From Ferrimonas marina (GTDB lineage Bacteria; Pseudomonadota; Gammaproteobacteria; Enterobacterales; Shewanellaceae), in assembly GCF_900129905.1 (NCBI RefSeq), contig NZ_FQXG01000006.1, forward strand, positions 82,580 through 146,579: a stretch of DNA of 64,000 nt, in the 5' to 3' direction. The notes under the pieces are model-generated. The model was not told the DNA's origin. It saw nothing but the letters and a program-made list of their open reading frames with translations, and searched no databases. The position numbers were made by a program, and so were the translations under genes. The stretch's first letter is position 1, and each line of letters opens with the position of its first letter. Positions 1 to 64,000 of the stretch are shown here, one piece after another.

Positions 1-189
1 CTCGAGGTGCTGGTGCAGATGCCCATGGCGGCACGTCAACAAATGCTGGGGTTTGAGCTGGTGGAGTTTGCCCCCAACATCGACCACAGCGGCCAGGCAC
101 AGATCCACAGCAACCTGGTCTGGCGTATCCTAGAGGCCGCCGCGCCCCCTGCCTGGCTGGCTGCGCCGCTTGCTGCCGGTCAAAACTGA
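1..189 (+). CDS. C-terminal end of an arginase-family-like protein (5' truncated)
   Basis: The reading frame is open from the first base and stops at 187-189, so only the last 62 residues are present. The segment with GFELVEFAPNID, then H-S-G and LVWRIL, resembles the C-terminal strand and helix of ureohydrolases (arginase, agmatinase, formimidoglutamase), where a VE-x-x-P-x-x-D pattern precedes the last helix. The metal-binding motifs lie outside the window, so this is a weak family call. In enterobacteria the gene before yigB is xerC, but this tail does not look like the end of XerC. Confidence 0.4.
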   Translation, partial: LEVLVQMPMAARQQMLGFELVEFAPNIDHSGQAQIHSNLVWRILEAAAPPAWLAAPLAAGQN

Positions 190-231
190 GGTCACACTGG
201 GGCGCATCCCGAGATAAGGAACGCCCCATCG

Positions 232-963
232 ATGCACCGCGCCCACCGACTGCAGTTTTATCGCCGCCTCCAGCCCGTTCAGGCCCTCAGCTTTGACCTG
301 GACGATACCCTGTACGACAACCCACCGGTGCTCAAGCGAGCCGAGCAGAGGCTGGTTGACTGGTTGCAGCAGGCGATTTCGGCGCCCTTGGCAGGTGACA
401 GAGACTTCTGGCGCCTGCATAAGAACCAGGTAGCGAGCTCACAGCCTGAGCTGATGCAGTGCAGTACCCAGTGGCGTCTGGCCGCACTGACCTCCGGCGC
501 GCTGGGCTTGGGACTGGCGTCGAATGAGGCACAGCAGCTGGCACAGCAGGCGATGGAGCGCTTCCTGGTCTGGCGCAGCGATATCCAGGTGCCGGCGGAA
601 AACCTGGCACTGCTTGAGGCGCTGGCACAGCGCTATCCGCTGGCGGTGATAACCAACGGCAATGCCGATGTGTCCCGTTTTATGCCGCAGATCCCCTTTG
701 CCTGCGTACTCAACGCGGGGCCTGATGGCCCACAGAAGCCTGCGCCAGACCTGTTCCATCGCTGCTGCCAACAGCTGGGGCTGGCCCCATCGCAACTGCT
801 GCACATCGGCGATCACCCGGACACCGATGTGGCCGGAGCCCTCAGTGCCGGCTGTCAGGCGGTTTGGCTGAATCCGCGGCCCGATGGCCGGCCCCGTCCG
901 GCCGGAGCCCGTCTGCCCACCGCCGCCGTCGACTCGCTGCAGGCACTGCGCCAGCTGCTTTGA
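232..963 (+). CDS. yigB: HAD-superfamily phosphatase YigB (FMN / pyrimidine phosphatase type)
   Basis: This 243-residue HAD hydrolase is likely the YigB type, acting on FMN and on the riboflavin precursor 5-amino-6-(5-phosphoribitylamino)uracil in the cytoplasm. Motif I is FDLDDTLYDN at residues 21-30, with the nucleophilic Asp and acid/base Asp. Motif II is the VITNGN stretch. Motif III is the Lys of QKPAPDLF. Motif IV is LHIGDHPDTDVAGA. The ATG follows an AAGGA ribosome-binding site. Its position just before uvrD matches the xerC-yigB-uvrD order of enterobacteria, which supports the name. Substrate specificity cannot be read from sequence. Confidence 0.8.
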   Translation: MHRAHRLQFYRRLQPVQALSFDLDDTLYDNPPVLKRAEQRLVDWLQQAISAPLAGDRDFWRLHKNQVASSQPELMQCSTQWRLAALTSGALGLGLASNEAQQLAQQAMERFLVWRSDIQVPAENLALLEALAQRYPLAVITNGNADVSRFMPQIPFACVLNAGPDGPQKPAPDLFHRCCQQLGLAPSQLLHIGDHPDTDVAGALSAGCQAVWLNPRPDGRPRPAGARLPTAAVDSLQALRQLL

Positions 964-1003
964 TGCTGCTCGCGCCGCCGCGCTGTCTCTGGCGGTAAAA
1001 CTA

Positions 1004-1019
1004 CTGGTATAATATACAG
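1004..1019 (+). promoter_or_regulatory. LexA (SOS) box of uvrD
   Basis: The 16-mer CTGGTATAATATACAG fits the gammaproteobacterial LexA consensus CTG-N10-CAG with an AT-rich centre. It ends 32 bp before the uvrD ATG. uvrD is a classical SOS gene in E. coli and the window also encodes LexA, so repression of uvrD through this site is expected. Confidence 0.85.
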
Positions 1020-1051
1020 CTATTTTTCAATCTTCAGTGGCCTCACTACCT

Positions 1052-3217
1052 ATGTCCAGCTCCGCCCTGCTCGATAAGCTCAACGACAAACAGCGCGCCG
1101 CGGTGGAATCCCCACCGGGGGCCACCCTGGTGCTGGCCGGAGCCGGCTCCGGCAAAACCCGGGTGTTGACCCACCGCATCGCCTGGCTGCTGCAGGAGCA
1201 GGGAGAGAGCCCCTTTGCCATCCTGGCGGTGACCTTCACCAACAAGGCGGCGGCGGAGATGCGCTCACGCATCGAGGAGCTGGTGCAGGGGCCGATGGGG
1301 CGTATGTGGATCGGCACCTTCCACGGCCTGGCTCATCGCCTGCTGCGGGCTCATCACAAGGAAGCCAAGCTGCCGGAGGGGTTCCAGATCCTCGATGCCG
1401 ACGATCAGCAACGTCTGCTCAAGCGGGTGATCCGCAGCCTGGAGCTGGATGAGAAGCGCTGGCCACCGCGCCAGGCGATGGGATACATCAACGCCAAGAA
1501 GGACGAGGGCCTGCGCCCTCAGCACATCGATGCCGGCTTTAACCCGGTGGAGAAGACCTACCTGCGGATCTACCAGACCTACCAGGACGCCTGTGATCGC
1601 GCCGGCCTGGTGGACTTCGCCGAGCTGTTGCTGCGGGCCCACGAGCTGTGGCTCAACCACCCGCCGCTGCTGCGCCACTACCAGCAGCGTTTCCGCCACA
1701 TGCTGGTGGACGAATTCCAGGACACCAACAGCATCCAGTACGCCTGGGTGCGGATGTTGGCCGGAGACAGCGCCAACATCATGATCGTGGGGGACGATGA
1801 CCAGTCCATCTATGGCTGGCGTGGTGCCAAGGTGGAGAACCTTAATCAGTTCCTGCACGATTTTCCCGGTGCCAACACCGTGCGACTGGAGCAGAACTAC
1901 CGCTCCACCGGCACTATCCTTAGCGCCGCCAACGCGCTGATCGCCCACAACAACGAGCGGATGGGCAAAGAGTTGTGGACCGACGGCAAGGACGGCGAGG
2001 CGATCAGCCTCTACAGCGCCTTCAATGAGCTGGAGGAGGCCCGCTACATTGTCGGCCGCATCCAGAAACACGTGGAGGAGGGCGGTAACCTGTCGGAGTG
2101 CGCCATCCTTTATCGCTCCAATGCCCAGTCGCGGGTATTGGAAGAGGCGCTGCTGCACCGCAGCGTGCCCTATCGCATCTATGGCGGCCTGCGCTTCTTC
2201 GAGCGCCAGGAGATCAAGGACGCCCTGGGCTACCTGCGTCTAATCGCCAACCGTGATGACGACGCTGCCTTCGAGCGGGTGGTCAACACCCCTACCCGGG
2301 GGATCGGTGACCGCACCGTCGACATCATCCGCCAGACCGCCCGGACCGAGGGGATCACCCTGTGGCGGGCCTGTCAGCGTCTGCTCAGCGAGTCTGGTCT
2401 GGCCGGTCGTGCCGCCTCGGCGGTGAAGCGCTTTATGGAGCTGGTTGGCCAGCTGGAGGCGGAGACCGAGACCTATCAGCTGAAGAACCAGACCGACCAC
2501 GTGATCCAGCACTCCGGCCTGCTGGCGATGTACCAGGCGGAGAAGGGGGAGAAGGCGGAAGCCCGGGTGGAGAACCTGAAAGAACTGGTGACCGCTGCCG
2601 GCACCTTCGTCAAGGCCGAAGAGGCGGAGGATCTGGATGATCTCAATGCCTTCCTGGCCAACGCCGCGCTGGAGGCAGGCGAGCGCCAGGCCGGGGAGTC
2701 CGAGGACGCCGTCCAGCTGATGACCCTGCACACCGCCAAGGGCCTGGAGTTTCCCCAGGTGTTCATGTGTGGCGTGGAAGAGGGGTTGTTCCCCAGCCAG
2801 ATGGCGCTGGATGAGGGCAACCGCTTGGAGGAGGAGCGTCGCCTCTGTTACGTCGGGATCACCCGGGCGATGCAGAAGCTGACCATCACCTACGCTGAGT
2901 CCCGCCGTATCTATGGCAAGGAGACCCTGTCCAAGGCCAGCCGTTTTATCCGTGAGATCCCCCAGGAGTACCTGGAGGAGGTACGGCTGACCACCTCGGT
3001 GGCCACCCCGCGTCAGTACAACCGCTTCAACCAGAGTGAGCAGCGCTTTAACGAGACCGGATTCTCGCTGGGTCAGCGGGTGCACCACCCCAAGTTCGGT
3101 GACGGCGTCATCGTTAACTACGAGGGCTCTGGTCCGCAAAGCCGGGTCCAAGTGGCGTTCGATGGCCAGGGGGTGAAGTGGCTAGTGGTGGCCTACGCAC
3201 GGTTGGAGGCGAGATAA
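1052..3217 (+). CDS. uvrD: DNA helicase II (UvrD)
   Basis: This is a superfamily 1A 3'-5' helicase of 721 residues that acts in nucleotide excision repair and methyl-directed mismatch repair. Walker A is GAGSGKT at residues 30-36. Motif II DEFQDTN, the QNYRS motif and the late motif TLHTAKGLEFP are all intact. The C-terminal end (HPKFGDGVIVNYEG) is the UvrD tail that binds RNA polymerase and UvrB partners. I chose ATG 1052, giving MSSSALLDKLNDKQ, because it aligns with the E. coli N-terminus. A GTG at 1037 would add five residues. A LexA box lies directly upstream. Confidence 0.97.
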   Translation: MSSSALLDKLNDKQRAAVESPPGATLVLAGAGSGKTRVLTHRIAWLLQEQGESPFAILAVTFTNKAAAEMRSRIEELVQGPMGRMWIGTFHGLAHRLLRAHHKEAKLPEGFQILDADDQQRLLKRVIRSLELDEKRWPPRQAMGYINAKKDEGLRPQHIDAGFNPVEKTYLRIYQTYQDACDRAGLVDFAELLLRAHELWLNHPPLLRHYQQRFRHMLVDEFQDTNSIQYAWVRMLAGDSANIMIVGDDDQSIYGWRGAKVENLNQFLHDFPGANTVRLEQNYRSTGTILSAANALIAHNNERMGKELWTDGKDGEAISLYSAFNELEEARYIVGRIQKHVEEGGNLSECAILYRSNAQSRVLEEALLHRSVPYRIYGGLRFFERQEIKDALGYLRLIANRDDDAAFERVVNTPTRGIGDRTVDIIRQTARTEGITLWRACQRLLSESGLAGRAASAVKRFMELVGQLEAETETYQLKNQTDHVIQHSGLLAMYQAEKGEKAEARVENLKELVTAAGTFVKAEEAEDLDDLNAFLANAALEAGERQAGESEDAVQLMTLHTAKGLEFPQVFMCGVEEGLFPSQMALDEGNRLEEERRLCYVGITRAMQKLTITYAESRRIYGKETLSKASRFIREIPQEYLEEVRLTTSVATPRQYNRFNQSEQRFNETGFSLGQRVHHPKFGDGVIVNYEGSGPQSRVQVAFDGQGVKWLVVAYARLEAR

Positions 3218-3306
3218 CAAGGCTACTAGGTACTAGGGCGGGCTTCGCCCTTCTAGGTTCTAGGAAGGTAATTGCCTGCTTTGAAAGACGCTTCAAGCTA
3301 GCCTGC

Positions 3307-3404
3307 CTAGCACCTAGCACCTAGCACCTAGCACCTAGCACCTAGCACCTAGCACCTAGCACCTAGCACCTAGCACCTAGCACCTAGCACCTAGCACCTA
3401 GCAC
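3307..3404 (+). repeat. 14 perfect tandem copies of a 7-bp unit (CTAGCAC)
   Basis: Fourteen uninterrupted copies of CTAGCAC fill 98 bp between uvrD and its terminator. The segment before it (about 3222-3306) is rich in CTAGG words and holds a small GGGCGGGCTTCGCCC hairpin. Unit length is not a multiple of three and no reading frame uses it. The rest of the 377-bp gap after uvrD (3441-3594) holds no gene I can recognise. Confidence 0.95.
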
Positions 3405-3409
3405 CAACC

Positions 3410-3440
3410 AAAACGCCCACTCATCTGAGTGGGCGTTTTT
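3410..3440 (+). terminator. Rho-independent terminator after uvrD
   Basis: A 14-bp perfect inverted repeat (AAAACGCCCACTCA and its complement) is followed by a run of T. It is also usable from the minus strand because the stem begins with A residues, so it may serve the convergent DUF1496 gene as well. Confidence 0.9.
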
Positions 3441-3594
3441 GCGTTAGGCGGGGCTCCACGCTGTCGATAACCGGTCTCGATGAGCCTTAACCGGAGCAGG
3501 CTTACCTCGGGAATTTCGAGTGGATCTTCTGCTCGGAACCGGGCTCAAGCCGGGGCGGAGATGGGCGGTTATGCGGGTCCGATGAATAGCCAAG

Positions 3595-3894
3595 CTAGTT
3601 GATGGTGACCTTGGGCTTGTCCCGGGCGCTGAGCTGCTCCGGGGTCAGCCACATCAGCGGGCCATTCAACTCGTAGTGGTTCTTCGGGCCACAGATCATC
3701 AACTGACCGCCCAGTTCCAGCGGTGCCCCTTCCGAGTACTGCTTATTGTCGTACCAGCAGGCGCGTACCAACTGGGTGTTGTCGATCCAGACATTGGCGT
3801 CGGGCTTGCCCCGCTGGGGTAGTTGGGTCGGCGGGTTCGCCTGGACAGACAGGCTGGCCAGGGCGGCCAGCAGGGCAACAAGAACCATTCTCAT
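3595..3894 (-). CDS. DUF1496 family secreted small protein
   Basis: The product is 99 residues with a typical signal peptide (MRMVLVALLAALASLSVQA, cleavage probably after ALA/QA near residue 19). The mature part contains the DUF1496 signature: RACWYDNKQYSEGAPL, then a Gly-rich turn and a second Cys in LMICGPK. The two cysteines could form a disulfide in the periplasm. No function is established for the family. A GGAGG-like site precedes the ATG. Confidence 0.75.
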   Translation of the reverse strand: MRMVLVALLAALASLSVQANPPTQLPQRGKPDANVWIDNTQLVRACWYDNKQYSEGAPLELGGQLMICGPKNHYELNGPLMWLTPEQLSARDKPKVTIN

Positions 3895-4368
3895 GATGGC
3901 CTCCTCGGAGTGGATTCAGCGTTATTTTCTCATAAGTTTAGCGACTTGAGCGGACGAAATCTGTACAGGTCAGGTCGTCAGAATCCCAAGAAGCACCCTG
4001 CCCTGCCAGCTCCAGTCAGTAGCGTAATGGCGTGAATCAAGTTTGGGCGGAATTTTGTGCGCCAGCTCATGGCAAAAAGGGGCACCGCGCGAATCTCATT
4101 TTCTCCGCGATCACAGATTTGCCATATCTACGGTAAAACTTTGATAACCCAGCATGATCGACATCTCACTCCTGACCTAATTCGGAATAATCGCTGTTTA
4201 ACGGTGCTCTTCATCACATTTTCCCTTTGGCCGTTATGGAGAATGCACTGAGCCAAAGACTCACTTTATGGCATTGAGCACCGGGAAGTTTTCTGATTCT
4301 GATAATTCGGAATTCCCGAGCAATGCTCACCGATGGGCCGGTCGTGCGGCCCTTAACGAGGAGATGAG
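3895..4368. other. Intergenic region holding the divergent promoters of DUF1496 gene and fdh operon
   Basis: This 474-bp gap is noticeably more AT-rich than its flanks. I see no convincing ORF. It must contain the fdhX promoter, but I could not identify an FNR, NarP or Crp site that I trust. The last 20 bases carry a clear AACGAGGAG ribosome-binding site for fdhX. Confidence 0.6.
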
Positions 4369-4557
4369 ATGAAAACCACCAAGACCAACCTGGAGCGCCG
4401 TGGGCTGCTCAAGGCACTGGCCGTAGCACCTATCGCTGGTGCTGCCGTGGCTGCCGCTCCTGCCTTTGCCAACACCGCGTCCACCGCGACTGGCAAGCAG
4501 GGTTACCGTGAAACCGAGCACGTGCGTCGCTACTACGCGTCGCTGCGTGGCGAATAA
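4369..4557 (+). CDS. fdhX: Formate dehydrogenase-region Tat-target small protein FdhX
   Basis: This 62-residue protein consists of a twin-arginine leader (LERRGLLKALAV, then an Ala-rich hydrophobic stretch to APAFA) and a short tail ending in RRYYASLRGE. It matches the small Tat-target protein regularly found before fdhA in Shewanella and other proteobacteria. Its role is unknown; a subunit or maturation role for the periplasmic formate dehydrogenase is generally supposed. The stop codon is 14 bp before fdhA, so the two are co-transcribed. Confidence 0.85.
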   Translation: MKTTKTNLERRGLLKALAVAPIAGAAVAAAPAFANTASTATGKQGYRETEHVRRYYASLRGE

Positions 4558-4571
4558 GGTCGGAGACAGTC

Positions 4572-7430
4572 ATGCAACTGACTAAGAAGTCTACTGAAGT
4601 AAAAGCTGGCGCCCTGGGCCTGAACCGTCGTCAGTTCCTGAAGAACGCCGGTGTGACCACCGGTGGTATCGCCGCTGCCTCCATGCTGGGTACCGGCATG
4701 ATCAAGAAGGCCGAAGCGGCCTCCACCGATCTGAGCCAGCCGGTAGAAGTAAAGCGCACCATCTGTTCCGCCTGTGCGGTAGGTTGCGGTATCTACGCTG
4801 AAGTTCAGAACGGCGTATGGACTGGCCAAGAGCCGGCCTTCGACCACCCGTTCAACGCCGGTGGCCACTGTGCCAAGGGCGCGGCTATCCGTGAGCACGG
4901 CCACTCCACCAAGCGGGTTAAGTACCCGATGAAGCTGGAAGGCGGCAAGTGGAAGAAGCTGTCTTGGGAACAGGCGATCAACGAGATCGGCGACAAGATG
5001 CTGGAGATCAAAGAGACCTCTGGTCCGGATTCCGTGTACTTCATGGGTTCCGCCAAGTTCTCCAACGAAGGCGCCTACATGTACCGTAAGTTTGCGGCAC
5101 TGTGGGGCACCAACAACATCGACCACTCCGCTCGTATCTGTCACTCCACCTCCGTTGCCGGTGTAGCAAACACCTGGGGCTACGGTGCGCAGAGTAACTC
5201 CTTCAACGACATCCGTAACGCCAAAAACATCTTCCTGATCGGGGCTAACCCGGCAGAGGCGCACCCGGTTTCTTTGCAGCACATCCTGACTGCCAAAGAG
5301 CGTGGTGCCACCATTACCGTTGCGGATCCGCGTTTCTCCCGTACTGCTGCTCACGCCCACATCCACCTGCCGCTGCGCCCGGGTACCGATATCCCGTTGG
5401 TTTACGGCCTGATGTGGCACATCTTTGAGAACGGCTGGGAAGACAAGAACTTCATGGAGCAACGTGCCTGGGGCATGGATAAGATCCGTGAAGAGGTTAA
5501 GCGTTGGACTCCGGAAGAAGTTGAGAACGTCACCGGTTGTTCCCGTGAAGCGGTTTACGCTGCTGCCAAGCACATGCACGAGAACCGTCCGGGCACCGTT
5601 ATCTGGTGTATGGGTGGTACCCAGCACACCGTTGGTAACGCCAACACCCGTATCTACTCCATCCTGCAGCTGGTACTGGGCAACATGGGTATCCCGGGTG
5701 GCGGTACCAACATCTTCCGTGGCCACGACAACGTTCAGGGTGCCACCGATATGGGCCTGCTGTTCGACAACCTGCCGGGCTACTACGGCCTGACCACTGC
5801 TGCCTGGCAGCACTGGTGCCGTGTGTGGGACCTGCCGTTCGAGCAAGTAAAAGCCAACTTCGATCCGAACCAGTACCTGGGCAAGGATCCGATGACCACC
5901 CCGGGCATGCCGTGCTCTCGCTGGCACGACGGTGTTCTGGAAGACAAAGCCAACCTGGCTCAGAAAGACCACCTGCGTCTGGCCTTCTTCTGGGGTCAGT
6001 CCGTGAACACCCAGTCTCGTCAGATGGAAGTTCGTGACGGTCTGGACAAGCTGGAAACCGTGGTTGTTGTTGACCCGTACCCGACCATGGCCGGTGTTAT
6101 GCACCGCCGCACCGACGGCGTTTACCTGCTGCCGGCTGCCACTCAGTTCGAGTGTGAAGGTTCTCTGAACAACTCTGGCCGTTCCGTTCAGTGGCGTCAG
6201 CAGGTGGTTGAGCCCCTGTTCGAATCCAAGAACGACCTGGAGATCATGTACCGTCTGGCCAAGCGCGTTGGCATCGCCGATGACTTCACCAAGAAGATCA
6301 AGGTAACCAACAACCTGCCTGACGCTGATGACATCATGCGTGAGTACACCGTGGGCATGCGTTCCGTCGGTTACACCGGTTGGTCTCCGGAGCGTGTGAA
6401 GGCACACACCATGAACTGGGGTGACTTCTCTCGCGAAGATCTGCAAGCCAAAGGCGGCGCCAACAAGGGTGAGACCTACGGTCTGCCTTGGCCGTGCTGG
6501 GGCACTCCGGAGCAGAAGCACCCGGGTACCCACATCCTGTACCGCACCGGCATGAACGTAAACCAAGGCGGCGGTAACTTCCGTGCTCGCTTCGGTGTTG
6601 AGTTCGAAGGCGAAAGCATCCTGGCGGACGGCTCTGCCTCCAAAGACGCTGAGATCCAAGACGGTTACCCGGAGTTCTCCGATGTCCTGCTGAAGCAGCT
6701 GGGCTGGTGGGACGAGCTGACCGACGAAGAGAAAGTGGCTGCCGAAGGCCGCACCTGGGCGACCGACCTGAGCGGCGGTATCGTTCGCGTGGCTCTGGCC
6801 CACAACATGGTGCCCTACGGTAACGCCAAGGCGCGCTGCCGCGTGTGGACCTTCCCGGATGAGATCCCGGTACACCGTGAGCCTCTGTACACCCCGCGTC
6901 GTGACCTGATCGCCAAGTACCCGACCCACGAGGACATGCGCGTTCACCGTCTGCCGACCCTGTTCAAGACCATCCAGGACAAGGTTATCGCCGACGACCT
7001 GGATAAGAAGTACCCGCTGATCGCCACCTCTGGCCGTCTGGTTGAGTACGAGGGTGGTGGTGAAGAGTCTCGTTCCAGCGCTTGGCTGGCCGAGCTGCAG
7101 CAGGAAATGTTCGTTGAGATCAACCCGGCTGACGCCACCGACCGCGGTATCCGCGACGGCGACGACGTCTGGCTGGAGGGCGCCGAAGGCGGCCGTATCA
7201 AGATCAAGGCGATGGTGACTCCGCGCGTTCTGCCGGGCACCACCTGGATGCCGTACCACTTCGCCGGTGTTATGCACGACGAAGAGCTGCAATACCCTGA
7301 GTCCGGCGGTGTTAGCACCAAGCCGTACGTTGTGGGCGAATCCGCCAACACCGCACTGACCTACGGTTACGACCCGGTCGCCCAGATGCAGGAGACCAAA
7401 GCGTCCCTGTGTCAGATTGAGAAAGCGTAA
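4572..7430 (+). CDS. fdhA: Formate dehydrogenase catalytic subunit, cysteine type
   Basis: This 952-residue molybdenum/tungsten bis-MGD oxidoreductase oxidises formate to CO2 in the periplasm. A Tat signal LNRRQFLKNAG is at residues 18-28. The first [4Fe-4S] cluster uses C65, C68, C72 and C100. The metal-ligand position falls in RICHSTSVAG, where residue 190 is Cys (TGT at 5139-5141) followed by H191, so the enzyme uses cysteine and not selenocysteine; the frame has no internal UGA. The C-terminal molybdopterin-binding domain (SGRLVEYEGGGEE onward) is complete. Codon use is strongly biased to CTG, GGT, CGT, AAC, ACC and GTT, which suggests high expression. It forms an operon with fdhX, fdhB and fdhC. 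Confidence 0.95.
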   Translation: MQLTKKSTEVKAGALGLNRRQFLKNAGVTTGGIAAASMLGTGMIKKAEAASTDLSQPVEVKRTICSACAVGCGIYAEVQNGVWTGQEPAFDHPFNAGGHCAKGAAIREHGHSTKRVKYPMKLEGGKWKKLSWEQAINEIGDKMLEIKETSGPDSVYFMGSAKFSNEGAYMYRKFAALWGTNNIDHSARICHSTSVAGVANTWGYGAQSNSFNDIRNAKNIFLIGANPAEAHPVSLQHILTAKERGATITVADPRFSRTAAHAHIHLPLRPGTDIPLVYGLMWHIFENGWEDKNFMEQRAWGMDKIREEVKRWTPEEVENVTGCSREAVYAAAKHMHENRPGTVIWCMGGTQHTVGNANTRIYSILQLVLGNMGIPGGGTNIFRGHDNVQGATDMGLLFDNLPGYYGLTTAAWQHWCRVWDLPFEQVKANFDPNQYLGKDPMTTPGMPCSRWHDGVLEDKANLAQKDHLRLAFFWGQSVNTQSRQMEVRDGLDKLETVVVVDPYPTMAGVMHRRTDGVYLLPAATQFECEGSLNNSGRSVQWRQQVVEPLFESKNDLEIMYRLAKRVGIADDFTKKIKVTNNLPDADDIMREYTVGMRSVGYTGWSPERVKAHTMNWGDFSREDLQAKGGANKGETYGLPWPCWGTPEQKHPGTHILYRTGMNVNQGGGNFRARFGVEFEGESILADGSASKDAEIQDGYPEFSDVLLKQLGWWDELTDEEKVAAEGRTWATDLSGGIVRVALAHNMVPYGNAKARCRVWTFPDEIPVHREPLYTPRRDLIAKYPTHEDMRVHRLPTLFKTIQDKVIADDLDKKYPLIATSGRLVEYEGGGEESRSSAWLAELQQEMFVEINPADATDRGIRDGDDVWLEGAEGGRIKIKAMVTPRVLPGTTWMPYHFAGVMHDEELQYPESGGVSTKPYVVGESANTALTYGYDPVAQMQETKASLCQIEKA

Positions 7431-7444
7431 GGAGTTAACTCACG

Positions 7445-8020
7445 ATGGCTCAAATGAAATTTATGTGCGACACCAAGCGCTGCATCGAGTGCAACGGTTG
7501 TGTAGTTGCTTGTAAGAACGAGAACAGCGAAGCCGTAGAGTGGGGCATCCAGCGTCGCCGCGTGGTTACCATCAACGACGGTCAGCCTGGCGAAGCCTCC
7601 ATCTCCGTGGCGTGCATGCACTGTGACGACGCACCCTGCATGAAGGTGTGCCCGGCCAATGTCTTCAGCAAGACCGAAGACGGCATCGTTCTGCACGACA
7701 AAGATCGCTGCATCGGTTGTGGCTACTGCCTGTACGCCTGCCCGTTCGGCGCGCCTCAGTTCCCGAAGAAGTCTGTCTTCGGTGGCAAAGGCAAGATGGA
7801 CAAGTGCACCTTCTGTGCTGGCGGCCCGAACACCGAAGCGGGTTCCGCTGAGGAGAAGGTCAAGTACGGTGCCAACCGTATCGCCGAAGGCAAGCTGCCG
7901 ATGTGTGCCGAGCTGTGCTCCACCAAGGCCCTGCTGGCTGGTGATGCAGGCATGGTGTCCGACATCTACCGCGAGCGTGTGGTAGGTCGTGGTCACGAGA
8001 ACGCCGGCTGGGAAAAATAA
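7445..8020 (+). CDS. fdhB: Formate dehydrogenase iron-sulfur subunit
   Basis: This 191-residue ferredoxin-type subunit relays electrons from FdhA to the membrane cytochrome. Four cysteine groups are visible: CIECNGCVVAC (residues 13-23), CMHCDDAPCMKVC, CIGCGYCLYAC, and CTFC with a distant CAELC. These support four [4Fe-4S] clusters as in FdnH and NrfC-like proteins. There is no signal peptide, so it is probably exported bound to the Tat-targeted FdhA. It starts 14 bp after fdhA with a GGAG site. Confidence 0.94.
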   Translation: MAQMKFMCDTKRCIECNGCVVACKNENSEAVEWGIQRRRVVTINDGQPGEASISVACMHCDDAPCMKVCPANVFSKTEDGIVLHDKDRCIGCGYCLYACPFGAPQFPKKSVFGGKGKMDKCTFCAGGPNTEAGSAEEKVKYGANRIAEGKLPMCAELCSTKALLAGDAGMVSDIYRERVVGRGHENAGWEK

Positions 8021-8031
8021 TCCCAGGGTTT

Positions 8032-8085
8032 AAGCCGGTCTCCGGACCGGCTTGTTCTGAACAGCGTGGGCACGATGCCCACGCT
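8032..8085 (+). promoter_or_regulatory. Two consecutive hairpins between fdhB and fdhC
   Basis: The 80-bp spacer folds into two perfect stems: AAGCCGGTC/GACCGGCTT at 8032-8053 and AGCGTGGGCA/TGCCCACGCT at 8063-8085. Neither is followed by a T run, so they look like mRNA-stabilising or processing structures that set subunit ratios and not like a terminator. The fdhC ribosome-binding site AAGGAG follows immediately. Confidence 0.6.
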
Positions 8086-8100
8086 CATTAAGGAGCACTT

Positions 8101-9087
8101 ATGTTCAACAAAGCACTGAAGCCGTTTGTGCTGCTGATCGCAATGCTGTTCTCTGGCCTGGCGCTGGCGAACGGTGGTGAGATCGCGCCGCAGGCCGGCA
8201 ACGAGGCAGAGGTGGTTTGGCAGGCGATCCAACAGGGCGCCGAAGGCCGCACCACCTCCCTCAACGAGCACCACCCGCAGCTGATCAACAGCTACGACCT
8301 GCGTATGCTCGACTGGCGTAACGACTGGCTGTCCTACGCCATGTTCTTCGCCCTGTTCGGCATGATCGCGGTGTTCATCGCGTTCATCGCCATCAACGGC
8401 ATCTCCAAGCTGGAGAAGGGCTTCTCCGGCAAGATGGTGTACCGCTGGTCCAAGACCGACGTGTTCCTGCACTGGCTGGCCGCGATCCCGTGTCTGCTGC
8501 TGTGTGTGACCGGCCTGGTTCTGCTGTCCGGTAAGTTCATCATCGAGCCGCTGCTGGGTACTGGCGCCTTTGCCGGTATGGCCAACGTCTCCAAGCTGGT
8601 GCACGACTACATGGCGATCCCGTTCATGCTGGGCTGGATCATCATCTCCATCAAGTGGGCCAAGAACCAGATCCCGGCGCGTTACGACCTGGATTGGTTC
8701 ATGGTGGTTGGTGGCTACATCAACTTCGGTCCGTTCAAGGGCAAGCACCCGCACGCGGGCTTTGCTAACGCCGGTGAGAAGCTGTTCTTCTGGGCCTTCG
8801 TTCTGTTCGGTCTGGTGATCTCCGTGTCCGGCGTGATCCTGCTGTTCCCGAACCTGGTAGAGCCGAGCCGCACCGTCAGCATGATCGCTGTCCTGGCTCA
8901 CGGCGCCGCGGCCATCGTGCTGTGTGCCTTCTCCATCGTTCACATCTTCATGGCGACCGTCATGTCTGAAGGTGGCGTGGACTGCATGATCTCCGGCTAC
9001 TGTGATGAGAACTGGGCGATCCAGCACCACGATCTGTGGTACGACGAGATCAAGGCCAACGGTACTCTGAAGTACATGGAGAAGTGA
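8101..9087 (+). CDS. fdhC: Formate dehydrogenase cytochrome b subunit
   Basis: This 328-residue membrane subunit of the FdnI/FdhC cytochrome b556 family takes electrons from FdhB to the quinone pool. A signal peptide (to LALANG, about residue 21) and a periplasmic segment precede a first extra helix (about residues 80-103) and the usual four-helix core. Candidate heme-ligand histidines lie in DVFLHWLAAIPC, KLVHDYMAIP, LAHGAAAI and SIVHIFMATVM. The final 50 bp are duplicated about 90 bp downstream. Confidence 0.92.
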   Translation: MFNKALKPFVLLIAMLFSGLALANGGEIAPQAGNEAEVVWQAIQQGAEGRTTSLNEHHPQLINSYDLRMLDWRNDWLSYAMFFALFGMIAVFIAFIAINGISKLEKGFSGKMVYRWSKTDVFLHWLAAIPCLLLCVTGLVLLSGKFIIEPLLGTGAFAGMANVSKLVHDYMAIPFMLGWIIISIKWAKNQIPARYDLDWFMVVGGYINFGPFKGKHPHAGFANAGEKLFFWAFVLFGLVISVSGVILLFPNLVEPSRTVSMIAVLAHGAAAIVLCAFSIVHIFMATVMSEGGVDCMISGYCDENWAIQHHDLWYDEIKANGTLKYMEK

Positions 9088-9126
9088 TTTAGGCGGTGCT
9101 GGTCCAGCACCATCTATGATCATTCC

Positions 9127-9176
9127 GGTACGACGAGATCAAGGCCAACGGCACTGTGAAGACCATGGAGAAGTAA
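9127..9176 (+). pseudogene. Relic of a second fdhC 3' end
   Basis: This 50-bp segment repeats 9038-9087, the last codons of fdhC, with four or five substitutions and its own in-frame TAA. The encoded tail would read NGTVKTMEK where intact fdhC reads NGTLKYMEK. Partial similarity (TCCAGCACCA) continues upstream. It has no start codon or upstream coding sequence. It may be what is left of a tandem fdhABC copy lost by recombination, since related genomes are known to carry two adjacent fdh operons. Confidence 0.75.
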
Positions 9177-9209
9177 CTCACCGCCCCTGAGGCCGTGATG
9201 ACTGATCCC

Positions 9210-9239
9210 AAAAAGCCCCGCATCGCGGGGCTTTTTTTA
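9210..9239 (+). terminator. Rho-independent terminator of the fdh operon
   Basis: A 12-bp stem (AAAAAGCCCCGC and complement) with a 3-nt loop is followed by seven T residues. Confidence 0.92.
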
Positions 9240-9505
9240 TGGCGAAGCCAGAACGGGCGGCAATAAGGCAATAGCGGGACATTCTGTCCGCAGGTGAGAG
9301 ACAGCTTCAGAGTTTGACCGCCCTCAGTGCCGGATGGATCCCATTTTTGAAACATTCACTGCTCATTGCTCACAAAATCGGCGCTATGGGCTGACGTTTG
9401 AGGTGGGTTCGCCCTATTCTATGGACGCGCCCTGACACAAGCGTTGCGAGTTTTGCAACTATCGATTTCAGTCCGGGCTTCCCCTAGGCCAAAGAGAGTG
9501 AATTC
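9240..9505. other. Intergenic region with promoter of the radical SAM gene
   Basis: This 266-bp gap contains no supported ORF. It presumably holds the promoter of the gene starting at 9506. An AAGAGAG ribosome-binding site sits about 10 bp before that start. I found no operator I would name. Confidence 0.5.
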
Positions 9506-10858
9506 ATGTCATTAGCCGAACGCGCATTGAATAACGCTGCAATCCACAACGCTGCCGAGATCACCACCCCTAAGTGGATGCTCAGCAGCATGGAAAGCCT
9601 GATGCAGCACTACACCAAACGCCATCTGAAGATGGACACCCGCGCGTGCGATGCCATTCCGGCACCCATTGAGGGCCGCAAGTACACCCTGTACATGCAC
9701 ATCCCCTTCTGTCACACCCTGTGCTCCTTCTGCACCTTCCACCGCTTCCTGTTTAAGGAGGAGAAGGCGCGGGCGTACTTTGCCTCGCTGCGTCAGGAGA
9801 TGCACATGGCCAAGGCACTGGGCTACGACTTCGAAGAGCTCTACATCGGCGGCGGCACCACCACCGTACTGGTGGATGAGCTGGCCAAGACCATTGAGCT
9901 GGCCAAGACCCTGTTCCCGGCGATCAAGCAGGTCTCCTGTGAGTCCGATCCGCTGCACCTGACCTCCACCGAGTTCATGCAGCTGCACGGCCTGGTGGAT
10001 CGTCTTTCCGTCGGCGTGCAGAGCTTTGACCGCGACATCCTGGCCCGTACCGACCGGCTGGAGAAGTTCGGTGAGCCGGAGGTGGTGTTCGAGAAGCTGG
10101 CTCGGGCCAAAGAGAACTTCCCGATCCTCAACGTCGACATGATCTTTGGTTTCGACGGCCAGACCACCGAGGTGCTGGCCCAGGATATGGCGACCCTGCG
10201 CAAGCTGAACCCGCGCCAGATCACCACCTACCCGCTGATGGTGTCGGATCTGACCAAGCGTCATGCCGCCACCAAGATCGGCACCAAGGCCAACCTGGCC
10301 AATATCAACCAGGATATCCGCAAGGACTACGCCCTGATCCTCAACTCCTTGCGTGGGGATTACGAGCAGCTGACCGCCTGGTCGTTCGGCAAGTCCAACG
10401 ACGAGGGCTTTGACGAGTACGTAGTTAACGCCGACGACTACCTGGGTCTGGGCTCCGGCAGCTTCAGCTTCCTGCACGATAACCTGTACGTGAACAGCTT
10501 CTCGCTGCGTCGCTACAACGAGAAGATCGCCAACGGCAAGATGGGGGTCGAGTCCTCCAAGGCCTACGATCGCAAGGCTGTACTGCAGTACCGCTTCCTG
10601 CTGAGCATGTTCGGCGGTCGCCTGTCCAAGCGCTACTTCAAGGAGGGCTACGACGCCAACCTTTACACCGCGCTGACCAAGGAGATGGCCTTCATGCACG
10701 CCATTGGTGGTCTGGAGACCGATCCCAACGACGCCGACAAGCTGCAGGCCACCCCCAATGGCTTGATGATGGGCCTGTTGATGATGAAGAACTTCTACAC
10801 CGGTATGGACAATGTGCGCGCTGAGCTGCGCCGTCCGCTCAAAGCGTCCGACATGTAG
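9506..10858 (+). CDS. HemN-like radical SAM protein (coproporphyrinogen oxidase family, function unassigned)
   Basis: This 450-residue protein has the radical SAM cluster motif CHTLCSFC (C69, C73, C76), the GGGTTT glycine motif of SAM binding and the CESDP motif shared with HemN/HemW. The fourth cysteine found in true HemN (CxxxCxxCxC) is replaced by Phe, a pattern also seen in HutW/ChuW-type heme-processing enzymes. It is therefore unlikely to be the anaerobic coproporphyrinogen dehydrogenase itself. A paralogue is encoded convergently at 11001-12326. The neighbouring fdh operon may point to anaerobic metabolism, but no substrate can be deduced. Confidence 0.75.
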   Translation: MSLAERALNNAAIHNAAEITTPKWMLSSMESLMQHYTKRHLKMDTRACDAIPAPIEGRKYTLYMHIPFCHTLCSFCTFHRFLFKEEKARAYFASLRQEMHMAKALGYDFEELYIGGGTTTVLVDELAKTIELAKTLFPAIKQVSCESDPLHLTSTEFMQLHGLVDRLSVGVQSFDRDILARTDRLEKFGEPEVVFEKLARAKENFPILNVDMIFGFDGQTTEVLAQDMATLRKLNPRQITTYPLMVSDLTKRHAATKIGTKANLANINQDIRKDYALILNSLRGDYEQLTAWSFGKSNDEGFDEYVVNADDYLGLGSGSFSFLHDNLYVNSFSLRRYNEKIANGKMGVESSKAYDRKAVLQYRFLLSMFGGRLSKRYFKEGYDANLYTALTKEMAFMHAIGGLETDPNDADKLQATPNGLMMGLLMMKNFYTGMDNVRAELRRPLKASDM

Positions 10859-10877
10859 GTCGCGTTGTTGTTGGAAG

Positions 10878-10903
10878 AAAGGCCGCCCTCGGGTGGCCTT
10901 TTT
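10878..10903 (+). terminator. Terminator after the first radical SAM gene
   Basis: The stem AAAGGCCGCCC pairs with GGGTGGCCTTT (one G-T pair) and runs into a T tract, 20 bp after the stop codon. Confidence 0.85.
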
Positions 10904-10943
10904 CGTCTCTGGCGCCGCTGGCTTCGCTAGGCTCCCAGAATCG

Positions 10944-10977
10944 AAAACGCCGCAGCGATGGGTCGCTGCGGCGTTTT
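10944..10977 (-). terminator. Bidirectional terminator between convergent radical SAM genes
   Basis: A perfect 15-bp inverted repeat (AAAACGCCGCAGCGA and complement, 4-nt loop) lies 23 bp beyond the stop of the minus-strand gene. Both ends carry A/T runs, so it can stop transcription from either side. Confidence 0.88.
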
Positions 10978-11000
10978 GGTATGCCTGAGAACAGTCGGGA

Positions 11001-12326
11001 TTAGGCGGCCTGCACCTCGATGGCCTGACCCCGAGCTATTTGGGCCTCTTCCGCGGCACTGCCGGCCTGCTCCCGCAGCCAGTCCATCCCGGCCAGGAAA
11101 CCGGAGAACATCTTCAGTGCCACGAACTCGCCGGTGGGGGTGGTTCGGTAGCCGTCACCGCAGGCGCTGGGCACGATGGCGCCGTGCAGTCGCAGGAACG
11201 CCATCTCGGCAGGCAGGGCGGTGTAGAGGCTGCGGCCATACAACTTCTCGAACACGCTGTTGGGCAGGTGGCCTTTGACCATCATCATCAGCAGGTGATA
11301 ACGGCGCATCAGCGGCGTGCTCAGGTCTTTGTGGCTGGTGCAGGACAGCTCGCCCGCTTTTACCCGGCGTGCGTAGTCATCCAGGTTGAAGGAGGAGAGG
11401 TAGAACTTGTTGCCGATGCGGCCAAAGGCGCCGCAGCCGATACCGACGCAGTCCTCGCCGTCGAGCACGTAATCGTGCTCCACCGGCAGGCCGGTGGCGC
11501 GGCGGTAGGTCCAGGCGTACTCCCGCTCGTAGCCAGGCTCAAGCACGTTGCGGCCGGTCTGGTACAGCCCCAGCAGATCCGCGGGATTACCGGCCAGCTT
11601 ACCGGCCTTCTTGCGGTTCTTGCCGACCCCCAGGGTTAGCGGGTAGAGGGTGATCTGGCCCGGCTTCAGCGCGCTGGCGCGCATCAGATCCTCGGTCAGG
11701 GCATCCGGGGTCTGGTTGTTGAAGCCCATCATCATGTCCAGGTTGATGGTGGGGAACTCGGCGATGGCCCGGGCGGACAGATCGGCGATGGCATCGCCGC
11801 TGCCAAATTTCTCGTAGCGCCCGCTGTGCTTGAGGATCTCATCATCAAAGCTCTGGATGCCGATGGAGAAGCGATCCACCAACCCCTTCAATGCTAGCGG
11901 GTTACTGTTTTCGAAGTAGATGGGATCGGACTCGCAGGAGACCTCCTGGATATCGAAGCGGGATTTGATCAGCTCGATGGTCTCGATCAGCTCCGACTCG
12001 ATGATGGTGGTGGTGCCGCCGCCGATGTAGAGGCGATCAAACTGCACCCCAACCTGGGCCAGGATCTCCACCTCTTGCCGCAGCAGCTTAAAGTACTCCC
12101 GTGCCTTGGCTTCGTCGTACTTCAAACGGAAGAAGGAGCAGAAGCGGCACAGGGTGTGGCAGAAGGGGATATGGATATAGAGGGTGGGCACCCGTTTACC
12201 GGACAGCTCGGCCAGGTCGTAACCTCCGGGACTGAGTTGCTGCAGATCCAGAAGGGACTTGATCTTGCCACCCATGACGTAATCCAGTGCCTGCTGGGAC
12301 AACTGGGGAAAGCGAACCTGAGCCAT
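11001..12326 (-). CDS. HemN-like radical SAM protein, paralogue of 9506-10858
   Basis: This 441-residue protein shares the architecture of the upstream paralogue: CHTLCRFC (C56, C60, C63) with Phe where HemN has its fourth Cys, then YIGGGTTT and VSCESDP. I chose ATG 12326 (MAQVRFPQ) because a GGAGTG site precedes it; the reading frame is open about 70 codons further upstream but has no comparable start. The C-terminal half corresponds to the HemN C-terminal domain. Substrate is unknown. The two copies are clearly divergent, so this is not a recent duplication. Confidence 0.72.
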   Translation of the reverse strand: MAQVRFPQLSQQALDYVMGGKIKSLLDLQQLSPGGYDLAELSGKRVPTLYIHIPFCHTLCRFCSFFRLKYDEAKAREYFKLLRQEVEILAQVGVQFDRLYIGGGTTTIIESELIETIELIKSRFDIQEVSCESDPIYFENSNPLALKGLVDRFSIGIQSFDDEILKHSGRYEKFGSGDAIADLSARAIAEFPTINLDMMMGFNNQTPDALTEDLMRASALKPGQITLYPLTLGVGKNRKKAGKLAGNPADLLGLYQTGRNVLEPGYEREYAWTYRRATGLPVEHDYVLDGEDCVGIGCGAFGRIGNKFYLSSFNLDDYARRVKAGELSCTSHKDLSTPLMRRYHLLMMMVKGHLPNSVFEKLYGRSLYTALPAEMAFLRLHGAIVPSACGDGYRTTPTGEFVALKMFSGFLAGMDWLREQAGSAAEEAQIARGQAIEVQAA

Positions 12327-12576
12327 AGTGTCACTCCAAAAAAGCGCTTGGATTTCTGAGATATGTATGCAAGGTAGCACGGCGATTCTGGGGCCAAGGT
12401 GCGCCCAGTCACAGTAAAGAGGTGCTTGTGTAAGTGCTGATGAAAAAGGGGATCCAACGGCGGCTGGGGCCCGTTTGGGCAGTATTTTTTTTACCGCAAT
12501 ATGGCCCCTTGCTGAGATGACAAGGCGCAGCGTCACGGCGATAATCTAAGGCCAAACTTTGCATCGGACGCTGCCC

Positions 12577-13422
12577 ATGGCCCAGGTTCTTGTCATCGCC
12601 AACATCAATTGTGACCACATCCTCCGGTTGAATCGGCCGCTGCAGACCGGCGCCCGGATTCACTATGAGGAGCAGGGGTTTCGCTTAGGCGGTGGCGGTG
12701 CCAACACCAGCCTGGGGCTGATCTGGGCCGGTCACAAGGTTCAACTGCTGAGCCAGGTGGGGGAAGATGAACGGGGCGACTGGCTGCTGGAGCAGGCCAG
12801 CCGACAGGGCATCGATTGCTCCTTGGTGCATCGCCACGTCGGCCCTACCCAGGCGCTGAAGCTGCTGATGGACCCCAGCGGTGAGCGCACCATCTTGCGC
12901 CCCAATCGGCCCCGCTTGATGCTGCCGCCGGCACTGGATACCCAGGGCTTTGACGCGATCTACGTCAATCTCTCCGCCGAGGGGCTGGCGCCGATGATGG
13001 CCCAGGCGATGGACCAGGGGGCGCTGCTGATCAGCCAACTGCCCAAGGATCTGGGCCGACGCCCCTGCCACTACCTGATCACCTCCGCCGATGACCTGAC
13101 CCCGCACAAGGTGGAGGATCCCTGGAGCTTTGCCCTGTCCATTGCCGGCCCGCAGCTCAAGGGGGTGATCGTCACCGACGGCGACAAAGGGGCCACCCTG
13201 TTCAATGCCGAGGGTCAGCAGCACTGTCCCGCCTGTGAGGCGGAGCTGGTGGACAGCACCGGCGCCGGCGATTGCTACGCCGCCGGCCTGTTGAATGGGC
13301 TGGTTAAGGGCCACAGCGAAGTCGAAGCGATGGCCGATGCGGCGCGCTGGGCCGCTTACGCAGTTTCGGCCGCCAGTTCGGTACCGCCGGACAGCTTGAG
13401 GCGGCATCTGCACCGCGGCTGA
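12577..13422 (+). CDS. PfkB-family carbohydrate kinase
   Basis: This roughly 281-residue kinase has the ribokinase-fold N-terminal signature (NINCDHILRLN, then RLGGGGANTSLGL) and the C-terminal signature DSTGAGDCYAAGLLNG, which carries the anion hole and catalytic Asp. Substrate could be a sugar or sugar phosphate; the motifs do not discriminate. ATG 12577 (MAQVLVIANIN) is preferred over a TTG at 12559. It is divergent from the radical SAM gene and stands alone. Confidence 0.82.
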   Translation: MAQVLVIANINCDHILRLNRPLQTGARIHYEEQGFRLGGGGANTSLGLIWAGHKVQLLSQVGEDERGDWLLEQASRQGIDCSLVHRHVGPTQALKLLMDPSGERTILRPNRPRLMLPPALDTQGFDAIYVNLSAEGLAPMMAQAMDQGALLISQLPKDLGRRPCHYLITSADDLTPHKVEDPWSFALSIAGPQLKGVIVTDGDKGATLFNAEGQQHCPACEAELVDSTGAGDCYAAGLLNGLVKGHSEVEAMADAARWAAYAVSAASSVPPDSLRRHLHRG

Positions 13423-13492
13423 GCGGCGCAGAGGCGCAGAGGCGCCTTGGCAACTATAGTGGAGTCAGTCCCCGTTCTTGATAAGGCGTCAA

Positions 13493-14476
13493 ATGGAGTT
13501 GACCCCCAACGGCTCGCCACGCCAGTTGTTGCCTTGGTTGTGGGCACTGGCCAGCCTGCTGCAACTCTCCTTATTGCTCACTGAGCCCCAGGCCCAACCG
13601 GCGATCCTGGCCGCTGGCCTGTTTCCCCTGATCCTGTTGCTGATGCCCCGTCCCTTGCCGCTGCTGGTGCAAGCCGGTCTGGTGGGCATGAGCCTGTGCG
13701 CTACGGGCCTGGCGCTGGGCTCCCCGCCTCTGACGCTGTTGGCGCTGCTGTCGCTGGCGGCCATCCCAGTGCTGCAGGGAGCCCCCTTGGCCCTGTTGGC
13801 TCTGCTCGGACCGGCCCTGATATTGGCTGCCCGCTGGGCCCCCGGACAACTGTTTTCACTGCAATCCCTGCTGGTGGCGCTGACTGCGGCCGTGTTGGCG
13901 ATCCAGGGCCGGGCCTGGCAGCGACGGGGCACCCGGTTGGCCCGGCGCTACCTGAGGCTGCGCCGTCAACTGCGCAAGCGCGGTAACCGGGATCGGCTGA
14001 CCGGGCTCTATGCCCGTCACTATTTTGATGACCGGTTAATCCAGGCGGTGGCGGAGTCCCGACGCAGCAAGCTGCCACTGGCACTGATCCTGGTGGAGGT
14101 GGATTACTTCGAGCGCTACAACGATCGGCTCGGTGATGACCATGGCGATCGCTGCCTGATGAACGTGGCCCAGTTGCTGCGCCAGACCTGCCACCGGGAT
14201 TGTGATCTGCTGGCCCGCTTTACCGGCTACACCTTCGCCATCCTGTTGCCGGCCACCGATCGCCGCGGTGCCGCCCGTTTGGCGCGCCAGTTATCGGAAT
14301 CCCTGGCCCAGGCCCAAATCCCCCACCCCAGCTCGCCGATCCAGCCGGTTCTGACACTGAGCCAGGGGATCAGTCAATGGCAGCCGGGCAGTGACGGCGA
14401 ACAGCTGCTGCGGCGGGCGTTGCACACCCTGCGTCGAGCCCGACTGGAGGGACGCAACCAGGTGCTGATGGCCTGA
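13493..14476 (+). CDS. Membrane protein with a degenerate GGDEF domain
   Basis: The 327-residue product has about five to six N-terminal hydrophobic helices (residues 12 to about 140), an Arg-rich linker and a C-terminal GGDEF fold. The conserved DRLTGLYARHYFD, VDYFERYNDRLGDDHGD and C-terminal segments are present. The signature loop is RFTGYTF at residues 242-248 instead of RxGGEEF, so the metal/GTP-binding acidic residue is lost and diguanylate cyclase activity is not expected. It may act as a c-di-GMP or GTP receptor, or as a structural partner. ATG 13493 is preferred over TTG 13478. Confidence 0.85.
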   Translation: MELTPNGSPRQLLPWLWALASLLQLSLLLTEPQAQPAILAAGLFPLILLLMPRPLPLLVQAGLVGMSLCATGLALGSPPLTLLALLSLAAIPVLQGAPLALLALLGPALILAARWAPGQLFSLQSLLVALTAAVLAIQGRAWQRRGTRLARRYLRLRRQLRKRGNRDRLTGLYARHYFDDRLIQAVAESRRSKLPLALILVEVDYFERYNDRLGDDHGDRCLMNVAQLLRQTCHRDCDLLARFTGYTFAILLPATDRRGAARLARQLSESLAQAQIPHPSSPIQPVLTLSQGISQWQPGSDGEQLLRRALHTLRRARLEGRNQVLMA

Positions 14477-14483
14477 ATGCAGT

Positions 14484-14505
14484 GCGGGGCGCCAAGGCGC
14501 CCCGC
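14484..14505 (-). terminator. Inverted repeat between convergent GGDEF and ETF-QO genes
   Basis: The perfect repeat GCGGGGCGCC / GGCGCCCCGC lies 8 bp after one stop and 8 bp before the other. It lacks a T run, so termination is only inferred from its position between convergent genes. Confidence 0.5.
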
Positions 14506-14512
14506 AAACTTG

Positions 14513-16147
14513 TTACATGTTGGGGTAGTTGGGCCCACCCCCGCCTTCCGGGGTTACCCAGGTGATGTTCTGGCTGGGGTCTTTGATATCGCAGGTCTTG
14601 CAGTGCACGCAGTTGGCGGCGTTGATCTGCAATCGGGCCTCCTCACCCTCTCCGACAATCTCGTAAACCCCAGCAGGACAGTAGCGCTGGGCCGGCTCGG
14701 CGTACTGCACCAGGTTGACCTCAGTGGGGATGGCGGGATCGGCCAGGCGCAAATGGCAGGGCTGATCCTCCTCATGGTGGGTGCTGGAGAGGAACACCGA
14801 GGAGAGTCGGTCAAAGCTGAGTTTGCCGTCCGGTTTGGGATACTCAATCATCTCGCTTTGCTGGATCGGCAGCAGGGACTCATGATCCTGGCCCTTGTCT
14901 TTGAGGGTCAGCGGCATCCGCCCCTTAAACCAGTTCTGATCCAGGTAGTTGAAGGCGCCACCTAGAACGCTGCCGTACTTGTGCAGTGCCGGGCCAAAGT
15001 TGCGGCTCTGGTAGAGTTCGTCGAACAGCCAGGAGTTGGCAAAGCGCTGCCAGTAGTCGGCCAGGGCCTCACCGCCCTGGGGCTGTTCAGTCAGCGCCTT
15101 GGCGATGGTTTCCGCCGCCAGCATGCCGGACTTCATGGCGGTGTGGGAGCCTTTGATCTTGGCGAAATTCAGGGTGCCTGCATCGCAGCCCACCAGCAGG
15201 CCGCCGGGGAAGTGCATCTTGGGCAGGGAGTTGAAGCCGCCCTTGGTGATGGCCCGGGCGCCGTAGCTGACCCGCTCGCCCCCCTGCAGGGTCTTGGCGA
15301 TCACCGGATGGGTCTTGTAGCGCTGAAACTCCTCGAACGGACTCAGGTAGGGGTTCTGGTAGTTCAGATCGGTGATCAGCCCCACCACCACCTGGCCATC
15401 GTCGGCATGATAGAGGAAGCCGCCACCGCTGGCGCCATTCTCCGCCAGTGGCCAGCCGGCGGTGTGTACTACCTTGCCGGGCTGATGCTGATCCGCCGGT
15501 ACCTGCCAGATCTCCTTGATGCCCAGGCCATAGTGCTGGGGGGACTTGCCCTCGTCCAGGGCAAATTGCTGGATCAGCTGCTTGCCCAGGTGACCACGAC
15601 AGCCCTCGGCAAACACCGTGTACTTGGCGTGCAGTGCCATCCCCGGCATATGACTGTCCTTGGGCTGACCATCCTGGCCGACCCCCATATCACCGGTGAT
15701 CACCCCTTTGACCACACCCTCGTCTACGACGATCTCGGCGGCGGCGAAGCCCGGGTAGATCTCCACCCCCAACCCCTCGGCCTGCTCCGCCAGCCAGCGA
15801 CACAGGTTGCCCAGGCTGATGACGAAGTTGCCCTGGTTGTGCATGGTCTTGGGTACCAGCGCATTGGGCATCCGGGTGGCGCCGTTAGCCTTGAGCAGGT
15901 AGATCTCATCCTCACTGACCGGGGTGCGGATAGGCGCTTCCATGGTGCGCCATTCCGGCAGCAGTTCATCCAATGCCCGTGGCTCGAAGATCGCCCCAGA
16001 CAGGATGTGGGCACCGACCTCGGAGCCCTTCTCCACCACACACACGTTCAGCTCTGCGTTGAGCTGCTTCAGCCGAATCGCGCTGGCCAATCCGGCCGGG
16101 CCGGCTCCGACGATTAGGACATCAAACTCCATCGATTCCCGTTCCAT
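14513..16147 (-). CDS. etfD: Electron transfer flavoprotein-ubiquinone oxidoreductase
   Basis: This 544-residue enzyme passes electrons from electron transfer flavoprotein (fatty acid and amino acid oxidation) to ubiquinone at the inner membrane. The N-terminal FAD-binding motif is VLIVGAGPAGLASAI. The C-terminal [4Fe-4S] module contains CPAGVYEIV and then NCVHCKTCDIKDP, and the protein ends in the family-typical GGGGPNYPNM. Length agrees with the family. ATG 16147 is preferred over GTG 16150 because a GAGG site sits 8 bp upstream. No etfAB genes are in the window. Confidence 0.95.
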   Translation of the reverse strand: MERESMEFDVLIVGAGPAGLASAIRLKQLNAELNVCVVEKGSEVGAHILSGAIFEPRALDELLPEWRTMEAPIRTPVSEDEIYLLKANGATRMPNALVPKTMHNQGNFVISLGNLCRWLAEQAEGLGVEIYPGFAAAEIVVDEGVVKGVITGDMGVGQDGQPKDSHMPGMALHAKYTVFAEGCRGHLGKQLIQQFALDEGKSPQHYGLGIKEIWQVPADQHQPGKVVHTAGWPLAENGASGGGFLYHADDGQVVVGLITDLNYQNPYLSPFEEFQRYKTHPVIAKTLQGGERVSYGARAITKGGFNSLPKMHFPGGLLVGCDAGTLNFAKIKGSHTAMKSGMLAAETIAKALTEQPQGGEALADYWQRFANSWLFDELYQSRNFGPALHKYGSVLGGAFNYLDQNWFKGRMPLTLKDKGQDHESLLPIQQSEMIEYPKPDGKLSFDRLSSVFLSSTHHEEDQPCHLRLADPAIPTEVNLVQYAEPAQRYCPAGVYEIVGEGEEARLQINAANCVHCKTCDIKDPSQNITWVTPEGGGGPNYPNM

Positions 16148-16399
16148 CACACATCCTCTTGGTTGGCGTCAGGCTTGTTGTTATTACGCCGCCTTTGCTG
16201 ATGTCAGCTTACTGAAAAGGTGAGGCGAATCACACTCTGGTGAAAATTGTGGTTGAGGCGGGACTGGAAAGCGGCAATTCCGCTCGAGGGGCACGTAAGA
16301 TGCGCAAAATGGAACAACCCTTCGCACTGATGCGTACAAAAAGTGATCTCAGTCGATTGTGGGCTGGGGTGGCTATACTTTACACTGCGATCAGTTGTG
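16148..16399. other. Divergent promoter region between ETF-QO and moaA
   Basis: This is the upstream part of the 385-bp gap between the two divergent genes. I see no ORF worth calling. It should contain both promoters. The downstream part of the gap is the Moco riboswitch. Confidence 0.5.
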
Positions 16400-16526
16400 A
16401 ACCGAGCCTTCGGCACCTAAGTGCGTTAACCAAAAAAACGTGACGCATATGGCCCGCTGGCCGTGGCAATAGTGCCACCGGGGTAGGTTGAGAAAGTCGG
16501 CCTGCCTTCCTCGAATTTAGGAAAGG
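16400..16526 (+). promoter_or_regulatory. Molybdenum cofactor (Moco) riboswitch leader of moaA
   Basis: The leader shares, in order, the conserved blocks of the Moco RNA motif known from E. coli moaA: GGCACCT near 16412, TGGCCGTGGCAAT at 16457-16470, TGCCACCGGGG at 16473-16483, GAAA, and finally GGAAAGGT just before the start codon. The last block overlaps the moaA ribosome-binding site, so cofactor binding would be expected to hide it and lower moaA translation. This rests on motif order read by eye; no covariance model was run. Confidence 0.8.
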
Positions 16527-16532
16527 TAACAC

Positions 16533-17513
16533 ATGCAAGAACTGCAAGATCGTTTTGGGCGCCGGTTCCATTACCTGCGGCTCTCGATCACGGACGCCTG
16601 TAACTTCAAGTGCCAATACTGCCTGCCCAACGGCTACAAACCGGACGGCAAGCCCCGCTTCCTCAACCTCGATGAGATCCGTCGGGTGCTCTCGGCCTTT
16701 GCCCAGGTCGGCACCCGCAAAGTGCGGATCACCGGTGGCGAGCCTACCCTGCGCAAGGACTTCGAATCCGTGTTGGAGCTGGTGGCCGCGACCCCCGGGG
16801 TGGAGCGCATCGCCACCACTACCAATGGCTATCGCCTGGCGGAACACGCCGAGGCCTGGCATCGCGCCGGTCTGCGCCAGGTCAATGTGTCGGTGGACAG
16901 CCTGGATCCCAAGCGCTTTGCCCAGATCACCGGCGACAGCCGGTTTCATCAGGTGATGCAGGGGATCGATCGGGCACTGGAGGTGGGCTACGACAAGGTC
17001 AAGATGAACGTGGTGCTGCTCAAGGAGCTTAACGGTGACCAGCTGCCGCTGTTCCTTGATTACCTGCGTGATCATCCGGTGGACTTGCGCTTTATCGAGC
17101 TGATGGAGACGGGCCTGCACCACGACTACTTCCAGCAACATCATCTTTCCGGGGCGGTGATCCAGGCCCAGCTGCTCAAAGAGGGCTGGCGACTCGACCC
17201 CCGTGGGGCCGACGATGGCCCGGCCCTCAACTACAGTCACCCGGATTATGCCGGGCGGATCGGTCTGATCATGCCCTATTCCAAGGATTTCTGTGCCAGC
17301 TGTAACAGATTACGGGTCTCTGCCATTGGTAAACTGCACCTCTGTCTGTTTACCGAGGCCGGCATTGAACTGCGGGATCTGTTGGGCGCCGACGCGCAAC
17401 AAGAGGAACTGGTTGCTCGCCTGCACGCTGCACTGGGGCAGAAAGAAGCCACACACTATCTGCAGGAAGGTAACTCAGGGGCGACACCGCACCTGGCCTC
17501 CATCGGTGGATAG
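16533..17513 (+). CDS. moaA: GTP 3',8-cyclase MoaA
   Basis: This radical SAM enzyme of 326 residues converts GTP to 3',8-cyclo-GTP, the first step of molybdenum cofactor synthesis. The N-terminal cluster is CNFKCQYC (C23, C27, C30). The C-terminal GTP-binding cluster is CASC with a Cys 13 residues later (CX2CX13C). The conserved Gly-Gly tail (IGG) is present. It heads moaABCDE under a Moco riboswitch. Confidence 0.97.
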   Translation: MQELQDRFGRRFHYLRLSITDACNFKCQYCLPNGYKPDGKPRFLNLDEIRRVLSAFAQVGTRKVRITGGEPTLRKDFESVLELVAATPGVERIATTTNGYRLAEHAEAWHRAGLRQVNVSVDSLDPKRFAQITGDSRFHQVMQGIDRALEVGYDKVKMNVVLLKELNGDQLPLFLDYLRDHPVDLRFIELMETGLHHDYFQQHHLSGAVIQAQLLKEGWRLDPRGADDGPALNYSHPDYAGRIGLIMPYSKDFCASCNRLRVSAIGKLHLCLFTEAGIELRDLLGADAQQEELVARLHAALGQKEATHYLQEGNSGATPHLASIGG

Positions 17514-17555
17514 AGACACGACAATAACGCCATCGAGCGCAATCGAGAGAATCTT

Positions 17556-18080
17556 ATGGGACACCTGTCGCAAGCCAACTTTGTGCCGCTGAACATTGCG
17601 GTACTGACCCTGTCTGATACCCGTACTCTGGAAACCGATAAGTCGGGTCAGTACCTGGTCGACAACCTCACTGAAGCGGGCCACAAACTGGTGGATCGTC
17701 GCATCATCAAGGACGATAAATACACCATCCGTGCCGTGCTGTCCGAGTGGATCGCCTCCGACAACGTCCAGGTGGTGATCACCACCGGTGGCACCGGCTT
17801 CACCGAGCGGGACTCCACCCCGGAAGCGGTGGCGCCGCTGTTCGATAAGCAGATCGAAGGCTTTGGTGAGCTGTTCCGTCACATCACCTTCCTGGAGCTG
17901 GGCACCAGTACCGTGCAGTCCCGTGCCATCGGTGGCATGGCCAACAAGACCGCCATCTTCTGCCTGCCGGGCTCCACCGGTGCTTGCCGTACCGGCTGGA
18001 CTAAGATCCTGAAGGAGCAGCTGGACGCCACCCATCGTCCGTGCAACTTCGTGACCCACCTGAAGCCGGTAGCCGAATAA
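17556..18080 (+). CDS. moaB: Molybdenum cofactor protein MoaB
   Basis: This 174-residue MogA/MoaB-fold protein has the molybdopterin-adenylylation signature [18 protein letters not shown] and the SDTRT motif near the N-terminus. MoaB proteins adenylylate molybdopterin in some organisms; in E. coli the role is filled by MogA. The stop codon overlaps the moaC start by one base (TAATG), so translation is probably coupled. Confidence 0.93.
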
Positions 18081-18562
18081 TGACTGGATTTACCCATATC
18101 AATGCCGATGGCGACGCCCACATGGTCGACGTCACCGAAAAGCGAGTGACTGAGCGCGAGGCCCGGGCCGAGGCGATCATCACCATGGCTCCGGAAACCC
18201 TGGCGATGATCGTCGAGGGTCGCCACCACAAGGGTGACGTGTTTGCCACTGCCCGGATCGCCGGCATCATGGCAGCCAAGAAAACCTCGGATCTGATCCC
18301 GCTGTGCCATCCCTTGATGCTCACCAAGGTCGAGGTGGATCTGCAGCCGCAGCCGGAGCACAACCGTGTGGTGATCCAGGCGGTATGTAAACTGGCGGGC
18401 CAGACCGGGGTGGAGATGGAAGCGTTGACCGCGGCCTCCACCGCGGCACTGACCATCTACGACATGTGTAAAGCCGTGCAGAAAGACATGGTGATTGAAG
18501 GCGTCCGTCTGCTGGAGAAGCGTGGCGGCAAGTCAGGCCATTTTAAGGTGGAAGCAGAATGA
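18080..18562 (+). CDS. moaC: Cyclic pyranopterin monophosphate synthase MoaC
   Basis: This 160-residue enzyme converts 3',8-cyclo-GTP to cyclic pyranopterin monophosphate. The start ATG overlaps the moaB stop. The product begins [11 protein letters not shown] and contains [18 protein letters not shown] and a late MCKAVQKDM segment with conserved Lys, all MoaC hallmarks. The 3' end overlaps moaD by 4 bp. Confidence 0.97.
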
Positions 18563-18807
18563 TTAAGGTGTTGTTTTTCGCCCAGATCCGCGAAGTGATC
18601 GGCACAGATAAGCTGGAACTGGAAGCGTCGGAAGGGCTGACCGCAGAGCAGTTGCGTCAGCAGCTGGTAACCCGCGGCGACAAGTGGCAACTGGCACTGG
18701 GCGACGCCAACGTGCTGGTGGCGATCAACCAGACCCTCTCTGGCTGGGACAGCGCCATCGCCAGCGGCGATGAGGTGGCCTTCTTCCCGCCGGTTACCGG
18801 TGGTTAA
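18559..18807 (+). CDS. moaD: Molybdopterin synthase small subunit MoaD
   Basis: This 82-residue ubiquitin-fold sulfur carrier begins [15 protein letters not shown] and ends in FFPPVTGG. The terminal Gly-Gly is adenylylated and then thiocarboxylated to donate sulfur to the pterin with MoaE. It overlaps moaC by 4 bp. Confidence 0.96.
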
Positions 18808-18819
18808 GAGGTAGGGTGC

Positions 18820-18924
18820 GGGACGGGCTTTGCCCTGTTAGGAAAGAGCCTAGGTCGGGCTAAGCCCTGCCAGGTATAGAACGTAAGAGCGATCGGCTCT
18901 TAGTGCCTGGCAGCGCAGCGTCCC
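18820..18924 (+). repeat. Nested inverted-repeat element in the moaD-moaE gap
   Basis: The 149-bp spacer holds a nested palindrome. The inner stem is TAAGAGC/GCTCTTA (18884-18902), the middle stem CTGCCAGG/CCTGGCAG (18867-18913) and the outer arms GGGACG/CGTCCC (18820-18924). Small GGGCTTTGCCC and GGGCTAAGCCC hairpins lie in its left half. It interrupts an otherwise tightly packed operon and resembles the CTAGG/GGGCGGGC elements at about 3222-3306 and 53331-53410. It may be a small non-coding repeat. Confidence 0.65.
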
Positions 18925-18956
18925 AGGGCCTGCTCCTCCGCTTTTAAGGTATTACT

Positions 18957-19403
18957 ATGATTTCCGTACAAACCCAAGACTTCAGTGTCGCCGATGAGTA
19001 CGCCAAGCTGGCGGACAACCCCAGCTGCGGTGCCGTGGTGACCTTTGTCGGTAAGGTCCGTGACTTTGGCGACAGCAAGAACGTCAGCGAGATGACCCTG
19101 GAGCACTACCCCGGCATGACCGAGGCGGTGCTGGATCAGATCGAGGCGGAGGCGCGGCAGCGCTGGCCGCTGGACGAGGTCACCATCATTCACCGGGTCG
19201 GCCCCCTGCGACTGTGCGATCAGATCGTGTTCATCGGGGTCTCCAGTGCTCATCGCAAGGCGGCCTTTGATGCCTGCGAGTACCTGATCGATTTCCTCAA
19301 GACCCGGGCGCCGTTCTGGAAGAAGGAAACCAGTGATGAGGGCGCGGTCTGGGTGGATGCCAAGGACGCCGATCAACAGGCAGCGGAGCAGTGGCAACGC
19401 TGA
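18957..19403 (+). CDS. moaE: Molybdopterin synthase catalytic subunit MoaE
   Basis: This 148-residue subunit pairs with MoaD to insert the dithiolene sulfurs. It has the MoaE signatures GAVVTFVGKVRDF, LEHYPGM, IIHRVGPL and SAHRKAAFDACEYLID, and the catalytic Lys segment APFWKKE. It is the last moa gene and is followed by a terminator. Confidence 0.96.
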   Translation: MISVQTQDFSVADEYAKLADNPSCGAVVTFVGKVRDFGDSKNVSEMTLEHYPGMTEAVLDQIEAEARQRWPLDEVTIIHRVGPLRLCDQIVFIGVSSAHRKAAFDACEYLIDFLKTRAPFWKKETSDEGAVWVDAKDADQQAAEQWQR

Positions 19404-19420
19404 CGTTCACCCTGCTAGAG

Positions 19421-19449
19421 AAACGCCCGGCCTTGTGCCGGGCGTTTTT
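19421..19449 (+). terminator. Rho-independent terminator of the moa operon
   Basis: The stem AAACGCCCGGC with a 5-nt loop and its complement is followed by TTTTTG, 18 bp after the moaE stop. Confidence 0.9.
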
Positions 19450-19562
19450 GTTTCTCAGCACGAATTGATTGAAAGTTTACTCGATTAAAAGCTGCCTCAT
19501 GGCTGATAAAAATCGAAGTTTGCGTTAGAATTCAGGCGGTTTTGGGAAGCAGGAGGTGCCGT

Positions 19563-20192
19563 ATGTTGGATTTGATGATCACTCAGTTCGTATTACTCTG
19601 GGCGGTGATCGATCCCATCGGCTCCATTCCGGTGTTCATGTCGCAAACCCGCGGCTTGACTGCCAAGCAGCAGCGCCGAGTGGCGGTTAAGGCGGTGGCG
19701 ATCGCTACCCTGACCCTGCTGTTCTTCCTGGTGCTTGGTCAGTTGATGCTGGAGGCGATGCAGGTGCCCCTGCCGGCCTTCCAGGCGGCGGGTGGCTTGG
19801 TGCTGCTGCTGTTTGCCCTGACCATGATCTTCGGCGACAGCAAGCCGGAGCGGGAGGCCCAGCTCGAGAAGGCCGATCTTTGGAGCCAGGCGGTGTTTCC
19901 CCTGGCAATCCCCTCCATCGCCTCGCCCGGTGCGGTGCTGGCCATCGTGATGCTCACCGATAACGCCCGCTTTGCCGTCAGTCAGCAAGCGGTAACCGCC
20001 GCCATCATGTTGCTGGTGATGATCTGCACCCTGGCCCTGCTGTTGGCTGCAGGCCCCATCCTGCGGGTGATCGGTAATGCTGGTGCGGCGCTGGTCAGCC
20101 GGGTGATGGGCCTGATCCTGGCGGCGGTGGCGATGAACAGCCTGCTCGAGGGAATGTACCGCTTCTTTATCGAGATCCACTCCGCCAGCTAA
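19563..20192 (+). CDS. MarC/YhgN family integral membrane protein
   Basis: This protein of about 209 residues has six predicted membrane helices and the family opening MLDLMITQFVLLWAVIDPIGSIPVF with the conserved DP-x-G turn. The second half repeats the pattern (FPLAIPSIASPGAVL). The MarC/UPF0056 family has no firmly established function. ATG 19563 with a GGAGGTG site is chosen over an upstream in-frame start at 19542. Confidence 0.85.
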   Translation: MLDLMITQFVLLWAVIDPIGSIPVFMSQTRGLTAKQQRRVAVKAVAIATLTLLFFLVLGQLMLEAMQVPLPAFQAAGGLVLLLFALTMIFGDSKPEREAQLEKADLWSQAVFPLAIPSIASPGAVLAIVMLTDNARFAVSQQAVTAAIMLLVMICTLALLLAAGPILRVIGNAGAALVSRVMGLILAAVAMNSLLEGMYRFFIEIHSAS

Positions 20193-20239
20193 GCTGGCAG
20201 AAGTTGGATATGTCCCCGCCATCGGAGTGACCACCCATC

Positions 20240-20908
20240 ATGATCCCCATCCTTGAGCAGCATCCTGCCTTTGTGCTGGTCGACAAGCCCGCCGGGGTGC
20301 ATTTCCATAGCCAGGACGGCGGTCCGGGCCTGGTGGCGCAAACCGAGGCGCAACTGGGGGAGAAGCTGTACCCGGTACACCGGCTCGACACTCCCACCTC
20401 CGGCTTGCTGCTGCTGGCCCGCTCGGCCCAAAGTGCGGCGGCACTCACCGAGCAGTTTGCTGCACACCAGGTGGAGAAGCGCTACCTGGCGCTGTCGGAT
20501 CAGAAGCCGAAAAAGAAACAGGGAACCATCAAGGGGGGCATGGCCAAGGCTCGTCGTGGCGCCTGGAAGCTCACCCCCGATCGTGACAACTTTGCCCTGA
20601 CCCAGTTTGTCAGTGCGTCAGTGGTGCCGGGATTGCGTGCCTTCCTGTTGCGTCCCCGCTCCGGTCGTACCCACCAGATCCGGGTGGCGCTGAAAAGCTT
20701 GGGGGCGCCGATCCTCGGGGATGCCCTGTACGGTGGCAACGCGGCCGACCGAACCTACCTGCATGCGCTGGGACTGGCCTTTGAGCTGGAGGGCCAGCGC
20801 TTCGAGTTTTGGCAGCCACCCACTCAGGGAGATCAGTACCTGCTGCCGGAGCTGAGTGATCAGCTGGAGCAGTGGCGTGAGGCGCCGCCGAGCTGGCCCA
20901 AGGGCTAG
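20240..20908 (+). CDS. RluA-type RNA pseudouridine synthase
   Basis: This 222-residue enzyme has the RluA-family active-site motif HRLDTPTSGLLLL with the catalytic Asp, the opening VLVDKPAGVHFHSQ and the RPRSGRTHQIRVAL segment. It lacks an S4 domain. It most resembles the short single-domain RluA-like proteins of unknown rRNA or tRNA target found in gammaproteobacteria. Confidence 0.88.
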   Translation: MIPILEQHPAFVLVDKPAGVHFHSQDGGPGLVAQTEAQLGEKLYPVHRLDTPTSGLLLLARSAQSAAALTEQFAAHQVEKRYLALSDQKPKKKQGTIKGGMAKARRGAWKLTPDRDNFALTQFVSASVVPGLRAFLLRPRSGRTHQIRVALKSLGAPILGDALYGGNAADRTYLHALGLAFELEGQRFEFWQPPTQGDQYLLPELSDQLEQWREAPPSWPKG

Positions 20909-20920
20909 CCGTTCATCCCG

Positions 20921-21475
20921 TTACCTGGAGGTCAGCCCGCGGAAGATCAGATCCAGCGGGGCATCGACACAGCCGACCGGGATCCCCCCCGGATTGCACT
21001 GCATCGCCAGCGCGACCCCGTGCAGGTAGTCTGCCAGCAGGTCACGCAGTGGCTCAAACTCCACTTTAGCCAGGGCTAAGGGTGTCAAAGCCTGCTCCAG
21101 CCGGGCGATGAACACCTGGGCTGGTCCATCGGTGCTCATCTTCAGCATGGTCTCCAGCAGCCCGGGGTAGCGACTGAGCAGCTCAAGATAGCTATGACAC
21201 AGCTGACGTACCTCCGCTTGCCATTGGCCCTCGGGATTGGGTTGATAGATTGCTTCCAACAGTGAGACGGTGACCGCTTCCAGTAGGGCCGCCTTGTTGG
21301 CGAAGTAGTGATACAGCGCCATGGGGTCCACGTTCAGCTCCGCTGCCAGTGCCCTCAGCGTGGGGATCTTGCCCTGCTCAGCCAGCAGGTTTTTTGCCTG
21401 TTGCAAAATGATCAGCTTACTCAGAGCCTTGCTGCTGCCCGCCGGTCTTCCTCGTTTTTTCTGTTTGACACTCAT
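20921..21475 (-). CDS. TetR-family transcriptional regulator
   Basis: This 184-residue repressor begins with a basic tail (KQKKRGRPAGSS) and an HTH domain (LRALAAELNVDPMALYHYFANKAALLEAV, residues about 40-68). The ligand domain is not recognisable. It is transcribed divergently from the DHFR-like gene at 21580, with about 100 bp between the starts, so it is a likely local regulator of that gene. The gap holds an AT-rich stretch but I could not define an operator. Confidence 0.88.
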   Translation of the reverse strand: MSVKQKKRGRPAGSSKALSKLIILQQAKNLLAEQGKIPTLRALAAELNVDPMALYHYFANKAALLEAVTVSLLEAIYQPNPEGQWQAEVRQLCHSYLELLSRYPGLLETMLKMSTDGPAQVFIARLEQALTPLALAKVEFEPLRDLLADYLHGVALAMQCNPGGIPVGCVDAPLDLIFRGLTSR

Positions 21476-21579
21476 GCTGCTGGCTCGCTAATCTGAATTA
21501 AATCTACACTGTAGAATTTTAATTGAACCGGACGGTTTCGACAAGCCTGGCCCGGCACACAGCATGATTGAGGTTTCCC

Positions 21580-22125
21580 ATGAGCAACGTTGTTTATATC
21601 GCCACCAGCCTGGATGGCTACATCGCCGATCAACAAGGAGGGCTGGATTGGTTGCACAGCTTACCCAATCCCGAGGGCAATGATTTTGGGTTTGCGGCGT
21701 TCGTCGACAGCGTGGATGCGCTAGTGATGGGGCGTACCACCTTTGAGACGGTGCTGAGCTTTGGCATCGACTGGCCCTACAGCAAGCCGGTATTTGTCCT
21801 CTCCAGCACCTTGCGCGAGGTGCCCAGTGAGCTGGAGGGCAAGGTGGAGATCGTGAATGGGCCTGTGAAGGAGCGGCTGGCGGAGCTCAACGCCCGTGGT
21901 TTCCGGCGGCTGTACATCGATGGCGGTCGCACCATCCAAAGCCTGATGGCAGAGGATCTGATTGACGAGCTGATCCTGACCCGGATCCCGGTGGTGCTCG
22001 GTGGCGGGGTGCCGCTGTTTGGCGCGTTGCCCAAGGCGCAATGGTATGAGCATGTCACGACTCAGGTGCACATCGACCAGATGGTGATGAGCCACTACCG
22101 TCGCCGGCGTGAGGCTCAGTCGTAG
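21580..22125 (+). CDS. Dihydrofolate reductase-like (RibD C-terminal domain) protein
   Basis: This 181-residue protein belongs to the RibD_C/DHFR-like NADPH-reductase fold. It has VYIATSLDGYIADQQGG at the start, ALVMGRTTFETV, YSKPVFVLSS and LYIDGGRTIQSLM, the nucleotide-binding features of the family. Physiological substrate is unknown. ATG 21580 has a GAGG site; TTG 21568 is less likely. The 3' end overlaps the convergent fliL-like gene by 10 bp. Confidence 0.83.
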   Translation: MSNVVYIATSLDGYIADQQGGLDWLHSLPNPEGNDFGFAAFVDSVDALVMGRTTFETVLSFGIDWPYSKPVFVLSSTLREVPSELEGKVEIVNGPVKERLAELNARGFRRLYIDGGRTIQSLMAEDLIDELILTRIPVVLGGGVPLFGALPKAQWYEHVTTQVHIDQMVMSHYRRRREAQS

Positions 22126-22541
22126 AGGTATTGGGTAAACAGCAGGTTGGCCACCAACGGCTGGCCGGTTTCCTGTTCCAATAGCAGGTTGATGGTGTCG
22201 CGACACTTTTTGCGGATCTGCTCGCGACCGGCCAGGGACTTGATGGTGGATTCGGCCTGCTGACCGAGGATCTCGATCACCGCCGCTCGGATCAGCGGCG
22301 CATGATGCTCCACCAGCGCCATGGTGTCGGCGTCCTTCAACATCAGCTCTACCGTCACCCGCACGTAACCAAGGCGGTGCCCTTCACTGATGTAGTTGGT
22401 GACGATCTCCGGCTCCAGCCCATAGTAGCCATAGTTGTCGTGCAGCAGGTCCTCCGCCGACAGCGACTCGTTCTGCGCCCACGCAGGGCCAAAACCGATA
22501 AGCAGACTGGCAAGTGCCAGGAAAATAACGCGTTTCACCAT
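22116..22541 (-). CDS. FliL-like secreted protein
   Basis: This 141-residue protein has a cleavable signal peptide (to PAWAQ, about residue 22). The remainder follows the FliL C-terminal domain pattern: YVRVTVELMLKD, then HHAPLIRAAVIEIL, a GREQIRKKCRDTIN helix and a final VANLLFTQYLY strand. Flagellar FliL is membrane-anchored and binds the stator, whereas this one appears to be periplasmic and lies outside any flagellar cluster. Its role is therefore open. Confidence 0.7.
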   Translation of the reverse strand: MVKRVIFLALASLLIGFGPAWAQNESLSAEDLLHDNYGYYGLEPEIVTNYISEGHRLGYVRVTVELMLKDADTMALVEHHAPLIRAAVIEILGQQAESTIKSLAGREQIRKKCRDTINLLLEQETGQPLVANLLFTQYLYD

Positions 22542-22647
22542 GTCATTCCGGAGGGATTAAGTGCCAACGACTGTAACGGCAGCGGGGTGGCTTTGGCAAG
22601 GTGTGCGCTTTTGCTACTATGGGGCGTTGTTACTGGAAGGATCGTGC

Positions 22648-23211
22648 ATGCAAGCCTTGGATCTCGCCCCCGAACCGGCCCCATCGCCCGCTTTGGCGTT
22701 GTGGCTGCGGGACCCCAATTCACTCACTCTCCGGCTCAAAAGCTTGTGCCGTCGCTTCGACGTGGAGCGGCTGCGGGAGTGGCGGGGGCCGGCGATGCGT
22801 GCCGGGCCAGATTGGCAGCAGGGCGACCCGCTCTGGCATCGTGAGGTGTTGCTCAAGCTGGATGGTGTGCCCTGGGTCTACGCCCTGACCGAGGTCCCCT
22901 TGGCCACCTTTGCCGCCGGTGATATCGACTTCCAGAATCTCGGCAGCCAACCCCTCGGCGAGGCCCTGTTCGGTGCCAGCCAGATGCGGCGTGGACCGGT
23001 TGAGGTGGCTCGTTACGCCATGGATAGCCGTCCGGCGATGGTGGCACTGAGCGTCGGCCAGCAGCCGGTCGAGGGCCTCTGGGGCCGCGGCCGAACCTTC
23101 CGTTTGTCCGGTCGAGCCCTGCGGGTCAACGAGGTTTTCCTGCCCTATGCCGAGCAGCGCCTGGGCAGCAGCGGGAACCAAAGGTCCAGTGGGGAACCTA
23201 AAGGGGTGTGA
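22648..23211 (+). CDS. ubiC: Chorismate pyruvate-lyase
   Basis: This 187-residue protein matches UbiC, which releases pyruvate from chorismate to give 4-hydroxybenzoate, the first step of ubiquinone synthesis. The typical segments are WLRDPNSLTLRL near the N-terminus, HREVLLKLDGVPWVYALTEVP, and the C-terminal RTFRLSGRALRVNEVFLP with its conserved Glu. ATG 22648 has a GGAAGGA site; an upstream in-frame start at 22561 is unlikely. Unlike in E. coli, ubiA does not follow. Confidence 0.85.
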   Translation: MQALDLAPEPAPSPALALWLRDPNSLTLRLKSLCRRFDVERLREWRGPAMRAGPDWQQGDPLWHREVLLKLDGVPWVYALTEVPLATFAAGDIDFQNLGSQPLGEALFGASQMRRGPVEVARYAMDSRPAMVALSVGQQPVEGLWGRGRTFRLSGRALRVNEVFLPYAEQRLGSSGNQRSSGEPKGV

Positions 23212-23297
23212 TCCTGCTCTAGCTCTCCCTAACCTGGTATTGGCCCAGGTGAGGAAGTGAGCCACACTGATCTCACAAAGGAAAACGAGGCACACCG

Positions 23298-23726
23298 ATG
23301 CGATTGATGAGCTTGATGCTGTTGATTGTCGCCCTGATCAGTCAGGGTGCGGTGGCCCGTATCCATCTGATGCCCTCCACCCCCAACCCGGCCACCGAGG
23401 TCAGCGTTGAGGCGGAACATGGCCATCACGGCCACCAGGCCCATCATGCTTCCCATGGCGCGCACCACGCCGAGCCTGATTGCCACAGCCCCAAGCCGCC
23501 GGTTGCCGATTGCTGCCAGTCCAAGGCAGCAGACAATCAGCACCATGATGCCGGCCAGCCCTGCAATGGCGACTGCGGTCACTGCGTGGTCTTCAGTCCT
23601 GCTGGTGTGGCCCTACCCACGCTGGCCCTGCCCATGGGACTGCCGGTCCCTCAGCGGGCAAACACCCTGCTTTTAAGCTTCAGTTCCGTCTCCCTCAGCA
23701 GCGACAGCAAACCCCCCATCGCCTGA
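23298..23726 (+). CDS. Small His/Cys-rich secreted protein at the head of the copper block
   Basis: The 142-residue product has a signal peptide (MRLMSLMLLIVALISQGAVA). A His-rich stretch follows (HGHHGHQAHHASHGAHHAE) and then a cysteine region with CCQSK and CNGDCGHC, before a hydrophobic C-terminal part. The composition suggests periplasmic binding of copper or another soft metal. It resembles DUF2946/CopL-like small proteins of copper operons, but I cannot verify the family. A weak dyad (ACCTGG-N7-CCAGGT, 23232-23250) lies upstream. Confidence 0.6.
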   Translation: MRLMSLMLLIVALISQGAVARIHLMPSTPNPATEVSVEAEHGHHGHQAHHASHGAHHAEPDCHSPKPPVADCCQSKAADNQHHDAGQPCNGDCGHCVVFSPAGVALPTLALPMGLPVPQRANTLLLSFSSVSLSSDSKPPIA

Positions 23727-23849
23727 TCACCCCCTATTTCTGATCCACTGTTCGGACGCCCATCGGGTGCGCCGATGCATTGCCATGAGGCCAATAGGCA
23801 TCCTGGTAAACCGGCCCTTGGCCACTATTGAATGAATTTGGAGTGATCC

Positions 23850-24755
23850 ATGATCTCGCTGTACTCCCGTGCCGTGGCTGTTATTGCCCTAGCATTTTCC
23901 CTGACCCTGTCGCCCGTTACCCTGGCGACCCCGGCTCACCTGGCTGCCCTTCAGGCAGAGCAATCTGGCCACCATTGTCCTCATGCCAAGCACCATGCGG
24001 CTGAAGGTGAGACCAAGTCTTGCTGTGCCAAGCACCAGGGTAAGCCCTGCCCCCATGCGGCTCAGCATGGCCATCACCATGCCGCTCAAGGTGAAGCCAA
24101 GGCCTGCCCGCACCATGGCAAAGCCAGCGCCGACAAAGGCTGCTGTGGTCAGGCCAAGGGCGAACCCTGCCCCCATGCGGCTCAGCATGGCCATCACCAT
24201 GCCGCTCAGAGTGACGCCAAGGCCTGCCCGCACCATGGTAAAGCCAGCGCCGACAAAGGCTGCTGCGGTCAAGCCAAGGGTCAGCCCTGTCCCCATGCCA
24301 CCCAGCATGGCCAGCACCATGCCGAAGCCAAAGCTTGCCCGCACCACGGCAAGGCGACGGCCGACCGAGGCTGTTGTGGCCAGGCCAAAGGTGCGTCCTG
24401 CCCCCATGCCGCCCAGCATGGCCACCAAGCGATACAGGAAGGGAGCCACGCCTGCCCGATGCACCCGCGAGTGACCGGCATTGCCGGCGATGAATGTCCC
24501 AAGTGCGGTATGGCGCTGGAGCCCGTTGCTCAGAGCCATGGCCACGCAGATACCCACGCCTGCCCCATGCACGCCAAGGTGACTGGCATTGCTGGCGACG
24601 AATGTCCCAAGTGCGGTATGGCGCTGGAGCCGCTGGTGGCCAGCCATCACTGCCCCATGTGTCCCGGCGTAACAGGCCAGGCCGGTGACACCTGCCCCCA
24701 CTGTGGCATGAACCTGGAGCCCATTGAGGGCCAGCTGGGCCACGGTCAACACTAA
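23850..24755 (+). CDS. Cys/His-rich metal-binding repeat protein with three HMBD modules
   Basis: The 301-residue secreted protein has a signal peptide (to ATPA, about residue 28). Residues 69-185 are three 37-40 residue repeats, each built of HAAQHGHHHAAQ, KACPHHGK, GCCGQAKG and PCP. Three heavy-metal-binding modules follow (CPMHPRVTG...CPKCGM, CPMHAKVTG...CPKCGM, CPMCPGVTG...CPHCGM). I count 26 Cys and about 40 His in total. It probably acts as a periplasmic copper/silver sink that may hand metal to the CusBA pump encoded next. No homologue with a known function comes to mind. Confidence 0.75.
   Translation: MISLYSRAVAVIALAFSLTLSPVTLATPAHLAALQAEQSGHHCPHAKHHAAEGETKSCCAKHQGKPCPHAAQHGHHHAAQGEAKACPHHGKASADKGCCGQAKGEPCPHAAQHGHHHAAQSDAKACPHHGKASADKGCCGQAKGQPCPHATQHGQHHAEAKACPHHGKATADRGCCGQAKGASCPHAAQHGHQAIQEGSHACPMHPRVTGIAGDECPKCGMALEPVAQSHGHADTHACPMHAKVTGIAGDECPKCGMALEPLVASHHCPMCPGVTGQAGDTCPHCGMNLEPIEGQLGHGQH
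24054..24404 (+). repeat. 120-bp tandem coding repeats in the Cys/His-rich protein
   Basis: Two complete 120-bp copies (24054-24173 and 24174-24293) differ at only a few positions. A third copy of 111 bp (24294-24404) is more diverged. The period is a multiple of three, so copies can be gained or lost without a frameshift. Confidence 0.9.
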
Positions 24756-24777
24756 GGCGATCAAGGGAGAGCCTGTT

Positions 24778-26433
24778 ATGTGCAAACAACATCACGCCGG
24801 CGCGCCGCGTCGTCGAACTTGGGGGCTGGCGCCGGTTGCGCTGTCCATCAGCCTGGCCTTTGGGATGGCGTCGGTACCGGTGTCCCTGGCACAGGCGCAG
24901 CCCGTTGCCTCTGCAGTGGCACAGCAGGCTCATTCCCACGCCTGCCCGATGCATCCGGATGAGACCGGCATGGAAGGGGATCGCTGCCCCATCTGCAACA
25001 TGTTCCTGACGGAGGCCGAGGCGGCAGAGTCCGCTCATGACCATGCTGCTCACGATCATGCCGGCCACGACCACAGCGGTCATACCCACGCCTGCCCGAT
25101 GCATCCGGATGAGACCGGCATGGCAGGGGATCGCTGCCCCATCTGCAACATGTTCCTGACGGAGGCCGAGGCGGCAGAGTCCGCGCATGAGCACTCTGGA
25201 CACGATCACAGCGGCCAGGATATGCAGCTGGATCCGCTGCCCACTGCCCCGGCCTTTGACAGCCAGGTCAGCAGTGGCGAGGCGACCATCAAGTACGTCT
25301 GTCCGATGCATCCGCAGATCGTTTCCGATGTGCCCAGCACCTGTCCCATCTGTGGCATGAACCTGGAGAAGGTGGAGATGGGCACGGCCAGCGAAGAGGT
25401 GGTGGTGGGCGTTTCCGGCGGCATGCAGCAAGCCCTCGGGGTGCGCACCGAGGTTGTCGAGCGGGGCACCCTGTGGCGCTACATCAAAACCCTGGGTACG
25501 GTGCAGTACAACGAGGATGCCATCAGCCACGTCCATACCCGGGTGACCGGATGGGTGGAACAGTTGGGCGTCACCACAGTGGGACAGCGAGTGGAACAGG
25601 GCGATCTGCTCTACCAGCTGTACTCACCGGAGCTGGTCAATGCCCAGGACGATTACCTGCAGGCGATGGACTACATTGGGGCCGATCCCCGCCGAGGCAA
25701 GGAGTTGCTACGCAAAGCCCGTTTGCGCCTGGAGCTGCTGGGCATGAGTGACTCGGTAATCAACCAGTTGGAGCGCAGTGGCGAGAGCCTGTACCGGGTG
25801 CCGTTCTATGCCCCGCGCAGCGGTATCGTCAGTCAGCTCAACGTGCGTGATGGCATGTATATCCAGCCTGGCGAGACCCAGATTGAGCTGGTGGATCTCT
25901 CCACCGTCTGGGTGATCGCCGACGTGTTTGAGAATGAACAGAGCTGGCTGGAGCTGGGGCGCCCGGCGGATGTGACTGCCGCGGCCCAGGGGCTATTCGA
26001 GATTGAAGGGCAGATCGATTACATCTATCCCGAGCTCGATCCGGTCACCCGCTCCATGCAGGTGCGGGTCAAGCTCGATAATCCGGGCCAGCAACTGCGG
26101 CCGGGTTCGCTGGTGGACGTCGAGCTGTACGGTGGTCCCAGTCGTAATCTGCTGATTGTGCCGACCGAAGCCTTGATCCTCACCGGCCGTGAAAACCGGG
26201 TGGTGGTGCAGCGGGAGGACACTGGCTTCGCTTCGGTGCCGGTGCGCCTGGGGATGATGAGCCAGGGCCGGGCCGAGATCCTGGAAGGGCTGAACGACGG
26301 CGATCGGGTGGTGGTGTCTGGCCAGTTCCTGCTCGATTCGGAAGCCAGCATCCAGGGCAGCCTGCGACGGATGAGCCAGGCCAGCTCGGAGCCCGCGGAG
26401 GGGACAGACCCCCACGCCGGCCACAACCACTGA
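24778..26433 (+). CDS. cusB: CusB-like RND efflux periplasmic adaptor with three heavy-metal-binding modules
   Basis: This 551-residue membrane-fusion protein links the inner-membrane pump CusA to an outer-membrane channel for copper/silver export. After the signal segment (to SLAQAQ, about residue 40) come three HMBD modules: HACPMHPDETG...CPICNMF at residues 54-77 and 104-127, and VCPMHPQIVS...CPICGMN at 174-195. His/Asp-rich linkers separate them. The adaptor core (hairpin, lipoyl and barrel domains) follows from about residue 215. The first two modules are a 150-bp tandem duplication. ATG 24778 has an AAGGGAGA site. Confidence 0.88.
   Translation: MCKQHHAGAPRRRTWGLAPVALSISLAFGMASVPVSLAQAQPVASAVAQQAHSHACPMHPDETGMEGDRCPICNMFLTEAEAAESAHDHAAHDHAGHDHSGHTHACPMHPDETGMAGDRCPICNMFLTEAEAAESAHEHSGHDHSGQDMQLDPLPTAPAFDSQVSSGEATIKYVCPMHPQIVSDVPSTCPICGMNLEKVEMGTASEEVVVGVSGGMQQALGVRTEVVERGTLWRYIKTLGTVQYNEDAISHVHTRVTGWVEQLGVTTVGQRVEQGDLLYQLYSPELVNAQDDYLQAMDYIGADPRRGKELLRKARLRLELLGMSDSVINQLERSGESLYRVPFYAPRSGIVSQLNVRDGMYIQPGETQIELVDLSTVWVIADVFENEQSWLELGRPADVTAAAQGLFEIEGQIDYIYPELDPVTRSMQVRVKLDNPGQQLRPGSLVDVELYGGPSRNLLIVPTEALILTGRENRVVVQREDTGFASVPVRLGMMSQGRAEILEGLNDGDRVVVSGQFLLDSEASIQGSLRRMSQASSEPAEGTDPHAGHNH
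24937..25236 (+). repeat. 150-bp in-frame duplication of a metal-binding module in cusB
   Basis: The segment from 24937 recurs exactly 150 bp later at 25087. The first 100 or so bases are nearly identical (GAA to GCA is the one clear change), and the His-rich linkers then diverge. This indicates a recent gain of a module. Confidence 0.88.
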
Positions 26434-26445
26434 TAGGGGCGCAGC

Positions 26446-26538
26446 ATGCTTGAGAAAATCATCAGCGCCTCTCTGCGTCAGCGGCTATTGAATGGTGGTG
26501 CTTATCATCAGCGCCCAGGTGAGGAGGCGCTATGTTAG
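26446..26538 (+). CDS. 30-residue leader ORF 1 made from a copy of the cusA start
   Basis: The ORF reads MLEKIISASLRQR and then LLNGGAYHQRPGEEALC. Its first 13 codons copy the cusA N-terminus. Its stop TAG lies inside the ATGTTAG that starts the next ORF, so translation could be coupled. The unit recurs with a period of 86 bp. Whether the peptide is made is unknown. Confidence 0.5.
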   Translation: MLEKIISASLRQRLLNGGAYHQRPGEEALC

Positions 26539-26624
26539 AGAAAATTATCAGTGCCTCTCTGCGTCAGCGGCGGTTGAATGGTGGTGCTTATCATCAGCGC
26601 CCAGGTCAGGAGGCGCTATGTTAG
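26532..26624 (+). CDS. 30-residue leader ORF 2 made from a copy of the cusA start
   Basis: The ORF reads MLEKIISASLRQR and then RLNGGAYHQRPGQEALC. It has a GGAGG site at 26522-26526 and ends with a TAG inside the ATGTTAG of cusA itself. Between the two leader ORFs five codons differ, three of them synonymously. It may tune CusA translation by coupling, or be a harmless duplication. Confidence 0.5.
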   Translation: MLEKIISASLRQRRLNGGAYHQRPGQEALC

Positions 26625-29600
26625 AGAGAATTATCAGTGCTTCTCTGCGCCAGCGAGCGATGGTCCTTATCATCACCGCGGTGGTGGCTCTGTATGGCTG
26701 GCAGGCGATGCGCAGCACCCCGCTGGATGCTTTGCCAGACCTGTCCGATGTCCAGGTGATCATCAAGACCTCCTACCCGGGCCAGGCGCCCCAGTTGGTG
26801 GAGGATCAGATCACCTACCCGCTTTCCACTGCCATGCTGGCGGTGCCCGGTGCCCAAACCGTTCGCGGCTTCTCCATGTTTGGCGACAGCTTCGTCTACG
26901 TCATCTTTGAGGATGGCACCGACATCTACTGGGCCCGCTCACGGGTGCTGGAGTATCTGTCGCAGATCCAGGGGCAGCTGCCGCCGGGGGTGACCCCAGC
27001 GCTGGGGCCGGATGCCTCCGGGGTCGGCTGGGTCTACCAGTACGCCCTGGTGGACCGTACCGGCCAGCTTGATCTGGCCCAGTTGCGCTCGCTGCAGGAC
27101 TGGTTCATCAAGCTGGAGCTGCAAAGCGTTGCCGGGGTGTCCGAGGTGGCCACTGTAGGTGGCATGGAGCAGGCCTACCAGATCGTGGTGGACCCCCATA
27201 AGCTGGCGCTCTACCAGCTGGACCTGATGGCAGTGAAGCAGGCACTGGACAGCGCCAATGCCTCGGTGGGGGGCTCGGTGATCGAGATGGCCGAGGCGGA
27301 GTACATGATCACCGCCGCGGGCTATCGCCAGTCACTGCAAGACTTCGAGGAGATCCCGCTGGGGATCCTGTCTGAATCCGGCACCCCGGTGCTGATGAAG
27401 GATGTGGCCCAGTTGCGTACCGGCCCCGCGGCCCGACGGGGCATCGCCGAGCTGGATGGCCAGGGCGAGGTGGTGGGGGGCATCGTGGTGATGCGCTACG
27501 GCGAGAACGCCTTGACCACCATCGAGAACGTCAAGGCCAAGCTGTCTGAGATTGAGGCCGGCTTGCCGGAGGGCGTGGAGCTGGTGGTGACCTACGACCG
27601 CTCCGAGCTGATCCTCAGCTCCGTCGATAACCTCATGAACAAGGTGCTTGAGGAGATGCTGGTGGTAGCGCTGGTGTGTCTGGTGTTCCTGCTGCATGCC
27701 CGCTCAACCCTGGTGGCGGTGGTGACCCTGCCGCTGTCGATCCTGATCAGCTTTATCGTCATGGGCTGGATGGGGGTCAATGCCAACATCATGTCATTGG
27801 GGGGGATCGCCATCGCCATCGGTGCGGTGGTGGACGCCGCCATCGTGATGGTGGAGAACGCCCACAAACACCTGGAGCATTATCGAGAGCAGCATGGCAA
27901 GGCGCCGGAGGGCGAAGAGCGCTGGCGCTTGATCAAAGCCGCTTCGGTGGAGGTGGGGCCGGCGCTGTTCTTCAGCCTGCTGATTATCACCCTGAGCTTT
28001 ATCCCGGTGTTTGCCCTGGAGGCCCAGGAGGGACGGCTGTTCCACCCGCTGGCCTACACCAAGACCTTTGCCATGGCGGCCTCAGCGGTACTGGCGATCA
28101 CCTTGATCCCGGTGTTGATGGGCTACTTTGTTCGCGGCCGTATCCCGGATGAGCGCAAGAACCCGGTCAGTCGACTGCTGATTGCGCTCTACCAGCCCGC
28201 CCTCAAGGCAGTACTGCGCTTTCCCAAGAGCACCCTGGTGGTGGCGCTGCTGGCCCTGGCCAGTGCCTGGTATCCCATGACCCAGATGGGTTCAGAGTTC
28301 ATGCCAGAGCTGGAGGAGGGGGATCTGCTTTACATGCCCACCACCCTGCCGGGCGTCAGTGCCGGTAAGGCGGCGGAGATCCTGCAGCAGACCGACCGGC
28401 TGATCAAAACCGTACCCGAGGTGAAGCGGGTATTCGGCAAGGTAGGCCGGGCCGATACCGCGACGGATCCGGCCCCGCTGACCATGCTGGAGACCACCAT
28501 CATGCTCAAGCCGCGCAGCGAATGGCGCGACGGGCAGACCATGGAGGGGATCATTGCTGACCTGCAGCGCACCGTGAAGGTACCGGGGATCACCAACGCC
28601 TGGGTGCAGCCGATCAAGACCCGCATCGACATGCTCTCCACCGGGGTGCGTACCCCCATCGGGGTCAAGGTGTCCGGGGCGAATGTCGAGGAACTGGAGC
28701 GCATTGGCGCCGAAGTGGAAGCGATCCTGGCACCGTTGCCGGGCACCACCTCCGCCTTTGCCCAGCGCACCGGTGGTGGCCGCTACATCGACATCGAGCC
28801 GAACCTGACCGCTGCCGCGCGCTATGGCATGACCCTCAAGGACATTCAGGACGTGGTGCAGATGGCCATCGGTGGCATGACCGTGGGTGAGTCGGTGCAG
28901 GGACAGGAGCGCTACCCCATCAACATCCGCTACCCGCGGGAGTTGCGGGACGACATCGACAAGCTGCGCAACCTGCCGGTACTGACCAAAACCGGGAAGT
29001 ACGTGCCGCTGCAGAACCTGGCGAGCCTGACTATTTCCGATGGTGCGCCGATGCTGGCCAGTGAGAACGGCCGGTTGATCTCCTGGGTCTTTGTCGACAT
29101 CCAGGGGCTTTCCATCGGCGAGTACATTGAGCAGGCCCGCGCGGCGCTGGATCAGCAGTTGCAGCTGCCGCCACGCTACTCGGTCAGCTTTGCCGGCCAG
29201 TACGAGTACATGCAGCGGGTTGAGGCCAAGATGGAGCTGGTGATCCCGATGATGCTGGCGGTGATCTTCCTGCTGCTGATGATGACCTTCGGCTCGGTGG
29301 CCCAGGCTTCGGTGATCATGCTCAGCCTGCCCTTTGCCCTGGTGGGCAGCGCCTGGCTGCTGTACCTGCTGGAGTTCAATCTGTCGGTGGCGGTGGCGGT
29401 CGGCATGATTGCCCTGGCCGGGGTGGCTGCGGAGTTTGGGGTGGTGATGCAGGTGTACCTGAACAACGCCATCAAGGCCCACCGGCAGCGGGGACAGATG
29501 CGCCATGAGCAGGATTTGCGTGAGGCCCTGCTTGAGGGGGCGGTGATGCGGATCCGGCCCAAGGCGATGACGGTCGCCACCATCTTCTTCGGCCTGCTGC

Positions 29601-29764
29601 CGATCATGTGGGGCAGCGGGACCGGCAACGAGGTCATGCAGAAGATCGCAGCGCCTATGGTAGGCGGTATGGTCACCGCGCCATTGCTTTCACTGTTCGT
29701 GATCCCGGCGATCTACCTGCTGCTGTACCGCAACCGGCTTGAGTCAGTAGGGCAGCCTCGCTAA
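26618..29764 (+). CDS. cusA: CusA-like heavy-metal RND efflux pump (Cu/Ag)
   Basis: This 1048-residue inner-membrane proton-driven pump of the HME-RND family starts MLERIISASLRQRAMVLI. It has the family hallmark TPLDALPDLSDVQVIIKTSYPGQ, two large periplasmic loops and 12 membrane helices. IAIAIGAVVDAAIVMVENAH in the TM4 region carries the proton-relay acidic residues. The metal-specific methionines cannot be pinned by eye. The reading frame is open further upstream to 26492, but ATG 26618 matches other CusA starts and has an AGGAGG site at 26608-26613. No cusC-type outer-membrane gene is adjacent. Confidence 0.93.
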   Translation: MLERIISASLRQRAMVLIITAVVALYGWQAMRSTPLDALPDLSDVQVIIKTSYPGQAPQLVEDQITYPLSTAMLAVPGAQTVRGFSMFGDSFVYVIFEDGTDIYWARSRVLEYLSQIQGQLPPGVTPALGPDASGVGWVYQYALVDRTGQLDLAQLRSLQDWFIKLELQSVAGVSEVATVGGMEQAYQIVVDPHKLALYQLDLMAVKQALDSANASVGGSVIEMAEAEYMITAAGYRQSLQDFEEIPLGILSESGTPVLMKDVAQLRTGPAARRGIAELDGQGEVVGGIVVMRYGENALTTIENVKAKLSEIEAGLPEGVELVVTYDRSELILSSVDNLMNKVLEEMLVVALVCLVFLLHARSTLVAVVTLPLSILISFIVMGWMGVNANIMSLGGIAIAIGAVVDAAIVMVENAHKHLEHYREQHGKAPEGEERWRLIKAASVEVGPALFFSLLIITLSFIPVFALEAQEGRLFHPLAYTKTFAMAASAVLAITLIPVLMGYFVRGRIPDERKNPVSRLLIALYQPALKAVLRFPKSTLVVALLALASAWYPMTQMGSEFMPELEEGDLLYMPTTLPGVSAGKAAEILQQTDRLIKTVPEVKRVFGKVGRADTATDPAPLTMLETTIMLKPRSEWRDGQTMEGIIADLQRTVKVPGITNAWVQPIKTRIDMLSTGVRTPIGVKVSGANVEELERIGAEVEAILAPLPGTTSAFAQRTGGGRYIDIEPNLTAAARYGMTLKDIQDVVQMAIGGMTVGESVQGQERYPINIRYPRELRDDIDKLRNLPVLTKTGKYVPLQNLASLTISDGAPMLASENGRLISWVFVDIQGLSIGEYIEQARAALDQQLQLPPRYSVSFAGQYEYMQRVEAKMELVIPMMLAVIFLLLMMTFGSVAQASVIMLSLPFALVGSAWLLYLLEFNLSVAVAVGMIALAGVAAEFGVVMQVYLNNAIKAHRQRGQMRHEQDLREALLEGAVMRIRPKAMTVATIFFGLLPIMWGSGTGNEVMQKIAAPMVGGMVTAPLLSLFVIPAIYLLLYRNRLESVGQPR

Positions 29765-29785
29765 CTGCCAGAGTCTTCCTGGTGA

Positions 29786-29814
29786 GAAAAAGGGTGCCCA
29801 TGGCACCCTTTTTT
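29786..29814 (+). terminator. Bidirectional terminator between cusA and the PepSY gene
   Basis: The palindrome AAAAAGGGTGCC/GGCACCCTTTTTT is flanked by A and T runs, so it can serve both convergent genes. It touches the last codon of the minus-strand gene. Confidence 0.88.
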
Positions 29815-31462
29815 ATTGTTGCTGGCAGGCCAGGCGCCAGCCCTTGGCCAACTGTTTTTCACTCAGATGGTGGACCTCTGCCTTGGATGCGACGCCAGGG
29901 TTTTCCAATCTGACCCGGCAGCGGCCACATTGACCGGTGCCGTCGCAATCGCTGGGCGGTGGCTGACCCTGCTCGTTGAGCGCCTCGAGCAGGTTTTGAC
30001 CCTCGGCTAGCACTAGGGTCCGGGTACCATTGGGTCCCAGTACGATCCGGTGACGCTCGGGATCGCGGGCTCTATGGGGGCGCAGCTTAGTGAGCATCAT
30101 TATGCCAGAGCCAACCAGCAGCAGGCTCAGCAGGCTGAACGCCCAGATCAGCGGATGGTTGAAGCCACCGGTACCCAGGTAATCCATAAAGTGCAGCTTG
30201 AGCATCCAGTGCTTTTCCAGGGTGTGGCGGTTGTTGTGGCCGATCAGCCGGCCATCAACCGCACTGACGTAGATGCGGGTGCTCAGGTCATCATCCAGTT
30301 GCACTCGCCACAGCGAATCCTGCTCTCTGGTGCGTTCTGCACTGCGCTGCAGCCATTCGACGGCAATGACGCTGCCCGGGCCTCGATAGCTGGCCAGGGC
30401 GATGCGCTGGGCCCGCTCCGCATCAACAACAAAGGGGGCGCCGCTTTGGGCGTGGACTAAGGACAGATCCTGGCTGAAGTGGGGATAGAGCGCCCGATGG
30501 TGGACCAGTTGATACACCGGTTCGCCATCGATCAGGCTCAGGTCAAGCTGGCGGATTGGCAGCTGGGTGGGGAGTGCGCTGGGTTCGAGCAAGGGGCCAT
30601 GAGGCAGAGCTGAGCTCGACGGGGCCTGCCAGTACTGTCGGCCCGCCAAGCGCTCATGATCGACCCAACTGAAGTACAGGCCGGTGCTGGTCCAAATCAG
30701 CATCTGCAGACCGACCAGGTTTGCCAGCCAGCGGTGCCAGCGGGGCAGGCCAAAGCCAGGATAACGTTGCTGCTGACGTCGGTAGAGCAGCGCGACGCCG
30801 GCGAGCAACGCCAGCAACGCCAGGCCAGAGGCGATCATCAGCAAGGGGTTATTGATGTCCGCCCCATCGTCGTAGTCGAGGATATGCAGTCGCCACAGCA
30901 GATCAAACCAGCGCCAGGGATCGTGACGTTTGCTGACCAGCTCACCGGTGGCCTGCGAGATGTAGAGGCTGGTATGACGCCAGTCATCAAAGTTGATGCG
31001 CCAGACCGGCAGATGACGGGGGCTCAGCTCGTCAGTGGCCTCGGTGTCGAGCAGTTGCACATCTTGGATCGCCGCTTCGCCACGATAGGCAGCCAGAGCT
31101 GCCCGGATAGCCTGCGCCTCACTGATGGGCGGTAGTGGCTTGCCACTGCTGGCATCCAATCGACGTTGGCCTTCCGGAGTCTCTACCAGGTACTGCCACT
31201 GTTCGGCCACCTTGCTGAGGCTGATGGCGGTGCTCTCTGGGTAGTCTCGCAGCAGGGTTTGGGCGGATTGAGGGGCAATGTCCAGCGTCGGCTGCGGCAG
31301 AGAGACCAGTTCATCGCCGTGAATCGAGTGAATGTTGGTGAGCGCAAAGTAGCTGCCACTGATGGCCCAGATCGCCATCTGCAGCCCAACCAGAATCATC
31401 AGCCAACGATGCAGTCGCCGCGGCAGTCGCCAAGCCGCTCTTAGGGTCTTAGCCACCCACAT
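29813..31462 (-). CDS. PepSY-type four-helix membrane protein fused to a C-terminal 2Fe-2S ferredoxin domain
   Basis: The 549-residue protein has a first helix with LHRWLMILVGLQMAIWAISG (about residues 18-38). A PepSY periplasmic region and a central helix pair follow (about 205-262, with RWHRWLANLVGLQMLIWTSTGLY), then a second PepSY region and a fourth helix near 440. His residues in the LHRW, LWRLHILD, WHRW and LKLHFMDY motifs could bind heme. The cytoplasmic tail has C506, C512, C515 and C546 in a CX5CX2C...C plant-type ferredoxin pattern. It is probably a transmembrane redox protein, perhaps a periplasmic metal or siderophore reductase. Its convergent position beside cusA suggests a metal link. 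Confidence 0.75.
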   Translation of the reverse strand: MWVAKTLRAAWRLPRRLHRWLMILVGLQMAIWAISGSYFALTNIHSIHGDELVSLPQPTLDIAPQSAQTLLRDYPESTAISLSKVAEQWQYLVETPEGQRRLDASSGKPLPPISEAQAIRAALAAYRGEAAIQDVQLLDTEATDELSPRHLPVWRINFDDWRHTSLYISQATGELVSKRHDPWRWFDLLWRLHILDYDDGADINNPLLMIASGLALLALLAGVALLYRRQQQRYPGFGLPRWHRWLANLVGLQMLIWTSTGLYFSWVDHERLAGRQYWQAPSSSALPHGPLLEPSALPTQLPIRQLDLSLIDGEPVYQLVHHRALYPHFSQDLSLVHAQSGAPFVVDAERAQRIALASYRGPGSVIAVEWLQRSAERTREQDSLWRVQLDDDLSTRIYVSAVDGRLIGHNNRHTLEKHWMLKLHFMDYLGTGGFNHPLIWAFSLLSLLLVGSGIMMLTKLRPHRARDPERHRIVLGPNGTRTLVLAEGQNLLEALNEQGQPPPSDCDGTGQCGRCRVRLENPGVASKAEVHHLSEKQLAKGWRLACQQQ

Positions 31463-31592
31463 TGCCTCCCTGGCAGTAGCTCGTGGCTCAACATGCTAAA
31501 GAGTGCTGTTCATTTCCACAAGTTACGACAGCGATTGTGTTTTTCTTCTTGAAGGGAGACAGTGTTAGCGAACAGAGGAGTGAGGAGAGGCA

Positions 31593-34214
31593 ATGGAACT
31601 GCTGATCTTTGGGATGGTCGCGGCATCGCTGGGTGGTGTGGTTTTGGCTTACCTGGCGTTTTTCGGTCTGAGGACGCTGCAGCAGGAAGTGCGGGGGTTA
31701 CGTCAGGAGGTCGTCCTGTTACGCCAGCGCCTGCTAGCGCTGGAGCCAAGCCCGCCAACGCCGGCCAGTACGGGTGTGGACAAGGTGATCAAAGCGGCTG
31801 TTGCGGACTCCCCTCCTGCTGCTGAACCCTCTGGCAGAAGCGCACAACCTGAGCCTCTGCCAGCAGCCTCCCTGGGCCTTTCCCAACTGGACGAGTTTGC
31901 CGGCCAGCTATCGCAGAGCACCAGCGCATGGCTGAGCTTTGTGAAGACTCATTGGATGATCCTAATTGGCGGTTGCTCTTTGGCCCTGGCGGGGATCTTT
32001 CTGATCCATTACTCGGTCGAGTCTGGTTTGCTGAGCCCACCATTGCGGGTGGGCTTGGCTGCACTGTTTGGTTCGGGTTTGATCGGCCTGGCCAGTTGGC
32101 TGAAGGAGCATCGGGCGGATGGCCGTATTCACCCGGCCTGTGCCGGCGCAGGGGTGTTAATCCTCTATGCCTGCGCGCTGGCCAGCGGGCCGCTGTATGG
32201 CTGGTTGCCGCCAGGCTGGGCCTTTGCATTGTTGGGCCTGGTATCAGCCTTTGCCATGGGCCTGGCACTGCGACACGGCCCGGTGCTGGCAGCCATTGGT
32301 ATCCTCGGGGCCTTTGCGGTCCCACTGTTGATTGATACGGGCAGTGATAATGTCGCGGCAGCGCTGGGCTATGCGTTGATCGTCGCCGCCGGCGGCTTTG
32401 CCCTGATGCGATGGGTTTACCGTGACTGGCTTTGGTGGGGCGTATGGCTGTTAGCCTTGGCCTGGTTGGTGCTGTCACTGACACAACCGGAACAGGCATC
32501 GGGATTGCGCAGCCTTTATCTGGTATCCCTGGCCTGGATGGGATTGGCCTTTCCCCTATTAGGATTGGGACTGACCCAGTATCGCTGCGCCCTGGCGCGA
32601 CCAAGCTGGATGCAATATAGCCTGACCGCCTTATGGCTGATGCTCGCCATTGCCCAATGGGCCGTCATGTCGTTGGAAGCACACTCCTGGTGGCGCTTTG
32701 CCGGTGCGGTTCCACTGTTTGTGCTGGCGCTACTGGTATCACGGCACCCTATCCCCGGAGGGCGGTACTGGCCATGGATTGCGTTGTTGCCTCCCATTCT
32801 TGAGCTCACAGCCCAGCTGCCGTCGCTTACACCACTCTATGTCGAGGGACAGATTAGCTATCTGCTGATGGCCGCAGGCTATGGCTTGTTTGCCCTGGTT
32901 GCTGCGGGAAGCCTGGCATGGCATCAAGGGCGCGGCCAATGGGCCCTGCTCTGCTGCCTGGTCCCCTTGTTGATGATTGTGCTGGTGGATCTTCGCTTAT
33001 CGGGGGTTGCCGGTGGCTTCCTGCATTGGTCTGTCTCCCTGGGTCTTTCATCTCTGTTTGCTGCCGTCTTGTGGCGCTGGCGTTCCAGAGCAGCCGTGGA
33101 GGCCCGTGCTGGCGGTGCAACGATCAGTGCCATCCTGTTGCTGGCCGTTCAGGCAGCACTGACCCTGACCTTGGTCGCTGGCTTTGCGGAGCTGCGCCTG
33201 ACCCTGGCTTTGGCACTGCAGTGGCTCAGCTTAGTGCTGCTGTCCCGTTACTTTGAGCAGGGGCTACCAGCGCGGGCCCTGGACTGGGCCGCCAGAGGTT
33301 TGCTGACGGCGGTGGTGCTGAGGTTAACCTTGAATCCGTGGCTGCCAGACTATGGCGCGACGCCGCTGGCGCTGCTGCTGACCTACCTGGGCTGCTTCGT
33401 GATGGCCTTGGTTACCCTGGTTCAGTTATATCGCCAGCAAAGCGATCCTGTCCTGCGTCGCAGCTTTGAAGCCGGCGTGGTGCAGCTGGCGATGCTGGCC
33501 TTGATTGCCGCCACGCGCTATCAGCTCTATGGAGACCTGTTCGCAGCTCAGCTTTCCTGGCTGGAGTCCGGCATATATGTCATGGCCCTGCTCGCTGGGG
33601 CTGCGCTTTACCGCTGGCGGGGACAGCGGGACGACCATCGCTTCCTGGTGTGGCTGTCGGAGTTGCAGCTGGTGCTTGGCCTGCTCCTATACGCTGCCTT
33701 TGCGCTGTTGCAAAACCCGGTTCAGGTGGCGCAATCGGTTGGAACGACCCCGTTCTGGAATGTTCTGCTGCTGATGTACGGCGTGCCGGCACTGCTTTTG
33801 GGTCTGTTGGCCTGGCAGCGGGATGATGCCCATCGGTACGATCTGGTTTGGCTCGCGGCTTTGGCCTCCGGGGTGTTTGTGGTGCTGGAGATCCGTCACC
33901 TATGGCACGAAGGGCTGCAACCGGGCCAGCCTATTCTGACCGGTGAGCTCTACAGCTATTCGGCCCTGGGGCTGCTGGTGGGGATTGGCGTGATGCTGTT
34001 GGCTGCCCGGCGCGGCTTAACCAAGCTGCGGCGGATAGGAACCGTGGTACTGCTGGCGGTCATAACCAAGATCTTCTTTTGGGACATGGCCGATCTAGAT
34101 GGTCTCTGGCGAGTCGCCTCCTTCCTCGGCCTGGGCGTCAGCCTGCTCGGTATCGCCTATCTCTATAACCGGGCGAACCTGGAGCTGTCCGGCCAGGGCC
34201 TGGAAAGCCAATAA
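31593..34214 (+). CDS. DUF2339 large polytopic membrane protein
   Basis: This 873-residue protein has a first helix, a short coiled coil (LRTLQQEVRGLRQEVVLLRQRLLALE, about residues 25-52), a Pro/Ser-rich linker and then some 24-26 closely packed hydrophobic helices. The segment with HWMILIGGCSLALAGIFLIHYSVESGLLSP is the DUF2339 signature. Function is unknown. Start ATG 31593 has a GAGAGG site. It stands alone, divergent from the PepSY gene. Confidence 0.82.
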   Translation: MELLIFGMVAASLGGVVLAYLAFFGLRTLQQEVRGLRQEVVLLRQRLLALEPSPPTPASTGVDKVIKAAVADSPPAAEPSGRSAQPEPLPAASLGLSQLDEFAGQLSQSTSAWLSFVKTHWMILIGGCSLALAGIFLIHYSVESGLLSPPLRVGLAALFGSGLIGLASWLKEHRADGRIHPACAGAGVLILYACALASGPLYGWLPPGWAFALLGLVSAFAMGLALRHGPVLAAIGILGAFAVPLLIDTGSDNVAAALGYALIVAAGGFALMRWVYRDWLWWGVWLLALAWLVLSLTQPEQASGLRSLYLVSLAWMGLAFPLLGLGLTQYRCALARPSWMQYSLTALWLMLAIAQWAVMSLEAHSWWRFAGAVPLFVLALLVSRHPIPGGRYWPWIALLPPILELTAQLPSLTPLYVEGQISYLLMAAGYGLFALVAAGSLAWHQGRGQWALLCCLVPLLMIVLVDLRLSGVAGGFLHWSVSLGLSSLFAAVLWRWRSRAAVEARAGGATISAILLLAVQAALTLTLVAGFAELRLTLALALQWLSLVLLSRYFEQGLPARALDWAARGLLTAVVLRLTLNPWLPDYGATPLALLLTYLGCFVMALVTLVQLYRQQSDPVLRRSFEAGVVQLAMLALIAATRYQLYGDLFAAQLSWLESGIYVMALLAGAALYRWRGQRDDHRFLVWLSELQLVLGLLLYAAFALLQNPVQVAQSVGTTPFWNVLLLMYGVPALLLGLLAWQRDDAHRYDLVWLAALASGVFVVLEIRHLWHEGLQPGQPILTGELYSYSALGLLVGIGVMLLAARRGLTKLRRIGTVVLLAVITKIFFWDMADLDGLWRVASFLGLGVSLLGIAYLYNRANLELSGQGLESQ

Positions 34215-34240
34215 AAAAGCCCGCCGAAGGGCGGGCTTGA
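34213..34240 (-). terminator. Terminator of the diheme lipoprotein gene
   Basis: Read on the minus strand, AAGCCCGCC pairs with GGCGGGCTT and runs into TTTTTTAT. On the plus strand the stem follows the DUF2339 stop directly but has no T run. Confidence 0.85.
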
Positions 34241-34257
34241 TATCGCGGTGGATGGGC

Positions 34258-35400
34258 TTAGCCCAGCGGTGCGATGGTGTGGATCTCGGTGCTCAGGGTG
34301 CAGAGACCAACCTGGTCCCAGTTCACATCAGCCGGGTCAAAGTCTTCGCCGGCGCCGAAGCCCGGGATCGGCTGGTAGTCCAGGCCGCCCAGGGAGGTCG
34401 CCTTGTAGTCCAGGGTACCCAGCAGGCGGGCACCTTGGTTACGGCCAGCCTTGTCGCTGTTGCTGTGGTCATACTCGTAGTAGTGGAAGCGCACGTCGCC
34501 GTTCATCACCATGTTGTAGCAAGTCAGGTTGTTACCCATGATGTTCATGTTGGTGCGGTAAACGCCGTCGTCGCCCTTGATCAGGTTGTAGCCGAAGATG
34601 GCGGTGTTGGGCAGCTCCTCGTCCAGCGCCTCGCCGGTGGCACGGTCCACCTTATTGACGGTGACTACGGTCTTCACACCCATCTGGTTGCTGTACTTGT
34701 TCAGGCTGTAGGCCTTGCCGTCGTTGGGGAACATCGCTTCGATGTGCTGGCGGCCTTCCAGTTCGCAGGCCTGGGCCAGCTCGGTCACGCCACCCTCTTC
34801 CGCTTCTACCCACTGGTAGTGATCGAACATGCCGCTCAGGCGCTGGGCCAGGTAGTCGGCATTGAGGTAGGAGCTGGACTCATAGAAGGGCGCACCGGAG
34901 GCGCCGGAGATGGCGTCCGGCTTGGACGGATCGATCGGCAGGGTCGGATCCTGCGGGTCACCCGGATCAACCGGAGACTCGTCGTCGTGCGGATTGGTAT
35001 GGCAAGAGGCACAATCACCACTTTGGGTCAGCTCATTGTCGTGCTTGGCATCGTCCGGAGCGTAGGCGCCTCCGGTGTGGCAGGCGGCACAATCGTTGCC
35101 ACGAGGAGCGGCGGTGTCAAAGCGAACAGTCTGGCCGTAGGCGTTGGTGACGGGCAGGTTCGGATCCACGTAATCGAAGTCGATGCCAGCCTCGGCGCAC
35201 TGCTGCGGGAAGGTGCTGATGTAGCCTTCCGCTTTCTCTTGCAGCGCCTCGTTGTTCTCTACCAGCGCGGCATTCTCGCCCTGCAGGCGCTCGATCTCCG
35301 CCTTCAGTGCGGAATCATCGTGGTCATCAGAGCTACAGGCACTCAAACCCAGCACGGCGACGCAGGTCAGGCTGAGGGCAAAGGTTTTTTTCATCATCAT
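34258..35400 (-). CDS. Diheme c-type lipoprotein with a candidate flavinylation motif
   Basis: The 380-residue product has a lipoprotein signal (lipobox LSAC, Cys 22), a short coiled coil (ALKAEIERLQGENAALVENN) and two heme c motifs, CAACH at 104-108 and CASCH at 130-134. A Pro/Asp-rich linker follows, then DAISGAS at 162-168. The last motif fits the Dxx[ST]GA[ST] sequence to which ApbE attaches FMN. The remaining 210 residues do not resemble a domain I know. The apbE gene lies directly upstream on the same strand, 28 bp away, so a flavin-carrying outer-membrane or periplasmic electron carrier is a reasonable idea. Three consecutive ATG codons make the exact start uncertain. Confidence 0.7.
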   Translation of the reverse strand: MMMKKTFALSLTCVAVLGLSACSSDDHDDSALKAEIERLQGENAALVENNEALQEKAEGYISTFPQQCAEAGIDFDYVDPNLPVTNAYGQTVRFDTAAPRGNDCAACHTGGAYAPDDAKHDNELTQSGDCASCHTNPHDDESPVDPGDPQDPTLPIDPSKPDAISGASGAPFYESSSYLNADYLAQRLSGMFDHYQWVEAEEGGVTELAQACELEGRQHIEAMFPNDGKAYSLNKYSNQMGVKTVVTVNKVDRATGEALDEELPNTAIFGYNLIKGDDGVYRTNMNIMGNNLTCYNMVMNGDVRFHYYEYDHSNSDKAGRNQGARLLGTLDYKATSLGGLDYQPIPGFGAGEDFDPADVNWDQVGLCTLSTEIHTIAPLG

Positions 35401-35428
35401 CCATTTCTCTCTTGGTAATTCGGGCGCG

Positions 35429-36421
35429 TTATCCCGCGCCTCTGATTTGCACAAAAGCCGGGCTTTCATGCAGAACAAGTTGGCCATCACGTACCTCCAC
35501 CAGCATCAATGCCATGTTGAGCTCGGTGGCCATTGCCAGGGCCGCTTCAACACCCAGCACCGACGCTGCAGTGGCGTAGCCGTCCGCCCGCATGCTGCTG
35601 CTGTGGATCACCGTGGCTGAAGCGATGCCGTTGCTGATTGGCATGCCGCTACGAGGGTCGATCAGGTGGGAAAAGCGCTGTCCGGCGGATTCGAAGTAGT
35701 TGCGATAGTCACCAGAGGTGGCCACGGCGCTGTTGCCAGGCTCGATGATCAGCAGGTGATGTTGTCCCTCGGAGTCCGGGTGCTCGATGCCGATCCGCCA
35801 GGGACTGCCATCGGCCTTTACTCCCTGAACTCGCATTTCACCCCCCACGTTGATGAGGAAATCCCTAATTCCGCTCTGTACCAGCAGCTCAGCAATCTGA
35901 TCGACCGCAAAGCCCTTGGCGATGGCACCCAGGTTGACGGTGAGCTCCGCGGACTGCTTGACCAGGTGTTGATCTTCGAGCTTGAGCCGATGCATGCCAG
36001 AACGAGCCAGTGCCTGTTCAATCTCGGACTGGGCCGGAGGGGTGGCGGTTTCGCCCTGGGCTCCGAACCCCCACAGCTCGACCAGCGGGGCGATGGTGAC
36101 GTCCAGGGCACCATGCGTTTCGTGGTGCAGCAGGATCGCCTCAGCCATGACGGTGGCAAATAGGCCATCTACCGGGGTGCCATGCTCGGAGCGGTTGAAC
36201 TGACTGAGCTGAGATTCGGGGTCGAAATGAGACATGCTGGCGTTGACCTCGACCAGCAGTTCCTCTACCCCTGCCTTGAGCTTGGCGGGATTGCGCGGGT
36301 ACAGCGTGCTCCAGTGGATCTCGTAGGCTGAGCCCATGGTGTGACCATGGATCTGCTGGTGTACCGGCTGACCCCAGCAGGTGGCAGAAATGAGGCTGAT
36401 GAGCAGGAGCCAGAGGCGCAT
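35429..36421 (-). CDS. apbE: FAD:protein FMN transferase ApbE
   Basis: This 330-residue periplasmic enzyme links FMN covalently to Thr/Ser of target proteins using FAD. It has a signal peptide (to ATCWG, about residue 17), the GHTMGSAYEI opening, the HFDPESQLSQFN motif, the GAIAKGFAVDQIAELL segment, LINVGGEMR, and the metal-site region SMRADGYATAASVLG. It sits first in a two-gene operon with the diheme lipoprotein, which carries a matching target motif. Confidence 0.92.
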   Translation of the reverse strand: MRLWLLLISLISATCWGQPVHQQIHGHTMGSAYEIHWSTLYPRNPAKLKAGVEELLVEVNASMSHFDPESQLSQFNRSEHGTPVDGLFATVMAEAILLHHETHGALDVTIAPLVELWGFGAQGETATPPAQSEIEQALARSGMHRLKLEDQHLVKQSAELTVNLGAIAKGFAVDQIAELLVQSGIRDFLINVGGEMRVQGVKADGSPWRIGIEHPDSEGQHHLLIIEPGNSAVATSGDYRNYFESAGQRFSHLIDPRSGMPISNGIASATVIHSSSMRADGYATAASVLGVEAALAMATELNMALMLVEVRDGQLVLHESPAFVQIRGAG

Positions 36422-36741
36422 AGATTTCCGTCTTGCACAATTCCAATGACGGTCATTCTTGGCCTATCTCCGACTTGTATCCGTGAGCGATCTCACCTTG
36501 TTTCCTCAACAAAATGAGCAATGTTCCAAACCATGCACTGGCTCCATTGGCGTAGGGTTTGGGAAAGAAATTGTTTTTTTACCGTCGCTTGGATGGGGTC
36601 GAGTTCACTTTATCGGGGAGTCACGGAAGTCGGTATGAGCGGGGTTCGTGCGCGGCGTCATGGAAGGTTTGTGATAAAGGCAGCGGAGCCGCCCAGCCAG
36701 CCCCGCTTATATGGTTTTGTCTGGTGGATACCTGGGCTCGA
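36422..36741. other. Intergenic region upstream of apbE
   Basis: This 320-bp gap should contain the apbE promoter (minus strand). I see no ORF with a ribosome-binding site, no strong hairpin and no recognisable operator. Confidence 0.5.
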
Positions 36742-37176
36742 TTACTCTTCGAGTTGCTTCTCCAGCTCAGCTTTCTGTTTCTCCACCTCGTCGCTGGCTT
36801 CATCGTAAGCGCCCTGGGTGGCGTCGACCGCGTCATCGTAAGTGCCCTGGGTAGCGTCGACCGCGTCATCGTAAGCGCCCTGGGTGGCATCGACCGCATC
36901 ATCGTAGGCGCCCTGGGTGGCATCGACCGCATCATCGTAAGCCCCTTGGGTGGCGTCGACGGCATCGTCGTAAGCACCCTGGGTCGCATCAGCAGCGTCA
37001 TCATAAGCCTCACTGACTTTCTGAGCGGCGTCGTCATAGGCCTCGCTGGCTTTAGCCTTCATCTCTTCCGCCTTGCTCTCCATCTCCTCCTTGTCTTGCT
37101 GCGAGCAGGCAAACAGGGTGAGGGTGGCGAACAGCATGGCCAGCAGACAGGTGGCGGAACGCTTCAATCGAGTCAT
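36742..37176 (-). CDS. Small lipoprotein built of 11-residue helical repeats
   Basis: The 144-residue product has a lipobox LFAC (Cys 24), a Lys/Glu-rich helix and eight 11-residue units at residues 46-133. Six of these end in DATQG (consensus AYDDAVDATQG). Such hendecads form long right-handed amphipathic helices like those of LEA and apolipoprotein-type proteins. The tail KQKAELEKQLEE is charged. It is probably a periplasmic or outer-membrane-anchored stress or envelope protein; no specific function can be assigned. An AGGAG site precedes the ATG. Confidence 0.75.
   Translation of the reverse strand: MTRLKRSATCLLAMLFATLTLFACSQQDKEEMESKAEEMKAKASEAYDDAAQKVSEAYDDAADATQGAYDDAVDATQGAYDDAVDATQGAYDDAVDATQGAYDDAVDATQGTYDDAVDATQGAYDEASDEVEKQKAELEKQLEE
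36811..37008 (-). repeat. Six 33-bp tandem coding repeats
   Basis: Six units of 33 bp encode AYDDAADATQG, four copies of AYDDAVDATQG and TYDDAVDATQG. Codons differ slightly between copies, so the array is not brand new. A long opposite-strand frame over this region is a shadow of the repeat. Confidence 0.9.
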
Positions 37177-37690
37177 GGGGATCTCCTAAACGCAGGTTGA
37201 GCCAAGCCTAGCTCATTAGCCCGATTTTTGTGGGCTTCAGGGTGTGGATAACTCAGTTGACAACTTTGTTGGAGGCTTGACACATAAGCGTTCTGAGCCT
37301 GTGGGTTTTGTCGAATAATTGAACACCTGTACCAAGGGGCAAGGCGAACTCGAAGGAAGAAAGGCTTGTGCTTTGCTGACAGATAGGCTAGCCCAATGGC
37401 TGTCAAGCCCAGAGCTGGCGGGCTTTTCGGCGATTTCTAAGCTGCCAAAAAGAGGCTGGAGTACGCGTATTTGGGTTGGGGTTCGAAAAATTGCCTTTGC
37501 CCTGCGTCAAAGCCTTGACATCGAGGGGTAACAAGGGATCCGAAATGTGGATAACCTCAAATATCTTCCGCTTAAGATTCCACTGGAGAGATCCACTGTA
37601 AGCGCTTTACTCACTAGCGTGATCTCCTTACCTAAGCTGCCAATATTGGATCCTCTGCGTTATCGATAACAGCAGAGGAGGATCTCCGGT
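37177..37690. other. 514-bp intergenic region without a supported gene
   Basis: Only short frames lacking ribosome-binding sites occur here. It must contain the promoter of the hendecad lipoprotein (minus strand). At 37652-37680 the sequence CCTCTGC ... GCAGAGG around TTATCGATAA can form a hairpin just downstream of the DTW gene and may end its transcript, though no T run follows. Confidence 0.5.
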
Positions 37691-38416
37691 TCACTCCATT
37701 CGCGCCAGAAACTCGAACGCCTCCCCCTCACTGCTTACCGCTTTTTGTCGCTTGCCGGCGTAGTAGCGCTGGGAGAACACCTCGAAGTAGGCATCCAGTA
37801 CCTGGGCATTGCGTTGATCATCCATTAGGGCCAGGACCTGCGCGGCCACCTCCGCCGTGGCCAACTGATGGGGGTGGGCAGCGCTGCGCAGGCCGTAACG
37901 ACTGGCCACATCCGGATCGATCGACAGCACCGGCAACTGTGCCAGGTAGCCACTTTGAAACATCCGCCGAGCCTGCTTCCAGGTGCCGTCCAGCAAAATG
38001 GCCAGCGGGCGTTTGCCCGGTTGTGTTGGCACCCGGTGGTGTACTCGATGTGTCTCGGCGTGGGCTTCGGGGAACACCAGAAACGGCGCCAGGCTTGGGT
38101 CCTGCAGCAGTGCCAGCAGCTCGGGATCCGGCTCGGTACGATCCCAGGCAAAGGCCCGGGTATCCGGCAGGATCTCCGCGATCAACCGACCGGTGTTGGT
38201 GGGCTTCATCGGCTCCTTGTGGTGCATCAGCAGACAAAACTGCAATGCACTGGTGCCGGAGCGGGCCCACTCGCAACAGCAATGGGCCTCGGCGATCTGG
38301 CAGCGGGGGCAGCGATTAACCGTGGCCCCCCGTGCGGCAAAGGGGCGGGTGGACAACGCCAGACGCTGCTGACGCAGATCGAGCACCGCATTGGCATGGC
38401 TGGGTTTCATCGGCAT
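37691..38416 (-). CDS. tapT: DTW-domain tRNA-uridine aminocarboxypropyltransferase (YfiP/TapT-like)
   Basis: This protein of about 241 residues makes acp3U in tRNA using S-adenosylmethionine. It has the zinc-binding cysteines CPRC and CCCEW, the PFLVFPEAHAE segment, and LLDGTWKQARRM, which contains the family's DTW-type motif (here DGTW). The N-terminus NAVLDLRQQRLALSTRPFAARG aligns with E. coli YfiP. ATG 38416 or 38410 may be the start; neither has a clear ribosome-binding site because the plsB terminator ends immediately before. Confidence 0.85.
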   Translation of the reverse strand: MPMKPSHANAVLDLRQQRLALSTRPFAARGATVNRCPRCQIAEAHCCCEWARSGTSALQFCLLMHHKEPMKPTNTGRLIAEILPDTRAFAWDRTEPDPELLALLQDPSLAPFLVFPEAHAETHRVHHRVPTQPGKRPLAILLDGTWKQARRMFQSGYLAQLPVLSIDPDVASRYGLRSAAHPHQLATAEVAAQVLALMDDQRNAQVLDAYFEVFSQRYYAGKRQKAVSSEGEAFEFLARME

Positions 38417-38417
38417 C

Positions 38418-38446
38418 AAAAAAAGGGCGTTGCCGCCCTTTTTCTC
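38418..38446 (-). terminator. Rho-independent terminator of plsB
   Basis: Read on the minus strand, AAAAAGGGCG-GCAA-CGCCCTTTTTTT forms a stem with a long T run, 20 bp after the plsB stop. The T run abuts the start codon of the next gene. Confidence 0.9.
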
Positions 38447-38465
38447 TTGGATTGAGGTGCGTGGC

Positions 38466-40874
38466 TTAACGGGCCTGCTTCAAGGTATTTTGGACCGTGG
38501 TGGTCAGGATCGGCACCACGATCTCGCACAACTCGGTGACCCGCTCCCGATCGGCCTCTTCGCCCAGCAGCCCCAGCTCCTTGAGTCGGGTGGTGAGGGT
38601 GGCGAACACCTTCTTATCGAAGAACTCCGGTGCGCTGATCCCGTGCAGCTTGGACATCCGCTCTGCCAGGGCCTGGCTTTCCTTCTCCAGGGTGCTGCGT
38701 TCGATCTCCGGCTCCTGCTGCAGACGGGTCAGTACGATGGCATAGCGCTGGGCCGTCTCCTGGATGAGATCCGCCAGGTTGCACAGCTCGGCGCGGCGGT
38801 GTGCCTTAGGCTGCAGCCCATCCTCTTGCTCTTCCAGCAGTTCATGGCGAAGCAGTTCGTTGATGGTGCCTTGCAGGTACTCGGTCAGTTCTTCCTGATC
38901 CAGGCCCATGAACAGCTCGGCCTGAAGCAGCGGGTAGATCGCCTGGATCTGTTCGATCAGCTCACTGCGATGCAGCGGACCACGACGCAATAGCAAGCCG
39001 GCGATCAGCGCTGGCAACACCAGCAGGTGCAGGGTGTTGTTGCGGTAGTAGGTCATGGTGATGGCATTGCCATCGAGGATGCTGATGATCTCGCCCATGC
39101 CATCCTGGCTGACCTGGAACTTGTTCAGATCCAGCACCGTCTGCAGAACCTCTTTGCCATCCCCAACCGGCACCGTAGTGCGCGGGGTGTAGGGCACGGC
39201 CCGGAGCAGATCCAGGTAGAGATCCAGCTGACGCTCCAGCGCTTTGCGCTCCATGGCGTGCTGCTCGGTGGCCAACAGGATGCTGGCGGTCAGGGTCATG
39301 GCGGAGGCGGCAGCGGCGTCATTGATGTTGCACATCAGCTGGCTGGCCAGGCGATTCACCATGGGAGTCAGCCACGGCTGCTTCTCGTTCTCGGCAAACT
39401 CTTCACGCCAGTTAGGCTGCTGTTCATTGATGAACTGGTGGATGGTGATGGGATCACCGAAGTTCACGTAGCCCTGGCCGTAGTTGCGCAGCTTGCGAAT
39501 GGCGGAGAAGATCTGCCAGGCGCTTTCCTTCTCTTTCTTCTTGCCCTTCAGCTCCTTGTGATAGGAGGCGACCTCCATCACGTGGTCGTAGCCCAGGTAT
39601 ACCGGCACCAGGGTGACCGGGCGCTCCATACCTCGCATGACCGAATTGACGGTCATGGCGATCATGCCGGTCTTGGGCGGCAGCAGACGACCGGTGCGGG
39701 AGCGGCCGCCTTCGCAGAAGTACTCAACGGAGTATCCGCGCTTGAACAGCTGGTCGAGGTACTCACGGAAGATGGTGGAGTAGAGCTTGTTGCCCTTGAA
39801 CGAGCGGCGGATAAAGAAGGCGCCACCGCGACGGAAGATCGGGCCCGCGGGCCAGAAGTTGAGGTTAACCCCGGCGGCGATGTGCGGCGGTACCATGCCC
39901 TGCTGGTAGATCACGTAGGACAGCAGCAGATAGTCCATGTGGCTACGGTGACAGGGGACGAAGACCACCTCGTGGCCATCCTGCGACAGCTGACGCACCT
40001 GCTCAGCACCACGGACATTGATCCCCTTGTACAGCTTGTTCCACAACCAGGTCAGAACCCGATCTCCGAGTCTGACCAGGGTGTCGCTGTAGTCGGCGGC
40101 GATCTCATCCATGTACTCCCGTGCCCGGCGTTTGGCCTTGAGCTCGGAGATCTTCTTGCTGCGCATTTCCTCTTCAATCGCGGCCTTGATGGCCGGTGAG
40201 GCAAGCAGGCTATGGAACAGGGCCTGACGGTCTGGCAGGCGCGGGCCGGTGGCCACGGTGCGCTGGCGGCCGAAGTGGACCCGGGCTACCCGGGCCAGCT
40301 TCTGGGCAATGGTGCCATCGGTGCCGTGCTTGTCCGCCATATGGCGCAGGGATACGGCGCGGGAGAAGCGGATGAAGTTGTCGCGACCCAGCATCGCCAG
40401 GATGAAGGTTTTGCGCAGCCAGGAGGGGTGACCATTGTTGAGCAGCGTGGCACTGACACTCTCCTCTCCCTTGCCAGGCTTACGGCCCCAAAGCAGGCTG
40501 ACCGGTACCACCTGGGCATCCAGTTCGTCATGCTCCCGGTGCAGTTGCAGCAGGCGTTCGAAACGGGCCTTGAAATCGGTCTTGTCGCCTTTGCCAAACA
40601 GCGGCTTGGAGGGCTGCAGCGCCACCAGCCGGCTGACCTCCTCACCGTTAACCACCAGCGGCTCGAACGGGCTGGGCAGACCCAGCTTCTGGCAGCAGTC
40701 GTGCAACGCCAACCGGTCGGAAAAGGAGTCGTGCGGCAGGACGTACACGATGGGTCGGGCAGGATCCAGATCCAGCTCCTCAATGGGGTGCTCCGGTACG
40801 GTCTTGCTGCTGACCAGCAGTCGCTGGATGGCGGCCACCGGGCGTTGCCAGTAGTTGAGGGTCTCGTTGCTCAC
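38466..40874 (-). CDS. plsB: Glycerol-3-phosphate 1-O-acyltransferase PlsB
   Basis: This 802-residue inner-membrane enzyme starts phospholipid synthesis by acylating glycerol-3-phosphate. The acyltransferase blocks are intact: VPCHRSHMDYLLLSY (HX4D), the GGAFFIRRSF block, EYFCEGGRSRTGR and the VTLVPVYLGYDHV block. Length matches E. coli PlsB. It is divergent from lexA, as in E. coli, where plsB and lexA are also back to back. Confidence 0.96.
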   Translation of the reverse strand: MSNETLNYWQRPVAAIQRLLVSSKTVPEHPIEELDLDPARPIVYVLPHDSFSDRLALHDCCQKLGLPSPFEPLVVNGEEVSRLVALQPSKPLFGKGDKTDFKARFERLLQLHREHDELDAQVVPVSLLWGRKPGKGEESVSATLLNNGHPSWLRKTFILAMLGRDNFIRFSRAVSLRHMADKHGTDGTIAQKLARVARVHFGRQRTVATGPRLPDRQALFHSLLASPAIKAAIEEEMRSKKISELKAKRRAREYMDEIAADYSDTLVRLGDRVLTWLWNKLYKGINVRGAEQVRQLSQDGHEVVFVPCHRSHMDYLLLSYVIYQQGMVPPHIAAGVNLNFWPAGPIFRRGGAFFIRRSFKGNKLYSTIFREYLDQLFKRGYSVEYFCEGGRSRTGRLLPPKTGMIAMTVNSVMRGMERPVTLVPVYLGYDHVMEVASYHKELKGKKKEKESAWQIFSAIRKLRNYGQGYVNFGDPITIHQFINEQQPNWREEFAENEKQPWLTPMVNRLASQLMCNINDAAAASAMTLTASILLATEQHAMERKALERQLDLYLDLLRAVPYTPRTTVPVGDGKEVLQTVLDLNKFQVSQDGMGEIISILDGNAITMTYYRNNTLHLLVLPALIAGLLLRRGPLHRSELIEQIQAIYPLLQAELFMGLDQEELTEYLQGTINELLRHELLEEQEDGLQPKAHRRAELCNLADLIQETAQRYAIVLTRLQQEPEIERSTLEKESQALAERMSKLHGISAPEFFDKKVFATLTTRLKELGLLGEEADRERVTELCEIVVPILTTTVQNTLKQAR

Positions 40875-41053
40875 GGGAAAGGCTTCTTGGGGCTATTGAA
40901 TAAGTTGCGCAGAGTGTACACCCAAAGTCCCCAATAGGCAGCAAGCACGCATGGGCGAGGAGAGATTTGTCCGTTGTGGTCGGCGCAGTTGGCAGCATAT
41001 TTCCAAGTGGAAAAGGGATTTAAAGCAAAATTGCTGTTGAAATCACCAGTTAC

Positions 41054-41069
41054 CTGTATATGATTACAG
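41054..41069 (+). promoter_or_regulatory. LexA box 1 of lexA-sulA
   Basis: CTGTATATGATTACAG matches CTG-N10-CAG with an AT-rich centre. It sits 33 bp before the lexA start. Confidence 0.92.
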
Positions 41070-41077
41070 TATCAACA

Positions 41078-41093
41078 CTGTACAGATAAACAG
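41078..41093 (+). promoter_or_regulatory. LexA box 2 of lexA-sulA
   Basis: CTGTACAGATAAACAG matches CTG-N10-CAG and lies 24 bp (centre to centre) after box 1. The pair reproduces the double operator seen at E. coli lexA and implies autoregulation. Confidence 0.9.
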
Positions 41094-41101
41094 GAATGTC
41101 C

Positions 41102-41725
41102 ATGAAGCCGCTCACGCCGCGTCAGTCGCAAGTCTTCGATCTGATCCGCAAACACTTGCAGGACACCGGCATGCCGCCCACCCGGGCCGAGATTGCCCGT
41201 GAGCTGGGCTTCCGCAGTGCTAACGCCGCCGAGGAGCACCTCAAGGCGCTGGCGCGTAAGGAGTACATCGAGATTGTACCTGGCACCTCTCGAGGCATCC
41301 GTATCCTCTACAACGAGCCAGAGCCGGAGCAACTGGGACTGCCGCTGATCGGTCGGGTCGCCGCCGGTGAGCCGATTCTGGCCCAGGAGCATGTGGAGTC
41401 TCACTACCAGCTGGACGCTTCGCTGTTCCGTCCTGAAGCCAACTACCTGCTGCGGGTACGCGGTGATTCCATGAAGGAGATCGGCATCCTCGATGGCGAT
41501 CTGCTGGCGGTCCACCAGACCCAGGAGGCCCGTAACGGCCAGGTGGTGGTGGCCCGTGTCGGTGAGGACGAGGTAACGGTCAAACGCTTTCAAAAACAGG
41601 GCAACGTGGTCTATCTGCACGCGGAAAATGCAGAATATGAGCCCATCGTCGTGGATCTGGAACACACCCCACTGGCCATCGAAGGGCTGGCGGTCGGTGT
41701 GGTACGCAATGGAGATTGGCAATGA
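41102..41725 (+). CDS. lexA: SOS repressor LexA
   Basis: The 207-residue repressor has a winged-helix DNA-binding domain ([21 protein letters not shown]). The self-cleavage site Ala88-Gly89 is in RVAAGEP. The catalytic dyad is Ser123 (RGDSMKE) and Lys161 (VTVKRF). ATG 41102 (MKPLTPRQ) aligns with E. coli LexA and has an AGGA site 7 bp upstream; ATG 41096 is an alternative. It overlaps sulA by 4 bp. Confidence 0.98.
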
Positions 41726-42180
41726 TGAAAACCCAACAAGGCGCGCAGATAAATCACCCTGGCTTGTGGCAGTCGCCACGCAATGAGTGGCCTGAGCTGG
41801 CATCCGTAGGCTGTCACCCGCGCAATGTTGGGTTGCAGTTCCAGCGTATGCTGCCGCAACTGGCTGAACTGGCACAGCGCCCGGGTTGGGTGGTGTTGAT
41901 CAACCCTCCGGCGGGCGATCTGGGCTCACTGCTGCGCGGTGCCGGTATCGAACCCCAGCGAGTACTCAAGGTACGCTGCGGCGACGATGTCGAGGCCCAA
42001 TGGGCGCTGGAGCAGGCCATGGTAGGCGGCACCTGCTCGCTGGCATTGGCTTGGTTGCCGTCCCTGGCCAGCCGTGATCAGCGCCGTCTGCAACTGGTCC
42101 AGAAGCGCGCCAGCTGCCCCGCTATCCTGTTCCACGGGCAGGGCCAGGCGCCGCTGCAGATGGCGAACCCTGTTCATTAA
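41722..42180 (+). CDS. sulA: SOS cell-division inhibitor SulA
   Basis: This 152-residue protein matches the SulA family, which sequesters FtsZ during DNA damage. The central WVVLINPP, then a Gly-Asp-Leu turn and [21 protein letters not shown] correspond to the conserved core, followed by LALAWLPSL. The ATG overlaps the lexA stop (ATGA), so it is co-regulated with lexA. This lexA-sulA pairing occurs in Pseudomonas and Shewanella relatives, in contrast to the separate sulA of E. coli. Confidence 0.85.
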
Positions 42181-42202
42181 TGAATGGCACCAAAAGTAAA
42201 GT

Positions 42203-42216
42203 GTGATCTTGATCAA
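42203..42216 (+). promoter_or_regulatory. FNR-like site upstream of the cox operon
   Basis: GTGATCTTGATCAA matches the FNR/Crp-family consensus TTGAT-N4-ATCAA at all but the first position. It lies about 190 bp before coxB. An anaerobic repressor or Crp acting on the oxidase operon is plausible. Confidence 0.5.
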
Positions 42217-42405
42217 GCCTTATTCAGGGGTTAGCTTAGAAGCGTCGTTATCAAATAACTACTAGGCAGCTGTAAGGCAGACGTTGCGCGAGCGGAGAAG
42301 CGCATGCCCATGCCCATTTTGGGGAAGGAGCTTGCATGGAGCCGCGAAGTACCGTGAGGGCTCTTTCTGGACGTTGCGAGAGCAATGCTCAGAGGAGACG
42401 TTTCT

Positions 42406-43530
42406 GTGAAGTACACGCTGTTGGGCTTGATTTTCGCCTGCGCGGCTTTGCCCGCTCATGCCGAAAAAGCGCTCTGGAATATGACGCCAGGCGTTACCGA
42501 AATCAGTCAGCAGGTTTATGGCCTGCATATGACCATCTTCTACATCTGTTGTGTGATTGCCGTGCTGGTGTTTGGGGTAATGATCTACTCCCTGCTACAC
42601 CATCGAAAATCTAAGGGCGTTACACCCGCAAACTTTCATGAAAGCACCAAGGTCGAGATCGCCTGGACGGTGATCCCCTTTCTGATCCTGATTGGTATGG
42701 CGATCCCCGCCACCAGCACCTTGATCGCCATGGAAGACCCCTCCGATTCCGATCTGACCATTCAGGTCACCGGCTCCCAGTGGAAGTGGCACTACCAATA
42801 CTTTGGCCACGATGTGGGCTTCTACAGCCTGCTTTCCACCCCCAAAGAGCAGATCGAGAACCAGGCCGACAAAGGCGAGAACTACCTGCTTGAGGTGGAT
42901 AAGCCCCTGGTGATCCCGGCCAATCGCAAAGTTCGATTCCTGATGACCTCCGATGACGTTATCCACTCTTGGTGGGTACCGGCCTTTGCGGTGAAGAAGG
43001 ACGCCAACCCGGGCTTCATCAACGAAGCCTGGACCAAAGTGTCTGAGCCTGGCACCTACCGAGGCCAGTGTGCCGAGCTATGCGGCAAGGACCATGGCTA
43101 CATGCCCATTGTGGTTGAGGTGTTGCCCGAGGCTGAGTTCGACCAGTGGCTGGCCGATCAGAAGAATGCGGCCAGCGCGGCAGCGCAAGCGGAGCAGGCC
43201 TCACTGGCACAAACCCTGACCTTGGAAGAGTCCATGGCATTGGGTGAGCAGGTCTACATGGGTCGTTGCGCCGCCTGCCACCAGCCCAACGGCATGGGCC
43301 TACCGGGTGTTTTTCCTGCCATCAAAGACAGCCCCATCGCACTGGGGGATACCACTGCCCATATCGACATCGTGGTCAACGGCAAAGCCGGTACCGCGAT
43401 GCAGGCCTTTGGTAGCCAGCTGAGCCTGAAGGAACTGGCAGCGGTGGTGACCTACCAGCGTAACGCCTGGGAGAACGGGACTGGGGATGTAATCCAGACC
43501 ACCGAAGTCGACGCCGTGGCTGGCCAGTAG
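42406..43530 (+). CDS. coxB: Cytochrome c oxidase subunit II with fused cytochrome c domain
   Basis: This 374-residue subunit carries the CuA centre that takes electrons from cytochrome c. It has a signal peptide (MKYTLLGLIFACAALPAHA), two membrane helices, and the CuA ligands in SDDVIHSWWVPAF and CAELCGKDHGYM. A C-terminal cytochrome c domain follows (CAACH, then a GMGLPGVFP segment and a late Met), making a caa3-like subunit. I chose GTG 42406 because an AGAGGAGA site sits 8 bp upstream. ATG 42385 would add seven residues before the signal peptide and lacks a site. Confidence 0.94.
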   Translation: MKYTLLGLIFACAALPAHAEKALWNMTPGVTEISQQVYGLHMTIFYICCVIAVLVFGVMIYSLLHHRKSKGVTPANFHESTKVEIAWTVIPFLILIGMAIPATSTLIAMEDPSDSDLTIQVTGSQWKWHYQYFGHDVGFYSLLSTPKEQIENQADKGENYLLEVDKPLVIPANRKVRFLMTSDDVIHSWWVPAFAVKKDANPGFINEAWTKVSEPGTYRGQCAELCGKDHGYMPIVVEVLPEAEFDQWLADQKNAASAAAQAEQASLAQTLTLEESMALGEQVYMGRCAACHQPNGMGLPGVFPAIKDSPIALGDTTAHIDIVVNGKAGTAMQAFGSQLSLKELAAVVTYQRNAWENGTGDVIQTTEVDAVAGQ

Positions 43531-43543
43531 CAGGAGAATAACA

Positions 43544-45160
43544 ATGACAACGGTTACTAAAGAGCAACAGCTCGACGAGCTGGGGCGCATTGAGACACAC
43601 GAGGAGCAGCACCACGGCGAACATCCCAAGGGGATAATGCGCTGGCTGCTGACCACCAACCACAAAGAGATCGGCACCCTCTACCTCTGGTTCAGCTTCG
43701 CCATGTTCCTGGTGGGCGGTGCCATGGCGATGGTGATCCGCGCCGAACTGTTCCAGCCCGGCTTGCAGTTGGTGGATCCTCACTTCTTCAACCAGATGAC
43801 CACGGTGCACGGTCTGATCATGGTGTTCGGCGCGGTGATGCCGGCCTTCACCGGCCTGGCCAATTGGATGATCCCGATGATGATCGGGGCGCCGGACATG
43901 GCCCTGCCACGGATGAACAACTGGAGCTTCTGGATCCTGCCCTTTGCCTTCGCTTTGCTGCTGGGCAGCCTGTTCATGGAGGGGGGCGGCCCGGCCTTCG
44001 GTTGGACCTTCTACGCACCGCTGTCCACCACCTTCAGCGGCAACTCCACCGCCCTGTTCGTGTTCTCGGTTCACATCATGGGGATCAGCTCCATCATGGG
44101 GGCCATCAACGTGGTGGTGACCATCGTTAACCTGCGTGCCCCGGGCATGACCTGGATGAAGCTGCCGCTGTTCGTCTGGACCTGGCTGATCACCGCCTTC
44201 CTGCTGATTGCGGTGATGCCGGTGCTTGCCGGGGTGGTGACCATGGTGCTGACTGACAAGTACTTCGGCACCAGCTTCTTTGATGCCGCCGGTGGTGGTG
44301 ATCCGGTGATGTTCCAGCATATCTTCTGGTTCTTCGGTCACCCCGAGGTGTACATCATGATCCTGCCGGCCTTTGGCGTCATCTCCGCCATCGTCCCGGC
44401 GTTCAGTCGCAAGAAGCTGTTTGGCTATGCCTCCATGGTGTATGCCACCGCCTCCATCGCCGGCCTGTCGTTCCTGGTGTGGGCTCACCACATGTTTACC
44501 ACCGGCATGCCCGTGGCGGCCGAGTTGTTCTTCATGTACTGCACCATGCTGATCTCGGTCCCCACCGGGGTGAAGGTGTTTAACTGGGTGGCCACCATGT
44601 GGCGCGGCGCCATCAGTTTCGAGGCGCCGATGATGTTCTCGCTAGCCTTCATTGTGCTGTTCACCATCGGTGGCCTATCGGGATTGATGTTGGCGATTAC
44701 GCCGGTGGACTTCCAGTACCACGACACCTACTTCGTGGTGGCACACTTCCACTACGTGTTGGTGACCGGTGCGGTGTTCTCCATCATGGCGGCGGCCTAC
44801 TACTGGCTGCCTAAATGGACAGGTCACATGTACTCCGAATCGCTGGCCAAGTGGCACTTCTGGTGCTCCATCATCTCGGTCAATGTGCTGTTCTTCCCGA
44901 TGCACTTCCTCGGCTTGGCGGGCATGCCACGGCGGATCCCGGATTACGCGCTGCAGTTTGCTGACGTCAATCAGGTGGTCTCCATCGGCGGCTTTGCCTT
45001 TGGCCTGTCCCAGTTGATCTTCCTGGCGCTGGTAATCAAGTGCATCCGCGGTGGTGAAAAGGCCCCGGCCAAGCCCTGGGATGGGGCGGAAGGGTTGGAG
45101 TGGACGGTGCCGTCGCCGGCGCCACTGCACACCTTTGATACTCCGCCGGTGGTGAAGTAG
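43544..45160 (+). CDS. coxA: Cytochrome c oxidase subunit I
   Basis: This 538-residue catalytic subunit has 12 membrane helices and carries heme a and the heme a3-CuB site. The CuB ligands and Tyr cross-link are in WFFGHPEVYIMILP and WAHHMFTTGM. Heme ligands are in HFHYVLV and the early MTTVHGLIMVF. N-terminal TNHKEIGTLYLWF is typical of A-type aa3 oxidases. Confidence 0.97.
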   Translation: MTTVTKEQQLDELGRIETHEEQHHGEHPKGIMRWLLTTNHKEIGTLYLWFSFAMFLVGGAMAMVIRAELFQPGLQLVDPHFFNQMTTVHGLIMVFGAVMPAFTGLANWMIPMMIGAPDMALPRMNNWSFWILPFAFALLLGSLFMEGGGPAFGWTFYAPLSTTFSGNSTALFVFSVHIMGISSIMGAINVVVTIVNLRAPGMTWMKLPLFVWTWLITAFLLIAVMPVLAGVVTMVLTDKYFGTSFFDAAGGGDPVMFQHIFWFFGHPEVYIMILPAFGVISAIVPAFSRKKLFGYASMVYATASIAGLSFLVWAHHMFTTGMPVAAELFFMYCTMLISVPTGVKVFNWVATMWRGAISFEAPMMFSLAFIVLFTIGGLSGLMLAITPVDFQYHDTYFVVAHFHYVLVTGAVFSIMAAAYYWLPKWTGHMYSESLAKWHFWCSIISVNVLFFPMHFLGLAGMPRRIPDYALQFADVNQVVSIGGFAFGLSQLIFLALVIKCIRGGEKAPAKPWDGAEGLEWTVPSPAPLHTFDTPPVVK

Positions 45161-45162
45161 TC

Positions 45163-45714
45163 ATGGCTTCGCGCAGCGAAAACAAACGCCTGGTCACCAC
45201 CCTGTTGCTGGTGGTGGTCGGGATGTTTGGCTTCGGCTTCGCACTGGTGCCACTTTACGATGTGTTCTGCGAGATCACCGGGATCAACGGCAAGACCTCG
45301 AACGTGGCGGCGGTGGCCAGCGAGCAGGTGGACAACGAGCGCCTGGTGACGGTGGAGTTTGTTACCTACGTGCGCGGCGACATGCCCTGGCAGTTTGAGC
45401 CCAAGATCGAACGCATCAAGGTGCACCCCGGCGAGACTCACCAGGTCTCCTTCCTGGCCAAGAACCTATCCGGTGGTGACACCGTGGGCCAGGCGATCCC
45501 CTCGGTCAGTCCGGGCACCGGCGCGCTCTATTTCTCCAAGATCGAATGCTTCTGCTTTAACAATCAACCGCTCCCTGCGGGCGAAGAAACGGAAATGGGG
45601 TTGGTTTTTTACGTGGATCCGGCGCTGCCTGAGTCCATCGGTACGCTGACCCTGTCTTACACGCTGTACAACATCACCGACAAGGTGGGCGTGGCCAAGG
45701 AGAGTCAAACATGA
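45163..45714 (+). CDS. ctaG: Cytochrome c oxidase assembly protein Cox11/CtaG
   Basis: This 183-residue protein delivers copper to CuB of subunit I. It has one N-terminal membrane anchor, the VPLYDVFCEITGINGKT motif and the copper-binding KIECFCF motif. It begins 2 bp after coxA and overlaps coxC by 4 bp. Confidence 0.95.
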   Translation: MASRSENKRLVTTLLLVVVGMFGFGFALVPLYDVFCEITGINGKTSNVAAVASEQVDNERLVTVEFVTYVRGDMPWQFEPKIERIKVHPGETHQVSFLAKNLSGGDTVGQAIPSVSPGTGALYFSKIECFCFNNQPLPAGEETEMGLVFYVDPALPESIGTLTLSYTLYNITDKVGVAKESQT

Positions 45715-46583
45715 GTCAATACCAACGATACTACGTCCCGGCGCAGAGCCCCTGGCCCATTGTCGGTGCCGTCGGTCTGTTCCTGATCGCCTTGGGGGCG
45801 GCCAACTACGTTGCCAGCCTGCCTGAGGGGGGCGGCTTTGGTGGCATCACCCTGCTGGCGGGGATAGCCGTTATTATCTTTATGCTGGTGGGCTGGTTCC
45901 GCAATGTGATCGACGAGTCGATGAGCGGTCTTTACTCCAGTCAGATGGATCGCTCCTTTCGCCAGGGGATGACCTGGTTCATCTTCTCCGAGGTGATGTT
46001 CTTCGGTGCCTTCTTCGGTGCCCTGTTCTACGCCCGTATGGTGGCCATTCCCTGGCTGGGTGGGGCCGGCAACAACGCTGAAACCCATGCGGTGCTCTGG
46101 CCAGCCTTCGAGGCCCTGTGGCCGCTGGTGAAAACCCCGGATGGCGGCACTACCACTGCTATGGGCTGGACTGGCCTGCCGCTCTACAACACCATCATCC
46201 TGGTGATCTCATCGGTGACCCTGCACTTTGCCCATGTCGGCCTAGAGCAGAACAAGCGCAAGGCGCTGACCGCCTGGCTGGCTTTGACCATCGTGTTGGG
46301 CTTGGCGTTCCTGGCGCTGCAGGTGGAGGAGTATATCCATGCCTACCAGGAGATGGGGCTGACCTTGAGCTCCGGGATCTACGGCAACACCTTCTTCCTG
46401 CTGACCGGTTTCCACGGCATGCATGTGACCCTGGGGACCATCATGCTGATTGTGATGTTTTTCCGGGTGTTGAAGGGCCACTTTACCCCGGACAACCATT
46501 TTGGCTTCCAGGCCACCAGTTGGTACTGGCACTTCGTTGACGTGGTTTGGCTGTGCCTGTTTGTGTTTGTCTACGTGCTGTAA
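45711..46583 (+). CDS. coxC: Cytochrome c oxidase subunit III
   Basis: This 290-residue membrane subunit has seven predicted helices and the family segments GMTWFIFSEVMFFGAFF, SSVTLHFAHVGLEQNKR, TGFHGMHVTLGTIMLI and SWYWHFVDVVWLCLFVFVYV. It stabilises the subunit I core and proton uptake. Its start overlaps the ctaG stop. Confidence 0.96.
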   Translation: MSQYQRYYVPAQSPWPIVGAVGLFLIALGAANYVASLPEGGGFGGITLLAGIAVIIFMLVGWFRNVIDESMSGLYSSQMDRSFRQGMTWFIFSEVMFFGAFFGALFYARMVAIPWLGGAGNNAETHAVLWPAFEALWPLVKTPDGGTTTAMGWTGLPLYNTIILVISSVTLHFAHVGLEQNKRKALTAWLALTIVLGLAFLALQVEEYIHAYQEMGLTLSSGIYGNTFFLLTGFHGMHVTLGTIMLIVMFFRVLKGHFTPDNHFGFQATSWYWHFVDVVWLCLFVFVYVL

Positions 46584-46592
46584 CCCTCCTCC

Positions 46593-46617
46593 GGGATGGG
46601 CGCTTGGCGCCCATCCC
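46593..46617. terminator. Inverted repeat between coxC and the DUF2909 gene
   Basis: The 11-bp repeat GGGATGGGCGC/GCGCCCATCCC with a 3-nt loop separates the convergent genes. It lacks a T run on either strand, so it may only partly terminate. Confidence 0.55.
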
Positions 46618-46620
46618 ACC

Positions 46621-46827
46621 TCAATAGGGTCTGGGATTCATCGGCAGTACGCCGGCTCCCAAGGCCACCAGCAGCAGTAGCATCACCAAGGCAGAGAAGG
46701 CCACGCGGCGCCCCAGGTAATGGGTCATGGGCCGCTTGCCGCGGATCATCGCCACCCCCGCCCAGACCAGGTTAAACAGGATGTAGAGCAGTAGCAGAAC
46801 AATGATGCCTTTGATGAGTGTGACCAT
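46621..46827 (-). CDS. DUF2909 twin-helix small membrane protein
   Basis: This 68-residue protein has two hydrophobic helices (LIKGIIVLLLLYILFNLVWA and AFSALVMLLLLVALGAGVLP) around a basic loop (RGKRPMTHYLGRR). DUF2909 genes are habitually found between coxC and surf1 on the opposite strand in gammaproteobacteria. Function is unknown; an oxidase-associated role is inferred from context. Confidence 0.8.
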   Translation of the reverse strand: MVTLIKGIIVLLLLYILFNLVWAGVAMIRGKRPMTHYLGRRVAFSALVMLLLLVALGAGVLPMNPRPY

Positions 46828-46851
46828 ATCGCTTCCTTGTGGGGGCCCGGC

Positions 46852-47565
46852 ATGTTGAGGGCCTCAGTGGGTCTATTGATTACTCTGCTGAGCTTTGCCC
46901 TGCTGGTCAAGCTGGGGCTCTGGCAGCTGGATCGGGCCGAAGAGAAGCGCGCTTTGATGGCGCAACTTGAGGCGCGGCAGCAGCAAAGCCTGAGCTGGCC
47001 GCTGGATGACGACGACCTGGCTGGCTACCGCCTTGGTATTGAGGGGCGCTGGCTCAGTGAGCATGGCTTGCTGTTGGAAAACCAGGTGCTGAATGGTCAG
47101 GTGGGTTACCGCTGGCTGGTGCCCTTCGAGGTTTCTGCCCAGCAGCCCTGGCTGCTGGTGGACCTCGGCTTTGTGCCGGCGCCGATGCAGCGGACCGAGT
47201 TACCTGTGCTGCCGGCCTTACCGGAGTATGGGGCGGTTGAGGGGCGCCTGACGCAGCCTGGGACCAACCGCTTGGCCATGGCGCTATTGCCGGAAGCCGG
47301 TATCACCACCCGGATCCAGGCGCTGAACTGGCCAGAGCTGACGCAATGGTTTGAGCACCCCTTGGTGCCGGCGGTGCTTTGGCTGGAACAGCCATCTGAG
47401 CTGGGTTTTGAGCGGCCCTGGCGGCCAATCAACCTCAGTCCGGAGAAACACCAGGCGTACGCGCTGCAGTGGTTTTCCCTGGCAGCGGCCTGTCTGGTGA
47501 TCGCGTTGATCGTCGCTTGGCGCGGGCGCTTGCAACCCGCCCAGCGGGTCGATAACTTGGGATAG
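46852..47565 (+). CDS. SURF1-family cytochrome oxidase assembly protein
   Basis: This 237-residue protein has two membrane helices at its ends with a periplasmic domain between. The opening LGLWQLDRAEEKRALM, the GRWLSEHGLLLENQV segment and the C-terminal HQAYALQWFSLAAACLVI are SURF1 hallmarks. It assists heme a insertion into subunit I. ATG 46852 is preferred over TTG 46837; no strong ribosome-binding site is visible for either. Confidence 0.88.
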   Translation: MLRASVGLLITLLSFALLVKLGLWQLDRAEEKRALMAQLEARQQQSLSWPLDDDDLAGYRLGIEGRWLSEHGLLLENQVLNGQVGYRWLVPFEVSAQQPWLLVDLGFVPAPMQRTELPVLPALPEYGAVEGRLTQPGTNRLAMALLPEAGITTRIQALNWPELTQWFEHPLVPAVLWLEQPSELGFERPWRPINLSPEKHQAYALQWFSLAAACLVIALIVAWRGRLQPAQRVDNLG

Positions 47566-47641
47566 TAAGGGATCTCACCATAGTGAGTTGTTGTCACCCG
47601 CGGTACCGGTGATGAGATATGCGTTCTTACAGGAGTAGGTT

Positions 47642-48184
47642 ATGCCTTCCACTGGTACCCACCAACGTACGTTGATTGTGCTGCTGCTGGCCTTTGTCAT
47701 GCCCGTGCTGGTGGCCTATGCCGTCTTGAAACTGGGTTTATATCAAGGCGGTAGCACCAATAAAGGGCAACTGCTCAGTGCCCTGAGCTACGAGCAGCTG
47801 GCCCATGAAAATCCAGAGGCGCAGCAGTGGCAGATCATCGCTTTTCTGCCTGAGCAATGCGATGAGAGTTGCCAGGATAACCTGGTACTGATGCGCCAAA
47901 CCCATCAGGCCCTGGGCAGGGAGCAGCAGCGGGTCCGCCCCCTGGTCTTCACCCAGTCCGACAGCGACCTTTCTGCGGTTAAACAACTTTCCGAGCTACA
48001 AGTCACCCAGGCGACCGCCAATGATCAGGTGGTCGATGCCTTAGCGCCCTATGCCCTGGTGGTGGTTGACCCCTGGGGTCAGTGGGTACTGGGCTATCCC
48101 CATGGCAGTCTCACCACGGCTGAGCATCGTCGCGACCTGCTGGCTGACCTGCGCAAGCTGCTCAAGCTGTCGCGGATCGGGTAA
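47642..48184 (+). CDS. Membrane-anchored thioredoxin-like protein of the cox cluster (uncharacterised)
   Basis: This 180-residue protein has one N-terminal helix (LIVLLLAFVMPVLVAYAVLKL) and a periplasmic domain. Its first strand ends in IIAFLPEQCDESCQ with C73 and C77, a CX3C pair like that of Sco proteins. The C-terminal VVVDPWGQWVLGYPHG strand-turn also fits a thioredoxin fold. It lies between surf1 and ctaA in an operon devoted to copper and heme insertion, so a thiol or copper role is likely. It is not a standard Sco1 (that gene is at 50057). Confidence 0.7.
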   Translation: MPSTGTHQRTLIVLLLAFVMPVLVAYAVLKLGLYQGGSTNKGQLLSALSYEQLAHENPEAQQWQIIAFLPEQCDESCQDNLVLMRQTHQALGREQQRVRPLVFTQSDSDLSAVKQLSELQVTQATANDQVVDALAPYALVVVDPWGQWVLGYPHGSLTTAEHRRDLLADLRKLLKLSRIG

Positions 48185-48193
48185 GGGGGAAGC

Positions 48194-49165
48194 ATGCGGA
48201 CCTTTAACCTGATCACCCTGGTTTTAGCGATGGTGGTGATCCTGCTCGGTGCCTTCACCCGCCTCACCGATGCCGGCCTGGGCTGTCCTGATTGGCCTGG
48301 TTGCTACGGCTTCTTGACCGTGCCCCAGGCGGAGCAGGTTGCCACCGCCGAGGCGCGCTTCCCGGAACGTCCGGTGGAAGCGGCCAAGGCCTGGGCCGAG
48401 ATGATCCACCGCTATGTGGCGGGCACCCTGGGCCTGTTTATCCTGGCGCTGGCGGTGATGTCAGTACGGACACCGAACGTGCCTAAGGTGCTGCCCTGGA
48501 TACTGGTGGGGCTGGTGATTTTCCAGGGTGCACTGGGCATGTGGACGGTCACTCTAAACCTGTTACCCGTTGTGGTGATGGGGCACCTGATCGGCGGCTT
48601 CACCATCTTCGCCCTACTGTTTTGGAACTGGCTCAGCCTGGGTAAGACGCAGCCCAGCGCTTCACCAACACTTCAGCTTCGCCCTCTCGCCTTGGCTGCC
48701 ATGGTGGTTCTGGCCTGTCAGATCATGCTGGGAGGCTGGACCTCCGCTAACTATGCCTCTCTGGCCTGTACCCAACTGCCGGTATGCGAGGGCAGTTGGT
48801 GGCAGCAGCTTAGCCCTGCCGAAGCGTTTCAGCCGTTGCCACCACCGGCAAAAAGCTACGAATTTGGCGTACTGGATTATCCCGCCAGGATGACCATCCA
48901 TGTCAGCCACCGCTTTGGCGCGGCCATCACCACTTTGGTGTTGCTGCTGCTCTGGGTTCGATTGCGTCAGCACAATATCTGGCGTGAGTCACACTGGTTG
49001 GGCGGACTTCTGCTGCTCCAGGTGGGGCTGGGTGTCGCCAACGTGGTCGGCAGTTTGCCGCTGGCCGTGGCGGTGGCTCATAACGGGGTAGCAGCGCTGC
49101 TGCTACTGTCACTGGTTGCGGTATATCACCGCTTATCCCCACAGCAAGGAGTCGCGCATGGATAA
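48194..49165 (+). CDS. ctaA: Heme A synthase (Cox15/CtaA)
   Basis: This 323-residue membrane enzyme oxidises the C8 methyl of heme O to make heme A. It has about eight helices, the opening [26 protein letters not shown], conserved histidines in [29 protein letters not shown] and VAHNGVAAL, and a Cys pair in [10 protein letters not shown]. It overlaps ctaB by 8 bp. Confidence 0.95.
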
Positions 49166-50060
49166 AGTGAATGCCGCACCGATCGCCCTGGCTTTTCCCT
49201 GGCGCGATTACCTGGAAATGACCAAACCCAAGGTGGTGGCGCTGATGCTGCTCACCGCCCTGGTGGGTATGTGTTTAGCCTCGGAGAGTTGGGTGCCACT
49301 CAATGCGCTGATCTTCGGTATGGTCGGAATCGGACTGATGGCCGGCTCCGCCGCTGCGATTAACCATCTCCTCGATCGACGCATCGACACCATCATGGCC
49401 CGCACCAACAACCGCCCGCTGCCAAAGGGACGGGTTAAGGCGCCTCAAGCGCTGGCCTTCGCCACCATCATTGGCGTGTTGGGCTTTGCCATGCTGTACC
49501 TGTGGGTAAATCCACTTACCGCCTGGCTGACCTTCGCCAGCCTTATCGGCTACGCGGTGATCTACACCGGCTTCCTTAAGCGGGCCACGCCACAGAACAT
49601 CGTGATTGGCGGCTTGGCTGGTGCGATGCCACCGCTGCTGGGCTGGACCTCGGTCACCGGTGATTTCCACGGCTATGGCTTGCTGCTGGTGATCATCATC
49701 TTCACCTGGACGCCGCCCCATTTTTGGGCGCTGGCCATTGCCCGTAAAGCGGATTACGCCAAGGCCGGGCTGCCGATGTTGCCGGTGACCCATGGCGATG
49801 AATACACCAAGACACAGATCCTGCTGTACAGCTTCCTGCTGATGGTCGCTTGCCTGCTGCCGGTCCTGGTGGGGATGAGCGGGCCACTGTACCTGCTCGG
49901 AGCCACCATACTGGGTGGGTGGTTCCTGGTTCGTGCCTGGCAGCTGAAGTACCAGCCCGATCGCTATCCCCCGATGAAGCTGTTCCTGCTCTCCATCTGG
50001 CAGCTGATGGGTCTGTTTGTACTGCTGCTGGTGGACCATTACTTGATGGTGTGGCTATGA
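49158..50060 (+). CDS. ctaB: Protoheme IX farnesyltransferase (heme O synthase)
   Basis: This 300-residue UbiA-family prenyltransferase adds farnesyl to heme B. The two Asp-rich motifs are in [20 protein letters not shown] and [36 protein letters not shown] is also typical. ATG 49158 has an AAGGA site and lies inside the end of ctaA, so translation is likely coupled. Confidence 0.95.
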
Positions 50061-50710
50061 AGTTAAGCTGGCAGTGGGTGATTCTGGCAGGCGCTTTGGC
50101 GCTGGCTGCGGGTGTCGGTTTGTCTCTGAATGGACAAGCCGACGAGCGGCCATTGGTGTCGGCGCTGTGGTACGAGCAAGCGCGGCCACTGCCGGAGGTC
50201 GAGCTCAAAGATCATAGCGGCGGCGTCTTTACCAACAAGCAGTTCAAGGGTCGCTGGACCCTGATGTTTCTGGGTTACACCTCTTGCCCGGATGTGTGCC
50301 CCACTACCATGGCGGATCTGGCTCGGGCTTATCCCAAGTTGCAGGTGCACCTGACCAAGTCCCCGTTGCAGGTGGTGCTGATGAGCGTTGACCCTGGCAG
50401 GGACTCTCAGCAGAAACTGGCGGACTACGTTGGCTTCTTCAATCCCGAGTTTTATGCCATCACCGGTGAGCACAGCCAACTTTACAAGCTGAGCCAGTCG
50501 CTTGGCCTGATGTACGTGTTGGTGGACAACCCCAACCCGGATGGCACGGGGGAGGATTATCTGGTGGACCACTCTGCCGATATCGTGCTGATTAACCCTG
50601 AAGGGGCGGTAGAAGCGGTGTTCCGCCCCGAGGGGGGTGTTGGTGAGATCCGAAAGGTATCGATGAACCGGTTGATGGAGGATTACCCGGTAATCACGGG
50701 TGTGCAGTGA
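50057..50710 (+). CDS. SCO1/SenC-type copper chaperone
   Basis: This 217-residue periplasm-facing, membrane-anchored protein loads copper into CuA of subunit II. It has an N-terminal helix, the copper-binding [12 protein letters not shown] (CX3C) and the later conserved His in [11 protein letters not shown]. Its ATG overlaps the ctaB stop (ATGA). It ends the cox cluster. Confidence 0.93.
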
Positions 50711-50725
50711 CTCTAAGTTCGCAAT

Positions 50726-50851
50726 TTGGAACTGAAGGCGCTTGAGATATTATCTGGCGGTAATGTAAGAACTTATCCTGCTCAGGCCTTAAGAAAAAGC
50801 TATTACTTGATCGGAATATATCCGCTCTTACTAAAATTTATGCTTTGTTAA
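50726..50851 (+). other. Possible degenerate double-glycine peptide frame
   Basis: A 41-codon frame beginning at TTG reads MELKALEILSGG and then NVRTYPAQALRKSYYLIG and a hydrophobic end. The first 12 residues look like a bacteriocin leader ending in Gly-Gly. There is no good ribosome-binding site and no ATG, so it may be a decayed or chance frame. The remaining AT-rich gap up to 50986 holds the promoter of the next gene, but nothing else I can name. Confidence 0.2.
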
Positions 50852-50986
50852 CATGCTCTTATGTATCTGGATTACTTCTTATACACCAGATAGACCATGG
50901 CTTGGATGAGAATGCTCCGAGTTTTGCTCTAAGTTTAAATTGTCTTTTCGTTGAAAGACATAATTTATGGAGCAAAGGAGATACTC

Positions 50987-51172
50987 ATGGAAGAGATTAA
51001 TAGCAAATCGATTGAAAAGGTCACTGGTGGCTACTGGCACTTTATGGGGGGATGGGCAGCAGGTCATGCTCTTGATTATGCAATAGGGGCTTATGTGGAC
51101 TACTGGGACCGGGCTGTTGAGGAAGGGTGGGGTAAGAATCCTGGTGAGGCCCCACGGCATAGTAACTACTAA
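50987..51172 (+). CDS. Double-glycine-leader bacteriocin-like peptide precursor
   Basis: The 61-residue product starts MEEINSKSIEKVTGG, a classical class II bacteriocin leader with acidic and hydrophobic positions ending in Gly-Gly. The predicted mature part of 46 residues is rich in aromatic residues and glycine (YWHFMGGWAAGHALDYAIG, then AYVDYWDRAVEEGWGKN). An AAAGGAGA site lies 6 bp before ATG 50987. It sits in an AT-rich island with small membrane proteins that could confer immunity. No ABC transporter with a C39 peptidase is present in the window, so export would need a pump encoded elsewhere. Confidence 0.65.
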   Translation: MEEINSKSIEKVTGGYWHFMGGWAAGHALDYAIGAYVDYWDRAVEEGWGKNPGEAPRHSNY

Positions 51173-51185
51173 ATAGGTGAGTTAG

Positions 51186-51353
51186 ATGAATTTATCTGGT
51201 AATAAGGCCTTTTTTGCTGGTGTGGCACTTGCTTTCATTTTACCCAGGTTGTTACCAGAGGGGACTAGTCTCTTAGTAGAATTTTTTGTCCTGCTCGGTA
51301 TTGTTACTATATTAATTGGATACAAACGGTTAGTTGGTGACAAGAGCAAGTAG
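51186..51353 (+). CDS. Membrane microprotein A (candidate immunity protein)
   Basis: This 55-residue protein starts MNLSGNKAFFAGVALAFILP and continues with RLLPEGTSLLVEFFVLLGIV and TILIGYKRLVGDKSK. Two hydrophobic stretches are separated by RLLPEGTS, and the tail is basic. An AGGTGAG site lies 5 bp upstream, and the gene starts 13 bp after the bacteriocin-like gene. It is about 80% identical over 41 residues to the product of 51950-52099, but uses AT-rich codons. Confidence 0.7.
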   Translation: MNLSGNKAFFAGVALAFILPRLLPEGTSLLVEFFVLLGIVTILIGYKRLVGDKSK

Positions 51354-51401
51354 ATATTAAAACTTATTAGTCAAGATAAATTCATTGGTCATGCCTAGAG
51401 A

Positions 51402-51433
51402 AGCAAGGTTGATGTTATGATATCAACCTTGCT
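51402..51433 (+). terminator. Hairpin after microprotein A
   Basis: The 12-bp perfect repeat AGCAAGGTTGAT/ATCAACCTTGCT with an 8-nt loop lies 49 bp after the stop. There is no T run, so it could be an attenuator or an mRNA 3' end. Confidence 0.55.
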
Positions 51434-51549
51434 CCGTTCTCAGTGTTGTTGGCTGTGCCATTTTTGATGCAAACCTATAACTGTCTAAGCTGTTGGAGTC
51501 TGTTCGCATCGCTTTATAACTAAGAGATTTGTTTAGGCACATTCTAGCT

Positions 51550-51933
51550 ATGATACTCTCCGTTATCGTCTCATCCATTCTTGGCTCTATATGTGGCATT
51601 CTCTTGGGATTGTTTGTCTTGGAGCACTTCTTATATAAAACAGGTGACTTAGAGAGTTCATCAGTATTTTATATATCTATAATCATGGTACTTTCGTTAT
51701 CTTCTGTTTACTCATTGATAATGATTTTAAGAAAGAAATATATAGGGATAGTATCCTTTTTGGCCATGATGCCAGTTGTAACCTTTTTCTTGCTGCTTCA
51801 CCGTTATGCAACTATTAACATGTTAGGTTTTGCTGAAATATTTATTTTTGTGATGGTGACATCGATTTCTTTGGTGATTTTAAGACAAACACAAAAACTC
51901 AACCTAGAGGATCCTGAGTCATGGCCTTGGTAG
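51550..51933 (+). CDS. Small AT-rich polytopic membrane protein
   Basis: The product of 127 residues (134 if TTG 51529 is used) has four predicted helices: ILSVIVSSILGSICGILLGL, FYISIIMVLSLSSVYSLIMI, IGIVSFLAMMPVVTFFLLL and FAEIFIFVMVTSISLVIL. Codon use is AT-rich and unlike the flanking genes. I recognise no family. Between two copies of the microprotein it could be an immunity or accessory protein of the bacteriocin-like cassette. The start is uncertain. Confidence 0.55.
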   Translation: MILSVIVSSILGSICGILLGLFVLEHFLYKTGDLESSSVFYISIIMVLSLSSVYSLIMILRKKYIGIVSFLAMMPVVTFFLLLHRYATINMLGFAEIFIFVMVTSISLVILRQTQKLNLEDPESWPW

Positions 51934-51949
51934 GGAAGGGCTTCGCATC

Positions 51950-52099
51950 ATGAAACAGTTTTTGGCGGGGGTGCTGCTGGCCTTTGCGCTGCCAAGGTTG
52001 CTACCGGAGGGGACCAGTTTGCTGGTGGAGTTTTTGGTGTTACTGGTGATCGTCACTATCCTAATTGGCTTGCGTAAGCTGACAAACAAAGAGGGCTGA
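51950..52099 (+). CDS. Membrane microprotein B, GC-rich paralogue of microprotein A
   Basis: This 49-residue protein starts MKQFLAGVLLAFALP, continues RLLPEGTSLLVEFLVLLVIV, and ends TILIGLRKLTNKEG. It has a strong GGGAAGGG site 8-10 bp upstream and is followed at once by a terminator. Protein identity with microprotein A is high while the codons differ widely (for example CTG and GTG where A uses TTA and GTA). Both copies therefore appear to be under protein-level selection. Confidence 0.75.
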   Translation: MKQFLAGVLLAFALPRLLPEGTSLLVEFLVLLVIVTILIGLRKLTNKEG

Positions 52100-52121
52100 A
52101 CCTTTTGGTTCAGCCCTCTTT
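52091..52121. terminator. Bidirectional terminator between microprotein B and prpF
   Basis: GAGGGCTGAACC-TTTT-GGTTCAGCCCTC overlaps the microprotein stop codon. It has T-rich sequence on its right and A-rich sequence on its left, so it suits both convergent genes. Confidence 0.85.
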
Positions 52122-52135
52122 GTCTTCTGGGGAGG

Positions 52136-53314
52136 TTAAGCGACAGGTACGCGCACTTTCCCTTCCATCAATACTCGGGCACTGCGGCTCATGGTGACGG
52201 TTCGGGCCTGCCAGAGACCCTCCTCTTCAACCACTTCTGCGCCCACCTTTAGAGTGCCGGAAGGGTGGCCAAACCGGACGCCGTTGTCGGCACGGCCTTG
52301 CGTAGCGGCATTGACCAGGGTGCCAGGAATGGCGGCTGCAACCGCAATAGCGACGGCAGCGGTGCCCATCATGGCGTGGTGCAGTTTGCCCATCGACAGG
52401 GCACGCACGTTCAGATCAATCTGTTCACTGTCGATCACCTTGCCACTGGAGGCGGCGTAGCTTTTCGGCCCCGCGACGATGGCAATCTTCGGCGTATGAC
52501 CTCGATTGGCCGCTTCGCTCAGTTCATTGATTAAGCCCATTTTCAGAGCACCGTACGCACGCAGTTGTTCAAACCGCTCCAACGCCTTGGCATCGCCATT
52601 GATCGCTTCCTGCAGCTCAGTGCCGTCGTAACCCAAATCCTCTGCCCGGATAAACACCGTTGGGATCCCTGCATTGATCAGCGTGGCTTGTAATCGTCCG
52701 CCTGCCAGCAGATGCTCCGGCACCGTAAGGGTGTCGACGGTGTTACCGGTCGGGAATAGCGCACCATCGGCGGGATCGGCAAAGGTCACCGCTACCTCAG
52801 CAGCCGGAAAGGTGACCCCATCCAGCTCAAAGTCGCCGGCCTCCTGCACCTGACCATCAGTGATGGGCACCTGGGCGAGGATGGTCTTGCCGATGTTGGC
52901 TTGCCAGATCCGCACCGTACAGCTGCCATGATCCGGGATCCGGTCAGCGGCAACCAGCCCCTGTTCTATGGCAAAGGCACCCACTGCTGCGGTCAGGTTG
53001 CCGCAGTTGCCACTCCAGTCGATAAAGGGCTTATCGATGCTTACCTGGCCGAACAGGTAGTCGACATCGTGGCCGGGCTTGGTGCTCTTCGACAGGATCA
53101 CCGTCTTGCTGGTGCTGGAGGTGGCGCCCCCCATACCATCGGTGTGCTTGCCGTAAGGGTCCGGGCTGCCAATGACGCGCAGCAGGATGGCGTCTCGCTG
53201 AGAGCCTGGAGATTGGGCCTCGGAGGGCAGGTCGTCCAGCTTAAAGAACACCCCTTTGCTGGTGCCGCCGCGCATGTAGGTGGCGGGGATCTTGATTTGA
53301 GGTGGGTATTTCAT
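52136..53314 (-). CDS. prpF: 2-methylaconitate cis-trans isomerase PrpF
   Basis: This 392-residue enzyme isomerises 2-methylaconitate so that AcnD-dependent methylcitrate cycling can proceed. It has the PrpF opening IPATYMRGGTSKGVFF, the GGATSSTSKTVIL segment and GNCGNLTAAVGAFAI, with the family's active-site Cys/Lys context. ATG 53314 has an AGGGAGA site; the frame upstream of it runs through non-coding DNA. It is last in gntR-prpB-prpC-acnD-prpF. Confidence 0.95.
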   Translation of the reverse strand: MKYPPQIKIPATYMRGGTSKGVFFKLDDLPSEAQSPGSQRDAILLRVIGSPDPYGKHTDGMGGATSSTSKTVILSKSTKPGHDVDYLFGQVSIDKPFIDWSGNCGNLTAAVGAFAIEQGLVAADRIPDHGSCTVRIWQANIGKTILAQVPITDGQVQEAGDFELDGVTFPAAEVAVTFADPADGALFPTGNTVDTLTVPEHLLAGGRLQATLINAGIPTVFIRAEDLGYDGTELQEAINGDAKALERFEQLRAYGALKMGLINELSEAANRGHTPKIAIVAGPKSYAASSGKVIDSEQIDLNVRALSMGKLHHAMMGTAAVAIAVAAAIPGTLVNAATQGRADNGVRFGHPSGTLKVGAEVVEEEGLWQARTVTMSRSARVLMEGKVRVPVA

Positions 53315-53330
53315 CGGTCTCTCCCTGGGG

Positions 53331-53410
53331 AGACTAGGTGCTGGGGCGGGCAACGCCGCCAGGTACGGGAGGGCAGCATTGGCTGCTGCCCTCCACACCT
53401 GATGCCTAGA
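53331..53410. repeat. CTAGG-bounded hairpin element between acnD and prpF
   Basis: The 119-bp spacer contains GACTAGGTG at one edge and CACCTGATGCCTAGAC at the other. Between them are a GGGCGGGCAACGCC stem and a GGAGGGCAGC/GCTGCCCTCC hairpin. It resembles the elements at 3222-3306 and 18820-18924. The copies are not identical, so a shared origin is inferred only. Confidence 0.45.
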
Positions 53411-53433
53411 CTCCTTACTAATGCCTATGTTGG

Positions 53434-56040
53434 CTATTGTTGGGCCAAAAAGTCCTTGGCAAAGCGCTGCAGAACGCCACCGGCGTCGTATACCTTGACC
53501 TCTTCGGCGGTATCCAGACGACAGGTCACCGGCACCTCCAGGGTTTCGCCGTTGCTGCGATGGATAAGCAGCGTCAGGGTGGCACCCGGCGTGCGTTCAC
53601 CCAGTACATCGTAGGTTTCGGTACCATCCAGCTCCAGGGTCAGGCGGGTGGTGCCGGGCTGGAACTCCAGCGGCAACACACCCATCCCCACGAGGTTGGT
53701 GCGGTGAATGCGCTCAAATCCTTCGGCAACGATCGCTTCTACCCCAGCCAGGCGCACGCCCTTGGCGGCCCAGTCGCGGCTGGAGCCTTGGCCGTAGTCG
53801 GCACCGGCGACGATGATCAGCGGCTGTTTGCGGCCCATGTAGGTCTCAATCGCCTCCCACATGCGGGTTTCGCGTCCTTCCGGCTCCAATCTGGCCAGTG
53901 AGCCCTGCTTCACCTGGCCTTGCTCATCCCGCACCATCTCGTTGAGCAGCTTGGGATTGGCGAAGGTAGCGCGCTGGGCGGTCAGGTGATCACCACGGTG
54001 GGTGGCGTAGGAGTTAAAGTCCTCTTCCGGCAGGCCCATCTTGGCCAGGTATTCGCCGGCGGCGCTGCTGGCCAGGATGGCATTGGAGGGGGAGAGGTGA
54101 TCCGTGGTGATGTTGTCCCCCAGCACAGCCAGTGGGCGCATCCCCTTGAGGGCGCGAGCACCGGCCAGGACACCCTCCCAGTAAGGTGGACGACGGATGT
54201 AGGTCGACATCGGGCGCCAGTCGTACAGCGGGTTGTTCTGCTCGCCATAATCCACGGAGAGATCGAACATCGGCTCGTACACCGACTTGAACTGCTCCGG
54301 CTTGACGAAATCCCGGACGATAGCGTCGATCTCCTCGTCACTGGGCCAGAGATCTTTCAGGGTGATGGCATTGCCGTTGGCATCCCGGCCCAGTACATCC
54401 TGTTCGATGTCGAACCGCACGGTGCCGGCGATGGCGTAGGCCACCACCAGCGGCGGCGAGGCCAGGAATGCCTGCTTGGCGTAGGGATGGATACGGCCAT
54501 CGAAGTTGCGGTTGCCGGACAGCACCGCAGTGGCGTAGAGGTCGCGGTCGATGATCTCCTGCTGGATAACCGGGTCCAGCGCGCCGCTCATGCCGTTACA
54601 GGTGGTACAGGCGTAGGCAACGATGCCAAAGCCCAGCTTTTCCAGTTCCGGCAGCAGGCCGGCTGCTTTAAGATAGAGCTTGGCCACCTTGGAGCCGGGG
54701 GCGAAGGAGGACTTCACCCAGGGTTTACGCACCAGCCCCAGTGCATTGGCTTTCTTGGCCACCAAGCCGGCGGCCACGACGTTGCGGGGGTTGGAGGTGT
54801 TGGTGCAGCTGGTAATGGCAGCAATGATCACGGCGCCATCGGGCAACTGGCCCTCGGCTTCCTGCTGCTGAGCGCTGGCCAGATCGGTAGCGATACCACG
54901 TTGGGCCAGGTGATCGGTGGGCAGGCGACGATGGGGGTTGGAGGGGCCGGCCATGTTTCGGCCAACCGCTGCAAGGTCGAACTCCAGCACCCGCTCATAC
55001 TGGGCGGTTTTCAGGTCATCGGCCCACAACCCAGTGGTCTTGGCGTACTGCTCGACCAAGGCCACCTGCTCCGGCTCACGGCCGGTCAGGGTCAGGTAGT
55101 CCAGGGTTTGTTGGTCGATGTAGAACATCCCGGCGGTGGCACCGAACTCGGGGGTCATGTTGGCGATGGTGGCCCGATCGCCGATGGTCAGGCTGTCGGC
55201 CCCCTCGCCAAAGAACTCCAGGTAGGCGGAGACCACCCGCTGCTGACGCAGGAATTCGGTCAGGGCCAGCACGATGTCGGTGGCGGTGATCCCAGGCTGA
55301 CGCTTGCCGGTGAGCTTGACGCCGACGATCTGAGGCAAGCGCATCATCGAGGGGCGCCCCAGCATCACGGTTTCTGCCTCCAGCCCGCCAACCCCGATGG
55401 CGATAACGCCCAGGGAGTCCACGTGCGGGGTGTGACTGTCGGTGCCAACACAGGTATCCGGGAAGGCGATGCCATCGCGGGATTGGATCACCGGCGACAT
55501 CTTCTCTAGGTTGATCTGGTGCATGATGCCGTTGCCGGCGGGGATAACGTCGACGTTCTTGAAGGCAGTCTTACACCAGTCGATAAAGTGGAAGCGATCG
55601 GCGTTGCGACGCTCCTCGATGGCACGGTTCTTCTCAAAGGCTTCGGGATCGAAGCCAGCGTGCTCTACCGCCAGGGAGTGATCGACGATCAGCTGGGTGG
55701 GCACTACCGGATTGACGTCGGAGGGGTCGCCACCTTGCTCAGCGATGGCATCGCGCAGCCCCGCCAGGTCAACCAGGGCGGTTTGGCCGAGGATGTCGTG
55801 GCAGACCACACGGGCGGGGTACCAGGGGAAGTCCCGGTCTCGTTTTCGCAGCGCTATCTGTTCCAGGCTGGCGGTCAGCTCCGCCGGGTCACAGCGGCGC
55901 ACCAGTTGCTCGGCCAGCACACGCGCGGTGTAGGGCAGGGTGTCGTAGGCACCGGGTTGGATCTCCTCGATCGCTTGGCGGGTGTCGTAGTAGTCCAGTC
56001 CAGTTCCAGGCAGGGGTTTGCGGTATTCGGTGTTATTCAC
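53434..56040 (-). CDS. acnD: Fe/S-dependent 2-methylisocitrate dehydratase AcnD
   Basis: This protein of about 868 residues is an aconitase-family enzyme that dehydrates 2-methylcitrate to 2-methylaconitate. The [4Fe-4S] cysteines are in ITSCTNTSNP and YACTTCNGMSG. Substrate-binding segments include DSHTPHVDSLGV and the late YGQGSSRDWAAKG. I prefer GTG 56040 (MNNTEYRKPLPGTGLDYYDT), which matches AcnD starts and has a GGAAG site 9 bp upstream; GTG 56049 has no spacing to a site. It replaces PrpD, hence the need for prpF. Confidence 0.95.
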   Translation of the reverse strand: MNNTEYRKPLPGTGLDYYDTRQAIEEIQPGAYDTLPYTARVLAEQLVRRCDPAELTASLEQIALRKRDRDFPWYPARVVCHDILGQTALVDLAGLRDAIAEQGGDPSDVNPVVPTQLIVDHSLAVEHAGFDPEAFEKNRAIEERRNADRFHFIDWCKTAFKNVDVIPAGNGIMHQINLEKMSPVIQSRDGIAFPDTCVGTDSHTPHVDSLGVIAIGVGGLEAETVMLGRPSMMRLPQIVGVKLTGKRQPGITATDIVLALTEFLRQQRVVSAYLEFFGEGADSLTIGDRATIANMTPEFGATAGMFYIDQQTLDYLTLTGREPEQVALVEQYAKTTGLWADDLKTAQYERVLEFDLAAVGRNMAGPSNPHRRLPTDHLAQRGIATDLASAQQQEAEGQLPDGAVIIAAITSCTNTSNPRNVVAAGLVAKKANALGLVRKPWVKSSFAPGSKVAKLYLKAAGLLPELEKLGFGIVAYACTTCNGMSGALDPVIQQEIIDRDLYATAVLSGNRNFDGRIHPYAKQAFLASPPLVVAYAIAGTVRFDIEQDVLGRDANGNAITLKDLWPSDEEIDAIVRDFVKPEQFKSVYEPMFDLSVDYGEQNNPLYDWRPMSTYIRRPPYWEGVLAGARALKGMRPLAVLGDNITTDHLSPSNAILASSAAGEYLAKMGLPEEDFNSYATHRGDHLTAQRATFANPKLLNEMVRDEQGQVKQGSLARLEPEGRETRMWEAIETYMGRKQPLIIVAGADYGQGSSRDWAAKGVRLAGVEAIVAEGFERIHRTNLVGMGVLPLEFQPGTTRLTLELDGTETYDVLGERTPGATLTLLIHRSNGETLEVPVTCRLDTAEEVKVYDAGGVLQRFAKDFLAQQ

Positions 56041-56120
56041 GGCAGGCACCTTCCATTGTCTTGCTCGTCCCGGGCTTCGACGCCGGGGGCAAAAGGGGGC
56101 ACTGGGCCCCCTTGCTCATC

Positions 56121-57245
56121 TCAGGGGCGATCCTCGATGGCCACCCATTCCGCGGTTTCCGGCCCGGTGTAGTCGGCGCTGGGACGGATGATGCGATTGT
56201 TGTTGCGCTGCTCTATCACGTGGGCGGTCCAGCCGGACACCCTGGAGCAAACGAAGATGGGGGTGAACAGCTTGGTGGGGATCCCCATGAAGTGGTAGGC
56301 GCTGGCGTGGAAGAAATCGGCGTTGCAGAACAGCTTCTTCTCGCGCCACATCACCGCTTCCACCCGCTCGGAGACGGCATAGAGGTGAGTATCCCCCACC
56401 TGCTGGGCCAGCTTCTGCGACCAGGCCTTGATGATGGCGTTGCGAGGATCGGATTCCCGGTAGATGGCGTGGCCAAAGCCCATGATCTTCTCTTTGCGCT
56501 CCAGCATGCCCATGATGGCGGTTTCCGCTTCATCGGCACTTTGCCAGTTCTCGATCATCGCCATGGCGGCCTCGTTGGCCCCACCGTGCAGCGGGCCACG
56601 CAGCGAGCCGATGGCGCCGGTCACACAGCTGTGAACGTCGGACAGGGTGGATGCACAGACCCGGGCGGTGAAGGTGGAGGCATTGAACTCATGCTCGGCG
56701 TAGAGGATCAGCGAGGCATGCATCACCTTAACGTGCAGTGGATCGGGCTTGCTGTCGTGCAGGGTCCAGAGAAACTGCTCAGCGATGGAATCGGCGTCGG
56801 TGTCGACCTCAACCCGCTTGCCGTGGTGGCTGAAGTTGTACCAGTAGTTGATCAGGCCAGGGAAGACCGCCAGCATCCGGTCGATGTGCTGGTGCTGCTC
56901 GGCAAAGTCCTGCTCGGTTTCCAGGTTACCCAGCATGGAGCAGCCGGTGCGCATCACGTCCATCGGGTGGGCGTCGGCGGGGATCTGCTCCAGCACCACC
57001 TTGAGGGCGTCCGGCAGGGTGCGCATCCCCTTGAGCTTGGTTTTGTAGGCGCTCAGCTCCGCCTGGTTGGGCAGATGACCGTACAGCAGCAAAAACGCCA
57101 CCTCTTCAAACTCTGCCTTCTCCGCCAGCACGGCGATGTCATAGCCGCGGTAGGTCAAGCCGGAGCCGGTCTTACCTACGGTGCACAGGGCGGTTTCACC
57201 GGCGCTCTGGCCTCGCAGGCCGGCGCCACCAATGGGCTTAGTCAT
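56121..57245 (-). CDS. prpC: 2-methylcitrate synthase PrpC
   Basis: This 374-residue citrate-synthase-fold enzyme condenses propionyl-CoA with oxaloacetate. Catalytic-region motifs are LHGGANEAAMAM, MGFGHAIYRESDPRN and FVCSRVSGWTAHVIEQR. The N-terminus GLRGQSAGETALCTVGKTGSGLTYRGYDI is typical of PrpC as opposed to GltA. An AAGGAG site precedes the ATG. Confidence 0.95.
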   Translation of the reverse strand: MTKPIGGAGLRGQSAGETALCTVGKTGSGLTYRGYDIAVLAEKAEFEEVAFLLLYGHLPNQAELSAYKTKLKGMRTLPDALKVVLEQIPADAHPMDVMRTGCSMLGNLETEQDFAEQHQHIDRMLAVFPGLINYWYNFSHHGKRVEVDTDADSIAEQFLWTLHDSKPDPLHVKVMHASLILYAEHEFNASTFTARVCASTLSDVHSCVTGAIGSLRGPLHGGANEAAMAMIENWQSADEAETAIMGMLERKEKIMGFGHAIYRESDPRNAIIKAWSQKLAQQVGDTHLYAVSERVEAVMWREKKLFCNADFFHASAYHFMGIPTKLFTPIFVCSRVSGWTAHVIEQRNNNRIIRPSADYTGPETAEWVAIEDRP

Positions 57246-57296
57246 GTAATGCTCCTTATCCTTTCTTCTAATCCGTCAGTTGAGGTCAGTGACCAC

Positions 57297-58178
57297 TTAC
57301 TTGCCTTGTTTGAACAGGGTATCCAGCTTGTCTTCGTAGCTGTGATAGCCGAGGAAGTCGTAGAGTTCGGCCCGGGTCTGCATCGCCTCCACCTGGCTGC
57401 GCTGATGGCCATCCTGCTTGAGCGCCTCGAACACCTTGAGGGCGGCAGCATTGGCGGCGCGGAAAGCGCCCAGGGGGTAGAGCACCATGTCGGCACCGGC
57501 TTCGAACAGATCCTCTTTGTTGAACAACTCGGTCTTACCAAACTCGGTCATGTTGGCCAGGATTGGCGCCTTCACCTGGGCCTTGAACTGGCGGTAGTGG
57601 TCCAGCTCGGTCAGGGCCTCGGCAAAGATCATGTCGGCACCCGCTTCCAGGTAGGCGTTGGCGCGCTCGATGCCGGACTCCAGGCCCTCCACGGCCACCG
57701 CATCGGTGCGAGCCATGATGACGAAGCTGTCGTCGGTGCGGGCGTCTACGGCAGCCTTGATGCGGTCACACATCTCCTCGATGCTGACCACGGCCTTGTT
57801 GGGGCGATGGCCACAGCGCTTTTGCGCGACCTGGTCTTCCATGTGCACCGCCGCCACCTGGGCTTTTTCAAACTCCTTGATGGTGCGGGCGATGTTGAAG
57901 GCGCCGCCCCAGCCGGTATCGATGTCCACCAGCAGCGGCAGTTCGGTGGCGGAGGTGATGCGACCTGCGTCGATCAGTACGTCGTTCATGGAGGTCATGC
58001 CCAGATCCGGCAGGCCATAGGAGGCGTTGGCGACACCGGCGCCGGACAGGTACAGGGCCTGGTGCCCCACACGCTCCGCCATCAGCGCAAAATAGGCGTT
58101 GACGGTACCGACGATCTGTAGCGGTTTGGCGTTGGCCACGGCGTGGCGAAAGCGTTGACCCGGGGTTGTAAAGCTCAT
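57297..58178 (-). CDS. prpB: 2-methylisocitrate lyase PrpB
   Basis: This 293-residue member of the isocitrate lyase/PEP mutase family splits 2-methylisocitrate into pyruvate and succinate. It shows [31 protein letters not shown] and the active-site loop [10 protein letters not shown] with the catalytic Cys. Its start overlaps the gntR stop by 3-4 bp, so it is translated in the same operon. Confidence 0.96.
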
Positions 58179-58840
58179 CCTGAATACTCCTCCATGGTGT
58201 GTTGCAGCACTTGGCGGGTGCGGCGGGCGCCCGCTTCGATATGGCGTCGCATCAACAGGGCGGCGAGTTCACCGTCACCAGCCGCGATGGCGGCGAGGAT
58301 GGCGCGGTGTTGCTCGAGGGCCTGCAGGGGGCGACGGCCGCTGCTGCATTGGTAGCGGTACATCTGCAGTTGGTGATAGAGATCGCCGGTGAGGGTGGCG
58401 ATCAAGGTGCGGTTCTGACTGGCCTGGATGATGCCGCTGTGGAAATCCAGGTCGTCTTGAAATTCGGTGACAGGCTGCTGGGTAAAGGCGGCTTGCTGGC
58501 GGTCTAGCAGCTGTTGCAGTGATTCGAGCTGTGTTGGGGTGATGCGCTCGGCCGCCAGACGGCAGGCCATGGCCTCCAGTTCGGCCCGAACCTGGTAGAG
58601 GTCATCGAGTTTATCCGGGGTGAGTTGAACCACCCGCGCGCCAACGTGGGGTTCTCGCTCGATCAGGCGACGCTGCTCCAGCCGCTGCAGTGCCTCGCGC
58701 AGCGGGCCACGGCTGACGCCAAAGCGCTCGGCAATGGCCTGTTCGTTGATTTTGCTGCCTGGGGCCAGCTCACCACCGACGATGGCCTGTTGCAGCTGGG
58801 CCAGGGTGCGATCCGCCAAGGTGGTCTGTTTCGGTTGCAT
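58175..58840 (-). CDS. GntR-family (FCD) regulator of the prp operon
   Basis: This 221-residue regulator has an N-terminal winged helix ([30 protein letters not shown]) and a C-terminal FCD ligand domain with metal-binding His/Asp residues ([36 protein letters not shown]). It precedes and overlaps prpB, so it likely controls the operon in response to a methylcitrate-cycle intermediate. ATG 58840 ([12 protein letters not shown]) is the best start; ATG 58873 would add 11 residues. Confidence 0.9.
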
Positions 58841-58897
58841 ACCGGATAATGCACTCGCTAAAGAAAGTGCCATCAACTTCGTGGATTTTCACCCCGT

Positions 58898-58907
58898 TGT
58901 CAACAAA
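58898..58907. promoter_or_regulatory. Candidate GntR operator 1
   Basis: TTGTCAACAA differs by one base from the palindrome TTGTCGACAA found 132 bp away. Its position 58 bp before the gntR start fits an autoregulatory operator. The assignment is by similarity to typical FCD-type GntR operators. Confidence 0.45.
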
Positions 58908-59021
58908 GTGTTAACCTAGACGTTAGTCGGAAGAGAGTGGGCTTTTGGGGTTATAATATTGATAGTATTGACAAAATCTTCATTCGTTCGTTTTTTGTCC
59001 CAGATCAAAAGAGGCTGAGAT

Positions 59022-59507
59022 TTGAGTGATTGTCGACAATCTGAGGGGCCAAGGCTGTTGGTGAGTGCCTGCTTACTGGGCGATCCGGTGCGTTACGATG
59101 GCGCCAGCAAAGGCCTGAATGACCCCCGACTCGCGCAGTGGTGTGCCCTGGGTTGGGTGCTGCCCTTATGCCCTGAGGTGAGTGGTGGCTTGCCGACGCC
59201 CAGGCCCGCTGCGGAGCAGCAGAGCGACGGACGGGTGCTGACCCAGCAAGGTGAGAACGTCAGCCAAGCGTTTTATCTGGGGGCGGAGGTGGCGCTGGCC
59301 CAGGCTCAACGCCATGGGATCCGTTTGGCCCTGCTCAAGGCCAACAGTCCCAGTTGCGGCAATCGACAGGTGTACGATGGCCGCTTCCAGGGGCGGTTGA
59401 TATCCGGAGAAGGGGTCACGGCCTCACGCCTGCGTCAGCACGGGGTGCAGGTGTTCAATGAGAACGAGCTGGCGGCGCTTGCGGAGGCGCTCGGCTGGGA
59501 GGCGTGA
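59022..59507 (+). CDS. DUF523 family protein
   Basis: This 161-residue protein has the DUF523 hallmarks LVSACLLGDPVRYDGASKG, LPLCPEVSGGLPTPRPAAEQ and LKANSPSCGNRQVYDG, with conserved cysteines suggesting metal or cluster binding. Members may act in sulfur or tRNA-related chemistry, but no function is settled. The start is TTG 59022, supported by a GAGG site 7 bp upstream. The gntR operator-like palindrome overlaps codons 3-7. Confidence 0.82.
   Translation: MSDCRQSEGPRLLVSACLLGDPVRYDGASKGLNDPRLAQWCALGWVLPLCPEVSGGLPTPRPAAEQQSDGRVLTQQGENVSQAFYLGAEVALAQAQRHGIRLALLKANSPSCGNRQVYDGRFQGRLISGEGVTASRLRQHGVQVFNENELAALAEALGWEA
59028..59041. promoter_or_regulatory. Candidate GntR operator 2
   Basis: GATTGTCGACAATC is a perfect 14-bp palindrome of the TTGT-CG-ACAA kind used by FCD-type GntR regulators. 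It lies inside the first codons of the DUF523 gene, so binding could affect both divergent genes. Confidence 0.5.
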
Positions 59508-59539
59508 GCGCCTTGAACCATGGCCTTGGCCGTCGGAGA

Positions 59540-59935
59540 TCAGATCTCGCTCAGTGACAGGTTGGAGAGCGACAGGGTCACTGCGGTGCCATCGGCGGCC
59601 TGGGCTTCGAAGTAGGCGGAATTCTCGGGCAGCACCGTCATGTCCGGGGTGGCCAGTTCGCCCCATAGTCCGTTGTCCTGACGCTGGTAGATGCGGTGGC
59701 GCGCGGTCAGGCTGTCCGCTTGCTGCCCAGGGAGCACCTGCAGATCGATGCGGTAGGCTTCACGCCCATCGCGATTGGGCAGGAAAAAGGCCACCTCTTT
59801 GCCCAAGTTAAAGCTGCTGGTCAGCTCGGTTTGATGGTTGCCAATGGTGAACTTGGCGTCGTAGTGCACCACAGGCTCTGCGGTGACAGCGCTGCTGAGT
59901 GTCAGCAACCCGATTGCGATCCCTTGCTTCAACAT
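59540..59935 (-). CDS. Small secreted protein of unknown function
   Basis: The 131-residue product has a signal peptide (MLKQGIAIGLLTLSSAVTA) and a mature part that looks all-beta: VVHYDAKFTIGNHQTEL, SSFNLGKEVAFFLP, YRIDLQVLPGQQ and VTLSLSNLSL. There are no cysteines after the signal. I recognise no family. ATG 59935 with a GAAG/GAGG site is chosen. Neighbours give no hint. Confidence 0.6.
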   Translation of the reverse strand: MLKQGIAIGLLTLSSAVTAEPVVHYDAKFTIGNHQTELTSSFNLGKEVAFFLPNRDGREAYRIDLQVLPGQQADSLTARHRIYQRQDNGLWGELATPDMTVLPENSAYFEAQAADGTAVTLSLSNLSLSEI

Positions 59936-60085
59936 CACTTCAACCTCCTGTTGCTCTGATGTTTTCCCCGACTCTATGGCCCGGAGGCAGGGCCGTCAAG
60001 GCGACGGCATCGGCAGCGATTGTAAGAGATCATTGATAGCCAATGGCTTGCTACTGGCGACAAACTTGGGCAGGTGATAGAGACG

Positions 60086-60113
60086 AAAACGCCAGTGCAG
60101 GGGCACTGGCGTT
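60086..60113 (-). terminator. Terminator of the tandem acyltransferase operon
   Basis: AACGCCAGTGC pairs perfectly with GCACTGGCGTT (4-nt loop). Read on the minus strand the stem runs into GTTTTCG, about 25 bp after the stop at 60138. Confidence 0.75.
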
Positions 60114-60137
60114 GGCAATTGATGTTCGGCGTTAGGG

Positions 60138-61091
60138 TCAGGCCGAGCGGGTGTGGGCGGCCAACTCCTGGTAGAGCGGCGCCGATTGGCTCTGCTCACG
60201 CAAGATGGTGTCGATGGTGGCGTCCTTCTCCTGCCAGACGCCGTTGAGCCACTGTTGGAACTCCACCCGGAAGGCCTTGTCGCCATCGTAGTTGCCCTGG
60301 GGCACCTCGGTGATGGGGCGGGTCTTCACGGCCACCTCGATGCTGGTAAGACGACCGGAGAGCAGGCCGACCATGATGTTTTCCGGTGCGTCGGGGTAGA
60401 CCACGGTGACGTCCAGCAACTGGTCAAACTGCTCGCCCAGGGTGTTCAGCGCAAAGGCGATGCCACCGGCCTTGGGCTTCATCAGGTAGCGGTAGGGACT
60501 ACGCTGACGCTTGTGCTTCTCCAGGGTCAGGCGGGAGCCTTCAACGAAGTTGATCACACAGGTGGGCAGGTGCTTGAACTTCTCGCAGCTGCGGCGGGTG
60601 GTCTCGATGTCCTTACCTTTGAGGCTCGGGTTCTTGGCGAGCTGGCTCTTGGTGTAGCGGCGCATGAAGGGCATGTCCAACGCCCAGCAGGCCAGACCCA
60701 TCACCGGTACGTAGATCAGCTGCTGTTTCATAAAGAACTTCAGCATCGGTACGTGGCCGCGCAGCACCGAGGTCACCACGAAGATATCGGCCCAGGACAG
60801 GTGATTGGCCAGTACCAGGTACCAGCCCTTTTCATCCAGTTGGGCCTGCTCCAGGCCGCGGATGTTCCACTGGGTGTTGGTGGTCAGCGCCAGGATCTTG
60901 CGGTTACACCATACCCAGGCTGACATGCACCCATTGCAAATGTTGCTCAGGGCCAGGCGGCCCCGGGGGATTGGCATCAGTGCCTTGAACAGAGCGAACA
61001 CCAGGATCATCAGGCCCCAGAACAGGATGTTCAGGGTGGCAAGGGTGCCATTGAGCAGGGTTTTTATCGGACTCGGCAAAAAGGACAACAT
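60138..61091 (-). CDS. 1-acyl-glycerol-3-phosphate acyltransferase-like protein (YihG family), copy 2
   Basis: This 317-residue membrane acyltransferase has one or two N-terminal helices, the catalytic NHLSWAD (HX4D) motif, the LACWALDMPFMRRY block, INFVEGSR (glycerophosphate binding) and a late LLDVTVVYPD block. YihG-type enzymes act on lysophosphatidic acid for phospholipid remodelling. It follows its paralogue (61112-62002) by about 20 bp in the same direction. Confidence 0.85.
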   Translation of the reverse strand: MLSFLPSPIKTLLNGTLATLNILFWGLMILVFALFKALMPIPRGRLALSNICNGCMSAWVWCNRKILALTTNTQWNIRGLEQAQLDEKGWYLVLANHLSWADIFVVTSVLRGHVPMLKFFMKQQLIYVPVMGLACWALDMPFMRRYTKSQLAKNPSLKGKDIETTRRSCEKFKHLPTCVINFVEGSRLTLEKHKRQRSPYRYLMKPKAGGIAFALNTLGEQFDQLLDVTVVYPDAPENIMVGLLSGRLTSIEVAVKTRPITEVPQGNYDGDKAFRVEFQQWLNGVWQEKDATIDTILREQSQSAPLYQELAAHTRSA

Positions 61092-61111
61092 GATGTGGTT
61101 TCCAGGGCGTT

Positions 61112-62002
61112 TCAGTCTTGGGCGGTATTCCGCTGATGTTCGAGATCGGCAAGCTTACCTGCTTTCTGCTGCCAGATCTGGTTCAACCAGCTTTGGTAAG
61201 CGGCTTTGTCTTCACGTTTTTCGTAATTTAGACCGTTGAGGTCTTTGAGGCAGCGCTCCTCCACCACCATCTCTACTTTGGGCACCCTGCCGCACAAAAA
61301 GTCCCAGAAACTGGGGACCCCGTTAGGGTAGTAGATGGTGACATCCAGCAGCCGCTGCAGCTTGCCATTCATCGCATCCAGCGACAGGGCCACTCCGCCC
61401 ACCTTGGGTTTGAGCAGGGAGGGATAGGGACTGTTCTGTTTCTGCTGCTTGATCGGGGTAAAGCGGGTGCCCTCAACGAAGTTCATCACGCTGACCGGCT
61501 GGTGGTGAAACTTTTCACAGGCCTTACGGGTGGTCTCCTGATCCTTGCCCTTGAGGTGCGGGTACTTGGCCAGGAAGCTTTTGCTGTAGCGGCGCATAAA
61601 GGGGAAATCCAGCGCCCACCAGGCCAGGCCCAGTACCGGCACATAGATCAGCTCCCACTTCAGAAAGAACTTGAGGAAGGGGATCTTGTGGTTAAACAGC
61701 CGTTGCAGCATCAGGATATCTACCCAGGATTGGTGGTTGGCCACCACCAGGTACCACTGCTTGGGACTGAGCTCCGGCAGCTTATGGGCGATCACCTTGG
61801 TGCCGGAAAGCAGGCGCTGGTTGAGGTTGTTGATACTGATCCAGGCGGTGGCCATGCGATCAAGGATGCCGGAACAGACGCGGCGCAAGGGTTGAATAGG
61901 CAACAGCTTAAGCAGGCCCAACAGCACCACCCAGGGGGCCCAAAACAGGGTGTTGAACAGGTAGCCCAGGAACGACAATACGCCACGTAGCGTAGACAAC
62001 AT
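61112..62002 (-). CDS. 1-acyl-glycerol-3-phosphate acyltransferase-like protein (YihG family), copy 1
   Basis: This protein of about 296 residues has the same block order as its neighbour: NHQSWVD (HX4D), LAWWALDFPFMRRYSKS, MNFVEGTRF and LLDVTIYYPNG. ATG 62002 (MLSTLRGVLSF) has a GGAGAG site; ATG 62017 lacks one. The two proteins are clearly homologous yet well diverged, so they probably have different acyl or lysolipid preferences. Confidence 0.85.
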   Translation of the reverse strand: MLSTLRGVLSFLGYLFNTLFWAPWVVLLGLLKLLPIQPLRRVCSGILDRMATAWISINNLNQRLLSGTKVIAHKLPELSPKQWYLVVANHQSWVDILMLQRLFNHKIPFLKFFLKWELIYVPVLGLAWWALDFPFMRRYSKSFLAKYPHLKGKDQETTRKACEKFHHQPVSVMNFVEGTRFTPIKQQKQNSPYPSLLKPKVGGVALSLDAMNGKLQRLLDVTIYYPNGVPSFWDFLCGRVPKVEMVVEERCLKDLNGLNYEKREDKAAYQSWLNQIWQQKAGKLADLEHQRNTAQD

Positions 62003-62101
62003 CGAGACTCTCTCCATGACACGATTGAACCTAGAGTAAAGAGTTAAATCCGGAGCGACAACCCTTTGAAGGCGGGGATAAGAAGGGGGGTTATGAAGAC
62101 A

Positions 62102-62563
62102 TTAGAAGCGCCAGCCCAGGGCCAGCTGGATCCGGTTTGCGCTCTGTTCGGCCCGGCTGCTCTGCTGGAACCCCAGCCGCATCAGCCAGCCTTGCTGGCC
62201 ATGCCACTGCCAGCCACCGCCGGCGGTCAGGCCCAGGCCGCGCTCGCCATTCAGGTAGAACAGCTGATTGCCCGCCTGCAGATAGAGGGAGTGATCGCCT
62301 TGCAGACCAATGCGGCGTTCCAGCAACATCGGCATCTCGTGAAGATCGCCCTGCTCGTCCTGGCCGGTGAGGAAACCGGTGACCAAAGACCAGTGGCGGT
62401 GCAGGCGCAGGTGGTATTGGACCCCGGCCACTGAGCTGGATTGGCTCAACTCGCTCTGGGGATCGCTGGTCCAGCCGGTGCTGCCGGCCAGCAACAGGCG
62501 ATGCTCCGCCGCCTGAGCGGTGGGCAGTAGCAAGATGCAGGCAATGATCGCAGCTCGAACCAT
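62102..62563 (-). CDS. Small outer-membrane beta-barrel-like protein
   Basis: The 153-residue product has a signal peptide (MVRAAIIACILLLPTAQAAEHR, cleavage after AQA). Alternating amphipathic strands follow (SSVAGVQYHLRLHRHWSLVTGF, HSLYLQAGNQLFYL, GLGLTAGGGWQWHG, GWLMRLGFQQ), and the protein ends IQLALGWRF. A C-terminal Phe after alternating hydrophobic residues is the BAM recognition signature. Eight strands would fit an OmpW/OmpX-sized barrel. Function is unknown. A GGGAGGGAA site supports ATG 62563. Confidence 0.65.
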   Translation of the reverse strand: MVRAAIIACILLLPTAQAAEHRLLLAGSTGWTSDPQSELSQSSSVAGVQYHLRLHRHWSLVTGFLTGQDEQGDLHEMPMLLERRIGLQGDHSLYLQAGNQLFYLNGERGLGLTAGGGWQWHGQQGWLMRLGFQQSSRAEQSANRIQLALGWRF

Positions 62564-62612
62564 GGATTCCCTCCCAATACGGGATCCCAAGTCGACCTGA
62601 ACTCGGCTCCGC

Positions 62613-64000
62613 TTAAATCTCGCCCAGCTGTTTCAGCAGGCGGTCCATGGCTCGGTAGCCCAGCGCCTCCTTGATGTGGTTTTGGTTGACCTGCTCCTGC
62701 CCGGCGATGTCCGCCAGGGTACGGGCGACCCGCAAGATACGATGGTAGGCACGCACCGACAGGCCCAGCCGCTCTACCGCCTGCTCGGTGAACTGCATCA
62801 GCGGACGGGCAATCCCCAACTCGGGCCCCAACTGGTGGCCAGACAACCCCTGGTTGAGACAGCCCTGTCGAGCCATGGCCCACTGCCGGGCGGCGATCAC
62901 CTGGGCAATGGCCTGTTGCTGAGCCCCCTGGGCTGCGGTCGGTCCCTGGCTTAGGGCCCCGGTTGGCAGGCGCGGCACCTCGATACTCAGGTCAAAACGA
63001 TCCAGCAGCGGGCCGGACAATCGTCCAAGGTAGCGACGGATCTGATCCGGGGTATCGCGGCTGCGGGGACCCAGTTCGCCACTGGGGGAGGGATTCATTG
63101 CCGCCACCAGCTGGAACCGGGCGGGGAAGGTGAGCTTGGCGTTGGCGCGGGAGATCACCACCTGGCCGCTCTCCAATGGCTCGCGCAGGTTATCCAGTAC
63201 CGCCCGGGCAAACTCCGGCAGTTCATCCAGGAACAGCACCCCCTGGTGGGCCAGGGAGATCTCGCCAGGCTGCGGGATGGAGCCGCCACCCACCAGCGAC
63301 GGAGCGGAGCTGGAGTGGTGGGGGGCGCGAAATGGCGGCTGCCTCAGATGGGGACGGGTCAGCCCCGCCACCGAGTGCACAGCCGCCACCTCCAGGGCAT
63401 CGGCTAGGCTCAGCGGCGGAAGCAGCTCGGGCAAACAGCTGGCCAGCAGGGTTTTACCGGTGCCGGGTGGGCCCACCATCAGCAGATGGTGGCCACCGCT
63501 GGCGGCAACGATTAAGGCGCGCTTGGCGTGGTCCTGCCCGATGATCCTGTCCAACCCCTGGCCCACCGGCAGTGAGGGCTCCGCATCGTTGTCAGGTTGG
63601 GGCAGGGATTGCTGGCCATGCAGGCTGGCGGTAAGGCTGGCCAGGTTGTCCGCCAGGGCGATGTCCGCATCCGGAACCAGGCGGGCGTCGCTGGCGTTGC
63701 CCTGGGGCAGGAACAGCCGCCGTTGCGCCTGCTGGCCGGCCACGATGGCCGGCAGGATCCCAGGCACCGCACGGAGCTCACCGCCCAAGCCCAGCTCGCC
63801 GTAAAACTCTCTTCTCTGCAGTGATTGTGCGGGTATCTGACCGGAAGCGGCGAGGATCCCCAGGGCAATGGGCAGATCGAAGCGGCCCCCTTGCTTGGGC
63901 AGATCCGCCGGTGCCAGGTTGATGGTGATACGCCGTTGGGGGAAGTCGAATCCGGCGCTTTGCAGCGCAGCACGCACCCGCTCCCTTGCTTCCCTGACCG
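62613..64000 (-). CDS. comM: YifB/ComM family Mg-chelatase-like ATPase (5' truncated)
   Basis: About 462 C-terminal residues are present; the frame runs past the window end. The N-terminal Lon-protease-like fold is partly visible (RRITINLAPADLPKQGGRFDLPIALGILA). The AAA+ core has Walker A GPPGTGKT, Walker B GVLFLDELPEF and the arginine-finger region GPLLDRFDLSIEVP. The C-terminal Mg-chelatase domain ends at 62613. ComM in other gammaproteobacteria is a branch-migration helicase that helps integrate DNA during natural transformation. Confidence 0.92.
   Translation of the reverse strand, partial: VREARERVRAALQSAGFDFPQRRITINLAPADLPKQGGRFDLPIALGILAASGQIPAQSLQRREFYGELGLGGELRAVPGILPAIVAGQQAQRRLFLPQGNASDARLVPDADIALADNLASLTASLHGQQSLPQPDNDAEPSLPVGQGLDRIIGQDHAKRALIVAASGGHHLLMVGPPGTGKTLLASCLPELLPPLSLADALEVAAVHSVAGLTRPHLRQPPFRAPHHSSSAPSLVGGGSIPQPGEISLAHQGVLFLDELPEFARAVLDNLREPLESGQVVISRANAKLTFPARFQLVAAMNPSPSGELGPRSRDTPDQIRRYLGRLSGPLLDRFDLSIEVPRLPTGALSQGPTAAQGAQQQAIAQVIAARQWAMARQGCLNQGLSGHQLGPELGIARPLMQFTEQAVERLGLSVRAYHRILRVARTLADIAGQEQVNQNHIKEALGYRAMDRLLKQLGEI

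Follow-up and report, generated by a model that had tools for sequence, protein, structure and literature searches.

Class II microcins carry a leader of 15-18 aa that ends in GG or GA, the cores of the ten known members measure 60-90 aa, and their immunity proteins are typically adjacent, membrane-bound and 51-216 aa long (PMC10233263). Proximity to PCAT has been used as a criterion for microcins (PMC11494933), and putative members have been described across Enterobacterales and in a few outgroup species, together with a call for a wider search (PMC9746304). In Serratia marcescens SM39, two microcins are encoded away from the PCAT cluster, and a set of 40 Serratia microcins has been assayed with an E. 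coli system as the secretion route (PMC13101503): for this reason trans export is not itself new. A search of the open-licence literature, judged by titles and the first lines of abstracts, returned no paper on a Ferrimonas bacteriocin or on a double-glycine microcin of Shewanella or the Shewanellaceae. We have analysed a small gene cassette of Ferrimonas marina which, in our assessment, is likely to be a horizontally acquired, exporter-less system of the class II microcin-like kind; this bacteriocin reading rests mainly on comparison within the genus.

The cassette is contained in a window, i.e. the whole stretch of DNA analysed, of 64,000 nucleotides, to which all unprefixed coordinates refer. 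It is flanked on the left by CtaA, a UbiA-family protein and SCO1 (stop at 50710), and on the right by PrpF, which is convergent (stop at 52136-52138), and aconitase. Its four genes are all on the + strand with intact frames, and they are placed and ordered as in the first-pass annotation: a precursor peptide of 61 aa (50987-51172), whose ATG is preceded at a distance of six nt by the Shine-Dalgarno sequence AAAGGAG (50974-50980); microprotein A, of 55 aa with two predicted transmembrane helices (51186-51353), which starts 13 nt past the peptide stop codon; a four-helix membrane protein of 127 aa from its ATG (51550-51933), with a poor ribosome site and an alternative TTG at 51529, 21 nt upstream, that would give 134 aa; and microprotein B, of 49 aa (51950-52099). 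A perfect 12-bp inverted repeat without a T tract lies between A and the four-helix gene (51402-51433, + strand, folding z -6.15). The terminator that had been claimed at the end of the cassette is borne out as a terminator-like hairpin with a perfect 17-bp stem between B and prpF (52086-52123, + strand, folding z -8.74), the 5' arm of which covers the B stop codon and the T-rich part of which is mostly inside the stem, but not by the consensus terminator scan, whose list does not include it.

At the cassette the GC content of the window drops from about 0.60 to 0.36-0.43. By gene, GC3 is 0.36 for A, 0.39 for the four-helix gene, 0.475 for the peptide and 0.71 for B, with 0.73 for sco and 0.70 for prpF on the two sides. 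The AT-rich island of the first-pass annotation is therefore real, with low GC3 in A and in the four-helix gene, but smaller than annotated: because B has host-like codon usage, the foreign-looking DNA ends near 51930 and not at 52099, and occupies about 50711-51930. These values suggest that, of the two microproteins, B alone looks native. The island DNA has no match in phages or plasmids, and sco synteny in 13 congeners places neither an island nor a microprotein at that site.

Both microproteins had been noticed separately in the first pass, but not their relationship: A and B are paralogues by sequence, with 35 of 55 columns invariant in their alignment and a local identity of 76%. Synonymous differences between them have reached saturation (34.2 in 37.5 sites) at a pN of 0.23, which suggests that the copies are old and that both have been kept by selection. 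An AlphaFold prediction on A, from two rows, is a helical hairpin with a pLDDT of 77, which carries little information.

The precursor peptide consists of the leader MEEINSKSIEKVTGG (50987-51031) and the core YWHFMGGWAAGHALDYAIGAYVDYWDRAVEEGWGKNPGEAPRHSNY (51032-51169), behind a strong, near-perfect AAGGAG ribosome site. The core is 46 aa long, contains 15% Gly and no Cys, is acidic (net -3 by hand count), includes a GxxxG motif (GWAAG) and has the C-terminus APRHSNY; from the single sequence, AlphaFold predicts one long helix for the peptide (pLDDT 73, again of low information). The leader was scored, along with every ATG, GTG and TTG in the window, against a matrix of 17 double-glycine (GG) leaders from congeners, with the first residue of the G013o2 leader set to M and one GTG start read as V. 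The window peptide was left out of this matrix, an exclusion that is not fully independent because six orphan leaders entered it through a sequence profile, A3, that includes the window peptide; with that proviso, the double-glycine leader recognized in the first pass ranks first among 4518 starts at 27.5 bits, the next reaching 17.3, and the best start in Markov simulations of the AT-rich region (n = 400) reached 16.3. When all 15-mers were scored with no start required, it again ranked first, of 88,324, at 22.0 versus 18.2 for the next. A leader-like stretch without an ATG (VRNLELKALEILSGG, 50717-50851) is found right after sco, and its portion 50717-50761 ranks 9 of 88,324 15-mers; it may, weakly, be read as chance or as the relic of a second GG peptide.

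The first-pass impression that the mature peptide is unlike known ones agrees with the searches. There is no homologue in 59 relatives or in plasmids, no match in 84,980 genomes (GTDB contigs) or 2.9 million viral contigs by pattern scans, which find close relatives only, no family in Pfam, NCBIfam or PHROGs, and no bacteriocin model at E ≤ 1; a PDB sequence search returned two chance-level rows only. Within the genus, the core is matched best by the first of the exporter-linked peptides of congener G013, which shares GGWA-GH-L-Y (p = 0.003, or about 0.05 after correction, since it is one of 17 comparisons), and next best by the peptide of congener G009 (p = 0.016).

No exporter had been seen nearby. 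This is true within the window, but the genome holds two C39 ABC exporters with HlyD-like partners, and so the C39-peptidase ABC transporter whose absence from the genome was to count against a bacteriocin is present. Three C39-domain matches were found in all: two belong to C39-ABC transporters in which the Cys, His and Asp-Pro motifs are present, both adjoining an HlyD-like gene (a Pfam assignment on contig 16, an assignment by eye on contig 8), which gives the genome the C39-ABC with Cys, His and Asp and the membrane fusion protein looked for in a class II microcin system, and the third is without the Cys motif and adjoins a frame that we take to be RTX-like. Candidates for a TolC-type outer-membrane channel are 8 OEP-domain matches in 4 places. 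The nearest motif-bearing exporter is on the same contig as the peptide (contig 16), about 177 kb away, and the other is on contig 8; the close exporter-microcin linkage is thus a feature that this locus lacks.

The contig-16 exporter (locus L009, at 310-314 kb of the contig) is followed by a GG peptide of its own, MQQQQPELDTLSEEELLQIVGG..., which came to light through a sub-threshold TIGR01847 match (E 1.99) and ranks 1 of 27,319 15-mers in the 19-kb stretch: it is an acidic peptide of 52 aa with the core NGDGSDGGDGPTMPPIGTYNGIPPEVIIKE, directly downstream of the exporter on the - strand (L009:8166-8324, near 310.2 kb of contig 16). Around the contig-8 exporter (L008), the leader matrix recovered no GG peptide in 19 kb, the best score being 11.4 for a stretch without a start codon. 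A peptide-less exporter and an exporter-less peptide, both orphans, therefore share one genome. Further GG peptides of this genome may be missed, because profile A3 did not find the acidic L009 peptide at E ≤ 10.

The same facts could be taken as signs of decay, i.e. the cassette could be a silent remnant that lost its exporter and is kept only for its immunity genes, a reading that partly overlaps our own. In line with it, there is no exporter within the window while the genome keeps a peptide-less exporter pair, the stretch at 50717-50761 resembles a weak relic of a leader, the ribosome site of the four-helix gene is poor, and 6 promoter-like sites occur in the region where 3.0 (sd 1.5) are expected; of the six, a single one precedes the peptide on the same strand. 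We regard this explanation as improbable, given that the four frames are intact, that the Shine-Dalgarno sequence and leader of the peptide are near-perfect, and that the substitution pattern of A and B suggests maintenance by selection.

Turning to the genus, a C39 match is present in 11 of the 14 genomes, with the Cys motif in at least one match in 8 of these, and GG-leader peptides of the same form occur in AT-rich DNA in 8 of 13 congeners. We read 13-15 kb around each of eight congener C39-ABC exporters. Six of these loci (G013, G002 contig 8, G007, G008, G011 and G012) are AT-rich and have one to three GG peptides; that of G006 has two acidic ones (L044:8380-8713). The reading covered the first part of L042 and, in L043 and L044, included the stretches behind the peptides. 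On contig 58 of G002 (L042:4040-5328), an acidic peptide with a leader ending in AGG and a Cys-Cys core, SNGVFQCCNAQEEMKQY, lies near a C39 exporter, with a radical-SAM-like frame behind it; going by these labels, which were assigned by eye, it may be a modified peptide natural product.

Profile A3, built from 12 peptide rows with the window peptide among them, was searched against the 14 genus genomes and returned 28 rows. Seventeen matches at E ≤ 0.0024, in 9 of the 14 genomes (Ferrimonas marina included), were used, together with two weaker rows of G013 (E 0.023 and 0.084) that proved on reading to be GG leaders; the other nine (E 0.051-0.73), most of them inside long frames, were dropped without reading each. 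Five new matches lie away from C39 matches, three in G013 and one each in G009 and G010. In total 7 of 15 GG loci have no adjoining C39 match (the window, four in G013, and those of G009 and G010), and GG peptides away from an exporter occur in 4 of the 14 genomes, that of the window counted. As an example, G013 (L040, L074, L075, L076 and L086) has eight GG peptides, three of them beside the exporter and the other five spread over four AT-rich sites elsewhere. The link to an exporter is not absolute, because G009 and G010 have GG cassettes while all their C39 matches are without the Cys motif; at these loci (L059:1501-1677 in G009, L060:1501-1623 in G010) either an exporter was missed or another protease handles the orphan peptides.

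Matches to Bacteriocin_IIc that stay under its cut-off occur among several congener peptides (best E 2.9e-4), and one peptide resembles MccV (E 0.07); the A3 rows match models for class IIb bacteriocin (5 of 12), bacteriocin_sig (4 of 12) and the E492 microcin (1 of 12) weakly, with E 0.0015 at best. The window peptide matches none of these bacteriocin and microcin models.

Co-occurrence of peptide and membrane protein was examined across the genus. An ORF counted as a partner if it was 40-330 aa long and had one or more predicted membrane segments. Such an ORF starts no more than 100 nt downstream of the peptide in 12 of 15 loci, the window included, these being the GG loci judged genuine by eye and picked before the test but after reading; the corresponding figures are 83 of 900 simulated (9%) and 19 of 400 random (5%) positions. 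With a stricter partner (two segments and at least 50 aa) the counts are 7 of 15 versus 6 of 900 and 2 of 400, and within 700 nt the contrast is weaker (14 of 15 versus 362 of 900 and 102 of 400). The misses at 100 nt are the two acidic-peptide loci, L044 and L009, and L074 of G013, in which an ABC ATPase (PF00005) begins 43 nt after the peptide and is followed by a permease-like frame.

ABC pairs and CPBP proteins confer immunity to bacteriocins. Five orphan loci of congeners have partners of immunity type: proteins of 59 and 53 aa, a four-helix protein of 127 aa, the Rce1-like/CPBP protein of G010, which exceeds the Pfam cut-off, and the ABC ATPase with its permease-like frame; a hydrophobic ORF of 54 aa with a TTG start is present at a sixth, L086. 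A further partner, common to three peptide clusters linked to exporters (L041:8383-8733, L043:9319-9636 and L046:3903-4214), has paired CPxC motifs (zinc-ribbon-like) near its N-terminus and hydrophobic segments behind them, and would be an unusual candidate immunity protein.

Signalling peptides, too, make use of double-glycine leaders and C39 exporters. They do so in Gram-positive bacteria (PMC6363468), and one may ask whether the window peptide is an exported, pheromone-like signal, with the membrane proteins acting in sensing or uptake and not in immunity. The acidic GG peptides of L009 and of G006 (L044), which are of a GC-richer type without an adjacent membrane partner, are compatible with such a role, and these exporter-linked loci may do something else. 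For the window peptide we give a signal little credence: the four cassette proteins match no kinase or regulator family; 18 compared GG peptides have the leader in common but hardly any core sequence, many cores being hydrophobic or Gly-rich; and the partners (CPBP, ABC pair, small membrane proteins) are of the types that provide bacteriocin immunity.

A GG cassette in another member of the genus also offers a counterpart for the four-helix protein. An orphan GG peptide of G009 has a four-helix protein of 127 aa encoded 36 nt behind it, and this protein aligns to the one in the window with a local score of 75 and 26% identity; none of 300 shuffles reached 75 and neither did any of 63 hydrophobic 127-residue segments (best 59), this comparison being one of 30 protein pairs tested. 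BLASTP with composition adjustment gave no significant match, and G009 was not reported when the four-helix protein alone was searched against 152 family genomes: for these two reasons we grade the homology as probable and not higher. When alignment A4 of the four-helix protein was searched against 394 genomes of the order, the rows other than the window were weak, partial or stop-containing, with G009 not among them, and no homologue of the protein was found in plasmids. Other resemblances among the 30 pairs, of the four-helix protein to the 53-aa partner (7 of 300 shuffles) and to an 82-aa protein (3 of 300), and of B to the 53-aa partner (8 of 300), were not counted.

Microprotein A has the position, size and two-helix pattern of an adjacent small membrane immunity protein (51-216 aa), and is a candidate for that function. 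It shows no homology to the small partners of the congener peptides (best 33 of 300 shuffles, for the 59-aa protein). Neither A nor B has more than weak matches in Pfam, NCBIfam and PHROGs (four sub-threshold rows); the pair has no homologue in GTDB contigs, and A none in plasmids. The one convincing outside relative is in G003 (L006:1480-1641 on contig 1, 53 aa), a weaker row in G030 having an internal stop; it lies between ORFs that we take, from their translations, to be methyltransferase-like and rnhA-like, with no GG peptide in the 3.1-kb locus and no C39 match in the genome. That the microproteins are an unrelated small membrane family, or the hydrophobic toxin of a toxin-antitoxin pair, beside which the peptide lies by chance, would suit this GG-less relative and the weak match of A to DUF202 (E 0.044, below cut-off), and is the least probable of the explanations considered, with A only 13 nt past the peptide stop and the same layout in 12 of 15 genus loci.

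These comparisons support, at the level of predicted function, the original view that a peptide followed by membrane proteins is a bacteriocin with its immunity. In a microcin-like system the 61-aa precursor, if expressed, would be recognized through its double-glycine leader and cut after GG, and the peptide would probably be exported in trans through an OEP-family outer-membrane channel and one of the two C39 peptidase-ABC/HlyD pairs, more likely the one on contig 8, which has no peptide beside it. The released core, of 46 aa, Gly- and aromatic-rich and largely helical by prediction, might then act on the inner membrane of close relatives and kill them, while the producer would be protected by A, together with the four-helix protein and/or B. 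Against a microcin-like reading one has to weigh the short and acidic core, the peptide without a homologue, the few promoter-like sites, and the G003 relative, which belongs to no GG cassette and whose genome has no C39 match.

What makes the locus most interesting is that an AT-rich A gene and a host-like B gene come together in it. A tentative explanation, to which we assign a low but appreciable probability, is that B is a resident, host-adapted immunity gene, beside which the AT-rich cassette of peptide, A and four-helix gene would have arrived later; otherwise B is a candidate second immunity gene. If the explanation were true, an already-immune strain could accept a lethal cassette, and microcins would travel through the genus as small modules without exporters of their own, relying on a hub exporter and settling at sites where immunity is already in place. 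With the A/B pair, the origin of immunity genes can be put to the test. Microcin tools that search beside exporters would miss this cassette, and, if active, such peptides would be a source of narrow-spectrum antibacterials from outside the enteric species known for microcins.

How the cassette relates to described systems can be summarized as follows. Two-peptide bacteriocins were considered and rejected, there being only one intact GG peptide and an upstream stretch that is weak and relic-like, and so were the siderophore microcins of class IIb, as the C-terminus APRHSNY is not Ser/Gly-rich; to the Bacteriocin_IIc and NCBIfam bacteriocin models the window peptide has no match at E ≤ 1. The GG leader and the GxxxG in the core are nevertheless shared with the two-peptide (class IIb, Gram-positive) and Bacteriocin_IIc (PF10439) peptides, whose models some congener peptides match weakly and the window peptide does not. 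The SM020 and SM064 microcins of Serratia marcescens SM39 are likewise GG genes apart from an exporter cluster, a likeness of gene position, and SM39 differs in having further microcins beside its PCAT. Also among the closest systems are the class IIa microcins (microcin V type: CvaC/Cvi/CvaAB/TolC). Like them, the cassette has a 15-aa leader ending in GG, as in class II microcins in general, and an adjacent small membrane protein, here the candidate immunity protein A, with a C39-ABC and HlyD exporter in the genome and no modification gene recognized in the cassette; the 15% Gly of the core falls within the 12-26% given for known ones (PMC11494933). It differs from them in a core of 46 aa, outside the range of 60-90 aa, in exporters that are not adjacent, one lying about 177 kb away and the other on a different contig, and in its setting, a chromosomal AT-rich island with two extra membrane genes, one of them a paralogue of the candidate immunity gene. 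Overall the cassette probably adds one more example to a type of system already described.
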